From Rugalucina vietnamica (Eukaryota; Mollusca; Bivalvia; Lucinida; Lucinidae), in the NCBI GenBank assembly GCA_964017185.1, contig OZ024875.1, forward strand, positions 30,079,456 to 30,143,455: a DNA stretch of 64,000 nucleotides, in the 5' to 3' direction. Numbering within the stretch: the first letter of the stretch is position 1; each line of letters starts with the position of its first letter. The translations under genes and the position numbers were made by a program. Below are positions 1 through 64,000 of the stretch, one piece after another. The notes beneath the pieces were generated by a model. It saw only the letters and a list, made by a program, of their open reading frames with translations. It was not told the DNA's origin and made no database searches.

Positions 1-123
1 TCTTATAGATGTGACTGGCATACTGAGGATGTACATGAAGAATTATAATGCTGAAAAGATATCTTTGACAAATTTTCTGCATGTTTGACATAGGAAGTTA
101 TTGGCCAGCTCCAGATAATTTTG

Positions 124-124
<1 letters not shown>

Positions 125-164
<40 letters not shown>
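125..164 (+). repeat. Poly-G run (40 bp)
   Basis: Uninterrupted G homopolymer, which also produces spurious poly-Gly/poly-Pro ORFs. Length may be affected by assembly error. Confidence 0.9.
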
Positions 165-165
<1 letters not shown>

Positions 166-660
166 ATACTGAAAGCCTTGCTTGCAGCCAATTTCTAGTT
201 ATTTTCTGCCTTTGTGTTGGCGCTTTTAAAAGTTGCGGCAAGTTTAGTAATAATACAGATTTAAGCTGTGTCTGGTGACGACGTTTTTAACGTTAAATGC
301 ACTCAAAAAGCGCACATTTGATATTAATAGTTCAAAAACTCACCACTCAAATTTGTTGAAACTTATGCACAGTATTATCTAAACACCATGCTTTTACTGG
401 ACTAAGTTTGGCGCGATTCGCGTGCCTATTTTACATTTTGTCGAGACATGTATGACACGGGACAGGACCGAAAATTCGCGTGCGCCGCCTATGCGTCACC
501 ATGGTTTTAAAATGGCACGGCGTGTTTCAGATACTTATAAAATGTGTAATTGTTTTACCTTATCTTGTTATACGAATGTTCTGATTTATCGCAATATACA
601 TTTTTCTAAAATTTATCTACGTATGTTGAAGCTACATCAAAAATTTACGTTATTTTGGAT
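165..660. other. No feature seen
   Basis: AT-rich sequence, presumably intron of gene 1. The short ORF at 422-703 has no recognisable content and runs into a transposon remnant. Confidence 0.4.
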
Positions 661-668
661 TTTCCCTC

Positions 669-837
669 GTACACAGAAGATCGCTAGAGGCTGGAAATTT
701 TAGATTTAGAAAGTAGAGAAATAGTACTATCCATGTAGCGAAAACAAAGGCGCTGATCAGCTTCGCAGTGCAAAGCTGATCTGCGCCTTTGTTTTCGCAT
801 ATATATGCAGATTGTTGGTTTTCTCATGATGCAGCTC
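669..837 (+). mobile_element. GAGCC-family hairpin element, 5'-truncated
   Basis: Carries the family's internal block (GGCTGGAAATTTTAGATTTA), the hairpin arms AAAACAAAGGCGCTGATCAG / CTGATCTGCGCCTTTGTTTT and the right end ...GATGCAGCTC. The left inverted end is missing and the hairpin loop has lost several bases. Confidence 0.8.
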
Positions 838-975
838 ATTTCTTATGATGACAGGTTTCCAAGACTAAATCGCAGAATACACTTTACAAAATTATGATGC
901 TATGTAATTAGACATCAAGTTACTTTAATAGGTGTATGTATTTGAATAATGATTGAAATGTACTTCTATTTATAG

Positions 976-1189
976 CCACCCCCAGTGATACAGAAAGTCT
1001 TGATTTTGGTACCCCATCAAAAGTTCAGAAGACTGACACAGAGCCGAAGAGACAGACTAGGGGTAGGGGTCGTAAGTCTGCCCCCGAGTCCTCACAGGAG
1101 TCGGAGGCCGACCTAACACCTAGTAGGGGAAGAGGTAGAGGAAGACAGACCAGGTCTAGCCAGAAAGCTGTGGTGGAACCACCTAAAAG
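976..1189 (+). CDS. Gene 1, first visible exon (AT-hook region)
   Basis: Follows acceptor TTTATAG and ends at donor AG/GTAATT. It enters with codon positions 2-3 and encodes TPSDTESLDFGTPSK followed by two Arg-Gly-rich AT-hook-like motifs. It leaves in phase 2, completed by G at 2826 to give Arg. Confidence 0.8.
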
Positions 1190-4100
1190 GTAATTTGTTG
1201 TCCCCCGCCTTTTCGAAGAAAAGCGGAGGGACATAGTTTTTGGCTTTCCGTCCTTCCGTATGTCCGTCCGTCCTTCCGTCTCCCTATAGGAGTATGTACC
1301 TTGTGTGCGCAACTCCTCCTACAGTTTTATTCCGATTCTTTTGAAACTTTACAGATGTCTTCATCATGCTTTGAAGATGTGGTTTGGATATAATCCTCAG
1401 ATTAATTTTTGACACTTTTTTCGCAATTTGAACTTAGTCATTTTTCGGGCATTTTGATAATGAAAGTGAATAGACAGTGGGTACCTTGTGTGCGCAACTC
1501 CTCCTACAGTTTTATTCCAATTCTTTTGAAACTTTACAGATGTCTTCATCATGCTTTGAAGATGTGCATGTGGTTTGGATATAATCCTCAGATTAATTTT
1601 TGACACTTTTTTTTTGCAATTTGAACTTAGTCATTTTTCGGTATTTTGACAATGAAAGTGAATGGACAGTGGGTGCCTTGTGTGCGCAACTCCTCCTTCA
1701 GTTTTTAATTCAGATTCTTTTGAAACTTTACAGATGTCTTGATGATGCTTTGAAGATATGCATGTGCCTCAGGTTAATTTTTGACACTTTTTTGCAATTT
1801 GAACTTAGTCGTTTTTCAGGCATTTTTTTATACAATGAAAGTGAATGGACATTGTGTATCTTGTGTGCAAACTCCTCCCTCAGTTTTATTCTGATTCTTT
1901 TCAAACTGTACAGATGTCCTGACCATGATTTGAAGATTTGCATGTGGTTTGAATATAATCCTCAGATTAATGTTTGACACTGTGACATGAAGTAAATGCA
2001 TGTGATTTGGATATACATTATTGTCAGATATATCTGTGTAACTAAACAATTAAGGCGGGGGACATAAATTCTCTGAATTTGCTTGTTTGTTCTAAGGTAG
2101 GGGTATATATATCTATCCCAGCCATCCCCTTGGCAGCTTAATGGCTTTGTGGTAGAGATTCAGGGGTTCAAACCCCTCTGGTGCTAAGTTGTGTTTTTGA
2201 TCCATTTACACCATTATACTGCTTTTAAAATAGCCATAGCACCATTCTGTGATGACTGAAAAATAGTTGACTGGGATAATATATCACAAAAAACAACAAC
2301 AACCAAGTCAGACCAGGTCTAATAGTGCAGTCCAATTAGTGCTGACCACTGCACAAATGAAATACATGTAATGCCTCTAATATATGAGCCGCCTCGTGGG
2401 AAAACCAACAATGTGGTTTCCGAACAGGTCCAACGCAAACCGGCCTGTACAGCTACAGAAGCAGGCTAGAAGCTTGAAATTTTGGATTTAAGTAGAAGAG
2501 GAATTGTACTATCCGAGTGGCGAAAACAAAGGCGCTGATCAGCTTCGCGGTTACCGCGAAGCTGATCTGCGTCTTTGTTTTTGCCTATGCAGATTGTTGG
2601 TTTTCCCACGAGGCGGCTCATATCTATGTGTCCAGTTTTCTAGACTTTGGTGTGACCAAATCAATTTCATTGCAGATGTTTCATTGTTTCCTACAATGGG
2701 TAATTTGGAATTTTAGCCCTTGACTGGTCAAATGCAATACACATGTCTGGTAGAACTCATGCCCACAGAGAAATAGAGCTCAGATCAATGAGTTTTGTTA
2801 AAATTTGTTCAAAATTTTGTTTCAGGGCATCTACAAGGTCAAGGTCAAAGAAGGGAGCAGATGTGGAAACTTCGCAACAGAAAACTCCTGTGAAGAAACA
2901 AAGATCTGAAAGTCCTGACATGTTCCTGACACCGTCAAAGAGTGAAATTAGCGAGAAACAGTCGTCATATGCTGGTAGTCATGGGGACGAGAGTGAGATT
3001 GATCTCACCTTGAGTCAGAAAAGTCTTGATCTTGAATCGTATGTTTATTTTGTTTTTTGTCCAAGTTTAATTGCTTTGTTTGAACAAGCATTCAACTACA
3101 TGTATAAAAAAGATTAAAAAATGACTTTGTTGTACCTGCCAATGTTTTTGCCTGAAAAGGTAGTGCTTGGTGTGGTGGCATTTGGAATTTGAAAAATCAG
3201 GGTCCTGTTCCCCACTCTGCATTATAAAATCGTGCTGTCCAAAATGCAGTGTTTGGACCATCAGATTGTTTGTACAAAGTGGTTCTTAACCCTACATTTA
3301 CCATGCCGCATATACCCATATCAGCGTCTGAAATGCTACACCAAAAATGAACCTTTGCAGAACAAAGTCAAAGTAAAAAAATATTTGGTTATCCTAATCA
3401 CACAGTGACTTAAATTATAGACATGATAGACATGGCATTCATAGGTGTATGATGATTTGTTCTATTTCAGCTCTATGGAGATGAAGGGAGACAATATTGA
3501 CACCTGGACAGGAGGCAGTTTCCTGACAGCAGTTAGCTCCCATGATGAGGTGGATGCCTGTATATACCTGTATGAGGATGTTGAGCAGACGGATGAGAAT
3601 TTTGAAGATGTCAGTCAGATAGAAGAGGATGAGGGCGATGAAGAAGGAAGAGGACTGAGTCTGGAAGATGTTGTAAGTGCTAAGTACTGTACACTTTTTC
3701 ACCCTCAATATTTTTTCTGCCTCACAAATGTAATAACATAAAAACGGCTTGTCAGGGCATCCTAATCATGACATAAGTAGTTTATGATTAATTTTAATGA
3801 AAAGGTAAAAGTAAGCAATGACCAATGAGGTTTTTGCTTGTCTATGTTATGTTGTTTTATCAAATTTCTCCTGAGTATGTGTTTATGTTGAAATTTTTTG
3901 TGGCAGAAGCCTCCATGGCATGTTCTGCCACTTGCCACCTTATAAACCAGGCTTATGAAATTGATTCCTGCTTTCTCATCTTTTGGATGAGACTTTAAAC
4001 CAAGGTTTTGTCTCATTTTCTTAGCTTTTGAGTGAGAGGTTTAGCATGAACTTACTAACACATTGGCATTCTGGTTATGATTTTGTAATTTTGAATTTCA

Positions 4101-7100
4101 TAGCAATAATGCTTCTTTATTTCTTTGTAGGAGAAAATGGAAACTGACAAGATACCTTCCAAAACATCCATTAAGAAAACCCCAGCTAGGAAAGGGAGAA
4201 AGTCGAAAGGAAAAACTCCAAAAAGATCAAACCAGAAAGTTGAGCCTGTGGAAGAAAGTGAACAGAAAGTTGACATTAAAACAGTAGATACAACAGTTGA
4301 AGAAAAGACTGCAGATATAAGTAAATCCAGAAAAACAGAAAGAATTACACAGGAGAAAACGGAGTCTGAAAATGTTAAAGCTGAACAAACATTGAAAGAA
4401 AAAGGAATGGCAAAAGGTAGTGTGAAAGAACTACCTACAAATAATAGTGCCAGAGAAGAGAACTTAGTTAAATCAGTTGAAAAGAACATTGAAAATACTG
4501 ATAGTGATAGGTCTAAAGAAGAAATAATAACAGAGATAAAAGAAACTGTTGAAAGTGGAAAGAAGTCAAGAGGCAGAGCATCCAAACAGTCAAAGAAAAA
4601 AGCAAGCTTAACTGAAAGTGAGATGAGTGTAACGGATAAGGCCTTAGATAAATCACCTGAAATTATGACTGAAGCAGTAGGCATTTTAAAGAAAGATTCA
4701 GTTATGGAGGAATCAAAATCAGATGAGAGACATGAAAAGAAAGCTGAAAATATAGACAGTGCTGTTGACACATCAGTCAGCAAAACTATTGAAAACAGGT
4801 TAGAAAATGATAATGTTAAATCAGCCTCCAAAGACACCAAGACAATAGAAAAACAGTGTACTGTTCAAAATGAAAGTTCAAATTTACAACTGTCACCACC
4901 ACAAACTGATTTGCCAGACAGGGTTTCAGAATCTGCTTTAGGTTCTGAAGATACTGAAGTAACAGGAAGTAGTTTAGATAAATTAAAACCATCCACAGAT
5001 GAAGTATGTAAGATAGATGATAAATCATTGACTGATTCCAATGAACAAATAAGTGCTAACACAAAAGAAGAGAAACAGCAAGAAAGAAAGGAAACACGAA
5101 ATAAAGATACTGTTGATGGTGATTTAAATATTAGAGTTGTAAATGTTGATGAAGTGAAAGAAAGTGATACTTCTGAAAGTGTTTATGATGAAACAGTTCA
5201 GAATAATTCTGTAAAAGAATTGGAGCCAAAAAGGGATTTGCAGGAAAATAAAGATAATGGTAAAAATGATAACTCCATGGACAATGGTGCTACTGTTTTG
5301 AAGGAAAATTCTTGTGACTCCGATGTTGTAAAAGTGTCAGCACTTCAGGAAACAGAATCAGAGACTAGGGCTTATGTGGCTGAAAATGAAAGCACAAGTT
5401 TGAAACAGTCTGAGGACACGATGGTTAAAGATGTTGTTCCTTCCAAGGGAAATTTGGAGATATCAGATTCTGGAAAATTGTCACCAAAAGATAAGGACAC
5501 AAAAGATAGGACAAATGTTCAGAAAACCTCTGAGAAAGAAGTGCAGGAGAGGACAAATGTTAAGAACACCTCTGAGAAAGGAGGCAAGGGTCAAGCTGAT
5601 TCAGACAAACAAAATGATTCTGTGGAGACAGAAGGTAAGTGAGCTGTGTGTTTTGAAAACTTCTTGGGGTGTTGACTAGTAGGGTGGACATAATCTGGAC
5701 TCTATCAACATGGAATATGGCTAGAGGTTTGAAATTTCAGATTTAGGAAGGGACTGTATAAGAGTGAAATCACAGGTAGCTGATCTATGCCTTTGCCTGC
5801 GTATATGAAAAAATGCATGTATGAGAAAAGTTTTTAAAATATAACATACAAATGTCATGATTTCCTAAAAAAAAAAAAAAATGTTTCAAAATGACTGTTG
5901 CTACCTGAGAATGGAGATCGAATTTCAAGGTTTTTGCTCCTCTCCTTTATAGGCTTATTTTTCATATGCAAAATGTTTTTTTCATAATGTTGCTTAAATT
6001 GCTACTGTCTTAAAAGCATGATGATGTAAATTCAAATTGCATATTCTTTGACTTTGTTTTCAGATATTTCATGGACTGTTCTCTCAGTTGTTGATAATGA
6101 CAAAGAAGATGATGCTGATGATGATGAAGATGAAGATATATCAAAGGCTATAATGGAGAGTATGGGATCAGAAGCAGACATTTTCAATGACGAGGACTCC
6201 CAAGTTGTTGCTAATCAGGAAACAGGACAAAGTAAATTGTCAAAAGAAAATGTAGCAGAAAGGATAGCTATGACTAATGTTAAAGTAGAGGATGCAACTG
6301 TAGAGGTTGAAAGAGGTGTCAGTGAGACAAAAGGAAAGCAAGGGGAGTCAGTATCAAATAAAAGTCATGTGAGAAGAAGAGGAATAAAGGTACAAGAAAA
6401 TGGGAAAGTTAATTCCATCAGTGCTGAAAGTGACTCAGATGGTATTATTGAAGACACTCCTCCAGATGGAAGACCAGTGGTAGGCTCTCAGTTGAATAAT
6501 AGTCTTATATTTAGTGTAAATGAAGTTAAATCGGATCAGAATATGTCAAATAAAGTTGAAACAGAAAATTACTACACAAGACATTGGCCTTTGCCTCCGG
6601 GTTTGAGTAAACAGGAAAAGAGGAGGAAGAGAAAATTAAAACAGAAAAAGAAGAAGCAAGCAGCTATGCGAGGTGCGATTTACTATGATGATGATGTTGA
6701 AATAGTGATTAAAAATGAACCCAAAATAGAGATTGATCTTACCCGCAGAAAAGAATATGACGAAAATGATTTTGAATATGACATGGACAGACAGCGTAAA
6801 AAGGCAAGAAAAGATAGTGGGAAGCTTCCAGATGACCAGAAAATTACTGTTTTCAAGACTGAAAAGGTGGATGATCATTTGTATGGAGGATCTGCAACCA
6901 AGGATGTGTTCAAGAAAGAGAAGCGAGTGCAAAGATTGAAATATACAAGAAGGAATAGTTTTAATGGCAATGAAGAAAATGAGGAAGATGCAGAATTTAT
7001 TGCTGCTCTTGAGACTGCATCAACTAAGAAAAGCAATGACAAACCAGGGTCTGAATTGTCTACTAATGAGCCATCTAAAGCTAAGAATGAAAAGGAAAAA

Positions 7101-10100
7101 TCAGTGGATAAATTATCTGGTGTTGAAGCTGAAGGTGATAAAAATAATGATAAAACTAAGAAATCTAGTGTGGGCAAAGGAGAAAATGAAGAAAGCAAAA
7201 CAGTAAATAGCGCAAAAGAAAAAGAATTGGAAAATTCAGATAAAACTACAGAAGAGAATGATAAGGAAATTGATAAACAATCAGGAAGTAATGAAAAAGC
7301 AAAACAAAGTAAATCTAAAATCCAGTTCACAGAAACAAAGGAAGGCAAGAAACTAATGCGCATTTCACTGAGTGGTTCGAAAAAGCCAGGATTGATGCCT
7401 AAGCAAAATGACCTGAAAAATGAAATTTTTATAGACTTAAGTGAGGATCAAGATGATGAGGAATCTTTTGAAAAAGCTGGAACCTCAACGAAAGAAACTT
7501 CATCTGCTAAAACTGATTCCAAGCCTGATGTAAGTGTTGATGGAAGGGAAAGGACTGTCAGTGAAAGTGATAAAAATAATAAAGATAACGCTTCAACCAG
7601 AGGTAAAAGACGAAACAGATATGGAGTTGAACTTAATGAGGAAGATCATGTTATAAATCGAGCATTTGATACTAGTGAAGAAAAAGTAAGAAAGTCAGAT
7701 ATTCCTGAAGTTAAACAGGAAAGTTCTGGTAGTTCAGTAACTTCAAGAGCTGATAATGGTGATTTAAATAAGGACAGTGATAAACACATTGAGCGGGACG
7801 ATGGTAGCTGCATTATACATGTCGGTGATGATGAAAATTCTGATGGTAGCAGTAGCTCAGGTGAATGGTTATCATGTTCTAAAGCTGCTAAAGACAAGCA
7901 GCCGAGTCAGAAAGGTTCAAAGAAAGGTAGACAAAAGAAAACAGCTAGAAAAATACCAGAAACACGGAAAAGCTCCAAGAAACTGAATGTAGAAAAAGAA
8001 CCAGTTGAGAATGTTATCGATAAGTATGTCAAGCATATAAGCTCTGCTAAAGATGAGAAAGATACAAATTTGGATACTCATGATCTAAAGAAAAGAGAAA
8101 GAGTTAAACAAAAGGCTCTTGAAGCAATGTTTGATATGGATTTTGAAACTGAAAGTCAAGATAAAACTAGACTTGATGATTCAGTACCAGGTTTGGGTTC
8201 GGTTGATGATTTATATGAAGAAACTATATCTCTTAGTAGTGATTCGGAAATAGAAGCAGAAAGATCCGCTGATTCTAAAATTACCAAGACTAAGAAAGAA
8301 ACTAGTACATCAACTTCTAAAAGTGCAGAGTCAGTTGAAACAAATAAAAGATTGGGTTCAAAGCAAAATGACAAACAGGTTGAAAACAGAGAAGCTATCA
8401 TTTCTTATAAACAGCAGTCTTCAATTTTTGAAACCTTGGGTAGAATTAGCTCAGCAGAAAAATCAAACATTTCAAGTAAAAATGATATTGGTAACAGAAA
8501 TAAAGATGCAGAAAAATCAAAAGAATCCAGGAAAAATGATTTTGGTAACAGAAATAAAGATGCAGACAAAAACAAAGATACATCCAACGTAAGGATGGAT
8601 GCCAAAGCTAAAGTTGATAAGGAAGGTAACAGAATGAAAGATGCAGACAAATATAAACATTCTTGTGTTAGTGTGGAAAATAAAGTTGAAAAGAAAGCTG
8701 ATAGCCAGGTTGATAATTTGGAAGAAGTACCAATGGATATAGATGGAGATGAAGATATGGAGGATGATGTTGACACTTCACAGGCGCACACCACAGAAAA
8801 TATTCCAGCTATTCAGAGTTCTAAGAAAAGGAAGAGGAATCGGAGATCTCGGCAACCAGGCTATGTTCCAACGATATCAACAGCAAGTGGAAGCCTATTA
8901 CCTCAAATGTCAGCTGTTAATACAACAATACCAAACATTCCTTTCATTCCTGGGTTTCCAGGTCAGTCTTTGACTGTAAGACCACCTCAGTCTTTTAGTG
9001 TCCCTCCACCTGCAGTCTTTAACACTCCACCTCCTGGTTTCAATGCTGTACCAACAACTTTTGCCTCTACTTCTAAACTTGGTGCTGCCCCCAAAGTCAG
9101 TATACCACCACCATTGCTTGTACCAGTACAAGCACCAGGCATTCCACCTGTGCCTGTGGGAAGATACCCAACTCCTCTTGGAGCAAATCCCTTCTCAAAG
9201 GCTAATTCTGCTACTGCTTCTTCTCAGTCATCAAGCACATTGCCTTTCACAAGATTTCCACCCCCATCTCTTCCAAAGTCTAGTTCAATAGCAAATCCTT
9301 CTGTTGCATCACCCCAGTCATCCGGCACTTTACCATTTACAAGATTTCCACCACCAGCTCTTCCAAAGTCTAGTCCAGCCGCAAGTCCTGCAGTTTCAGC
9401 ATCCACATTTACAGCTTCAGTACCTTTTGTAAGTTCTCCAGCACCCACTAATTTTCCTGGTTCCATTTCAAATGCTAGGGCAGTACAATCCAAATTTAAT
9501 GCATCAAAACAAGCCTCTAGTAATCCTTTTTCGAAGGCAAGACAACATAGCACACAGTCCAGTCCTATGCAACCTGTATCCAAACATTCGTCTACGTCTC
9601 TCCCTGATTCAACTAAGTCTCGGTTTTCTTTTCAAGAAACACCAACCTCTAAGCCAGAAATAGATCCCACATCTTTTCTTGCATCTTTACCTGGTACGGC
9701 ATCACAGTCTTTGCTATCATCTTTGACATCATCCAGCTCTATTGTTGGCACACTGAACAAAGTTTTGGATGTGATTATGAACACTAAGGCTTACACTAAG
9801 GCTGCATCTGCAGCTAACACAACCACTCAGTCAGGTGTTGTATCAAGTGAAAATGATAGATCTCAAGGTTCAAGTCAAGATCAGCATGGTTTTGGATCAA
9901 GAGACTCGGATAGAAATAGATTTGATAATTCAGAACCTTATAGAAGAGAAAATGAAGGCTATGGGAGAAAGTATGAAAGAAGGCAGGGTGCTGATAATTC
10001 TAAATATGATGACCGGAGGACTCGGTTTGATGATGTTGATAGACATAGAAGGTTGGATTTAGAGAAGGCTGAGGCTGGTAATGATCCTAGATATGATGCT

Positions 10101-11363
10101 GACATAAGGCGTCAAAGAGAAATAGACATTGAAAGGCGAAGGTTGGATGAAAGCAGACCTCCAATGGATGATAAACCTAGATATGATCCAGAGAGGAGGC
10201 ACTACAGAGATGATGAAGATTTCGACAGGTTTATTTCAGACAGATCCTTGATTGATGATAATCCTGATGTTAGGCATCAACCTGATGTAGATATTGACAG
10301 ACAACGCAGAGACATTGACATTGATAGGCTTAGAAGACTGGATGCAGATAGACATCCAATTGCAGCTGACCCTAGACAAGATGCAGATGTTAGGCATCAA
10401 AGAGATGACATAGACATTGATAGACTTAGAAGGGTTGATCTAGAAAAACCACTTTCTCCATACAGGGATAGACCACCCCCTCCATATGATGATAGACCTT
10501 TGTCACCATTTAGCGAGTATGAAAGAGAAAGGGCTTGGATGCATGAGCGTGAAAGGGCAAGACGGGAATTCTATGAAAGGCGGAGACTAGAGTATGGTGA
10601 TGATTATGATGATTATTATCGAAGAAGAAGAGAAAGTGATCCATACTACGACTATCCACCACCGCCAAGGTATAGGGAGGGGCCATATGATCCATTTTAT
10701 GATGATCCATATTATGATCGTAGGGGGTTGTCCCCACGAGAATATGGTGATAGGCCACGATCACCATTGGATTATTATCCTCCAAGATCTGAACTTGATG
10801 AAGCATACGAAAGGCGACTTAGAGATCCTTACTATCCTGACCCAAGAGACGACCCCTATTATCGGGGGCCTAGAGATAGATATGACGTTGGGCGTGAGGA
10901 AACATCTGCCGTACCAAGTAGGGAAAGCACAAGAGAAATTGCCCAAAGACAGACTGATAAACAAAAGGATAAAATTCCATCATTGCTGGATGCTCAAGTG
11001 GGAGCGGGACAAGCTGGAGCAAAAACTACACATCAACAAAACCTATCAGTTACAAAGCAGGTCACTGCAATGACTGTAAAAGGTCAGCAAATAAAGAAGC
11101 ATCAGATGGAAGCTAGACCAAGAAAACCTTCAGCCCCTATAGTTGTAGCACGCGGGAAAAGAGTTCAAACTGGTACACAGGACATGATTGAAAAAGCACA
11201 GGCGAGTATGCATACACCAGTCAATACGCCAGGTACACAGACAACACATACAGAGGACACAGACAAGCCTGCTTTTTGCACAGGCTTGAACCCAAGTGGC
11301 ATGGATAGAACTGGGTATGTTTACAGAAGACAGTCTAGACAGAACTATGGTGGAAATTATTGA
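976..11363 (+). CDS. Large disordered, probably nuclear protein, C-terminal 2,476 residues (5 exons, 5' partial)
   Basis: Exons 976-1189, 2826-3038, 3471-3672, 4131-5634 and 6064-11363 join with consistent phases (2, 2, 0, 1) and GT-AG borders, ending at TGA 11361-11363. The first visible exon starts in mid-codon after TATAG, so earlier exons lie upstream. In order the protein shows: AT-hook-like RGRGRK and GRGRGR motifs (typical minor-groove DNA binders) near residues 30-55; a short acidic exon; about 500 K/E/S-rich residues; an acidic run (DNDKEDDADDDEDED); basic clusters (KQEKRRKRKLKQKKKK); a proline-rich segment with a duplicated TLPFTRFPPP block; and an R/D/Y-rich tail with repeated DIDIDRLRR. 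No folded domain is recognised. Composition suggests a chromatin or RNA-processing scaffold, which is inference only. The last exon, 5.3 kb and intronless, is unusually long. The exon joins are well supported; the function is not. Confidence 0.85.
1200..2063. mobile_element. Inverted-end element (GTCCCCCGCCTT) with internal ~190-bp tandem repeats
   Basis: Begins GTCCCCCGCCTT and ends with its complement AAGGCGGGGGAC. After a pyrimidine-rich TCCGTCC tract come about four diverged 185-195 bp units, each with GTACCTTGTGTGCGCAACTC, then CTTTACAGATGTCTTCATC, then GTTTGGATATAATCCTCAG. Non-coding; lies in the first intron. Similar inverted-end, tandem-core elements are widespread in molluscs. Confidence 0.75.
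2125..2195 (+). repeat. tRNA-like fragment (probable SINE remnant)
   Basis: Contains an A-box-like GGCTTTGTGGTAGAG and a T-arm-like AGGGGTTCAAACCCCT about 10 bases later. No full cloverleaf can be drawn, so a SINE head is more likely than a tRNA gene. Confidence 0.4.
2396..2619 (+). mobile_element. GAGCC-family hairpin element, complete (TSD ATAT)
   Basis: Inverted ends GAGCCGCCTCGTGGGAAAAC / GTTTTCCCACGAGGCGGCTC, with TSD ATAT at 2392-2395 and 2620-2623. Hairpin centre TTCGCGGTTACCGCGAA is perfectly self-complementary. Lies in the first visible intron of gene 1. Confidence 0.9.
2826..3038 (+). CDS. Gene 1, second visible exon
   Basis: Acceptor TTTGTTTCAG, donor TC/GTATGT. Encodes a Ser/Lys-rich stretch with repeated SP/TP dipeptides (ESPDMFLTPSK), plausible phosphosites. 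It lies about 200 bp after a GAGCC-family transposon at 2396-2619. Confidence 0.82.
3471..3672 (+). CDS. Gene 1, third visible exon (acidic)
   Basis: Acceptor TTCTATTTCAG, donor GTT/GTAAGT. Encodes a compact sequence containing DTWTGGSFLTAV and then an acidic run rich in E and D. This is the least low-complexity part of the visible protein and the best seed for a homology search. Confidence 0.82.
4131..5634 (+). CDS. Gene 1, fourth visible exon (K/E/S-rich)
   Basis: Acceptor ATTTCTTTGTAG, donor GAAG/GTAAGT. This 1.5-kb exon has one open frame of about 500 Lys/Glu/Ser/Thr-rich residues without recognisable folded domains. Two near-copies of a short DRTNVQKTSEKE-type motif occur at its end. 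Long ORFs on the opposite strand here are mirror images of the codon bias. Confidence 0.88.
5715..5800 (+). mobile_element. GAGCC-family element, degenerate remnant
   Basis: GGCTAGAGGTTTGAAATTTC followed by eroded hairpin arms in the intron at 5635-6063 of gene 1. Inverted ends are lost. Confidence 0.5.
6064..11363 (+). CDS. Gene 1, terminal exon of 5.3 kb
   Basis: Acceptor TTTGTTTTCAG at 6063 completes Asp across a phase-1 intron. The exon encodes 1,765 residues to TGA 11361-11363. It contains the acidic patch, basic patches, a duplicated GNRNKDA motif (about 8490-8570), a Pro/Ser segment with two TLPFTRFPPP copies (about 9235-9365), a short helical-looking stretch (SSSIVGTLNKVLDVIMNTK), and the Arg/Asp/Tyr-rich region at about 9,900-10,900. 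A second in-frame acceptor lies 24 bases downstream. The conserved-looking C-terminus ends GYVYRRQSRQNYGGNY. Confidence 0.92.
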
Positions 11364-12340
11364 AACTCATCAGATTTTGAGAATCTCTGGACAGGGCTTA
11401 GTGATCAAACTGGAAGACTCTTAAGCCTGTTGTAAGTAGTTTTTGGGTTGGGTGGGTAAAGTGGATTGTGCTACTTCTGAAATCAACTTTTTTGATCAGT
11501 TTTGTTACCATATTATTAATAACCAAGATTATCTTGATTTGTATTCACTGCACAAACTTAGGTTAAAGTTCTATAAAAATAATGATTATGTTGTTTGATT
11601 TAAAAGCCATTTACTTATCTCTATGGCTCTCTTGAATTAATAGTTTTCATTGGTTTCCATATCATTGATCTAAAAACAAGAAAATCATGCTTTGAATTGT
11701 TTCATTCTTCTGATGAAGAGAATGATAGAATCTTTAAAATGATCCATAGGTTGAAATACCCTATGAATTTAGAATATTTGCATTTAATATTGCGTGTACA
11801 TGTGTATAAAGCTTGGTTTCAGGTTTGATATTGTTTCATTTTGTTGTATAATAAAATGAGCCTGTGCGTGAGAAAACCAACAATCTGCCTATGCGAAAAC
11901 AAAGACGCAGATCAGCTTCGCGGTGACCGCGAAGCTGATCACCGCCTTTGTTTTCGCTACACGGATAGTACAATTCCTCTCCTACTTAAATCCAAAATTT
12001 CAAGCCTCTAACCGTCTTCTGTGACTGTACAGGCTGGTTTGTGTTGGACCTGGTTGAAAACCCAAATTGTTGTTTTTTTCATGCACAGGCTCATTAATGT
12101 TTTCTACATGTGCTTGTTATTTCTTCTTAGTTTTGATTTGTAGTACACAGAAGCTTCATACATCTAGTATTGAACTTACTACATGCCATTGTTTTGATTG
12201 TTTATTAAAGAAGAATTTTATTCTTAGTATTGTTTCATCATTTGAATGATTTGATTAAATTTATCTTGTCTTACTTTAGACTTTGTAGTACATGGAGAAT
12301 TTTCATGCTACTATTTGGATTTTGACTTGTAATAAAAGAA
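11364..12340 (+). promoter_or_regulatory. Gene 1 3' UTR region with candidate poly(A) signals
   Basis: AT-rich non-coding sequence after the stop. AATAAA occurs at 11850-11855, directly abutting a GAGCC-family insertion that starts at 11858, and again at 12331-12336 beyond that insertion. The true cleavage site cannot be told from sequence alone. Confidence 0.5.
11858..12092 (-). mobile_element. GAGCC-family hairpin element in the gene 1 3' region
   Basis: Reverse orientation, ends GAGCCTGTGCGTGAGAAAAC and ...ATGCACAGGCTC. Hairpin centre TTCGCGGTGACCGCGAA remains paired. It starts three bases after AATAAA 11850-11855. No clean target duplication. Confidence 0.85.
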
Positions 12341-12382
12341 GACTTTTCTGCTTTGTTTTGTATTCATAGTGTCTTATAATAT

Positions 12383-12625
12383 GAGCCATGATGCAAGAAA
12401 GCTGTTTTTTTTTTTTTTGGGGGGGGGGGGGGGGTTACAACCAGATCTTATACAAAGTAGCCTATGCAACTACAGGAGTTTGATAGAAGCTTTAAATCAA
12501 GGATTAAAGAAGAAGAGGGATTGTAGTATGCATGAAGTGAAAACATAAATGCTGATCGTTAATCTGCGTCTTTGTTTGCTTTGTTTTCGCCAAGGCGAAA
12601 ATTCTGTTTTCTCATGAAGCAGCTC
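12383..12625 (+). mobile_element. GAGCC-family element, degenerate
   Basis: Left end GAGCCATGATGCAAGAAAGC, right end ...CATGAAGCAGCTC. Interrupted by a T/G homopolymer tract; the hairpin is eroded. Confidence 0.7.
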
Positions 12626-13390
12626 GTAGGCTTGTGTAATGGAAAAGCAAAACAAGTAGTTAAGCAAGATGTACAGTCTTTGACCAAACCTTTAAGATCG
12701 ATACCTTGGGATTTTTAATGTACATGTATATCTATAAATGTGCTTAGTTAAAGTCTATCATGTTTTCAAATTCAAACAATTATTTTTGCGGCGATCTGTT
12801 GCTTGATTATAAATCACGTTTAAGGATCATATATTTACCCACAGTGGTAAATATCACAAGTGTAAATGAACAGAATTAAACCTTGAAATGTTGCTGTTGG
12901 TTTTGTATTCCTAGATCATAATGACTTAGTTTATTTGATACAACATATCTTAGTTGACTTGTATATTGTTTATAACACCCTTTTACCATATTGATCGTTT
13001 ATTGCTTAGTTTATGAAATATTGTTTTGTATTAAATTTTGAAATTATTTTCTGCATTGTTAATCTAAACTTTTGTTTATGTTTTTTGTTTTCATACAAAT
13101 AATGTGCTTGAAGAAGTCATGATTTTGATGTTTGAAAGTTCAAGTAGTATTGTATCCGTTGCGAAGTGAAAATCATATCCTGTCAGTCTGGGGTTTTATG
13201 TCATCCCCTAAAACTGTCTACATGTCGTGTGTTATATTTTATTGAAATTTATAAGAAATTGAAGCCTTCGTCAAAAATTATTGTTTAGTTATTATTCCCT
13301 AACCTCTGATACAGTGTCAATTACATTACACATGAAAGAGTACTTGAAACGGAAATTTAATACAACTTTCTGCTACTTCTAATGTATATA
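12626..13390. other. No feature seen (intergenic)
   Basis: AT-rich sequence without long ORFs, inverted ends or RNA genes that I can recognise. It may include part of the gene 1 3' UTR if polyadenylation is distal. Confidence 0.4.
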
Positions 13391-13393
13391 TAT

Positions 13394-13565
13394 TCTGTGG
13401 CGGATTTAGAGGGGGTTCATTGCAAGGGGTTTGTTGGAATCATCCTCTGAACCCAAATTATTTCATTTTATGTTGAATTTCAAGAGACCTTAAATATGTG
13501 AAATTAGGCAAACAAACCACCTTTTTGATACTTGAACCCCCTCTTCTAAAATCCTGGATCCCCAC
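13394..13565. mobile_element. Small inverted-repeat element
   Basis: GGATTTAGAGGGGGTTCA at the left and TGAACCCCCTCTTCTAAAATCC at the right form near-complementary ends of a segment of about 170 bp. No TSD identified. Confidence 0.45.
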
Positions 13566-13655
13566 CCCCCTGGTATTGATCACTTGCTACCAACCATTGC
13601 TATATATTGTCCCGCATGTATATTTGTGTAAATTTAAGTTCTATTATGAAATGGT

Positions 13656-14130
13656 CTATTTTTGCTGGGCATTAATCAAAATCTCAAAGAATGCTATTCT
13701 TGTGGTCAGTGTTAGATTAAAAGCACAGGAAAATATTAAATGAATACAGGAGACGAGCTTGAAGATATAAGCCGTCTCGTGAGAAAACCAACAATGTGGT
13801 TTCCAAACAGGTCCGACACAAATCAGGCTGTACAGTCACAGAAGCAGGCTAGAAGCTAGAAATTTCGGATTTAAGAAGAGGAGGAAGTGTACTATCCGTG
13901 TAGCAAAAACAAAGGCGTGATCAGCTTCGTGGTTACCACGAAACTGATCTGCGCCTTTGTTTTTTCTTGGGCAATAATCCCATTTTCTCATGATGCGGCC
14001 TATTTTCGCTGGACATTAATCATTTACAATCTAAATCTCAAAGAATGCTCAGTTCTTGTGTTCAGTGTTGGTTAAAAGCACAGGAAAATAATGAGTATAC
14101 CAAAAATACAGGAGATGAGCATGAAGATGT
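13656..14130 (+). repeat. ~115-bp direct duplication flanking a GAGCC-family element
   Basis: Sequence from CATTAATCAAAATCTCAAAG to GACGAGCTTGAAGATATA (13656-13768) recurs diverged at 14001-14130. The complete transposon copy at 13769-14001 sits exactly between. Confidence 0.75.
13769..14001 (+). mobile_element. GAGCC-family hairpin element, complete
   Basis: Left end AAGCCGTCTCGTGAGAAAAC (first G mutated), right end ...CATGATGCGGCC. Hairpin centre TTCGTGGTTACCACGAA differs from the commonest form by changes on both arms, so pairing is kept. Confidence 0.85.
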
Positions 14131-14166
14131 ATCTGCAAAAATCTGAAAAAATTGCAAATTTCATTG

Positions 14167-14213
14167 GGAAAAAAAAAAAAAACAAAAAAAAACAAAAAAA
14201 AAAAAAAAAAAAA
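14167..14213 (+). repeat. Poly-A tract
   Basis: A-homopolymer interrupted by single C bases. Could be an eroded retrotransposon tail, but no body is recognised upstream. Confidence 0.7.
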
Positions 14214-14449
14214 CAGTAATCCAAAACCAATTCATAGTGTTATTTCTATTATTATATGTCTTTTGTGGAGTTTTGGTGGTTTCACTAATTTTCCTGTGCC
14301 TTTAAAACAAAAAAAAAAGCAGATTTCATAAGTAAATGAGAGTAATGTGGGTTATCAAATCCCAATGCTCCATGAGCATAAGAACATTATTAGTGTCAGG
14401 AAATCACCTTTTTATTTGTTTGCACATTCACAAAATGTTAGTTGTGATG

Positions 14450-14525
14450 TTGAGCAGTGTCATGAGAAAACATCTTTTTTCATGACCAGGTCCATTACAA
14501 ATTGTGGTGCTTAAAGATTGAAGAT
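14450..14525 (+). mobile_element. GAGCC-family element, 5' fragment
   Basis: GAGCAGTGTCATGAGAAAAC and CATGACCAGGTCCATTACAA resemble the left part of the family. The hairpin half is absent. Confidence 0.45.
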
Positions 14526-15130
14526 GTCTTAAAATTTTATAATAAGGATTGTGCAACATTCATGTACTAATCTGCTGTGTAGTTTGCCTGCTTTTTGAGC
14601 AGATTTCCTTTGACACTGCTCACCATCAATATTACATGATCTTACATGCCATAAAAAGTGTTTTTCTTGTATATTGATTACATTTACCACCTTTATGGTA
14701 ATGGTTAATAGCTGTTTTTGTTGCATGGTAAATCACCCAGAATCAGGGTTGGTTTCAATGCATATGGTACCAATTACATGTATTTAGCCCCATTTTGTAG
14801 TTTGGCATACCATATCAGCAATGCCAACAATTAAACAACTCTGGAGAATTATGTTTGTAATTGTCAGATGAGCTGCTTATAGTGGCCATGATCTGCATGT
14901 TATTAGATAGAACCAAATAAAATCTGTATAGAATATGTTGTTGATTTTCATTCCAGATCCGAATGTTTTACTTCATGTACAATTCCACAATAGATTCCTG
15001 TAGCATCATAGCCCTAACTGGTCCCCCAAATATGATAGCTTTACAGTGAACCAGAGCACTGCATGGCACTTGGCTATATGATCAGTTACCCTCAGTTACC
15101 GCATTGCTGATGTTTGTAATGAAATAGAAT
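14526..15130. other. No feature seen (intergenic)
   Basis: AT-rich; no supported gene or element. Confidence 0.35.
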
Positions 15131-15139
15131 TTGATTGAT

Positions 15140-15290
15140 CTTAATTATAAAAAAGGAATTTTTTGCACATGTAGTAGGAGAAAGGTAGACCTGTAAATAA
15201 AAACATCCAGCCAGAGCTGGCCTGGAACCTGGATCGCCAGGGTTGACGGGCGTCATAACCACAAGGCTAAAAGGTCCCGACCAGATAGAC
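15140..15290 (-). repeat. tRNA-like SINE remnant
   Basis: On the minus strand AGCCTTGTGGTTATGACGCC followed by GATCCAGGTTCCAGGCC resembles Pol III A and B boxes at typical spacing. Too diverged for a tRNA gene. Confidence 0.4.
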
Positions 15291-16707
15291 TGTACACACC
15301 CTATATACAATGTACTTCACTTGCCGCACTATTACACTTATGTACTTGTTTTTGAACTTATGTGTGTGGGTACTCACCTTGAATAAGGCCAAGTTAGTTA
15401 ATTTCGTTTTTTTTTTTCTAGCATGAATCTGAACATCATATCCCATCTCATTATGATGGAACATAAAATACGAACAGAATTTGTCACATCTAGGGCAGAG
15501 ATATGTAGATATGTATGGAGTCCACCCCAAAATTAGCTGACCACAGACATTAGCAAATGACCATTCATACAAACACATCAGCTAAAGGTCCGTGACCTAA
15601 GGTAGACAAATATTTCAAACATGTGCTTCTTACATGTGTCAATGAATGGTTATCTTTTAAACAAAATTAATGTGAGCATGGATATACCATGCTGACAGAG
15701 TTAGTTGGTAATTTTGCCATCTGAAGATGCAGTGGGCATCTTAATGCCCTTATTATTGCACACCAGTGTCAGGTAAAAGTATGCTCAAACTAGTCTTTCT
15801 GCTATGCTAGGTCTGTGATTTAGCTGGATTAAATGGCTTTCATTAAAACCAAGGGACACATGTATGTGGTTTTGCTTTCCTCCCCAATACATCGGTAAGT
15901 ATGCATGCACAACTGTAAGAAATTTATACATGGTTTGGTAACGATTTCTGTTTTGAAAAATAAAGCATTTCATCAAAGGTGGAGTTGATAGATAATTTTT
16001 CAGGCAGTTTTCTGTGGATATTTCAAGTGCTGAATGAGTGGTGTCAGAAGGATGGAGCCACTGCTTGCTTGCTGTGAGGTTGGAGCATAGAGGCTCAGTG
16101 CTTACTAAGACTTTTGAGTGAGAAGAAATAGGGTATAAAACCTCAGCCTGCCACCTCTTTTGTGTCCTTGGGCAAGACAACGCCCCATAGCAACCAAGAG
16201 TGGTGGCACTTCTCAACAGGACTGAAAAAATTGTTGACTTGGATGTTAAGCATTAACGTAGAGTAACAATTGTTTGTTCTTTTGTGATCTTTTGTTATAT
16301 TTTCAGCTCCTGCTTGGGTATAAGCGAGACTGTCGTTCAAAAGTTCTGTTGTGTTTTACTCTGTAAACCTATTTGAGCCAAAGTTTACTCATTTTTACCA
16401 TTTTGAGATGGACATTTTGGCCATAGTATCTGTTCAGTTTCATGACTGTAGTAATAAGTGTTAATTTTGAAAACTATAGAAATTATCTTTTTGTAAGGTA
16501 TGTTCATAGTTTAGAACACAACAGGACTTTCCAACCAATTAAGGTAAGTAGTGAGGGACAACAAACTGGAACTGTTCATACTTAATATGGGAACCACAAC
16601 AGGACACCCACCTTGGAATGGTCCTAAATTAAAAAAGGTACAAGTAGGCAATGATCAGGAAAAGGTGCAGTCAAATTCCCACTGGGAAAAACTAGATTGA
16701 CAATTAG

Positions 16708-16898
16708 GTAGCGTAAAGGGACCAGTGATCGATCAAAAATAGCCATGTTTGATAAATTTGCGGATCAGACATACATCGGAGAATGCATGTGTACATACCA
16801 TATCCAAACTTGAACCTTGGCCATGTTTTTTAATATGTCAATTTATGACGTCATCACATCACATTCTCCCTGATCGATCACTGGTCGCCTTACGCTAC
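16708..16898. mobile_element. Short inverted-repeat transposon (MITE), 191 bp
   Basis: Ends GTAGCGTAAAGGGACCAGTG and its near complement CACTGGTCGCCTTACGCTAC give about 27 bp of inverted repeat including TGATCGATC. No clear TSD. Confidence 0.75.
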
Positions 16899-17221
16899 TT
16901 GTACTTAGAAAACATATCCATATCGTAAGCCGAGGCGAGTGAGAAGCTATTTCCCAATCGGCAGCCACTCAGTTGTCCAAACTTAAATAATATGAAAATG
17001 TAGATATGGTTCAAACAGCACAAAAATTCGACTCCAAAACATAAAACAAATAGAACCACAACAGAAGTATTGCCTTTGAACAATCAGTAATCTGAAATTA
17101 CTGGGGGGCTTAAATCGATTTTACAGGTGCCTAACGTCACCCTTCCGCAGTGGTTCACATGTAGTAATAAATATGCTGTAACTAAAAATCAGGTCAGAAC
17201 CCCCAAAATCTTTTATTTCAG

Positions 17222-17376
17222 TGGTATCTTTAATCTACCATGGTCTCGCACAAACAAGCCTTGGAAGAGAACAAATCTACAATGTAAGAGATGGCATTTG
17301 TGGTATTGCCGACGATCTGTATCGATACATAGTGCTATCCCATCCAAAATTTCAAGGCTTCATCCATATGGAATAA
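17222..17376 (+). pseudogene. Possible orphan exon or gene relic
   Basis: After a good acceptor (TTTTATTTCAG) one frame reads about 50 residues with protein-like composition, including GREQIYNVRDGICGIADDLY and SHPKFQGFIHME before TAA. No family recognised and no neighbouring exon found. Could be a relic inside the surrounding repeat. Confidence 0.25.
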
Positions 17377-17459
17377 TGACTGGTTGGTGTTGCAGCTACT
17401 TAGGAAAACACTACAAGAATGCCACAGAGGTCGATATTGCACCTAAATCAGGCAAAATC

Positions 17460-17935
17460 GCAGAAGCATGAAATGTATGCCAAGAACACCAGGTCAAGGT
17501 GCATGCTTGAATGTGATGTCGAGGACAATTACTAAATATGTAAGATTTCACAACCACAGGTGCAGAGAAAACCCAATTTCAATTTAAAAATTCACAAAGT
17601 CAATGGACTGTAAAATATAGGTTGAGGGCACTGGGCCAAGGTACGTACTTGAGAAGAGTCTGTTCAGGACAATTACTATGCCAGGTTTAACATTCTCAGC
17701 AATGACAGGTGAAACCAAACTGATGTAAAAATTTACACAGTCAATGGACTTTGAAATATAGGTCAGGGGCACCAGGACATTGTGCGTGCTTGAAGGGCAA
17801 GTCAAGAAGAATTATGATGCAAGGTTTCACACTCTAAGCCATCACAGGTGCACAGAAATCCAAACTTATAATGTGCATTGTTGAATGACGCAAGGACTCA
17901 CAGATGGACCGATGGAAATTTGGACTCCATATTGC
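17460..17935. repeat. Tandem repeat of ~170-bp units
   Basis: Three diverged units share CACAGTCAATGGACTTTGAA, ATATAGGTYAGGGGCACYRG and AAGGTTTCACACTCT-type blocks. The ending CAGATGGACCGATGG resembles the tail of hairpin-ended mollusc elements. Non-coding. Confidence 0.6.
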
Positions 17936-17989
17936 ACCCGTGCAATTACAGACTCATTATAAGCAGGGCTTCTTGAAGTGTCACTCGTG

Positions 17990-19080
17990 TTTTCTGCTGT
18001 GGGGACTGGTTGTTATAAAAGGACTGAATAAAATGAACATGAATTAATGGATTTGTCATGTTTATTATGCTGAGAAACATTCAATTATAACAGTACAAAA
18101 TAAGTATAAATTTCTTGTCTATATTTTATATCCAAAGAGCATTGTACATTAATTTATTCTGGAGTAAAATAATTCCCTTTAATGCTGTAAACCGACTTGG
18201 CAATAATTATTCACAGACTGCAGTACAAGAATATGAAAAAAAAAAAACAACAGTAAATTTATTTTTGAGGTGATCTATTTCATGAAAAAATATGGTTTAC
18301 AGTATTAAATGTACTCAGAAGTTATCTACAAGAACCAGAAATCTTTCCTGTAAGCACTTTTATAGTATACCGATGGAAAGTTTTCACCTTTTTAAAGTGC
18401 GATTTTGTCATGGTTCTTTTTGTGGTAGGACCCCTTTGAAATTCTGAGCCAAGATTTTTATTGGGTCTTTGCATCAAACCAAATAGCACAACCACATTAC
18501 CTGAGCTGGAGACAATCGGGTATCTTGCACTTAAGGGATATAATTATGAAAAACACTGCACTCAAACCCTTTAGGCAAGCATATAGAAATCAAATTGTAC
18601 TTGACGCCCAACTGTCCCAGGGCAAAGCCAAAAGGATGCTTAAGTACATGCTTCTCGAGTCCACATTGCACCCACTTTAAATAGCTCCCATAGAAGTTAA
18701 ATGGTATGTTATATTATTTAGTTTCATGAGATCACAACAATATATAATCCAGTAATGTTTATTGTTGCCATCACTGACCCCTACTTTATTTTTGTTATGA
18801 CCAAAGGTGGATTTACGATCTGAGGAGTGTATTGGAGGATGTGAAATGTAACATTTACTGCTACTTGTCTTTGATCATAATTTCAAACTCAGGCACCTGT
18901 CTCCCACCCCACCCCACTTCTCCCCCAGCCCAGGAGAAGGGATAGCTGTTGAAATGAGCAGTGGTTTTACCTTTGCATTGTCCCTGCAGTGTGAGACAGC
19001 TACCCATGGTTTACAGTAAATATGGAAAAAACACATTACGAAAACTTGCCCATGCAACATACAGAAATTTTTTCAGATGA
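17990..19080. other. No feature seen (intergenic)
   Basis: AT-rich, short ORFs only. No supported gene. Confidence 0.35.
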
Positions 19081-19084
19081 AAAA

Positions 19085-19300
19085 AATGGAAATTTAATAG
19101 AAAAATTGTGATTTTTTTTAATATTTTCGTTTAAAACACATTGTGGGTACACTTTAGAACCGCCTCACCGAGGCGGTTCTAACGAGTACCCACATTGTAT
19201 GTTTTGAATCAAAAATAAGAAAATTAGGTATACTCCTGCAAACCCCAGTTTTTGTATATAAAAGTGGGGTTTAAGGGGGTATATATTTTATGATGGCAGG
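19085..19300. mobile_element. Palindrome-centred repeat, copy 1
   Basis: Core palindrome TTAGAACCGCCTC/GAGGCGGTTCTAA flanked by inverted GGGTAC(A/T)C arms. A second, inverted copy with the same flanks (AAACCCC...GGGGTTT, TATAAAAGTGGGG) lies at 48805-48995, so this is a dispersed element. Confidence 0.7.
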
Positions 19301-19591
19301 GCAATGAAAACAACAGACTGGGTGAAATTAGCAGGGTTTTAACCAAATTAGCAGGGGTTTGCTGTATAAAAAGTCCCGCTATCTCCAGGTCTAGACAGGC
19401 GTGCTAACAAATGACTGGTGCTTAATTGTCGAGGGCAAAACTCACAACAGTAAACATAATACTGGATTTATGATAAATGCTAGTATGTTTAAATTAGTTA
19501 AAAATCTACACAACCATTTTATATTCACAACAATTATTAATTTCATTTATACAATTCACATGGATGAAAATAACTCTGAAATGAAATGTGC

Positions 19592-19785
19592 CTGAGGTCA
19601 GGAGAAAACCAGATTTTAAGTGAAAACAGACCGATCAGCTGTGCAGTTATACAGCTGATGAGCACCTTTGCTTTCACTTTACTGATAAAACCAATCCCTC
19701 TTCTTTAAATCCTAATTGTCAACCTTTTAGCCTTGTTCTGCAACTGCACAAACTGATTTGTGTCTGACCTGGTCGGACCCTCTCC
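19592..19785 (-). mobile_element. GAGCC-family element, diverged
   Basis: Shows the reverse-oriented family body (CAGCTGTGCAGTTATACAGC hairpin, then CCTCTTCTTTAAATCC, then GTCTGACCTGGTCGG). The outer ends are eroded. Confidence 0.65.
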
Positions 19786-21264
19786 CCCTCCCAAGACCTA
19801 TTTCCTCCCTCTGTGGTTCAAATATGAATGATGTATTCATGAAAATCTCAATTTATGAAACATTCCCAACAAAATATGGTGCAGCAACAAATCTGCTTGT
19901 TTGAAAATTTGGAATCAGAAATAATAGACACAGTGAGAAACAAAAGTGATCAGCACCAATACTAAAAGAATCTATGATGGGGTTTAGGCTGAGACAAGAA
20001 ATTCTCACCCATCAGACAAGCATATCCCTTTTTGTGCCTGTCTGAGATATTTCTGTCTCAGTACTAGTAGATTTCAGCTGTCTCAAAATGCCTATCATTT
20101 CTGTATTGAGCCAATAGAAATGTACATCTTCATGTGTACTTCCATATAAGGAACTGATAAGGGCCGTTCCAGAATTAACCATATGGGGGGGGGGGGGGGT
20201 TGGGCGGCAGCGTTTTTGTTTTTTTATGCATGGTCGGGTTCCACTGAATTTGTTTTTAATGCCTGGTGGGGTTTTCAAAATAATTTATTTTATACATGGT
20301 CGGTATTTCCAGAGGGCACCCAAAAATATTTGTGTGGGGGTGCCAGTTTTCGTCCAATAGTTTTAGATAGAAATGTAAATTAAAGTAAAAAAAAAATTGT
20401 TTACATTTTTCGCCGATCTCGGTCAAGAACGATAACCCCTGACGTTCGATCGTTTGATAGCAGGACGTTTCGGCCCAAACATGTGGTGGAGTATGTAAGA
20501 CCCATCCGAGCCGAGCTTCTGAGCCCGAACTGCCGAGATTGGTTTTCCGCGAAGTTGCCAAGATCGCGTTAAAAGCGCGATGTTCCGGAAAATGGCGGGT
20601 TCGACATCGTAGTTTCCAGCGATATTTGAATTTTTCAAGCGTTTTTGTGATCCTGTACAAAGGCAATCTGTTACAAAAAGTGAGTATAAATTTTGGTAAC
20701 TTAATCAATTATCTAATTTTACCGTTGCATTTTGAAAATCTACCGATGCGTTTGCTAATGGCAGGCATTTAAAGACCATATTGTGCACTATCCAGTTTTG
20801 AAATTTTCTGATATAAACAATTATTTTAATTCGCCTTTCTAAATCGCGAAATTACAAATGCATTTTCTGATCGGTTAGAATTATACAATATTATGTGTCT
20901 CAATGTTTAGACAATCTTTGGTGTGCGTCGCCCGTCGTAAACGAGCAACGTTGCGTAACACGTGTCATAAACAGCCTACAGCAACCTGTGTTTATGGTCT
21001 CGGTTACGGTCTATCGATAATCCCCTAGCGCGCTTGGATTGTTTTCACAAACTTTATGGCTAATCTTAAGAAAACAATGTGTCATTCACGCTTCGCGAGC
21101 ACTGGATTGTGCCATTTAAAAAAATACCGAAATGGCAATTATCACTCGCGCAGCCGACACGGTTCGTACACACATGCGAAGCCCGTGATAGAGCTGCAGC
21201 AAGAAAAACGTGCAAGTCGTGGTCAAAAGTCACATGTTAAAGAAATAGGCTTAAATTTAGCCGC

Positions 21265-21360
21265 ATCCTGAGAAAAGGTTTTCTGTACATGCGAAATCAG
21301 GGGCGCATATCGACTGTGCAGTAGCTGCGCAGCTGATTGGCGCCTTCTGTTTCGCTATAT
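21265..21360 (-). mobile_element. GAGCC-family fragment
   Basis: Diverged hairpin arms (CGACTGTGCAGTAGCTGCGC, then GGCGCCTTCTGTTTCGC) inside the Harbinger-like element. Confidence 0.45.
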
Positions 21361-23038
21361 ACGTATGGTCTGTATACATGATTGCAAGAATTACTCTTTC
21401 TGGGAATATGCAAGCCGCTATGTGCCCAACCTGCTCGGGAACCAATGGATGTCAGGGACCCCGCCCATTGGCCTAAAGAAATAGATGGGCTGCTTGTGTC
21501 TCCAGGCAAAGCTTATACGCTACTGTCTGATTACTGGTTATTATATATACTGGGTCCGCCAATGTATGAGCCTGCCCAGGAAAAGTGGTTCAATTCAAAC
21601 CACTCATAAGTATAAGCCTTAGTGGTTTACTAGGATGGTTAAATTTGAAGAAAAAGGTACAAGTAAGCAAAGATCAGGAAAAGGCGCAATCAGAAAAGCA
21701 GTTTCTGGATGTACTGACGTCCCATAACCATAAAATGGAGGCAACGTCCCTATATGACCGTAGCTGTTGACTGGGAAATACAGAATCATTTCAATCAAAA
21801 CAATAGATGCCAAGACGATTTTCATTCATAATATAATGTACTACAACAAAGATGCATAATGTAGCCTTGGCCATGTACATATATTGAAGATGTGTAATGT
21901 AGCATTGCCCCTGTCTCTGATCCGAAGCCCTGTGCATATAAAACAAATATGTGCAGCAAGCATATCATGTATCTACAGTCTTCAAAAGCAAACCGATTTT
22001 GGTCCCGTTTGTTTTCGTATTGCAATTCAATGCATGGGCAAGATACACAAAGTAAGTCATGAGTTATTTCCCTTGAAAACGTATAACCAACGTTTTATAT
22101 GGATACCAGTGCAGTTCTTCACCAACATGACCAAATTAGTCAGGTAAATGGGCCTTCAAATAACAACATATTAGTTTGATAATTAGCCGATAATTACACA
22201 AAAAATGCAAAGGGGAAATGCTCCCTTGTGAAGGTATAACAACATTTCACCAAAAAAGATGCGGAAGTCTTCTACACCTTCAAGAATTAAAATTTAAGAA
22301 CAATAATATCAATGTACAGATACTTTTGTCAGAAAACTTATAGGATACCGTATTACAGACGGTTCCTTGCGCAAGGCTCTCTCTCTCTCGCATCCACTTC
22401 CCGCGAAGGAATATGGACGCAAACATTAAAACATTGTCGCTAACCTGGGAAGGAATGGTAATTACCTTAACAGTTTGGACAGTTTTTTTTTCTAACTTTT
22501 TTTAAATTTGAGATAATTGAGACAGCCAGAGATCTAATTATTTTTTTTAGTCCCAAATCATGCAGGTAATACGGTATTAATTTCTATAACCCGATTACGA
22601 AAGATGTGCATTTGACTACCCCCCCCCCTCCCCCCCCCCCAAAAAAAAAACCAAAAAAAAAAAGAGATGGTTGAAAAATTTGCCTTTTAAAAATGTCGAG
22701 CCGTTGTGCCGCACATCCGAATCAGACTGTGCACCTAACACAGGAACACAGGGTAAATAAATAAGCGTAGGCTAGCGTGACGCGTACATGCTCATCTCTC
22801 GTATCCGGGACAGATTCAGTTGCCATGTTACACTTTAATTTCGATTTTCTGATTTTCTCATATACCACCTGCGTGTGGTCTGAGATTTTGTATCACAATA
22901 AAGTTCTGTTCTTGTTCTTCTAGAAAACGCGATCTTTCCCTTTTAAAATGTGCAAAAGATAATATATATTGTTTTCATTGTATCATAATATCATAAAGAG
23001 AAACTGTAAGAAAATTGCACCTTGGCGAACGCCTGACA

Positions 23039-23039
23039 A

Positions 23040-23071
<32 letters not shown>

Positions 23072-23107
23072 CTCTCTCTTATCATAAAGAGAAACTGTAA
23101 GAAAACT

Positions 23108-23147
<40 letters not shown>
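23039..23147 (+). repeat. CT microsatellite, interrupted
   Basis: Two (CT)n runs separated and flanked by three copies of ATAAAGAGAAACTGTAAGAA, a compound satellite. A shorter CT run occurs at about 22378-22390. Confidence 0.85.
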
Positions 23148-23149
<2 letters not shown>

Positions 23150-23784
23150 CATAAAGAGAAACTGTAAGAAAACTGAACCTTTGCGAATTCCCTGCAAGCG
23201 ATCTTGAAGTAATGATGTTTGATTGGTTTACTGTTTTTCTGTAACACTGCCGCAATTCGTTCTGGGTGGCATCTTCTACTAATCGCTTGTTTAAGATGTC
23301 AATTACATGCACAATAAATCAAACACAGACCGTTCGCACCTTTCAAAAAACAAACTCGTCTGAGACAAGGAATGATCGAGAGTTAAAACAACAAAGTGTC
23401 AAACTGACAACGGAATTTGCAAGGATGATACATACCGACTATCACGGAAAACTGCGTTAAGAGAGAAATGCGCCGCGAAAATGAATGCGAATTTTAGGCA
23501 AAAACTCGAGAGTAATGAAAAATAATTATGAACACGAAAAAATACGAATATTCGATTCGTTTGAAATTCGAATATTCGTTCCCATCCTTAAATAAAAGAG
23601 ATAATCTCAGACGAAAAATCACAATTTTGTTTAGAAATTTATCGTCTGCTGTGCGCAAAATGTATCACTTCCCGGATATCGCTGTTTTCCGCTATCTTGT
23701 ACCCTAACGAACGGTGCCCGAAAGGTCAACGGCGGAGATCTACGGCCTTTCTAAATAATATACAGAATGATAGTTTATAGTTTT

Positions 23785-23838
23785 TAGGGCCGAAACGACT
23801 CAAGGCCGAAACGACTCACGGCCGAAACGACCCGTTAC
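23785..23838 (+). repeat. Short tandem repeat (GGCCGAAACGACTCA) x3
   Basis: Three near-identical 16-bp units. Same design as the minisatellite ends seen at 44786 and 51227, but only one side is seen here. Confidence 0.6.
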
Positions 23839-25661
23839 CGGTCGGGGCATGCGCATTTGGAACACGTGGGAAAAAAAAACAAAAAATGTGGCTGCTCGCT
23901 CCTGGAGCTGCATTGAAACGGCGGCCTGGTTGGCATCTATTTTATTTTATTTTGTACCAGGTGGGGGTTCCACAATCATTTTTTTTAATGCTAGGTGGGT
24001 AGGCAAGCATTTTTTTTATTATGGGTGGTGGGTTTGAATTTTTATTCAAAATTGTGCATGGTGGGGGCTGATTTCTTTTTTTTTTTATTGGTGGTGGGGC
24101 TTGAAAAAAACTGCCGCCCAACCCCCCCATATGGTCAATTCTGGAACGACCCTAAGCTAGGTGTCAACTGTCAGTGATAAAAATAAACTTGGAGATGTTA
24201 ATTTCAGGAAGTTTACAGGAGCATTGTAGTCTGCTGCTTTGATAAAAATCTCAAAATTTATTTTGCTGAGAATTTTATGCACAAAACAAAATGCTGATTG
24301 AAATTTTTTGGAAGGTTAGTGCATGTATAGAATTATTTTTATTTTTTCATTGGTTAATTTGCATATTGTTTCATGTAAAACCAAAATGGCTGCCTGAACA
24401 GCACTTGTAGCCAATTCAGAGACAAAATACTTTAAGTGATAGGTGAGAAAAATAATCAATGATGGTGTTGAGGTCTCAACTCAGAAATCTCAGGCTCGTT
24501 TTCAGATTATTCGAGTCTCATCCTCGGAATAATCTAAAAACTTGCCTGAGATTTCCTTGTCTCGGCTTCAATCCCATCATAGATTCTTTTAATCTCAGGC
24601 AAGTTATCAGATTATTTAAGTCTCATCCGAGGCTCTGCCGAGGATGAGACTTAAATAATCTAAAAATGAGCCTGAGATTTCCTTTTGAGGCCTCAACACC
24701 ATCACTGATTTTTTTTCTCACCCATCACTTTAAAACATTTTAACTTGGAATAGGCTTCATGCTGTTCAGGCAGCCATTTTGTTTTTACATGAAACAATAT
24801 GCAAATTAACCAGTGAAAAAATAAAAAATGATTTTGTATATGCACTAACCTTACAAAAATATTCAACCAGCATTTTGTTTCATGGGTAAAATTCTCAGCA
24901 AAATTAAATTTTGTGATTTTTATCAAAGCAGACTAAAACTGCTCCTGTACACTTCCTGAAATTTACACCTGCATGGTTATTTTTGTCACTGACAGTTGAC
25001 ACCTAGCTTATCACTTTCTTATATGGAAGTACACATAAGGCAGTACATTTCTATTGGCTAACTACAGAAATTATTGGCATTTTAAGACAGCTAAAATTTA
25101 CAAGTACTGAGATAGAAATATCTCGGACAGGCACAAAAAGGGATATGCTTGTCTGATGGGTGAGAAAATAGCTGTTCAGCCCATACAGTGGCTGATTTTT
25201 CTTTACCCATGCTCAGCTTACTGATTTGTACAAACACAAAATTGCTAAATTTTGATCAAAGCGGCTTACCAACATGACAAAAAAAAAAACAATGCTCCGC
25301 CTTTTGGTCTGAGTTTACACCATATTTCAATGCAACTGCCTCAAAATACAGAAATCAGTGTAGCATGGTATACAAGCTAAACGTAACAAATGAAGTAGTA
25401 GCTACTAATTGCCCAGGCCCGTATGTTAGGCAGCCTGATTATGAAAATAAATGAAGACTAGAATGAGTTGGCAAAGACTAACACAGAAATACAATGAAGA
25501 ATATTGAATGTAAGACTAGAGTTAACATGTAGTGGCCTCATAGAATGTAAGCTTGTGATAGATCATGAAAGAAAAATTAACAGAAGCTGCTGCTTCTCAA
25601 TAGAAAAACAAATGAACACACCATCAATAAGCAACCATAACCCCATTTTAATGTTAAAAAT

Positions 25662-25895
25662 GAGCCGACTCATGGGAAAACCAACAATCTGCAAAGGCGA
25701 AACCAAAGGCGCAGATCAGCTTCGCGGTAACCGCGAAGCTGATCAGCGCATTTGTTTTCGCTACTCGGATAGTACAATTCCTCTTCTACTTAAATCTGAA
25801 ATTTCATGCTTCTAGCCCTTTTCTGTGCTAGTACAGCCCGGTTTGCATCGGACCTGTTCGGAAACCACATTGTTGGTTTTCCCACGAGGCGGCTC
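25662..25895 (-). mobile_element. GAGCC-family hairpin element, complete (TSD AAAT)
   Basis: 234 bp with TSD AAAT at 25658-25661 and 25896-25899. Hairpin centre TTCGCGGTAACCGCGAA is perfectly paired. Confidence 0.9.
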
Positions 25896-26151
25896 AAATT
25901 GTAATGACTGTGACATAGTGCATGTAGCACCAGTGATAGACATTTTAAGTAGGAGAGCTTGTTAATGAAAATAAACATTTTATAATGTGGATTTAACAAT
26001 AATGCCTGCTAAATCGAAACAGCAGCAGTTGTTGCATACAACTTTAATAATAGTAATTTAAAAACTGTCTTCTGGGTTAAAGTCCAGTTCCGACTCAAGC
26101 TAGGTTGTACAACCAAAGAAAGTGGCTTGGAGCTTGAAGTTTTCTACATAT

Positions 26152-26386
26152 GAGCCGCGACGCAAGAAAACCGGTTTTCGGGGTTTCCGACCAGGTCCGA
26201 CACAAACCGGCCTGTACAAGCTCAGGAAAGAGCTAGAAGCTTGAAATTTCGGATTTAAGTAGAAGAGGAATTGTACTATCCGAGTAGCGAAAACAAAGGC
26301 ACTGATCAGCTTCGCGGTTACCGCGAAGCTGATCTGCGCCTTTGTTTTCGCCTAGGCAAAAATCCGGTTTTCTCATGATGCGGCTC
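26152..26386 (+). mobile_element. GAGCC-family hairpin element, complete (TSD ATAT)
   Basis: 235 bp, TSD ATAT at 26148-26151 and 26387-26390. The left end is the GCGACGCAAGAAAACCGG subtype. Preceded by a degenerate fragment of the same family at about 26080-26140. Confidence 0.88.
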
Positions 26387-26399
26387 ATATGTATATAGG

Positions 26400-26975
26400 T
26401 AGAAGAGAAGTAGTGTATAAGAAAAAAAATATGCACTAGGCAGCATTTCTCATGACACAGCTCATATAATACATATTAAATTTCACACTGTTTTTTATAT
26501 AAAAAATATGTAATTTTTACACTTAAAAAAGTTGACAAACAATAGCACAACAATGTATTACAATAAAAATTAGAAGCCAAATAGCTATATATTGACACAC
26601 AACCATAGAAAGATGCCCTCCTCTGAATTCTAGAAACAAACAATATAAAAAATTGAATGACATACTTTATGAAAACAAAATGAACAGTGCCAAGAAATTA
26701 GGCATTTACATGTAGGAAGTTTGAGAAAGCAATAATCTCATGGATTTAAAATCTGTTAAGTCTTGAGCAAAGCCATGAGTATTTTCCACCTTTCTCGATG
26801 TTATGGTAATAATTTCTGAAGTATAGGTATATCAAGATTTAAAACATTGACGGACAAGTGGACACAACTTGTTCAATATGATAAACATTATCTTTTGTGC
26901 ATGAAATGTGATAAGTGAATAGAGAGCTGCGAACGAATGCAATATTCAATCCTGTAAAAATATTAGTTAACATCA
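26400..26975. other. No feature seen (intergenic)
   Basis: AT-rich, no supported gene or element. Confidence 0.35.
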
Positions 26976-26979
26976 ATAA

Positions 26980-28009
26980 TTTACGAGGGTTGGGATTTAA
27001 GTTCGTAGACTTTGGCTACTAATTGAATATTACAGGATTTATCCAATATTTGATGCATTAATGTAAAGAAACAAAGTCTCCTTGTTTCGTGTGTACAATA
27101 TTTTTCAGGACATCTTGCGCAGTTCTCATAAAATGGTCTCCATAGCAACCTAGGTTTCGCTACCCGGGGCACGTCAAATTTTTAACAATTCTGAAGTTAT
27201 GTGGCGTTGAAGAACACACCAATAATTATCATATTGTAAACCAAAACTTGAGCTAAATCAGTTTAAGGCATTGTAGTGTCAAGTTGTTATCTCAGTTTAA
27301 ATTTTTAAGCATTATGTGGACGACTTGGTTTGTTATTGGAGAAAATGTATGGCCAGTCGCGCTGCTTGGAAAAGAAAAATGGCGTTAACAGGCAACGTCA
27401 AAACAACAGCATTGATCAAATCTTATGTTTGATTAGCCAAAATACCCACAGAAACATTCAAAATAATAAGGATGATGTGTTGTACAGTTGTGCAGTGGTA
27501 TTTAAATGGTATGTAAGATTTCAGATGGACGTTCTTGAGTTTTAACGATGAGAAATGCACTCGTCTACAATTAGTCTTCAAATGCTACGGCCAGCATTCT
27601 TGATTTAAAACACTGCTATGCATGATACCCAGAGAAATTTATGTATAAGAACTATATCTGATGATCGCAGTATTTCCACAATAATATTAAGAAATCCCTG
27701 AAGGAAATCTTGCAAATAAGTAAAGGTATGGCTTGTTGCTTGGTTCCAAACAAGGCGTTTTAATGCTGACACTTATTGAAATTTGACGTAGTTTTGACGT
27801 CAGAATTTCCACGACGTGCCCCGGGTGATGAAAGGTCACTGTGTTTAATTATTTGTTGTGCGAATACCATTTTGAGTAGAACAATGCTTTATGCCTTATA
27901 TGATAAGTAAAAGAATGTATTTTCAGATTATAGCATTTCAATTTGTGCGTGACAGACATCTGATCTTTTACAAAGAAAGTCTACGAACTTAAATCCCAAC
28001 CCACGTAAA
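26980..28009. mobile_element. Inverted-repeat transposon, 1,030 bp
   Basis: TTTACG followed by GGGTTGGGATTTAAGTTCGT and AGACTTT at the left matches the complement at the right end (27976-28009) over about 34 bp. Internal GCCCCGGG motifs also recur inverted (about 27163 and 27818). No transposase ORF; no clear TSD. Confidence 0.78.
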
Positions 28010-28389
28010 CTCTAAACAAACACAACCAATTATATAAATATATTTATGCCTTTCCAGCTTCTCTTGAAACAGCCTGCAACTTTCTAAATCTCAAGTTGCA
28101 TGCTCCATTCTCTTAAAAGCCGGCTTTGGGTAAGGCATTGTTGAAAACACACAAAAGCATTTTTCGGCAAGATAGTTTGTATTTCAAAAGGAGCTGGGGT
28201 TCTGTAGAATTGACACATGGCTCTAGAAACAAAATCTCAGAAAACAGTAACTCTCGTGTTCTGGGTAATTCTGCATACCAGTACTTTTATCTGTTGATTT
28301 TTTTCAAAACCAAATTCTTTTAAGTTAACATATTTGGGATACAAACATGCAGAATGTCAAACACTTTGTATCCAGATCAAGCAGGCTCC

Positions 28390-28565
28390 AAGGTTATAAA
28401 CTTATGTTTTCACCCGTGGACTATTTAGCATGTTATTTAAACTGTATCAATAATAACCAAAATTAGTAGGAATTTCAGGTTCCAGTTTTTGATCTGGCTG
28501 ATGCATGTTTAACTGCAAACAACTGTTGGCATTTTAAGCAGGATAAATTTCATGCTCAGCACAGT
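28390..28565. mobile_element. Diverged foldback fragment related to 33013-33248
   Basis: Shares AAGGTTATAAACTT, TGTTGGCATTTTAA and TTTCATGCTCAGC with the better preserved copy at 33 kb. Lies just 3' of the F-box/WD40 gene. Confidence 0.5.
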
Positions 28566-28609
28566 TTAGAATGAAAATCTTAGGGCCGTGTACTGATCCA
28601 AACAGCTCA

Positions 28610-28740
28610 CAAAGGATTTCAGCAGGCATCATCAGCAGACAAAAAGCCTTCACGAGCTGCAGTCCCATATTTTCACCATCTTGTCGTATAATCCAGACCC
28701 TATGTCTGAGGAGGATGATTTGTAGACATGCTACCACGTC
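28610..28740 (-). pseudogene. Degenerate partial copy of the terminal WD40 exon
   Basis: Immediately 3' of the stop, a diverged copy of the second half of the terminal exon and its 3' flank recurs: GGTCTGGATTATACGACAAG, then GGGACTGCAGCTCGTG, then the TCTGCTGATGATG flank. It carries frame-breaking changes (an in-frame TAG after CAGACA), so it is non-coding and probably sits in the 3' UTR. Confidence 0.75.
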
Positions 28741-28774
28741 AGGTTTTCAACAGACACCATCAGCAGATGGAAAG

Positions 28775-28918
28775 CTAACACGAGCTGAAGTCCCACAGTT
28801 TCACCGTCTTGTCGTATGACCCAGATACTATGATGAAGTCATTGAACTGTAAACATGTTACCCCATCTGTGTGGTTGCGTAGTGTTACCAGTCTCTTTCC
28901 TGTGTCGAGATTCCAAAC
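28775..28918 (-). CDS. F-box/WD40 gene, terminal coding exon (blade 7)
   Basis: Acceptor CTTCACAG. Encodes VWNLDTGKRLVTLRNHTDGV through IIVSGSYDKTVKLWDFSSC, ending at TAG (28777-28775). This closes the seven-bladed propeller. The preceding intron is 3.6 kb and holds the hairpin-ended element at 30012-31681. Confidence 0.92.
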   Translation of the reverse strand, partial: VWNLDTGKRLVTLRNHTDGVTCLQFNDFIIVSGSYDKTVKLWDFSSC

Positions 28919-31900
28919 CTGTGAAGTACAGAATGTTGGGTAGTTTTAGCACTTTCAGAACCCCTTTAGGGCACAATCAATATTTTATCAGTGTCTATAC
29001 TGTTTATTATTGTGTTCAACAATATAGGGATCAAACAGTTTTCTATGCATAAATATCTGCTGGGCCCCGAGGGAGGTATTGAAACTCAAGCCTGAAAGGT
29101 TAGGGTTTCAATCCTCCCGAGGCGCCCAGCAGACGTAAATGCATCTGCCATCAGAAGGAACATTTGAACATTGTTCTTGCATTATACAACTATTTCATGC
29201 AAAAATTTGGAGAAATTGTCCAGATTTTGGAAAAATTCAAGAACCTAAAATGGCACGGGAAAAATGACAGCTAATGACATTTTAAAAATGCTGCTTTCGA
29301 GGGGAACTTAACGTCATCATGATGTCACAATATCACGTTAAATGCATGTTGTGGATTGATGTCAAGTTTTGCGCGAGGTCCTGTAACAAGCATAAGTAAA
29401 AGCCATGTATTGACAGCACATGCTCACGAGAATTGTCATATTAATACATGGCTTTCTTTTCAGTAATATATGGCTATTAATATCGTGTGACACAGGTATT
29501 GATGCAATAATGCTCATTAGAACATAGCTGTTTGAAGCCGTTTTCAATTAGGTTGTAAGCTGTGTTCAAACAGCAAAACCCATTTTCAAATCATGAAATT
29601 CTCGTGCTGTTTGAACATGGGTTTTGGCCAACATCACTGTCAATACTACATGACGTCACTGTGTTCCGTAGAAACAAAATGGCCGATGTTAAAGAAGCTC
29701 TGCTGTTTTTCGGTGAGTTTTTATGATGTTAATGTTATTTTCAAGAGATTTTAAGTGAATTAGTGTGAAAATGCCAGAATAGTGATCAAACAGGTTTTGT
29801 TTCAGTATTCAAGCATTCGATGGATTACTTGGGAGTTGAACACGTGGCCTTCTGCCTTCTGTTCAAACACCTTCCTCGTGATCTATCGAATGCTGTGAAT
29901 ACTGAAAACCATGGTCGATCCCCATATTGTCCCCTATAATACAGTGATTTTTCAAAATTACCTGAACATTTTCTGAGTCCTTGTATATAGAGCTTTTACA
30001 TTTAGAGCATAACCAGAGGACCAATGGTCCTGTAAACGCTCACCTGAGATCTGCTTCATATACCAATAAACGAACGTCACCCAATAAACATACTTGAATA
30101 TTATGGTATTTAACCCCAGTGCAGGGGCAGATGAAGCCCTTGGACCATTTTCTTTTTTCAGAATAATCAATATTCTGTCCATTTGCCAATTTCCTGCTGA
30201 TTTTCCCCTTCAAATAACATTTTAAAAGCAGATGAGCCCCTGGGGTCCATTTTTTTTCAGAATCATTAAATTTCAGTCCTACTGCCCATTTCCTGCAAGA
30301 CTTTCACTTAAAATGACATTTTAAAAGTTTTCCCCATTCAAATGCATTGACAACCTATGTTGACCTTGCCATAAAATAGGTCAAGGTCACCACAGGGTCA
30401 TGTTTTATATATACGTTGTAGTACTTGAGTCATCCATACTTCATGCAAAGTTTCATTGAAATCGGTTCACCAGTTCTGGAGAAGAAGATATTTTAAGGGT
30501 TTTTACCATATATGGGCATGGCAGCCATCTTGGTCATGTGACCTGGATTATTTATATACACATTGGTTCCCACTTCCTATAGATGCTTCATATAAAATTT
30601 GGCTTTGATTGGCCAAAATGTTTCAGAGAAAAAAAATCTTTGAAAAGTGTGTATGGATGACAGACCGGCCAAGGTCAAGAAGATGACCTTGACCTAAATA
30701 AATCATATACCTTCATCTAATCCATTAGTTGTTTGCATCTACCACTTTTCAGATCTCAGGCTGCAACAGTTTTCAAAAAAATAGCTAATTTCCACTTTTC
30801 CCATTATAAGTCTATGGAAACTTAAAGTTACCATAGCAACCAGAGTTCTTATCCGACTGGAATAAAAAACATAAATTATGTAGAGGCTACTGTCAGGAAC
30901 ATGTATACAAAGTACAGGATTCATCCACTTGACAGTTTCTGAGGAGAAGATTTTTGAATGTTTTTTTCAAAATTTTGCCCTTTAGTGGGCCCCAGCAACC
31001 AATCAAAATAAAGGATTAGGACAAAATTCGCAAGAAACATCAAACACTACTCAATAAACATTTCTGCAAAAACAAAATTCTAATGTCTGCAATTTTAGCA
31101 GAAAAATAGCCGATTTCCACTTTTCCCATTATAAGTCTATGGAAACTATGTTGCCATAGCAACCAGAGTTCTTATCCGCCTGGAACAAAAAACATAAATT
31201 ATGTAGAGGCCACTGTCAGGAACATGTATACAAAGTATAGGCTTCATCCCCTTGACAGTTTCTGAGAAGAAGATTTTTGAATGTTTTTCAAAATTTTGCC
31301 CTATATGGGGCCCCTGCAACCAATCAAAATGAAGGATTAGGACAAAAGTCACATGAAACGTAGAGGACTACTTAATAAACATTTCTGCAAAAACAAGACA
31401 GCAAAAACTGGCAATTTTCACTTTTTTCCATTATAAGTCTATGGGAAGCATAAGTTGCCATAGCAATCACAGTCCTTATCCGATCAAAACAAAAAACATA
31501 ATTATTCTTTCCCCCTACCTGTAGATGGTGTATGTGTAATATGAGAACAATCGGCCCAGCGGTTTCAGAGAAGAAGATCTTTGAAATTGTGGACGACGAC
31601 GGACGGACGACGGACAGACGCCGGAGCATGGGTATACTATAAGCTCATCTATGAGCCTGAGCCTCGGCTCAGGTGAGCTAATAAATATCTTTATTCTGTA
31701 CCATCTATGGTTATCTTCCTTCAAATCTATCATGTTCTCATAGTCACTTGTATGAATGCCCCAGAACTTTAGGTTACAGTCCAACAAAAATATAATTACC
31801 TTAATCATTTTGTCATCTGCAGCACTAACCGGTCTCTAGTTATCAGGTAGGCACCTATCAACACCAGTATGACCTTCAGCTGCCTTCCAGTCTATCATGT

Positions 31901-34900
31901 TTACATAGTCACCGGTATGAATGAGCAAGAACTTTAGATTACAGTCTATAAAATGAAGTAATTACCTTGATTGTCTTGTCGTCTGCAGCACTAACCAGTC
32001 TCCAGTTATCTGCCTGTAGGCACCTAACAACACCAGTATGACCTTCAGCTGCCTTCCAGTCTATCATGTTTACACAGTCACCAGTAATGTGCCAGAACTT
32101 TAGATATCAGTCCATAAAATGAAGTAATTACCTTGATTGTCTTGTCGTCTGCAGCACTAACCAGTCTCCAGTTATCTGCCTGTAGGCACCTGACGACACA
32201 AGTATGACCTTCAGCTGCCTTCCAGTCTATCATGTTTACACAGTCACCAGTAATGTGCCAGAACTTTAGATATCAGTCCGTAAAATAAAGTAATTACCTT
32301 GATTGTCTTGTCGTCTGCAGCACTAACCTGCTAACCAGTCTCCAGTTATCTGCCTGTAGGCACCTAACAACACCAGTATGACCTTCAGCTGCCTTCCAGT
32401 CTATCATGTTAACACAGTCACCAGTAATGTGCCAGAACTTTCAATTACAGTCCATAAAATGAAGTAATTACCTTGATTGTCTTGTCGTCTGCAGCACTAA
32501 CCAGTCTCCAGTTATCTGCCTGTAGGCACCTGACGACACCAGTATGACCTTCAGCAGCCTTCCAGTCTATTGTATTCACACATTCACCCGTATGAATATC
32601 CCAAAACTTTAGGTTGCAGTCCAGAGAACCACTGACAATCCGCATTGCATCAAACTGCAGACAAGTTACGGCATCCTGGTGACCACACAGGGTACGCATA
32701 CAAGCACCTTCGTAGTTCCATACCTGGTGGAGGGGGTGGGAAGAAAATATCAGAAATAGATATCATTGACATCTGATCACAAATAAACAATATAATTTGC
32801 CTATTTTCCATAACTATGTTGTAGATTTAACAAATTTTCTTGTACAAGAAGTTCCAAAGCATTTCTGCTGTGTTTTTTCTTGTTCGTCTGTGTTGTGCTT
32901 GGTCAAATCTGGGAGGATTGCTACCCACTGGGAAAGGTCAAGTCATCTTTATCTTCCTGAGTGATGTTACAATTTGGTGTTCCTGTATTGTCATTTCTTT
33001 CCAACCTGGCTCTGAGGTTATAAAACTTTTTTTCATGCTCAACTCAGCTGAGCATGAAATTAAAACTGCTCATGGCTACCGAAATAACAAAAATTGGTTG
33101 AAATTTCAGGTTAAGTATATTGTCAAAGCCTGTAATTTATCCTGCTAATAAATGTTAAAATGCCAATAATTGTTGGCATTTTAACATTTTATGAGCAGGA
33201 AAATTTAGTCTCTGCTGAGCTGAGCATGAAAAATTTTATATAACCTCGGGGCCTAGTGTTTGGGTTGGGATTTTAAATTTAATTGATCAATTACTAGTCC
33301 TTCTAGGCTTACTTTTTATATTCTAATTACTGAAATGAAGAATTGTACAGATTCTGGACCATGAAATGACTTTGTAAGGTCAAAAGTCATGATTCTGAAC
33401 TTTCGCATAGGCAAATTACATGTATTGTAGAATTCCAGGAAGGCATGCTTTTTTCCAGATTTGCTTGGTTCTTGCAGTCTATACCCTTATGATACTGATG
33501 AAGAAATCTTGAACAACAAAAAATTTCAGAAGCTACCGACAATCATAAAGTTGCAAAACATACCTTAATGGTTTTGTCACATGAGCCAGAGACGACCTTT
33601 GTGTCATTGAAGTGAACACATAATACAGCAGCCTGATGACCTCTGAAATTATATAACATAACTGAGCCGCCTCATGGGAAAACCAACAATGTGGTTTCCA
33701 AACAGGTCTGACACAAACCCGCCTGTACAGCTTCAGAGGCAGGCTAGAAGCTTGAAATTTTGGAGTTAAGTAGGGGAGGAATTGTACTATCCGAGTAGCG
33801 AAAACAAAGGCGCTGATCAGCTTCGCAGTTACTGCGAAGCTGATCTGCGCCTTTGTTTTCGCATATGCAGATTGTTGGTTTTCCCATGCGGCGGCTCTTA
33901 TAACAGTGTTAACACTTGATTAAAATAATATTCATTAAAATCCAAGCAAAATAAACATGACATATAAATACATACAGTGTAAATGAGGATCTGAACGAAA
34001 GCCTATGGATTATGGTGTTCTTTTTCTATTTTCTCATTGTAGCACTTAGCTACCGTAGCTAATTATCTATCCGGGGAATAAATGTAGGTGCATGTTAGGA
34101 AAGTATAAATGAGGCATCCCTAGCAGATACCATGAATTTGTGTCGAAGAAAAAAAAATGAACTTAAAAATGTTATCATTTTTAACAGCAGTAAAATCACT
34201 GCATATAGTACAGGTATGTTATCATTACACATACCTCAGTGTGAGTTTACATCGTCCAGAATTAATATCCCAGATTTTGAGAGTTTTGTCGTACGAGCCG
34301 CTCACAACCTTTTGATCATCAACCTGGCAACAAACACATAAAATTTAAAACACATAAAACACAACCTTATTTTGTTAAAAACATGCTGTTACAGCTGCTA
34401 AGAATTTAAGTTTTCATTTGGCTAGTCATAGTTACTTTACAAGCTATATCAGACCAGCTTACCTGTAAGCACCTAACAGTATCAGAGTGACCAGTCATAG
34501 TTACTTCACAAGCTATACTAGACCAGCTTACCTGTAAGCACCTAACAGTATCAGAGTGGCCAGTTACAGTTACTTTACAAGCTATACCAGACCAGCTTAC
34601 CTGTATGCACCTAACAGTATCAGAGTGACCAGTCATAGTTACTTTACAAGCTATATCAGACCAGCTTACCTGTAAACACCTAACAGTATCAGAGTGGCCA
34701 GTCACAGTTACTTCACAAGCTTACCTGTAAGCATCTAACAGTATCAGAGTGGTCAGTCATAGTTACTTTACAAGCTAAACCAGACCAGCTTACCTGTATG
34801 CACCTAACAGTATCAGAGTGGCCAGTTACAGTTACTTTACAAGCTATACCAGACCAGCTTACCTGTATGCACCTAACAGTATCAGAGTGGCCAGTCACAG

Positions 34901-37900
34901 TTACTTTACAAGCTATATCAGACCAGCTTACCTGTAAGCACCTAGGGCTGTGTATTGCCACCTAGGAGGCGATACAATACAGTTCGCGATACAGGTACAG
35001 CAATACGCAATACGGTTTGCAATCAGTGAACTTTTGTAATTACCCGTAAATTAGCACTTACAAAAAATAATCCTTAAACGCATCAGTTCACATGATTTTC
35101 GCCAGCTGAAACGGCTGCATTATGCAGCTAAGTTTCACCTTTGACATTGTTTATTGAGGCGTGTAATATGTCAGTACACAAAATATGCACCCCAAATTTC
35201 CCGCACTTTTTGTCCAGTGCCTACTTATGAATATTAATGAGCTGTGCGCACACAATTGCGCATAAAAACAATTGGCGTCCAAGGTTTTCGGGACCGATTT
35301 GGTCGGATTTTCATTATTTTCGGTGTGTATTCCGTACAGTATAGCACTCGCTATATCGGAAAAAAAATAAATCAGCCAATAAAGCATGCTTCTTCGGCGT
35401 GTTAATCCCAAGGTCGCGTTAGCTTGTCTGGTTTCCAGCTCCTCGTGATTTTACAGTGCACCGTTCAGCTGAGTAGGAATGCATACAGTTGGATTTTCCG
35501 ACATATATTTATTATTAGAATGGCTTCCTAGAAACATTGCGTAAATAATAGGACAATTATAGACGCAATTCTGCTCAAAACATGTCAGTTTTCTTAAAAA
35601 GAAGGAGAGTTTTCTTCATAAATCTTTTCTAAGGAGGTTCGCGAACCTTGTGTAAAAGCAGGTGGCGATACGATACGCTGGTTCGTCAGCCGTCGTACCG
35701 CAAATACTCGAGTGTTCGATATATCGCTGCAGCCCTATAAGCACCTAACAGTATCAGAGTGACCAGTCATAGTTACTTTACAAGCTAAACCAGACCAGCT
35801 TACCTGTAAGCACCTAACAGTATCAGAGTGGCCAGTCAGTTATTTCACAAGCTATACTAGACCAACTTACCTGTAAGCACCTAACAGTATCAGAGTGGCC
35901 AGTCATAGTTACTTTACAAGCTATACTAGACCAGCTCTCTTGTGTTGACAGATCCCATACCTACAAATAGAATTGAAACTTCAATAATACTGATTAGACA
36001 AGACAATGTTTTGTAATATATGTCTTTTTCTCAGAAACCACTGGGCTAGTTTGAGAGCCTGTAGGTAAAAGTACAAAGAAATGAAAATTGACTTATTTCA
36101 CATGTCACATGACAAGTCACAAAGATGGCTGCCACGTCCAAATATGGTACCTTCAAAGGTTAAAAAACTTGATTTTCTCAGAGACCAGTGGACCATTTAT
36201 AGCCAAATTATATAGGTATATGAGCAGTTGAGGACCTTGGCCAAACAAATTCAACATTATATGAGCCGCCTCGTGGGGAAACCAAAAATGTGGTTTCCGA
36301 ACAGGTCCGACACAAACCAGCCTGTACAAGCACAGAAAAGAGCTAGAAGCTTCAAATTTCGGATTTAAGTAGAAGAGGAATTGTACTATCCGTGTAGCGA
36401 AAACAAAGGCGCTGATCAGCTTCGCGGTTACCGCGAAGCTGATCTGCGTCTTTGTTTTTGCATATGCAGATTGTTGGTTTTCCCATGAGGCGGCTCATAT
36501 AATCAAAATTCAGGTGAGCATTCACGGTTAAGATTTTCTATGGTAAAGCAAAAATAAGATAATCTCCACTTACTTTGATCATACAGTCTGTTGAGCCACT
36601 AACCAGCCTGTTTCCCTCAAGATGTAGACACCTGACAGTACCGCTGTGTCCCACCAGAGTCTGCACAGACCACTGAGCATTTGTTCGGATATTCCATACC
36701 TGAAATCATAGGTGTTGAAAATGTTTCCTCGCCTTATGGATTCTCTTATGAAATGGGTGTGTCCAATGTGTATTTCCTTTTTTTTAAATTTATCTATTTT
36801 TATTTTTTTATTCTCTAATCCTCATATCAAATGGGTGTGCTCACTTTCATTTCTTTTCATTTTTTTTTTCATTTTCATTTCTTTATCTTTTTTGTCTCCT
36901 TTCTTTTGTTTTATTTTTTCTTTGTCTTCCTGGGCTGTGAGTACAGGTAGTAAACAGAAACAAAAAAAAAAACATGAAATATTATCATAGACTTGTTTCT
37001 TTCCCACCTGTGGTTTTAGGGAATGATCGCACCAGTTCCTGATCATTGTTAACATGTACTTTAAACTTTTAACAGCCTCTACTTATGTGATAATAAGTTT
37101 CCTGGTCCTAGAGTACAAGACCCCCTTGTTGTAAATGAGCCGCCTTGTGGGAAAACCAACAATGTGGTTTCCAAACAGGTCAGACACAAACCGGCCTGTA
37201 CAAGCACAGAAAAGAGCTAGAATCTTGAAATTTCCGATTTAAGTAGAAGAGGAATCGTACTATCCGAATAGCGAAAACAAAGACGCTGATCAGCTTCGCG
37301 GTTACCGCGAAGCTGATCTGCGTCTTTGTTTTCGCCTTTGCAGATTGTTGGTTTTCCCATGAGGTGGCTCAAATGAAAGAGAATACTGAACACAATAACC
37401 TCTTATGTGCTAATGAGTCAAGTGCCCTAGATATAAGACCACACAGTTAGCATCTGGGAGAATATTAGTTTGTCAGAGAGTTTCAGAAAGAAATGCTTCT
37501 CGTTTCTTCTAACTGCTGGTCAGAGAATGACTTGTCAATTATCAGCTTAAGGGATTGAAAACTAGGGCAGTAATCATTAGGACTGTAATCTAAGCAAATC
37601 TGTCTCCGAGATACAGACTACTTTGTACTTTATAGATACATCCCATTGTTGTTCATAACAAATGGACTACTTTGTACTTTAGATACATCCCATTGTTGTT
37701 CATAACAAATGGACTACTTTGTACTTTAGATACATCCCATTGTTGTTCATAACAAATGGACTACTATGTACTTTAGATACATCCCATTGTTGTTCATAAC
37801 AAATGGACTACTATGTACTTTAGATACATCCCATTGTTGTTCATAACAAATGGACTACTTTGTACTTTAGATACATCCCATTGTTGTTCATAACAAATGG

Positions 37901-40900
37901 ACTACTATGTACTTTAGATACATCCCATTGTTGTTCATAACAAATGGACTACTTTGTACTTTAGATACATCCCATTTTTGTCCATAAATATTCATTCATA
38001 TATTCTATATGAGCACAAGAAAACCAACAATCTGCATATTTAAAGAAAAGAAGCACAGCTGATCGGCACATTTCGCTACATAGATAGTACAATGAATCTT
38101 CTTGAATCCGAAAGTTCAAACTTTTAGCCGTCTTGTGCAACCTTATGGGCCGGTTTGTGTTGGATCTGGTCAGAGACCCTGAAGACCTGTTTTCTCACGT
38201 CAAGGCAAAACCAATGAACCAAGAAATATAGATCACGGTGACCTAGATTTGCTGTGGTCATACTTTCTCATTATGAGAAGGTAACATGTTGTTCATAATC
38301 AATTTAAGTGAACTACATCACACAAATGAGCCACCTCGTGGGAAAACCAACAATGTGGTTTCCGAACAGGTCTGACACAAATCAGGCTGCACAGTCACAG
38401 AAGCAGGCTAGAAGCTTGAAATTTCGGATTTAAAAAGAAGAGGAAGTGTACTATCTGTGTAGCGAAAACAAAGGCGCTGATCAGCTTGGCAGTTACCGCG
38501 AAGCTGATCTGCGTCTTTGTTTTCGCATATGCAGATTGTTAGTTTTCTCACGAGGTGGCTCAAATAAGGTTTGCGTTGGTGCTTTACACCCATAGTCAAC
38601 AGCTAAGGTCATATTGGGACAGTCTGTTATCTTGATCAGTGGTAAAGATGTTTCTTGGCAAGCCTCTCAGACAGAGGCAGGTTACCAGTATTAAGTGCAC
38701 ATTTTCTTTCACCACAAACTGACAAAAACTCTTCTTGAATCAGCAGAAGAGGAAGAATGGCCTTAGACTAAATCTTTATGGAAGCAATGTGACATTGAGG
38801 GTCCTTTTCTTTAAGAATTAGACACCCTTCTGATAGAGCTATTGTACCTGTCAGATCAATTGCAACGACATAAAGAGGTTATACATTTTACCTTTATAGT
38901 TTTGTCTGATGAGCCACTGACAATTCTTGAGTCATCAAACTGTACACAGGAGATACCTGAAAAATATTGTGTTAAAGAAATCAATAATATGGTAGTGGTG
39001 GGGGTTGATTCAATATAACTATGATTTATGAAATTTACTACTAGGTAATGGAGACAAGCTTGATGCACTTATTCAATGGTAAAAGCCTTATGCACTATAG
39101 CTTCCCAGCCCATGACAGGGACAGAATAGGCTACTGCATGACATTTACCAATTTTTAAAATCTCCTAGAGCAGCTTTTTTTCATATCTGACCATTGGTTG
39201 AGCATTAGAGCATTTGGTAAGCATTAATGACAAATTTTAGCACTGACCTTGTGAATGACCTTCAAATGTTCTCACAGTACATCTGCCCTTCAGCCAGTTC
39301 TTACGGAGCCGGAAACGCTCTGCAAACACCAGCTTCCACTGCAAAGAAGAAATAAATATTTCTGATGAAGCTCTTTGAAAGAACGAAATGCGTCAATCTT
39401 GTTAAACAAACAGATGAATGTTTCGTAGTTGGTAGTTTGTTCTATTTTATACCTTTGATAAATGATTTAAATATTTTTAAGTTACCCTGTACTTATAAGG
39501 CCCTTTTGTTCTTTGGGATTCTTTTTTCTTTTTTTTTTTTTTTTTTTTTTAATTCAGTTTTACGTGCCTTTCAAGATTATTTCAGCTCATATGAGACGGG
39601 CCAATCAGTAGGTGGGGCGAAAACGGGAGAACCCCGAGAAAAACCACCTGACACACCCGCAAGCAGAACTTGGCTTGTCTCACATGTGGCCAGAGCGGGG
39701 CTCGAACCTACACCAGTCACAGCAGTGAGATGATCGAGTGATTAAGAAACAGCGCTCTTAACCGCTCGGCCACGGAGGCCGCGATTCTTTTTTCACCACA
39801 TGCTGTCTTTAAACTCTGTGCTCCTAGGCGTTTTTGATTAATACTGCTGATTCAGGTCCTTTTGAAGTTAAGTCTGTAGAATAATATATCCCATGGGAAT
39901 AATATGAACTTGCAGGTTGGGTATAACAATAACACATAATTTACTCGGATGTGTAAGCTTCTTGTTACATCAAGTATTTTATGATATCTTTGATAAAGTT
40001 TCAATATTTCTTTCAATATTCCATGCAAAGTTGGTAAAAACAAATTCTGAAGAAAAAAATACAACTACTGATACAGCATGTAGCAAAACTTGATGCTAAT
40101 AAAACTTAATAATGAATATTCTATTTTGAATTCACTTTTTCTCAAGTCCTTAATCATGTTTTTAGCTATGAGCTATCATAGCTTTACAGCTTTACATTCG
40201 CTGTCAGAAAATTTATTCTGTAATTGTCACAACTTTTACATCTTAAGTTGTTTGTTTGTATTGAGGTTTAACGTTCAAGTAAACAATTTTTCAGTCATGT
40301 CTTGATAGAGCCACTGCTTCCTGGGTATTGAACAGTACTTTAGGGAATAAATGAGTCTTGCTCAAGAACACAACACAGGACCCATCAGGGTTTGAACTCA
40401 GGACCTCTTGATTTCGAGTCTTGACACTCTAACACAAGGCTACCACACTCCTTACCTCTAAGTTGTGTCATACAAAAACTTTTTGTTTGGTATCTAAGTC
40501 AATTACATGTATTAAGGTTAATGTTAAGAAGAACCCGCTCATTATCATAATATGGAAGCCACAGACAAGATTCAGCATTCAATCATGAACAACTGAGAAA
40601 TCAAAAGAAGAAAAGAGAAATAATGCTTGTTTAACGTACCAAAGGAGAAAAGACAGAGAGAATCAAGTTCAAAATGCAAGTCTTTTGGGACTTACAGCAT
40701 ATGAAATTTGTGAAATTGAGAGATTTTTTTTATATATTTATATATCATTTGATATGGAAGACTTATAACATGCCAGATGATTACCCTGTACTTTTGACAT
40801 TTTGACAAGTAACTCTACCCTGTAAAGTTAAAACATTGCACAAGTATACAAAATAGAATGCATTTTTTTGAGAAACAGTTCAAACATAATTCTAAAATTG

Positions 40901-43900
40901 CAACTGCAAAGGGGTTCTAATGCATGAAAATAATAATAATAAGAAATCATGGACAACCCAAAATCATTATTCTTCTATTTTCAACATTGCACTTTTTATG
41001 TATCAAGCCTGATCAGAAACAAATCACGGCCAGGTGCAGGTTACATACAATACAAATTCATTATAATGCCATCTTTGGGGTCTATAGAAACAGACCAAGT
41101 TATCAGTGAAACTACGTTATAATGAGGTTACTACTACAGTACAGACATATAGCAAAGCCATCATTTTGGGAGCCACAACATGACCAGGTTGAAATGGATG
41201 CTGCATAGTGAGGCCTATTATAATGAGGTTGAAATGTAATTATTTTTTAAAAAATATAGGACTTTTGCATTCTTGAGGTCCAAAACATTAAGAATCTTTG
41301 AAAGGTTACCTGTATGCTACCCTGAGGAGACATGTGACTAATCACTTGTTTGTGTTCAGCTGCCTTGCTGAGGCGCCATTTCTGTTGACAACAAAACCGT
41401 CGCCATAGTGACGGCTCGTCGGTCAGCTGATGCCACATCTTGCAGACCTGGGACGATCTGCATAAACTCACTATAAACACACAAAAACATACTGTTATAA
41501 ACACAGAATATATTTATTCAAAGAACAAGTTCTGAGATTATAACTTTTTAAATGCTCAACTCAACTGAGCATGGAAACTAGCCTGCTCAGAAATAAATAT
41601 TGGCATCTTCAGCGTATGATTTTGGAGTAATAACTTACAACAAAATGGCTGTTGTTACAAAAACTTTTACTTTTATCCTTAGTTTTAAATCTGATGCTCT
41701 GTAAAAGGTGAGCATGTATTAGGGGCTAGATGAGGTTTTTGTTTATTTTAGATGACATTTTCATAGCTGACAATCCTCCTATGACACAAAGAAGATCAGT
41801 TCACCTACAGAGTACCACAAATAAGATAAATTCACCCAGCCAAAATTTCAACTGATCTAGAGCAACACCGTTGTATCAAACTTTCTCTGCTAAGATGATA
41901 AAAGACTGTTCAATGCAATACATAGTATCTTGAGTCTGATCATCTGTTTAACATGCACTGGGGAGCAACAAATATGGAGATTTATCCAATATGAAAAATT
42001 AGCAGGGCTTTCATCGTCTATGGGACTATCAGATGGGAATGAAATATTCTAGCAATCAATGCAGAATTTCCATACTTACAAACTCTCTGTAAATGGTTTG
42101 ATGGCATAAACTGCAGCTTGCGTGAATTATCATTTCACCAACAAGTGCCTCAGTTACGTTTGTTTGCTTGATTTGTTGCTTAATGTCCCAGTCAATGGCT
42201 ATGAGCATGCCAATAGGTCAGTGTCTTAATTTTATGGGATTTTTACCCAAAATTGAGAGGTTATGACATGCAAAATGTGCTTCAAAAAATAACCACCCAA
42301 ATAAACATGTAATGCTCAGTTAAATTTTATGAATGGTTTGACTTTACCACATTACCTGAGCAGGCTCAGACCTTGGTCAGACAGTTGGTAATAAGATTTG
42401 TATGGAGGCTTAAGCAGCCCATCTATTTCTCACAGCCTTGATGGATGGAGGCTCGAAATCAAGTTAGAAAGTCCTGACAGTTTGCAGAACAACCATTTGG
42501 AAAAAATAATGGGTAAAACACATACGTTTTGAATAAAACACATTACCTGGGTCCATTCTAGCTGCCTAGTTGGCTGGTAGCCATGTTAATAAGACATCTT
42601 GACAGTTAGGTGTACAACAATTTACAGTGGGTAAAATGCAAGACCTGGTTGGGTAAAATACCTTACCTGGGTCGAGATATGACATGATTCTAGCTGCCTG
42701 GTTGGCTGGTAGCCATGTTAAGAATACTTGACAGTTAGGTGGACTACAACAGTTATAGTGGGTAAAATGCAAGACCTGGTTGGGTAAAACACATTACCTG
42801 GGTCAAGATATGACATGATTCTAGCTGCCTGGTTGGCTGGTAGCCATGTTAAGAGATCTTGACAGTTAGGTGGACAACCATGGTGAAGATTTGTCTGCAT
42901 TTTAACAGACAGAAGGTGTATCTGGGGGAGATCACAGACATTCTGCAATAGAAAGTGACAGAATCACTTTAGATGGACAAGGCGAAAAATTGTCTTTTGG
43001 GTTTCCGACCAGGTCCAGCAAAGACCAGCTTTTACAGTCTCAGGAAAAAGGCTAGAAGCTTGAAATTTCAGATTCAAGAAGAATAGTGATTGTACTTTCC
43101 GTGCGGCGGAAAACAAGGCACTGATCAGCTGTGCAATTATTGCACAGCTGATCTGCGCCTTTGTTTCCGCATCTGCAAAACTCAAGTTAGCTTGTGATGT
43201 GGCTCATTTTAGATTTGTCAGGAGGAAAACTATCTTTTGGGTTTCAATCTAGGCACAACATAAGGCAGTTCCAAAGTGGCTGATTGTTCCAAGGCAACAC
43301 TGCTGTAATTTTTACACTGACTGTTTAATCAGATATTTTTTGTAGTGTATGTCATCTTGTAGCTAGCTGTTTGGATGGCATTCTTGCTGGGAAAGAGCTA
43401 AGTTAACATCTTGCTCTTCATTATGTTTAGTTATATTTGAGCTGCCTCGTGGGAAAACCAACAATGTGGTTTCCGAACAGGTCTGACACAAACCGGCCTG
43501 TACAAGCACAGAAAAGAGCTAGAAGCTTGAAATTTCGGATTTAAGTAGAAGAGGAATTGTACTATCCGAGTAGCAAAAACAAAGGCGCTGATCAGCTTCG
43601 CTGTTACCGCGAAGCTGATCTGCGTCTTTGTTTTCGCCTATGCAGATTGTTGGTTTTACCATGAGGTGGCTCAATTTTGATGTGACGTCTTTTACTGTCT
43701 TTTTCTTTCCCTCTTGGTGTCTGGATTCAGATTTAAATTTAATTGTGTAAATTTCAGGGCTTCCTACTGTCATTATTACTGACATGAAGGCATAACTGAT
43801 TGCCTGTGGTTTGACATTTCAGATAATAAAAGTAGAGGGGCTGCCGGGCTGATCTATCAACAAGAAGGTGCTGATCACCTGTGTAGTTTTATGCGACGCA

Positions 43901-46900
43901 AGAAAACCAGTCTTCGGGATTTCCGACTAGGTCCGACACAAACCAGTCTGTGCAGTCACAGAAGAAAGCTAGAATCTTGATTTTTTTTTTGTATAAGTAG
44001 AGGAGGAATTGTACTATCCATGTAGCGAAAACAAAGGCGCTGATCAGCTTCGCAGTTACTGCGAAGCTGATCTGCGCCTTTGTTTTCGCATAGGCAAAAG
44101 TCCGGTTTTCTCACGATGTGGCTCATGTAGTCTAATCTATAGGCGCAGCTGATCTGTGGTTTACATGAGAAAACCAGATTTTCCAATGAAAATGCACATT
44201 TGAACCTTAGGCGTAAATTAAAAATAGCTGTTTCCACTAACCCAACCTGACTTTTTATGCTGACCCAGTAGTTTTAATTGCTATTAAAAATTTAATAAAA
44301 ATACATTTTCATGCCAACCTACCCTCAAAATTTTAAGAGGAAAGTAGACATTCCAACCTACCCTCAAAATTTTAAGAGGAAAGTAGACATTCCAACCTAC
44401 CCTCAAAATTTTAAGAGGAAAGTAGACATTCCAACCTACCCTCAAAATTTTAAGAGGAAAGTAGACATTCCAACCTACCCTCAAAATTTTAAGAGGAAAG
44501 TAGACAATGGTTTTAAAACTACTATAACTGCAACATCAATACATAAAACTCACTATCTTTAGCTTCCTAATTGTTTCTAACTTTATTGCTTGTCTGTTTC
44601 TGGTACTTATAATTAATTTTAGTGCATGTCTACCTTTTAAGCCCATTTTCAACATCAAAAAATTAAATGACAAATAAAGATTTTCCAATTTCCGACATAC
44701 CGACCCTACCCTGTCCTCGGCATATTAGTGGAAACACGGCTACTTGTACTTTACGCCTTACTCTTGAGTAAATAAGTTACATAAGGGGTAGTGCTAGAAT
44801 GTCTTTTCCCAAAATGTCTACTCCCAAAATGTCTGTTCCCAAAATGTCTATATCCAATATGCCTACCATATTAAAATTGCTTTTCCAAAATATTTGGTCA
44901 TCTAAATGGATAAATATAATATTCATGAACTTTTTTTTAATGAAAATGTATTAAATTGTGAAAATTGTAAAAGCAACTCACAACTAAATTGATTATTAAA
45001 CATTTTATTCAGTAGACATTATGGGAATAGACATTTTGGGAATAGACATAATGGGAGTAGATATTTTGGGAATAGACATTCAAGCACCTACCCTTACATA
45101 AGCTTGTTTGTCTGTTACTTAAAGCAGCATTTTTCTGTCTCATCTGGCTGTGACAGAGTGCTGATATGGTCACTCTTTTAAAGTTCCATAGATTCAAAAA
45201 TAATATGAACAGCTGACGAAAACAAAGAAATGGCCTGAACATCTAGTACAGAATATGGGCCGCTGCATGAGAAAACCAACAATTTGGGATTCCGACCAGA
45301 TCCGACAAAAATTGGCCTGTACAGTCACAGAAGAAAGCTAGAAGCTTGAATCTTTGAATAAAAGTAGAAGAGGAATTGTACTATCCGTGTGGCGAAAACA
45401 AAGGCGCTGATCAGCTGTGCAAAACAAAGGCGCTGATCAGCTGTGCAGTTACTGCATAGTTGATCTGCGTCTTTGTTTTCGCATATGCAAATTGATGGTT
45501 TTCCCATGTGGTGGCTCATATGTTACTGTAGATGACCACTATATATCCATTGTACACCAAAACTGTATCAAAATTGTTTTAATTTGTTGTTTATACATAA
45601 ACCAATCTCTGTATTTCTACCATTTTCTGCCATTTTAGTTGAATGTTTCTTTGAAAATTGTGTGTGTGTGTGTTTTTCTGGGACTGTCATTATAAAACCA
45701 TGTAACCTATCAACGGAACCTAGATTCTCAGAGTTGGTCCATAAACGTATACAAAAAACAGGTTGGCCTTTTGGGTTGGTTGGTACAGTAGAAGACATAT
45801 TCTTTGGATTGGCCCTCATGCTGAGGTAGCTTGGTGCTGAGGACTCGCACTGTATTAGCGGCAATGTGGAAGGAGTGATTTTATATAAAATTGCGTTTCT
45901 GACTGCCAAAAAAGGCCTTTTAGATAGACAAAAAAGCATGTGTTGGCAATCGGGAATGTTCAATTTACGTTCTACATCATCATTTTGGTAATTCAAAGCG
46001 CCTTTTTTTGCAATTAGAACTCTTTTCGTTAATCAAATTGGTTGCTCGCGAATGCCGCTAATACGGTGTGGGATTGCTTTATTAACTCTAAAGATAGTAA
46101 ACCAGACTGAACCTGCCAGTCAGTAGAAGGATGTAATCTTTGAATTTACATGTATTATAGTAGAGACTACTATTTCCATTTATGTCATAATCAATTGTCT
46201 GATTATCATACAGCTGATCTTTGTCCTTGCATTCAGGGTTTCTCTCTATAAATTATATACCAGGGGCCAGTTGTTCAAAACTTTGTAGCTTAATGTTAAG
46301 ACCTCAATTCTTTAAATAAATACCGTCTACATAAGCAAATACACTGTTATTTTTTGTTGATAAAATGTGAGAATCCTTTGCATTGCAAAGGATTCTCACA
46401 TTTTATCAACAAAAAATTACAGTGTATTTGTAATATTCATGTTTGAAATTTCAACGAATCGTTAACTAACGACATCGTTAATTTTGAACAACTGGCCCCA
46501 GTATGAAACATTGAAATATTGGATGTGCAAAGTAGACTCACCAATATATCTTTGAGTACTAAGTTTTTCTGTTCATCATTGAAATCAGAGAACCACTTCA
46601 GCAAGGTCTGGAATGAAAAGGGAAATAATCAGCTGCTTAATATCCTAAAATTTGAGCCTGTGCATGAGAAAACCAACAGTTTGGGTTCTGACCAGGTCCG
46701 ACACAAACCAGCTTGTACAGTCGCAGAAGCAGGCTAGAAGCTTGAAATTTCGGAGTTAAGAAGAAGAAGGATTGTACTATCTGTGCAGCGAAAACAAAAG
46801 CGCTGATCAGCTGTGCAGTTACTGCAAAGCTGGTCTGCGCCTTTGTTTTCGCATATGCAAATTGTTGGTTTTCTGATGCGGCAGCTCATTTCTAAGTTTG

Positions 46901-48629
46901 TTGACAATTAAAGGACTGATCAAGCTAAAAGTGCACAAACACAAATACTTTACATGACTTCCTGGATTCTTAACCTGGAGAATGAAATCTTGTGGACAAA
47001 CAGGTCTGATCAAGCTAATAGTGCACAAATATTTTACACAACTTCCTGGGTTCTTAAGGACAGAAACAAGTAGTGGTAGGTTTAAAAGATCTGCAGCAAA
47101 AGTTCAACTACAGCTGTATCAGGATCTTTAAACATACGAAGGCAATTCTTGGCAAATTTATGACCAATGTCACTTATACCAATATTATTGGTCTATCAGT
47201 TCCAAAGATGCTGTTAACCTGAAAAATGGTCATGCTTAAACGACTAATGGATTATCAGTTTCTAGAATCTAGTAAAACCACAACATGAGGTATAGGAAAA
47301 TCCTGCCCACTTTTTCATTTTCAAACTATGATAGTAACAAAAGGATAATATTCATTTGTATATATACCATAGAACTGTCAAGGAAAGACAATAAAAGGAT
47401 CTTTAGATCAAGTTTTTATAAACATGAGCATTCCCCTCAGGTGAGCTTTTTTAAGATATCCAATTGTCCTTTTTACAGCCCTATAAAATGAAATATACCC
47501 AGAAGGGGGATGTCTAGTTTATGAATATAAGAATACTTACAGAACTTCTGTCTTTGAAGTCTAAAGGTGGCACACCCTCTTTCACAGAGAAATCTAAATC
47601 GGCGAGGTTGTTTGTCGACCTTTCTGTACTACTCTTGTTGGACGCTGTCGAGCTCTGCCGACTGAGAGTTAGAGTTATCTTCGGGAGATGAGACTTTTGA
47701 TGGCACACTAACGGCAGTTGTGAAGCACAATTTTTGTCCTTTTTCAATGGAAGATCATCGTCACTATCGCTTGAATAGTCACTTCTACGATATTTATACT
47801 GATTATGGGGCGTTTTACTAAAATGACCCCAGGAATTGATAGATGTAGGACTAGGAAGGTTAATGCTTTGACCGGCTTCAGTGATTTGCGAGTTATCTGC
47901 ACTTGTATTGTCTGAGCACTTTTTGCAAGCTTTTGGATGATGGAGACAACCTACAGAGCTGTTGCCATGGCAACTACAGCACGCCTGGCAATGACAACCT
48001 GTTTTACTTTCGCTTATCGCCAAGTCTGTAGGAGGTTTTACTTTTTTAGGATTGACATTACTGGAAGTGGCATTTTTGATTGACATATTTTCTGCAGACG
48101 GACTTGGACTGGTACTCCCACTCAACAGAATGGCGTCTGTTATGGATGCCTGCTTCCTCATGATTTTTTCATGATGCTGTCTTGTAACTGTCGTGGTACT
48201 CCTGCTTTCTCTTTCCTGACCTCTATACGACCTTACGCTAACCTCACTCGACATTTCGCTAAAATATGCATCATCGCTTGATTCTCCAATATCTACACCC
48301 ATCCAACCCAACCCCGCCCCCTGTTCTGTAGGGGGAGCCTGTGACCTTGACATCACTTGCCTCCGTGGCAATGACCTTGAATCAGCTGCCACGAGCCCCA
48401 CAGCCCTCCTACTACTTGAATCACAACCAAATCTCCACTGAAAACTGTCATATTGATTCAAATTCTCTGCCCGCTCGCCCCCTTCAAACTGTTCCCGTTG
48501 TCTGATTGTTACATGTTGGACAGATGATGGTGGCTGTAAAGATCTAGGTCGCTTCTGTGATTTTCGTGATGATTTTTTCGTATCTTTTCCTCTTTTACCC
48601 TCTTTTTGATTCTTTTCATAGTTTTCCAT
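28775..48629 (-). CDS. F-box/WD40 repeat protein, SCF ubiquitin-ligase substrate receptor (12 coding exons, complete, 798 aa)
   Basis: Exons in transcript order: 48629-47541, 46607-46542, 42942-42798, 41470-41310, 39338-39248, 38956-38892, 36699-36574, 35960-35871, 34323-34235, 33642-33564, 32723-32472, 28918-28775; total 2,397 nt, all phases matching. Residues 1-363 are disordered, with 11 Cys/His between 212 and 238. Residues 364-405 look helical, like the dimerisation segment before the F-box in related proteins. The F-box spans about 411-458 (CPPNCQDLLTWLP...LWRRF). Seven WD40 blades fill about 505-798, each with GH near its start and IVSGS.DKTIKVW-type endings. F-box proteins of this class bind Skp1 through the F-box and phosphodegrons through the WD40 propeller. 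It resembles the FBXW7/CDC4 class but its blades differ from FBXW7, so I give no symbol. Introns are full of transposons and four exons have partial tandem copies downstream. Confidence 0.93.
29057..29132. repeat. Short hairpin element (76 bp)
   Basis: CTGCTGGGCCCCGAGGGAGG and GATTGAAAC-type arms face CCTCCCGAGGCGCCCAGCAG, giving a stem of about 30 bp. Within the last intron of the F-box/WD40 gene. Confidence 0.7.
29370..29960. repeat. Dispersed repeat, related sequence at 50740-50890
   Basis: GCCATGTATT, TATTAATACATGGCT and CTGTAACAAGCATAA blocks recur in inverted orientation near 50.8 kb. Internal inverted motifs (CTGTTTGAA / TTCAAACAG) suggest a diverged transposon. No coding content. Confidence 0.45.
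30012..31681. mobile_element. Hairpin-ended tandem-repeat element (possible Helitron-like), 1.67 kb
   Basis: The left end GAGGACCAATGGTCCT is a hairpin followed by GCTCACCTGAG. The right end CTGAGCCTCGGCTCAGGTGAGC is a hairpin preceded by a GGACGACGGACAGACG tract. Between lie three diverged units with CATTATAAGTCTATGG and CTGTCAGGAACATGTATACA. AGGTCAAGGTCA occurs near 30380. Right-end hairpins without long inverted repeats suggest the Helitron/Helentron group; inference only. Confidence 0.65.
31690..32465 (-). repeat. Tandem copies of exon 11 3' part plus its 5' splice site
   Basis: Units of 166-174 bp, each reading exon-like sequence (TGGAAGGCAGCTGAAGGTCA ... GACGACAAGACAATCAAG) into GTAATTA. 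Donor-equivalent positions are 32298, 32132, 31966 and 31800, after the real one at 32472. The junction falls in a short GGACTG match between exon and intron. The outermost unit is diverged and abuts the element ending at 31681. Unit lengths are not multiples of 3. Confidence 0.85.
32472..32723 (-). CDS. F-box/WD40 gene, coding exon 11 (blades 5-6)
   Basis: Acceptor CCTCCACCAG, donor AAG/GTAATT. Encodes 84 residues including VTCLQFDAMRIVSGSLDCNL and GHTGVVRCLQADNWRLVSAA, two full WD40 cores. The 3' two-thirds plus donor are repeated four times or more downstream (31690-32465). Confidence 0.93.
33013..33248. mobile_element. Foldback element with nested hairpins
   Basis: GAGGTTATAAAACTTTTTTT and TCATGCTCAACTCAGC at the left are mirrored by GCTGAGCATGAAAAATTTTA and TATAACCTC at the right. 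The inner CAATAATTGTTGGCATTTTA also folds. Fragments of the family occur at 28390 and 41526. Confidence 0.7.
33564..33642 (-). CDS. F-box/WD40 gene, coding exon 10 (blade 4)
   Basis: Acceptor AATTTCAG, donor AAG/GTATGT. Encodes GHQAAVLCVHFNDTKVVSGS and CDKTIK. The first base completes an AGA Arg codon with the previous exon. A full GAGCC-family element starts 22 bp before the exon (33664-33897). Confidence 0.9.
33664..33897 (+). mobile_element. GAGCC-family hairpin element, complete
   Basis: Hairpin centre TTCGCAGTTACTGCGAA is fully paired. Lies 22 bp upstream (transcript sense) of exon 10 of the F-box/WD40 gene. No clean TSD. Confidence 0.88.
34235..34323 (-). CDS. F-box/WD40 gene, coding exon 9 (blade 3)
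   Basis: Acceptor GTTGCCAG, donor TGAG/GTATGT. Encodes VDDQKVVSGSYDKTLKIWDI and the start of blade 4 (CKLTL). Lies only about 100 bp beyond the end of the 69-bp exon-8-derived array. Confidence 0.9.
34421..35870 (-). repeat. 69-bp tandem array derived from exon 8 and its 5' splice site, split by a hAT element
   Basis: Donor-like boundaries at 35804, 34932, 34863, 34794, 34725, 34670, 34601, 34532 and 34463 follow the real donor at 35871. Spacing is 69 bp except 67 for the first unit and 55 for one deleted unit, and 69 across the hAT once its length is removed. Each unit reads SWSSIACKVT, MTGHSDTVRCLQ, then V of GTAAG, so parts of the array are open and look like WD40 coding sequence. The 67-bp first unit shifts the frame, so use of later donors would not rejoin exon 9 in frame. 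Confidence 0.9.
34943..35737. mobile_element. hAT-like non-autonomous transposon, 795 bp, with 8-bp TSD
   Basis: Ends TAGGGCTG...CAGCCCTA are inverted. The 8-bp TSD TAAGCACC is present at 34935-34942 and 35738-35745. Subterminal regions carry repeated CGATAC/CAATAC motifs. No transposase ORF is visible. It interrupts the exon-8-derived 69-bp array, so it is younger than the array. Confidence 0.92.
35871..35960 (-). CDS. F-box/WD40 gene, coding exon 8 (blade 2/3)
   Basis: Acceptor CTATTTGTAG, donor CAG/GTAAGT. Encodes 30 residues beginning VWDLSTQESWSSIACK and including GHSDTVRCLQ. The region from AGCTGGTCT to past the donor was tandemly amplified downstream, giving nine further copies of the donor. 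Confidence 0.9.
36263..36496 (+). mobile_element. GAGCC-family hairpin element, complete (TSD ATAT)
   Basis: 234 bp, TSD ATAT on both sides (36259-36262, 36497-36500), hairpin centre TTCGCGGTTACCGCGAA. Confidence 0.9.
36574..36699 (-). CDS. F-box/WD40 gene, coding exon 7 (blade 2)
   Basis: Acceptor TGATTTCAG, donor AAA/GTAAGT. Encodes VWNIRTNAQW...TLVGHSGTVRCLHLEGN..., closing blade 1 and giving most of blade 2. A GAGCC-family element sits about 80 bp beyond the donor. Confidence 0.92.
37137..37370 (+). mobile_element. GAGCC-family hairpin element, complete (TSD AAAT)
   Basis: 234 bp, TSD AAAT at 37133-37136 and 37371-37374, hairpin centre TTCGCGGTTACCGCGAA. Confidence 0.9.
37617..37980 (+). 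repeat. 47-bp tandem repeat, about 8 units
   Basis: Unit begins GACTACTTTGTACTTTAGAT and ends TTCATAACAAATG. Units are nearly identical, alternating CTACTTTG and CTACTATG variants, and end in a diverged copy. Intronic; no ORF. Confidence 0.93.
38011..38206 (-). mobile_element. GAGCC-family element, hairpin lost
   Basis: GAGCACAAGAAAACCAACAA at one end and GACCTGTTTTCTCACG at the other, with CTACATAGATAGTACAATG inside. The central palindrome has collapsed to CAGCTGATCGGCAC. Confidence 0.65.
38328..38561 (+). mobile_element. GAGCC-family hairpin element, complete (TSD AAAT)
   Basis: 234 bp, TSD AAAT at 38324-38327 and 38562-38565. Hairpin centre TTGGCAGTTACCGCGAA carries unpaired mismatches, unlike most copies. 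Confidence 0.9.
38892..38956 (-). CDS. F-box/WD40 gene, coding exon 6 (blade 1)
   Basis: Acceptor ATTTTTCAG, donor AAAG/GTAAAA. Encodes ISCVQFDDSRIVSGSSDKTI, the core of WD40 blade 1. Only 65 nt, entering with two bases of a split Gly codon. Confidence 0.9.
39248..39338 (-). CDS. F-box/WD40 gene, coding exon 5
   Basis: Acceptor CTTCTTTGCAG, donor CAAG/GTCAGT. Encodes WKLVFAERFRLRKNWLKGRC, the basic linker between F-box and propeller, and the start of blade 1 (VRTFEGHSQ). Confidence 0.9.
39528..39781 (-). mobile_element. tRNA-derived SINE
   Basis: On the minus strand it begins GGCCTCCGTGGCCGAGCGGT (A-box region of a Leu/Ser-type tRNA) with B box GGTTCGAGCCCC, then a body with CTACTGATTGGCCCGTCTCA and GCTGAAATAATCTTGAAAGG, ending in an A-tract. 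A second copy lies at 56843-57108. The shared body beyond the tRNA part shows this is a SINE, not a tRNA gene. Confidence 0.88.
40300..40455 (-). repeat. tRNA-like SINE remnant, second type
   Basis: Minus strand shows GTAGCCTTGTGTTAGAGTGT, then GGTCCTGAGTTCAAACCC (B box-like), then TTGTGTTCTTGAGCAAGAC. Such blocks typify mollusc tRNA SINEs. Related TGTCCTTGGGCAAGACA occurs near 16160. Confidence 0.5.
41310..41470 (-). CDS. F-box/WD40 gene, coding exon 4 (second half of F-box)
   Basis: Acceptor GTTTATAG, donor CAG/GTAACC. Encodes SLCRSSQVCKMWHQLTDEP followed by LWRRFCCQQ, the C-terminal F-box helices. An AG 17 bases further in (after TTTATGC) would break the frame and is not used in this model. 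Confidence 0.9.
42547..42790 (-). repeat. Two downstream tandem copies of exon 3 (F-box) 3' part with 5' splice site
   Basis: Sequence matching GGCTACCAGCCAACCAGGC ... GACCCAG/GTAA recurs with donor-equivalent ends at 42667 and 42547 after the real donor at 42798 (spacing 131 and 120 bp). The outer copy has lost the ATGTCATATC part. Copies are frameshifted and non-coding. Confidence 0.85.
42798..42942 (-). CDS. F-box/WD40 gene, coding exon 3 (first half of F-box)
   Basis: Acceptor TTTCTATTGCAG, donor CCAG/GTAATG. Encodes a helical stretch and the F-box start CPPNCQDLLTWLPANQ. The 3' part and donor are copied twice more downstream (42547-42790). Confidence 0.9.
42971..43205 (+). mobile_element. 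GAGCC-family element, diverged, hairpin intact
   Basis: Hairpin centre TGTGCAATTATTGCACA differs from the common type at several positions on both arms yet remains complementary. Right end GTGATGTGGCTC. Confidence 0.8.
43439..43672 (+). mobile_element. GAGCC-family hairpin element, complete
   Basis: Left end GAGCTGCCTCGTGGGAAAAC; hairpin centre TTCGCTGTTACCGCGAA with one mismatch. The flanks ATTT and AATT are not an exact TSD. Confidence 0.87.
43891..44124 (+). mobile_element. GAGCC-family hairpin element (CGACGCAAG subtype)
   Basis: Left end damaged, ATGCGACGCAAGAAAACCAG; hairpin centre TTCGCAGTTACTGCGAA; right end CACGATGTGGCTC. A further fragment follows at about 44140-44200. Confidence 0.8.
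44311..44515 (+). repeat. 39-bp tandem repeat, 5 units
   Basis: Units contain CCAACCTACCCTCAAAATTT and TAAGAGGAAAGTAGAC and are almost identical. Because 39 is a multiple of 3, periodic ORFs appear on both strands; these are by-products, not genes. Confidence 0.95.
44786..45093. mobile_element. Mutator-like element with minisatellite inverted ends, 308 bp, 9-bp TSD
   Basis: TSD TTACATAAG at 44777-44785 and 45094-45102. Ends GGGTAGTGCT... and complementary ...AGCACCTACCC continue into about four 16-bp repeats of AATGTCTAYTCCCAA on each side, inverted. A 9-bp TSD fits the Mutator superfamily. Confidence 0.88.
45257..45517 (+). mobile_element. GAGCC-family element with duplicated hairpin arm (TSD ATAT)
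   Basis: 261 bp instead of 234. TSD ATAT at 45253-45256 and 45518-45521. AAAACAAAGGCGCTGATCAG plus CTGTGCA occurs twice in tandem, so the left arm is doubled. Confidence 0.88.
45848..46068. mobile_element. Small inverted-repeat element, ~220 bp
   Basis: CACTGTATTAGCGGCAATG faces AATGCCGCTAATACGGTG about 200 bp later. Its interior produces part of the 142-codon ORF at 45568-45996. No TSD recognised. Confidence 0.6.
46264..46498. mobile_element. Inverted-repeat MITE with long central hairpin, TSD CAG
   Basis: Ends GGGCCAGTTGTTCAAAA / TTTTGAACAACTGGCCC, 3-bp duplication CAG on both sides (46261-46263, 46499-46501). The centre, about 46351-46418, is a near-perfect palindrome of about 30-bp arms around TTTGCATTGCAAA. 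Harbinger-like by TSD size. Confidence 0.82.
46542..46607 (-). CDS. F-box/WD40 gene, coding exon 2
   Basis: Acceptor TTTTCATTCCAG, donor TTG/GTGAGT. Encodes 22 residues (TLLKWFSDFNDEQKN...), an amphipathic helix of the type that precedes the F-box and can mediate dimerisation. Phase 0 at both ends. Confidence 0.85.
46654..46887 (+). mobile_element. GAGCC-family hairpin element, complete (TSD ATTT)
   Basis: 234 bp, TSD ATTT at 46650-46653 and 46888-46891. Hairpin centre TGTGCAGTTACTGCAAA has two mismatches. Confidence 0.9.
47541..48629 (-). CDS. F-box/WD40 gene, coding exon 1 (disordered N-terminus, Cys/His cluster)
   Basis: ATG at 48629-48627, donor TCT/GTAAGT, 363 residues. The start is basic (ENYEKNQKEGKRGKDTKK). 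A CHCQACCSCHG...CLHH...CKKC cluster at residues 212-238 could bind metal but matches no family I recognise. An acceptor-like TTTCTTTTCAG lies 5 bases before the ATG (at 48635), so a 5' UTR intron is likely and the promoter lies further toward higher coordinates, position unknown. Confidence 0.9.
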
Positions 48630-48804
48630 TCAATCTGAAAAGAAATTAAAAATTCTCTAAAGGTGGCAGAGGTATTTGGCATTTAAGATACATGTATCTC
48701 TTCTTTTTTTCTATTGATTGATATACATGTACTTTACTTTTAATGATTTTTAAGTAAAAGATGTCTTTAGAAGGGCACTCAAAATAACCTGTCTGTGACA
48801 TATA

Positions 48805-48995
48805 TACCCCCTTGAACCCCACTTTTATATAGGTAGTAAAACTGGGTACATACAGGGGTATACCTATATTTGTTCCAAAACATAGATTGTGGGTACTCGT
48901 TAGAACCGCCTCGGTGAGGCTGTTCTAAAGTGTACCCACAATCAATGTTTTGAGCAAAAATAAGAAAAATATCATCATTTTTCTGCTAAAAATTT
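48805..48995. mobile_element. Palindrome-centred repeat, copy 2 (inverted)
   Basis: Core GTTAGAACCGCCTC/GGTGAGGCTGTTCTAA with GGGTACTC arms and the ACCCCACTTTTATAT flank. Inverse orientation to the copy at 19085-19300. Lies within 400 bp upstream of the F-box/WD40 start codon. Confidence 0.7.
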
Positions 48996-49677
48996 TCATT
49001 TTTACAACTTTAAAAATCTCTGTACATTGCATGGGCATTGATCTTTTCCTAATGGAAGTGTTTTGGAACGTTTCAAGACAAAGTGAGACACAATGATAAT
49101 CCATAGAAAAAATGGCAAATTAATAAGTTGTCTCTTTTAGTCAATATGTTAAACCAAAGTTTTATGACGCTGCCTCTGCAAGTCATGATGGATGATTTAA
49201 AAGCATCAGTATGGCATTTAATCCATCTCAGTGAAAGGGGAATCAATGTTTTCAGTTTTAGATGTCAACTGTAAATGATTTTATCATACCTCATATAAAT
49301 TCCCCATGTTAAACTCCCATAGGCCGGCAGGTAAAAATTCTTGCTATTGCCCTGCGATAATATTGACTATCACATGAGCATAAATGATGCGCGTACAATT
49401 CGTTTTTCTAAAACGTTCTAAATCAAAGACGGTACCTTCTAAACATATAATTTCAATAATGTTTTGAGGAAATTAAGTAAAACAAACATTGTAGAAATAT
49501 TTTGGTAACTGAAATGGGCTAAATTGACATTAAAAAGCGTGACTGGCAATCGACTGTTGTGAAGACGTTACGTAAATGCGAAATAACGTTACGCAACGTC
49601 GCGCCAAAAATGGTATTTTCCATTCAAATCGAATGACATTTTTTACGATTTAATCAATTTTGGTATGATAAAATAAA

Positions 49678-49810
49678 TACAACATTGCTGAGAGGGTGAT
49701 AGTAAGAATTTTCACCCTAAGGAAATAATCATCGACCGAGGCTTTGCCGAGGTTGATAATCATTTCCTTAGGGTGAAAATTCTTACTATCACCCTCTCAG
49801 CAATGTTGTA
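49678..49810. repeat. Near-perfect 133-bp palindrome
   Basis: Two arms of about 65 bp, from TACAACATTGCTGAGAGGGT to its complement ACCCTCTCAGCAATGTTGTA, meet at GACCGAGGCTTTGCCGAGGT. Arm mismatches are very few, so it is young or homogenised. It sits about 1 kb upstream of the F-box/WD40 start codon. Confidence 0.92.
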
Positions 49811-49990
49811 TATATATATTATCACAGTAAATGAATCGTTTTCAATTGTGTGGTTATGCAAGACCAAATGTATGATGTGACTATAAACTGCTAACATTAT
49901 CTTGATTTCTTTTTTTTTAAATATGAGCAATGCCTGAAATTCATATTGCAGTGTTATGGGAATTTGCTAATACTGTATTATGTTCTATTT

Positions 49991-50229
49991 GAGCCTCTGC
50001 GTGAGAAAACCAACATTTTGTGTTTCCAACCAGGTCCCATGCACACAAACCGGCCTGTACAAGCACAGAAGATGGCTAGAGGCTGGAAATTTTGGATTAA
50101 GAAAGAAGAGGAATTATTATATCCTTGTAGCGAAAATAAAGGCGCTGATCAGCTTCGCAGTTACTGCGAAACTGATCTGCGTCTTTGTTTTCGCCTATGC
50201 AAATTGTTGGTTTTCTCATGCAAAGGCTC
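49991..50229 (+). mobile_element. GAGCC-family hairpin element, complete (TSD ATTT)
   Basis: 239 bp, TSD ATTT at 49987-49990 and 50230-50233. Ends GAGCCTCTGCGTGAG / CTCATGCAAAGGCTC. Hairpin centre TTCGCAGTTACTGCGAA. Confidence 0.9.
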
Positions 50230-50233
50230 ATTT

Positions 50234-50735
50234 AGTATGTTTTCAAAGATTTCAAAACTGTCTTCAAAATTCTATTTCTTCCTAATTTAGCGCACACAAA
50301 ATCAACACAAAAACTGCTTTTGTTAGGAGTTCCTAAATCCTTTATTTATTTATTAAATTAAGCTTTGATGAAATTTAAGTATACCAAGGATTGCAAAATA
50401 TTTCCATATGGTAAATTCAGAAATTTTCATGTGACTTTTATTTCAAAAATTTTCGTTTTCCGAATGATAAGCAAGTTCTTGAATTCACAAGCAAGCGGTA
50501 CTCATACAGTCTATATAAAAGCTTAATATATAGTAGCTCTTTATTAGCGAGAATTTTTAATTTGCGAGAAAGCAAATTCACAAATATTATGTAGCAAAAA
50601 TTAATTACGTTCTCGTAAAATTTTAATACAGTACTACTTTAATACACCTACTAAGAAATATCAGAGACAAAACTGCTGTAAAATTCCAAAATGTGAGCCT
50701 CTTGAAACCATGTGGTCCTTCATTATTATACATTA
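50234..50735. other. No feature seen
   Basis: AT-rich, no gene or repeat recognised. Confidence 0.35.
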
Positions 50736-51042
50736 TTGCATAAATACCCGTGTTACATGATATTAACAGCCATATATTAATGAGAAGAATGCAATTATAT
50801 TGATATAGCAATACTCGTGCGAGCGTGCTGTTAATACATGGCTTTTATCTATGCTCGTTACAGGGCGCCACGAAAACACATGCTTATAATGAGTAACTGA
50901 AGTCCGCCCGGAACAAGCATAAGAATGAAAACTTTTATGCGTATGAAAATGTGATGAGGCTGTAAAATTTAATGCACCATTATTTCTTTTGTTTGTGCAG
51001 AATTTATGCAATAATAGCGATCAAAAAGGATTTTGTCATTCA

Positions 51043-52513
51043 GTGCTTCAGCTAGAATAATTTAGCAGGGTGCATCGCCCTGTTGCCCTTTTCCAGCACC
51101 CTGCTGTGCCCTTATTCATGAAGTTTGCACCCTGCCCTTTATTTTGGTAAAAAGATCATAAAAATCGGACAAAAAATAAGAAAGTTACAGATTATTTAAG
51201 TTTGATGCTGTAGTAACAAAAAGTGCGGATCCATGACATTTCGTCTAAAACCATTTCGTCTAAAAACCATTTCGTCTAAAGGACATTTCGTCTAAAGGAC
51301 ATTTCGTCTAAAAGACATTTCGTCTAAAAGACATTTCGCCTAAAGGACATTTCGTCTAAACGTCATTTCGTCTAATGGACATTTCATCTAATACGACATT
51401 TCGTCTAAAATTCGTCTAAAAATGTCTAAAAACGTCTAAAATTCGTCTAAAACTCGTCTAAAACATAAATGATAAGGAAAATATTTTTCAACAACATTTT
51501 ATGAGATATAGATTTCATGACATTTAATAGCTCTTATTGTAGACTATCCCGGAGACAGTCCATGTATTTCATATATACAGTGGTGTAATAAAATTTAACA
51601 GTCAAGGGCAGATTGTGCAATTCTGTGCATATTGTGCAAGGTCAAATAATAATAACATCGGAATGTTCTTACTGATCTAAAAGGATCGAAAGAAAACTAT
51701 GATTTGCACTAATGTCTGTGTAAAAAAAAAGATAAACAAATTATAGACCTACCACATTGATTAATACTGATTTAAAGTAGGGTGCGACATTTGGTCTAAA
51801 AATTCTTAATTTTGTTAACTTTTTTTTAGACCAACTGTCGCACCTGCTTGAATTTTTAGACGAATTGTCCTTTAGACGAAATGTCCTTTAGACGAAATGT
51901 CATTTAGACGAAATGTCTTTTAGACGAAATGTCCTTTAGACGAAATGGCATTTAGACGAAATGTCCTTTAGACGAAATATCCTTTAGACGAAATGGTTTT
52001 AGACGAAATGTCCTGCACCCAAAAAGTGCAGCTCTAGTTGCAGTGTGATTACTGCATGGTTGACTTCCCTAATCCTTTGTTTGTTGTCAATAATTACTCA
52101 AAACAATTTTGACACATCTTTGATTAACTGCCTCAGGTGACACCACTTCCAATGAAGTGTGAATGAAAATATCAGAATTCAGTTATGAAAAGAACTTAGA
52201 ATTGTCTGTGTAGACTGGCTTCTTGAAAGGTCAGGATTTAAGATAAAGATTACCATAAATCCCTTCAAATGTAAAATAGTCAAGAAAAGCTACACACTGC
52301 AGCACACACAAAGAAAAAAAAAAGGTACTATCCTGGTAAAAATATTTGGATTAGTTATTTAAAGTTCAAATAATAAAGTGATTTACAGCTTTTGGAATTT
52401 AAGCTATTTCCAAGAAATGCTGTGGTCTAAACAGTGCCCTTTTTGCTTATTGCCGCGCGCTGAAAGTGCCCTTTTCAGCATAAGTCCGCCCTGCCCTTTT
52501 CAAATCCTAGCTG
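51043..52513. mobile_element. hAT-like element interrupted by a Mutator-like insertion
   Basis: Left end CAGTGCTTCAGCTAG and right end CTAGCTGGAGCACTG are inverted. Both subterminal regions carry several GCCCTTTTC-type and GCACCCTGC-type motifs. TSD unclear (TCATT on both sides at most). The flanks are themselves inverted (CATTCATTAACATT...), so it sits in a still older palindrome. Confidence 0.65.
51227..52020. mobile_element. Mutator-like element with minisatellite inverted ends, 794 bp, 9-bp TSD
   Basis: TSD AAAAAGTGC at 51218-51226 and 52021-52029. Ends GGATCCATGACATTTCGTCT / complementary AGACGAAATGTCCTGCACCC. Each end is an array of about 10 units of ACATTTCGTCTAAAGG. The interior is AT-rich without an ORF. 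Confidence 0.9.
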
Positions 52514-52800
52514 GAGCACTGTCATTCATTAACATTCGCTAGGCTGCATCCTCGGTTTTCAACACTCCGCTCGGGACCTAGCAAATGTTAATGAATGGAA
52601 AATCATATTTGATCCCGTATAATAAAACATAATCACATAAAGCAACACTTGCAATGACTTCTAAGCCAATTACATTCCACCCCCTGAAAATATGAATCTC
52701 TCTTGGCTTAATCCAGCAGCTTTCTAGCAATATTGAAGACAAAATGATTTCCCCAATGATGGAGTCACATTTCTTGCTTTACTAATTCTTCTTCTAACAT

Positions 52801-53034
52801 GAGTCTTGTCATGAGCTAACCAGAATTTGCCTAGGCAAAAACAAAGCCGCAGATCAGCTGTGCAGTAACTGCACAGCTGATCTGCACCTTTGTTTTTGCT
52901 ATGCAGATAGTACAATCCCTCTTCTTGTTAAATCCAAAATTTCATGTTTCTAGCCCTCTTTTGTGACTGCACAAGTCGGTTTACGTCGGACCTAGGCGGA
53001 AAGCCCGAAGACCTGTTTTCTCATGTTGATGCTC
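52801..53034 (-). mobile_element. GAGCC-family hairpin element, diverged
   Basis: Hairpin centre TGTGCAGTAACTGCACA is perfectly paired. Ends GAGTCTTGTCATGAG... and ...CATGTTGATGCTC. Flanks ACAT and AAAT match at 3 of 4 positions. Confidence 0.8.
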
Positions 53035-53610
53035 AAATTGTAAAATTGGTCTCAAGATACCTTAGAGCTGAAGACAGAGAGAATTTTAAATACCTGTTAT
53101 TCTGTTATTTGTGTAAAGATGTAAATTTTCCAAACTTTTACATGAAAATTTTCATACTTTTCGAAAACCAGAAACATTAAGCCAACACTCTTAGGCCTAA
53201 AGTAAAAATTGTTTGTTTGCCCTCTCCCTATACTTGGATTTTTTTCAATGTGCAGGGCAGGGCTTAGCTAAGCCCAGCCTTGGATGATTTCATTGTTGAG
53301 AAAGGGTCCCAGAGCTGACAATGTATAATTGAAGTAAAGGTGACTATGCTTGTTGTCTTTGTGCTATACCTGTGTTTCACCTGAATGATTTCAAAATAGG
53401 TGAAGTGTATGGTAGACACACAAAAACATAAACATTTTGTTTCTAAAATATAAATATACAGCTACACTCAAATATTTCTATCATATTTTTGTCAACAAGT
53501 CTTTGCTTTACTGATGGTACATGACCGCAGTAGAAGGTCAATAAAGTACCATTCGAAAAAATAAAGCGATTCGGAGAACCAGCTGATTTTACTTATTTCT
53601 CCTACAAAGT

Positions 53611-54648
53611 CAGCTCGGTCAAATTAGCAGCAAATTTGCTGCATCAAAACGGTCAAGTTAGCAGCAATTTTTCTGCAGCAAAATCGGTCATGTTACATGT
53701 AGCAGCAATTTTGCTACAGCAAAAGCAGTCAAGTTAGCGGCAATTTTACTGCAGCTAAATTGGGTCAAGTAAGCAGCTATTTTGCTACAATGAAAAACAG
53801 TCAAGTAAGCAGCAATATCGCTTGCAGCAAACATTTTTGTCGCAGATTGATTTGGCTTTAATCTAGGTGATAGCGCATAAGAAAATAACATTTGATGCCA
53901 CGATCACATCTTTTCGACGTCACTTACGAAAAAAGTTCCATGTAAGTGGAAATGTTTGTCACCATTTTTTTATTATCTTATTCTTATTATTTGTTTTTTT
54001 TTTTTTTCGTTTGGCTGTGATTGCTATGTAGAAAATGATGATGAATGCTGCAACAGAACTTTTCTAGACCACATATTACCAACATTATGGAAAATGTTGC
54101 CGATTTTTACAGTTTCGTCTGGCTGTGAGTGCTATAGGAAACGAATACTTATGCCGCAAACATGATTTTTCTATCCCACCCATAACATAGCTTATTAAGG
54201 ACAAAAGTTCCCTGCCAACAATACTGAAAAGTGTCCATAGACTGCAGGGTAATAGGTTGGATATAAAACGTCTGTTTGTGATGACATTCATCATCGTTTC
54301 TTATAGACGTTGCGTCAGAAGTTGCCGTCATAGCGCTCATAGACAGACTTTAAACGAAAAGGAGAGACCGAATTGTGCCATAGTTAACCTTAGTGATTTG
54401 CTTATCAGTGTAAGCTTCAAGATAGACGATGATACTCTGGAGCCTTGTCTGTATGAACAATAGACAATAGGTGGCAAAAAGTTTCGATGCAGCTAACTTG
54501 CCCGTTTATTTATTTATTTATTTTTTTTTTATTTATTTATTTATTTTTTTATTTTTATTTTTATTTATTTATTTATTTTTTTTTTCATTTTTTTGGCTGC
54601 TGCTGCTGCTGCTGCTGCAACAGATTCGCTGCTAACTTGACTGAGCTG
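53611..54648. mobile_element. Element with CAGC-rich minisatellite inverted ends, 1.04 kb
   Basis: CAGCTCGGTCAAATTAGCAG at the left faces CTGCTAACTTGACTGAGCTG at the right. The left side holds about six diverged units of about 35 bp with GTCAAGTTAGCAGCAATTTT; the right ends in a (CTG)n run. No TSD seen. Short ORFs inside are periodic artefacts. Confidence 0.7.
54508..54595 (+). repeat. TTTA microsatellite
   Basis: (TTTA)n with T runs, followed by (CTG)n at 54596-54619. Both lie inside the element at 53611-54648. Confidence 0.85.
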
Positions 54649-54737
54649 TCAGTAACACTTTACAGATCCGTACTGTGACTTCCAGTAAGAAGTTATTGCA
54701 CTTTTTTCTGCTGCTTTCATTAGTAAATTAGTAATTT

Positions 54738-54845
54738 CCCAGCGGGCACTTGACGTCAGAATGACGTCATATCAACATCGATCTGACGTCATGACGTCAC
54801 ATCGACGTCGATCTGACGTCATTCTGACGTCATATGCCTGCTGGG
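54738..54845. mobile_element. 108-bp palindromic MITE carrying six CRE sites
   Basis: Ends CCCAGCGGGCA / TGCCTGCTGGG. TGACGTCA occurs at 54751, 54762, 54784, 54792, 54814 and 54825, plus CGACGTCG between. The whole element is an imperfect palindrome. Confidence 0.85.
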
Positions 54846-55209
54846 TTAAAGTAAGCCTGCATCATTTGATATTTAATTGTATCAGAATAAAAGTTTTAAA
54901 CTTGAAAGGAAAAACAGAGAGTCATACAACAAGAATGTTTACCAAGCATTAACTAATGGAATTTTCAATATGGTCATACATAATAACAGTCATGTAGTAC
55001 AGAATATTTTTCTGTGACAGTATGTGTTTACCCATCATTTTCAGTGCATGAGGTTAAATTTTGACACTGACTGGTTCAACAATAACAAGTGGGTCAAAGT
55101 AACAGTCCAAGTGAGAACTACCTATTTTTAAATGTAATGGTAAACTTTGTCATTGTCAATCAAAAATTGACAGGCTCCGCCCTGCACATTGAAAAAAATC
55201 AGACTATAC

Positions 55210-55845
55210 CTACTCATCAAAATGGTGCTTAACTCAAAGTTGTTTTTTGTCCTTTCTGATTTTTCTTTTTTCATAATGTCCTGTGGGAGGGGGGTGCTAG
55301 TAGGTTAAATAATAGCTCCTGGGGTATTAATTTTAAATATCAAATCAAACTTTTGGTAAACCAGGCAAACTCAACAAAATATAAAAGCACTGTTAAAATG
55401 AAATCAAATGTAACGATAATGAAATCATGCCTCAAACAAGTGCAGATTGATTTAGAGAGTTATGTTACGTGTGCATCAAACCTAAAACGGAGTAGAATCA
55501 TCGCAGACTGAATCAGCAATTCCAAAAATCCCTTAAGGTTATCATAACTTGTAATTATTGTAATCCTATGACTTTTATTGGATGAACAGAATTAGCTCTA
55601 ATTAGATGCAGAATTTGCCATTTTAAATGCAATAATATATTTATTAAAGTAACCAGCAATATGCAATTTAAAACTGCAACAGTACATACTGTGTATCAAA
55701 CATTAATTTTTTTGTTTCTCATTTTTAAATATAAATACCTGTTTAACTATTACTGAACTCCTTCTAGAAATAAATATCCTCATAAAGTCATCAACCACTG
55801 CTGAGACATACCAAAGGAAAGCAAGACAAGTAAGATTCCGACCTG
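55210..55845. other. No feature seen
   Basis: AT-rich sequence, part of the host of the preceding element. No gene recognised. Confidence 0.35.
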
Positions 55846-55850
55846 AGCCA

Positions 55851-56100
55851 TGTGATGAGAAACCTGCCTGGAAAATCAGGGCTTCTGACTATGTAAGACA
55901 CCATTCAGGTTATAACACTTAAAATGCTGGCTAGTTGTTTAAAAATACATATTCTGTGATGCTAACAGTACTGCAAGTGCACATCCAAGAAGTGGAAATA
56001 AAAAAGTTGCTGATCAGCACTGAATCTTACTCAGCAAATCTTGCCTAAATATTTTTAGCATATAAGCAAAAAGCAGATTTTTCTCATGTAGTGGTTCATA
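55851..56100 (+). mobile_element. GAGCC-family element, degenerate
   Basis: GAGCCATGTGATGAGAAACC at the left and CTCATGTAGTGGTTC at the right. The hairpin has eroded to TTGCTGATCAGC. Confidence 0.5.
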
Positions 56101-56285
56101 TTTGACGACAGAAAATTCAGATATTACAACAACCTAGTCTTTTGCAACCATTATTGGATTTTTTTCCGAGATTTCCTGTAGTTTCCATGGCACAAAATGT
56201 CAAAGTCTGAAAATATGTACACTCCAAGGATTTATTAAGGAAAATATTTCAAACCCCTTCGAGAAAAAGGCTGTCAACATCAGGG

Positions 56286-56511
56286 GAGCTGCATCATGAG
56301 ATTATTGCCTTTGCAAAAATAAAGATGAAGATCAGCTGTGCAGTAACTGCACAGTTCAGTGCCTTTGTTTTTGCTACATAGATAGTATTATAACCCCTCT
56401 TCTCGTTAAATACAAAATTTCAAGATTCTAGCCTTCTTCTGAAACTGTACAAGCTGGTTTGTGTCAGACCTGGTCGGAATATCGAAGAATGGTTTTCTCA
56501 TGTCGTGGCTC
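56286..56511 (-). mobile_element. GAGCC-family hairpin element, diverged
   Basis: Hairpin centre TGTGCAGTAACTGCACA is paired. Ends GAGCTGCATCATGAG and CATGTCGTGGCTC. Confidence 0.78.
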
Positions 56512-56842
56512 ATGGGGTGTAATGTTATTGATTCTAGTTTGTTATTCACAAGTCATCTGTAACCACGCCTACCCCAGCCCTGGGGAATAGTGGGCGCTTT
56601 GTTGCTTTGAATTTTGTCCAGCAAACCTCTTCTGAAACCTCACTGAAGGGACAGTCAGTTGGTATAAAAGGGTCTTTTCCCCCCGCAGTCTGCTATATTT
56701 ACCGACACTGCCCTGCTATAGATACATATATACCCCACACTATAATTCACTTAAAAACCCAGCTAGATTCCGAACCTTCCCACCTCCCCAGCCTCTGGGC
56801 TAGAGGGCGTAATAACTAACAAAAGGTGCATAATTTTTTCTT

Positions 56843-57108
56843 GGAACCCCCTGTGGCCAAGTGGTTAAGAGCGCTGAATTCATCAACACACTTAACCATT
56901 CCATCATCTCATCGCTGTGTCTGGTGTAGGTTCGAGCCCACACTGGGCACATGTGAGAGAAGCCAAGTTCTGCTTGCGTGTGTGCCAGTTGATTTTTCTC
57001 CGGTGGTTCTCCTGTTTTCGCCCCAGCTACTGATTGGCCCGTCTCATTTGAGCTGAAATAATCTTGAAAGGGACATAAAACTGAATCAAAAACAAAATGA
57101 AAAAAAAT
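56843..57108 (+). mobile_element. tRNA-derived SINE, second copy
   Basis: CCCCTGTGGCCAAGTGGTTA and the B box GGTTCGAGCCCA head a body identical in order to the minus-strand copy at 39.7 kb (CTACTGATTGGCCCGTCTCA, GCTGAAATAATCTTGAAAGG), ending A-rich. A 30-bp stretch inside the tRNA part differs between copies. Confidence 0.88.
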
Positions 57109-57194
57109 TCTTGAAATTATGTGATGGTTTAATTATTTACTGTGCTAGAAGTTGCTTTATATGACCTAGTGCATGGCATAATTATGTTATCTAA

Positions 57195-57991
57195 TAAGAG
57201 CTGTCGCAGGACAGCGTAGCTCGCCTGACTTGTGCTTTGCCACTAAATTTATCAAAATCTAAGACCCATGACCTTGACCTCAAGGTCGCTCAGGTGGGTC
57301 ATAAAAGCATAAAATTTCAGACCAATATCTACAAACATGCAAAGTATCAACTTGATCTATCAACATGTTCAAGAGATATAGACTTCTAACAACTTTAACG
57401 AAAAACTTCAACAAAAAAATTCTAAATCTGTGACCTTGACCTCACGGTCACCCAGGGTGGGTCATGATGGTACTCCATAAAACTTCAGACCAATATCCTC
57501 AAACATGCAAAGTATCAACTTGATCCATCAACATGTTCAAGAGATATAGACTTCTTAAATCTTTTATGAAAAACTTTAACATAAAATTTCTAAATCCGTG
57601 ACCTTGACCTCAAGGTCACCCAGAGTGGACCACGATGGTACTGCATAAAACTTCAGACCAATATCTACCAACATGCAAAGTATCAACTTGATCCATTAAC
57701 ATGTTCAAGAGATATAGACTTCTAAAACTTTAATGAAAAACTTTAACAAAAAATTTCTAAGTCTGTGACCTTGACCTCAAGGTCACCCAAGATGGGTCAT
57801 GATGGTACTGCATAAAACTTCAGACCAATATCTACCAATATGCAAAGTATCAACTTGATAAATCTACATGTTCAAGAGATATAGACTTCTAAAAACTTTA
57901 ACCGAAAGTGTGACGCGGATGTACACGTAAACGTTAACGCGGATGACCGAGGTGACAACAATAGCTCTGTGCACTTCGTGCAGGCGAGCTA
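57195..57991 (+). mobile_element. Hairpin-ended tandem-repeat element, 0.8 kb
   Basis: Starts GAGCTGTCGCAGGACAGCGT + AGCTC (hairpin) and ends TAGCTCTGTGCACTTCGTGC + AGGCGAGCTA (hairpin). The core has four units of about 160 bp, each with GTGACCTTGACCTCAAGGTC, CATAAAACTTCAGACCAATA and TCAAGAGATATAGACTTCT. Same ends as the element at 58497-62560. Possibly Helitron/Helentron-type non-autonomous; inference. Confidence 0.75.
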
Positions 57992-58097
57992 AAAAAATTA
58001 AAATAGAAAATACAGCAAAATAAATCTGTCACAGCTGATGAGCATGATAAAAAGCCCCATCCTCTTCTATCTAAGCACATCAGTCTTTTCAGAATAT

Positions 58098-58188
58098 GAG
58101 CCGCCTCGAGGGAAAACCAACAATGTGGTTTCCGAACAGGTCCAACACAAACCAGGCTGTACAAGCACAGAAGAATGCTACAGACTGG
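58098..58188 (+). mobile_element. GAGCC-family element, left half (interrupted)
   Basis: GAGCCGCCTCGAGGGAAAAC to GCTACAGACTGG. The family consensus continues with AATTTTGGATTTAGAAAG, found at 62653, so this copy was split by a 4.46-kb insertion. Confidence 0.85.
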
Positions 58189-58496
58189 TAAGGCCACATT
58201 TAAAATTATTTCTGTTTGCCCTCTCCCTACCCTGTCGAGAAAAGTTAGGTAGGTAGGTAGGATTTTTTATTTTTTTTTTTTTTATTAACTACTGTATTAT
58301 GCGTTATTTTTGGTCAAAGGAATTAGCTACAATTTTGTCAAAGCTACTCACAATTACAGTTGCATTTTATGTTTTGTAGTGCTTGAACACAAGAACAAAA
58401 TATCCAATTGGTGAGGAGGGTCATGGTTTAAATGAAAACACATTAATTTCTAGGGAAAACAATTTATCTTCTGACAGAAACATTTAAAAAAAATAA

Positions 58497-61400
58497 AATA
58501 AGAGCTGTCGCAGGACAGCGTGCTCGACTGCTTCTGACCTTTGTCAAACATAAGGCCAAACCCGACCAGTAACCCAAAGCATTATGCTCATACATCTTTT
58601 TGCATTGATGCAATAAGGCAAAATCACTGAACCATGAAAGTTAACTATAACTACCTAAGATTTAAAGGTCTGACTCATATTGTGAAAGAAGTGTGTTCAT
58701 ATACCAACTGAGTGCCAAGACACAAGGCAAAATCACTGAACCGTGAAATAAGGTCACACTGACCTATAAGTATTTTAGGGTCAAAGGTCTAGTGATACTC
58801 ACTCATAATGTGAAAGAAATATGATCATATACCCATTCAGTGTTGAGATATAAAGCAAAATCACTGAACCATGAAATTAGGTCACAGTGACCTATAAGTA
58901 TGTTTGGGTTAAAGGTCTGGTCATACTCATTCATAATCAGAAAGAAGTATGAAAAAAATACCAACTGAGTGTCGAGATATAAGGCAAAATCACTGAACCA
59001 TGAAATTAGGTCACAGTGACCCAGGAATACTTTATGGTCAAAGGTCTTGTCATACTCGTACATATCATGAAAGAAGTATGTTCATATACCAATTGAGTGC
59101 TGAAATATAAAGGAAAATCACTGAACCGTGAAATTAGGTCATATTGAATTAGGACTACTTTAGGGTCAAAGGTCTTGTCATACGCAAACTTAGTGTGAAA
59201 GAAGTTTGTTCATAAACAACTTGAGTGCTGAGATATAAGGCAAAGTCACTGAACCGTGAAATTAGGTCACAGTGACCTACAAGTATATTGGGGTCAAAGG
59301 TCTGGTCATACTCACTCATAATCTGAAAAAAGTATGAAAATATACTAATTGAGTGTCAAGATATAAGGCAAAATCACTGAACCATGAAATTAGGTCACAG
59401 TGACCTAGGACTACTTCAGGGTCAAAGGTCTTGTCATACGCAAACATAGTTTGAAAGAAGTTTGTTCATAAACCATTTGAGTACCGAGATATAAGGCAAA
59501 ATCACTGAACCGTGAAATTAGGTCACAGTGACCTATAAGTATATTGGGGTCGAAGGTCTGGTCATACTCACTCATTATCTGAAAAAAGTATGAAAATATA
59601 CTAATTAAGTATCAAGATATAAGGCAAAATCACTGAACCGTGAAATTAGGTCACAGTGACCTATAAGTATATTGGGGTCAAAGGCCTGGTCGTACTCACT
59701 CATAATCTGAAAGAAGTAAGAAAATATACTAATTGAGTGTCAACATATAAGGCAAAATCACTGAACCACGGAAAGTAGGTCAACCGACCCTTACCTCATG
59801 ACACACAAGTCAGTGTCACGAAGTCAAAAGATGAATGACCAACCATCTTCCTAAGTTGTTTCTATTAAGAAGTAAAAAGAAAAAAAATTCGGGGAGTTCT
59901 AGATTTTGACCTCTAGCCCCGCCCCCCCCTGACTCTGACCTAGAGGTCCGATGTCATGGAACCTAAAGTGTATGAAGTATGAATGCTTTATGATAAGTTG
60001 TTGTCAAGATATGGACTCCTTGTGAAATTAGGTCATATTGAATTAGGACTACTTTAGGGTCAAAGGTCTTGTCATACGCAAACTTAGTGTGAAAGAAGTT
60101 TGTTCATAAACAACTTGAGTGCTGAGATATAAGGCAAAGTCACTGAACCGTGAAATTAGGTCACAGTGACCTATAAGTATATTGGGGTCAAAGGTCTGGT
60201 CATACTCACTCATAATCTGAAAAAAGTATGAAAATATACTAATTGAGTGTCAAGATTTAAGGCAAAATCACTGAACCATGAAATTAGGTCACAGTGACCT
60301 AGGACTACTTCAGGGTCAAAGGTCTTGTCATACGCAAACATAGTTTGAAAGAAGTTTGTTCATAAACCATTTGAGTACCGAGATATAAGGCAAAATCACT
60401 GAACCGTGAAATTAGGTCACAGTGACCTATAAGTATATTGGGGTCGAAGGTCTGGTCATACTCACTCATTATCTGAAAAAAGTATGAAAATATACTAATT
60501 AAGTATCAAGATATAAGGCAAAATCACTGAACCGTGAAATTAGGTCACAGTGACCTATAAGTATATTGGGGTCAAAGGCCTGGTCGTACTCACTCATAAT
60601 CTGAAAGAAGTAAGAAAATATACTAATTGAGTGTCAACATATAAGGCAAAATCACTGAACCACGGAAAGTAGGTCAACCGACCCTTACCTCATGACACAC
60701 AAGTCAGTGTCACAAAGTCAAAAGATGAATGACCAACCATCTTCCTAAGTTGTTTCTATTAAGAAGTAAAAAGAAAAAAAATTCGGGGAGTTCTAGATTT
60801 TGACCTCTAGCCCCGCCCCCTCTGACTCCGACCTAGAGGTCCGATGTCATGGAACCTAAAGTGTATGAAGTATGAATGCTTTATGATAAGTTGTTGTCAA
60901 GATATGGACTCCTTGTGAAATTAGGTCATATTGAATTAGGACTACTTTAGGGTCAAAGGTCTTGTCATACGCAAACTTAGTGTGAAAGAAGTTTGTTCAT
61001 AAACAACTTGAGTGCTGAGATATAAGGCAAAGTCACTGAACCGTGAAATTAGGTCACAGTGACCTATAAGTATATTGGGGTCAAAGGTCTGGTCATACTC
61101 ACTCATAATCTGAAAAAAGTATGAAAATATACTAATTGAGTGTCAAGATATAAGGCAAAATCACTGAACCATGAAATTAGGTCACAGTGACCTAGGACTA
61201 CTTCAGGGTCAAAGGTCTTGTCATACGCAAACATAGTTTGAAAGAAGTTTGTTCATAAACCATTTGAGTACCGAGATATAAGGCAAAATCACTGAACCGT
61301 GAAATTATGTCACAGTGACCTAGGACTACTTCAGGGTCAAAGGTCTTGTCATACGCAAACACACTTTGAAAGAAGTTTGTTCATAAACCATTTGAGTACC

Positions 61401-62560
61401 GAGATATAAGGCAAAATCACTGAACCGTGAAATTAGGTCACAGTGACCTATAAGTATATTGGGGTCGAAGGTCTGGTCATACTCACTCATTATCTGAAAA
61501 AAGTATGAAAATATACTAATTAAGTATCAAGATATAAGGCAAAATCACTGAACCGTGAAATTAGGTCACAGTGACCTATAAGTATATTGGGGTCAAAGGC
61601 CTGGTCGTACTCACTCATAATCTGAAAGAAGTAAGAAAATATACTAATTGAGTGTCAACATATAAGGCAAAATCACTGAACCTTACCTCATGACACACAA
61701 GTCAGTGTCACAAAGTCAAAAGATGAATGACCAACCATCTTCCTAAGTTGTTTCTATTTAGAAGTAAAAAGAAAAAAAATTCGGGGAGTTCTAGATTTTG
61801 ACCTCTAGCCCTGCCCCCCCCCCCCCCCCCCTGACTCCGACCTAGAGGTCCGATGTCATGGAACCTAAAGTGTATGAAGTATGAATGCTTTATGATAAGT
61901 TGTTGTCAAGATATGGACTCCTTGTAAAAGTTACACAGCAGTACATCTATATTTTACAGTGTTTTAGTTTTTAACCTCCAGCCCCACCCCCCAGGCATGG
62001 ACCCAGAGATCCGATGCCATTAAATGAAACTCAACCCTACAGGGTACCTATGGTCCAAGTATGAAAGCCCTCTGATAAAAAGTTTCCAAGATATAGACTT
62101 CTAGAATACTATATCACAGAAAAGCCATTATTATTAATGGTGTTCTAGATTTTAACCTCTAGCCCCACCCCCTGGCATGGACCCAGGGATCTGATGCATG
62201 GAATAAAAGCCGACCCTACAGGGTGTCAATGGCCCAAGTATCAATGCTTTCTGATGAGTGGTTGTCAAGATATGGACTTCTAGAAAACTTTAACACAAGA
62301 ATTGCCATTTTTGAAGGTGTTCTAGATTTTAACCTCCAGCCCAACCCCCTGGCCTAGACCCAGGGGCCCAATGCCATGGAATGAAAGCTAACCCTACAGG
62401 GTATCTATGGTCCAAGTATGAATGCTTTCTGATGAGTGGTTGTCAAGATATGGACTTCTAGAAAACTTTAACGCAAGTGTGACGCGCACGGGAATGGGAA
62501 CGGGAACGTGGACGACCGGGGTGACTGCAATAGCTCTATGCACTTCGTGCAGTCGAGCTA
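58497..62560 (+). mobile_element. Hairpin-ended element of 4.06 kb with higher-order tandem array
   Basis: Starts GAGCTGTCGCAGGACAGCGT and ends TAGCTCTATGCACTTCGTGC + AGTCGAGCTA, like its relative at 57195. The core is an array of about 128-bp monomers, with a higher-order unit of about 894 bp (for example 59264/60158/61051) that adds about 250 bp containing TTCGGGGAGTTCTAGATTTT. After 61,930 a second tandem series of about 190 bp follows. No ORF of note. Confidence 0.82.
58751..61577 (+). promoter_or_regulatory. Array of perfect oestrogen-response-element palindromes
   Basis: GGTCAnnnTGACC occurs intact in 15-bp sites starting at 58751 (CAC spacer), 58879, 59008, 59264, 59392, 59520, 59648, 60158, 60286, 60414, 60542, 61051, 61179, 61435 and 61563 (all CAG spacer). 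A mutated one lies at 61307. AGGTCACAGTGACCT is the classical vitellogenin-type ERE. Whether it is bound in this animal is unknown. Confidence 0.9.
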
Positions 62561-62652
62561 AAAATGAAAGGGCAATAAAATTTTTTGAGTAGGCCCTATT
62601 TTAGGTGAGTAGGTAGGGAGAGGGCAAACAAACAAATCTTTATTTTTGGCCC

Positions 62653-62792
62653 AATTTTGGATTTAGAAAGTAGAGGAATTGTACTATCGGTGTAGCGAAA
62701 ACCTAGGCGCAGATCAGCTTCGCAGTAACTGCGAAGCTGATCTGCGCCTTTGTTTTCGCATATGCAGTTTGTTGGTTTTCTCATGAGGCATC
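62653..62792 (+). mobile_element. GAGCC-family element, right half (interrupted)
   Basis: AATTTTGGATTTAGAAAGTA, hairpin centre TTCGCAGTAACTGCGAA and right end CATGAGGCATC. Continues the left half at 58098-58188. Confidence 0.85.
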
Positions 62793-62813
62793 AAATATGA
62801 TTTGAGCTGCCGC

Positions 62814-63061
62814 ATAAAAAAAACCAAAAAAAAAACAACTTGCATGTGCAAAAACAAAGGCACAGATCAGCTGTGCAGTAAATTCACAGCTGATTAGCGC
62901 CTTTATTTTTGCTACACAAATAGTACCATTCCTCTGCTACTGATATCCAAAGCTTCAAGCTTTACTTCTAGCGTTTTTTTATGACAGTACAGACCGGTCA
63001 GTGTCAGACCTTGTCGGAAACCTAATTTTACCAAATTGTTGGTTTTTTGACACGATGGCTC
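62814..63061 (-). mobile_element. GAGCC-family element, diverged (TSD ATTT)
   Basis: Ends GAGCTGCCGCATAAAAAAAA / ...TGACACGATGGCTC, TSD ATTT at 62810-62813 and 63062-63065. Hairpin centre TGTGCAGTAAATTCACA is partly unpaired. Confidence 0.82.
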
Positions 63062-63173
63062 ATTTTCCATTCATTAACATTCGCTAGGTCCCGAGGGCAC
63101 AAACGAAAGAAATAATGGCGCACTATATTCTACAGCCTCGTCTCAAAACTGCCCTGATTTCTTCACTCACAGA

Positions 63174-63725
63174 TAGTGATGGGCCGATGATTGATTATAA
63201 TCGAAAGCTCGTTGGTTTGGGCTTCCGATTGCAATAATCGATAGTAAAATGCAGCAATCGATTGTAATCGGTTTCATCACTCAGGGTGTAGAAAATTTTA
63301 TTTTGTGCATTTTATATTTGACAAAGTTTTAGGTTAGTTAAAAATTTCAGAGTTTGATGTAGATCTCACTAATCACAACTTGTACTTGCCTATACTTGTA
63401 CTTGTACTACTTTGTAGCAATTTGTCTTTTTCATTTTCTTCAAAATATCAGAACAGAAAGGTGAAATTTTCAAAATGCATGCCATCTTATGTTCATGTCA
63501 GTGGAATTGTTCTAAATAAACAGCCATATCTAACAGAGACAATGTCTCAGTCCTTGACCCCTCAGTCTGCACATAAACATCTCACCATGGTGATGACACT
63601 TATGCCGGGCAATAGCAAAATATATAGCTAATTGAACCGATTACACAATCGATAGCTAGTTGGTTTAGTCCTTTCGATTTTAAACCGATGATCGATTGCA
63701 ATTTCAAACTGATGGCCCAACACTA
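63174..63725. mobile_element. hAT-like non-autonomous transposon, 552 bp, 8-bp TSD
   Basis: Ends TAGTGATGGGCC / GGCCCAACACTA. TSD CTCACAGA at 63166-63173 and 63726-63733. Subterminal ATCGATT/AATCGAT motifs recur near both ends. The interior carries only a short ORF (83 codons, 63380-63631) without transposase features. Confidence 0.92.
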
Positions 63726-63811
63726 CTCACAGAGCATAAACTCTGGTCAGACGAGGCAAATGCCATGCTGTTGGTTTGTCATGCAACTTATCTGAAGACC
63801 TAAAAGGACGT

Positions 63812-64000
63812 GTCACAAGAAAACTGGTCTTCCGTGTTTCCGATCAGGTCCGACACAAACTGATCTGTGCAGCCAAGGTTTGAAATATACTGGAAGAGGG
63901 ATTGTACTATTCATGAAGTGAAAACAAAGACGCTGATCAACTATGCAATAACTGCACAGATGATCTACGTCTTTGTTTCTTTGTTGTTGCCTATGCAAAA
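63812..64000 (+). mobile_element. GAGCC-family element, cut by window end
   Basis: CGTGTCACAAGAAAACTGGT, then GGTCCGACACAAACTGATCT, and a diverged hairpin (ACTATGCAATAACTGCACAG). The right end lies outside the window. Confidence 0.78.

Follow-up and report, generated by a model that had tools for sequence, protein, structure and literature searches.

Alu elements are retroposed SINEs, and a subclass of them containing oestrogen response elements was reportedly described by Norris et al. in 1995 (cited in PMC524483). In primates, 102,359 Alu-DR2 sites are located in Alu repeats and several of them are bound by RAR in vivo, according to the available part of that report (PMC1785376). Transposon spread can therefore yield real receptor sites. 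Sites spread by retrotransposons have also been described in mammary evolution (PMC7145552, available in excerpt). In the Pacific oyster Crassostrea gigas, the elements named Cg_HINE are presented as non-autonomous Helentrons whose central repeats resemble satellites (PMC7492417, available in excerpt). No description of receptor sites in bivalve Helentrons was found in the open-licence literature among the matches listed, as judged from titles and the start of abstracts.

The window analysed here, a stretch of 64,000 nucleotides from the lucinid bivalve Rugalucina vietnamica, contains an element of approximately 4.1 kb designated HINE-B (58499-62564, forward strand, as are all features given below; boundaries approximate). 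It is considered a non-autonomous Helentron-like element on the basis of ends similar to those of a related element, HINE-A, of inverted subterminal repeats and of a similar architecture elsewhere in the genome. HINE-B consists of a left end, an array of 128-bp monomers, a second array and a right end. The left flank module (58499-58550), delimited by end comparison and by other loci, carries the inverted subterminal arm GCTCGACTGC at 58522-58531. The right flank (62446-62564), delimited by end comparison and folding, carries a terminal hairpin and the inverted arm GCAGTCGAGC at 62549-62558. The second array, with a period of ~178 bp according to Tandem Repeats Finder, occupies 61877-62477 downstream of the 128-bp array. 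HINE-A (57191-57995, boundaries approximate) was recognised from its ends and repeats and holds a different array of 168 bp; inverted-repeat comparison places its arms TAGCTCGCCTG and CAGGCGAGCTA at 57217-57227 and 57981-57991. The central repeats of the two elements differ despite the similarity of their ends, which display 86.5% identity on the left (52 aligned positions) and 82.5% on the right (120). The subterminal inverted repeats are perfect in each element (11/11 bp in HINE-A, 10/10 bp in HINE-B); the arms diverge between the elements with complementarity preserved, which constitutes a compensated difference. At the right end of each element, a 3'-end hairpin TGCACTTCGTGCA is enclosed by an outer stem (z -2.27 in HINE-A, -1.74 in HINE-B), and the GCTGTC/GACAGC hairpin that forms at the left end of HINE-A is no more stable than shuffles (z -0.06). 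No ORF of at least 150 aa was detected within HINE-B in unspliced frames using the bacterial table, the longest stop-to-stop frame listed being 92 aa and located in the array.

HINE-B has in common with Cg_HINE a pair of flank modules bearing subterminal inverted repeats, a palindrome close to the 3' end, tandem repeats in the centre and a wide dispersal in the genome; two consecutive arrays are also displayed by one of the oyster elements (PMC7492417). Unlike HINE-B, the oyster elements are dominated by 160-180 bp monomers and their account, in the excerpt available, is devoid of any nuclear-receptor motif, the term 'transcription factor' occurring 0 times (PMC7492417). Unlike the oyster elements (PMC7492417), HINE-B has no microsatellite recognised in its left flank in the Tandem Repeats Finder list. 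As in the Alu-DR2 case, a consensus nuclear-receptor site is spread by a transposon to very high copy number; the carrier is here a DNA transposon and the putative receptor site is an inverted repeat in tandem arrays. RAR binding to Alu-DR2 was established by ChIP (PMC1785376). The ERE-containing Alu and mammary cases similarly involve transposon-derived sites for hormone-related transcription factors, in mammalian retrotransposons and not in tandem arrays of a DNA transposon (PMC7145552).

The motif in question is GGTCAnnnTGACC, an inverted repeat with a 3-base spacer, which is the sequence form of an oestrogen response element. Exact matches to GGTCANNNTGACC occur 15 times in the window, all within 58752-61576 and all of this form; the mean is 0.04 per window in the shuffle control and 0/100 shuffles reach 15. 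The spacer is CAC in the first site (58752-58764) and CAG in the other 14, located at 58880-58892, 59009-59021, 59265-59277, 59393-59405, 59521-59533, 59649-59661, 60159-60171, 60287-60299, 60415-60427, 60543-60555, 61052-61064, 61180-61192, 61436-61448 and 61564-61576. The same numbers, 15 intact palindromes and 14 CAG spacers, had been given in an earlier note on this DNA; its span of 58751 to 61577 encloses the sites and begins one base before the first of them.

These sites belong to the 128-bp array (58577-61683), which starts with an edge monomer, is broken up by other segments and was delimited by repeat finding and monomer anchoring; Tandem Repeats Finder reports the 128-bp period across 58673-61682. 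Among 19 anchored monomers of ~128 bp, 15 hold an intact site and 4 lack one, namely the three copies of a single monomer type with the broken site GGTCATATTGAAT (59137-59149, with further copies at 60031 and 60924) and a variant with a single arm base altered (61308-61320), identified by anchored monomer comparison. Edge monomers upstream of 58744 are more degenerate and likewise devoid of an intact site. The array comprises 8 distinct monomer types, 7 of them with an intact site. A higher-order unit of ~893 bp is present in three copies, the first at 59129-60022 and the others beginning at ~60023 and ~60916; they differ at 7 substitution positions among ungapped columns and the third contains one additional monomer. 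The number of independent sites is lower than 15 because the remaining monomers are duplicates generated via this unit, and the recent array expansion that the note had offered as an alternative accounts for the repeated sites inside the array. Monomer comparison also reveals a conserved core of 41 bp including the palindrome (59237-59277 in one example). A lone old monomer (38202-38310) was found by local alignment inside another dispersed repeat. Its local score is 97, whereas 200 base shuffles reached 45 at most, and its site, GATCACGGTGACC, is degenerate with 9/10 arm bases remaining.

Further copies of the element were retrieved with a monomer segment excluding the palindrome (43 matches; 40 of 567 first-look candidates scored). 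Twenty loci, half of the 40 scored best consensus matches, were fetched and 8 further loci of ~3 kb were added. The 20 fetched loci are mostly younger copies, since they were drawn from the best-scoring consensus matches. The HINE-B left end was found at 16/20 of them with 89-100% identity (missing in L090, L094, L096 and L104), at most ~110 bp from the first monomer match except in L092, where it falls inside the match span. Some right-end match was found at 15/20 (missing in the same four and in L106), reduced to 25 bases in L091. Central tandem repeats between flank modules are thus a feature of HINE-B and of other loci, and the proposal that the array is transposon-borne is supported. The 20 loci hold 127 intact palindromes, L096 having none. 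Tandem and higher-order duplication, together with dispersal alongside the element ends, are directly demonstrated by these comparisons.

The 16-mer AGGTCACAGTGACCTA was found in 14 viral and 34 prokaryote stretches. These matches were rejected and attributed to chance, because the BLAST alignments of the monomer are all of 35 bases or less and nearly all cover the site itself. The whole window yielded no BLAST match to viral and prokaryote contigs at E 1e-3, and nothing was found in further viral contig scans and a phage search.

The genome (1,089,854,562 bp, 47 contigs) was then scanned, each palindrome being counted once per place. In all, 27,801 palindromes were counted, compared with 647 matches of the reversed-pattern control. 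The large excess is specific to the three-base spacer, of the two spacer lengths compared (3 and 4), because the four-base version is found only 1,371 times against 437 for its control. Within the first 100 palindromes listed, 91 are grouped into 13 clusters and the other 9 stand alone; 12 of the clusters are arrays holding 89 sites and the remaining one is an out-of-register pair (C1:1666963). Of the 78 spacings, 76 deviate by at most 8 bp from a multiple of 128, and 12/12 arrays also contain listed matches of the decamer TCACTGAACC or of a third monomer pattern. Among the single sites, four (L107, L108, L110, L113) share one near-identical repeat family, which looks like a reverse-transcriptase ORF, and another (L114) sits amid older monomers of the 128-bp family. 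Extrapolation of this 89%, obtained from 2.65 Mb of one chromosome, suggests that perhaps ~25,000 perfect sites are located in arrays genome-wide.

Other parts of the monomer are abundant as well. A 33-base segment devoid of the palindrome occurs 13,651 times with at most 3 mismatches (control 0), the decamer TCACTGAACC adjoining the palindrome 31,732 times (control 909) and another monomer pattern, rarer than the palindrome, 23,266 times (control 3,843). The totals of decamer and palindrome are not exactly comparable because array ends hold decamers without palindrome. In the lists of the first 100 matches, an intact palindrome is present in the same monomer for 69/95 decamers (5 located past the last listed palindrome being excluded) and 31/100 palindromes are without decamer; one C1 array of 10 palindromes contains no decamer among the matches listed.

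The earlier note had also suggested comparing the contact bases with the rest of the monomer. Among the 8 window types, variable columns amount to 2/10 in the arms, 7/31 in the rest of the 41-bp core and 44/87 outside it (arms vs rest of core p=1.0, arms vs outside p=0.10, core vs outside p=0.002). The old monomer at 38202-38310 retains 9/10 arm, 27/31 other core and 52/78 outside bases. Further tests were performed on the matches of at least 110 columns lying outside the window (218 of 311, another 23 of the 311 being in the window), which represent 197 distinct monomers from 27 of 28 loci. Shorter and more divergent matches were excluded from these counts, and some broken sites are present among the 40 lowest-identity of 256 matches with palindrome columns. 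The arms are perfect in 143/197 distinct full-length monomers (27 loci). Identity is highest in the arms (0.965), followed by the remaining core columns (0.944), the columns outside the core (0.861) and the spacer (0.830); in the most diverged quarter of the monomers it is 0.948 in the arms and 0.931 in the other core columns. By plain identity, 6 of 127 offsets of the same shape reach the conservation of the arms, which are counted among the 6.

The decay of resident copies was measured as the rate of rare variants, restricted to columns without subfamily changes. This rate is 3.5% in the arms (68/1964 cells), 2.6% in the rest of the core (107/4117) and 2.7% outside (244/8918). Variants at the subfamily level affect 0/10 arm columns, 2/3 spacer columns, 7/28 columns in the rest of the core (p=0.16 in comparison with the arms) and 39/85 columns outside the core (Fisher p=0.005). 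A first parsimony count of internal and terminal changes hinted at constraint (arms vs outside, p=0.007); it was rejected, as the outside columns had themselves served to build the tree and their counts are biased by this. In its leave-out form, run on 208 distinct monomers including those of the window and on 126 equally shaped column sets, the test gives no clear support for that constraint: 11 internal changes were counted in the arms against a mean of 17.8, and 33/126 sets, arms included, have as few. The arms display 53 terminal changes against a mean of 65.8, with 98/126 sets, arms included, having at least as many, and this lower count sits uneasily with free decay. Selection for a hairpin was also examined and discarded: among the 985 arm pairs, 66 are changed on one side and 1 on both, and complementary changes number 0.

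Taken together, no selection on resident palindrome copies was detected in the monomer comparisons covering the 27 loci and the window, and free decay of resident sites is supported, though not proved. The absence of subfamily change in the arms, their rank by plain identity (6/127) and the smaller number of terminal changes nevertheless hint at constraint on the site. The monomer pattern that is rarer than the palindrome and the C1 array with no listed decamer point in the same direction. The palindrome would best be described as a well-preserved segment of a core that is itself well preserved, the receptor contacts being a possible reason. Maintenance through function is accordingly not supported on balance, the arms behaving approximately as the rest of the core, while the unchanged arm columns remain the contrary point. 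The suggested comparison turned out likewise: the contact bases have no lower rate of rare variants and the decamer is as abundant, the subfamily result alone going the other way.

A search of the genome for zf-C4 domains gave 75 matches, from which 20 stretches were chosen and translated. Two of these, L117 and L118, each encode one half of an oestrogen-receptor-type DBD whose P-box is CEGCKAFF; once joined, the halves match AncSR1 (E=3.9e-43) and human and chicken ER (3.5e-39) better than they match ERR (2.2e-30). L119 and L120 are presumably ERR, judging by their P-box CEACKAFF. In the snail Marisa, the ER-like DBD binds GGTCAnnnTGACC in gel shift without ligand, and Marisa ERR apparently does not, from data that the authors mention without showing in the available text (PMC3778743). 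The available part of a 2025 review states that mollusc ESRs, for which a class NR3D is proposed, bind no oestrogens and may be constitutively active (PMC12965858). Since the host encodes an ER-type DBD, the sites are probably bound in vitro. Where chromatin is accessible, binding in the absence of hormone may also take place. No hormone response is expected even if they are bound, because mollusc ESRs bind no oestrogens (PMC12965858). The idea that copies of the element could seed nuclear-receptor sites is upheld as a potential by the genome-wide count, the encoded ER-type DBD and the binding of GGTCAnnnTGACC by a mollusc ER (PMC3778743).

We consider it probable that binding-competent sites, putative as they are, were spread passively by the transposon, as a fixed part of the HINE monomer multiplied both in the element and in the genome and mostly neutral. 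In this reading, the tandem monomer of the HINE transposon, a non-autonomous element of Helentron type, would include the palindrome as a fixed component. Monomers and higher-order blocks would be duplicated within the element, and the element would then be copied across the genome, presumably by rolling-circle copying in view of its family membership, the palindrome moving together with the 41-bp core. The default outcome would be passive, namely a large dispersed pool of mostly neutral sites, some of which could on occasion acquire a regulatory use or give rise to mild titration. The palindrome might instead serve the transposon itself, as a protein site or a hairpin used when the element replicates, transposes or amplifies its array, its likeness to an oestrogen response element being coincidental. 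HINE-A repeats, in spite of different monomers, also hold palindromes with GGTCA/TGACC arms, and the whole core is conserved beyond the receptor contacts. One monomer folded as single-stranded DNA is more stable than shuffles (z -2.6, 1/200 as good); in this fold the palindrome pairs with the conserved decamer lying upstream of it. However, only that one monomer was folded, the arm pairs are without complementary changes (0 in 985) and the literature on Helentron movement, in the excerpts available, gave no role for central repeats. Such a use is unlikely in our view.

A putative receptor sink or enhancer role of the arrays is possible. In its functional form, a constitutive ER-like receptor would sit on thousands of arrays and be titrated by them or turn them into enhancers, to the benefit of element or host. 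The 27,801 sites, the encoded DBD, the ligand-free binding of mollusc ER (PMC3778743), the 0/10 arm columns with subfamily change and the in vivo binding precedent of Alu-DR2 (PMC1785376) are in its favor. It is made rather unlikely by rare variants that are not fewer in the arms, by arms that are not clearly special inside the 41-bp core and by a higher-order repeat that copied broken sites together with intact ones. RXR, COUP-TF and HNF4 types are nuclear receptors that use DR1-type or half-sites, and the monomer could be read by a host factor of this kind and not by the ER orthologue. The DR1-like pair GGGTC[AG]AAGG[TC]C is present at 17 places in the array and the 75 zf-C4 matches offer candidates; yet the 41-bp core does not include the DR1-like part, and genome-wide a pattern that overlaps this region is rarer than the palindrome (23,266 vs 27,801). 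We attribute very little probability to this reading. A bolder extension, which we regard as distinctly unlikely, would have a Helentron-derived satellite install perhaps 25,000 perfect receptor sites, with a ligand-independent ER-like receptor partly titrated by the arrays or using them. The transposon would thereby tune a hormone-less steroid-receptor lineage, and the unchanged contact bases would be the mark of selection acting on elements as they propagate.

The 89/100 sampled sites found in arrays of one transposon monomer provide a first sequence-level answer to the question of the genomic targets of mollusc ER-like receptors. ChIP, reporter or toxicology work on these receptors must account for the arrays. 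The arrays also lend themselves readily to testing whether the sites of a hormone-independent receptor can be loaded into a genome by a transposon.

Most of the 128-bp monomers of the non-autonomous Helentron-like element HINE-B carry, in addition to their oestrogen-response-element-type palindrome, a DR1-like pair (GGGTC[AG]AAGG[TC]C), matched 17 times between positions 58778 and 61601 and located downstream of the palindrome. In the edge monomers of the array (58577-58743), the palindrome is replaced by a GTTAACTATAACT-like stretch, and the same replacement is found in further copies fetched from elsewhere in the genome (L102 and L104). The related element HINE-A displays a distinct palindrome, GTGACCTTGACCTCAAGGTCAC, inside its array of 168-bp repeats (57270-57786), where two full copies and one shorter copy are present. 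This palindrome is also composed of GGTCA/TGACC arms, and AGGTCA occurs 10 times within 815 bp versus 0.5 expected.

Another perfect palindrome, GGTCATCTTGACC, is borne at four loci outside the window (L107, L108, L110 and L113) by a near-identical dispersed repeat that apparently contains a reverse-transcriptase ORF. At 31761-32623 and 34419-35933, units about 166 and 69 bp long are repeated in tandem; they exhibit splice-donor-like ends on the minus strand and are possibly duplicated exons.

A foldback-like dispersed repeat, many further copies of which are present within the window, encloses between its arms a single, old monomer of the 128-bp type (38202-38310). HINE-B is itself flanked on both sides by inverted arms (58094-58231 and 62612-62798), which suggests that it is nested within another foldback-type repeat.
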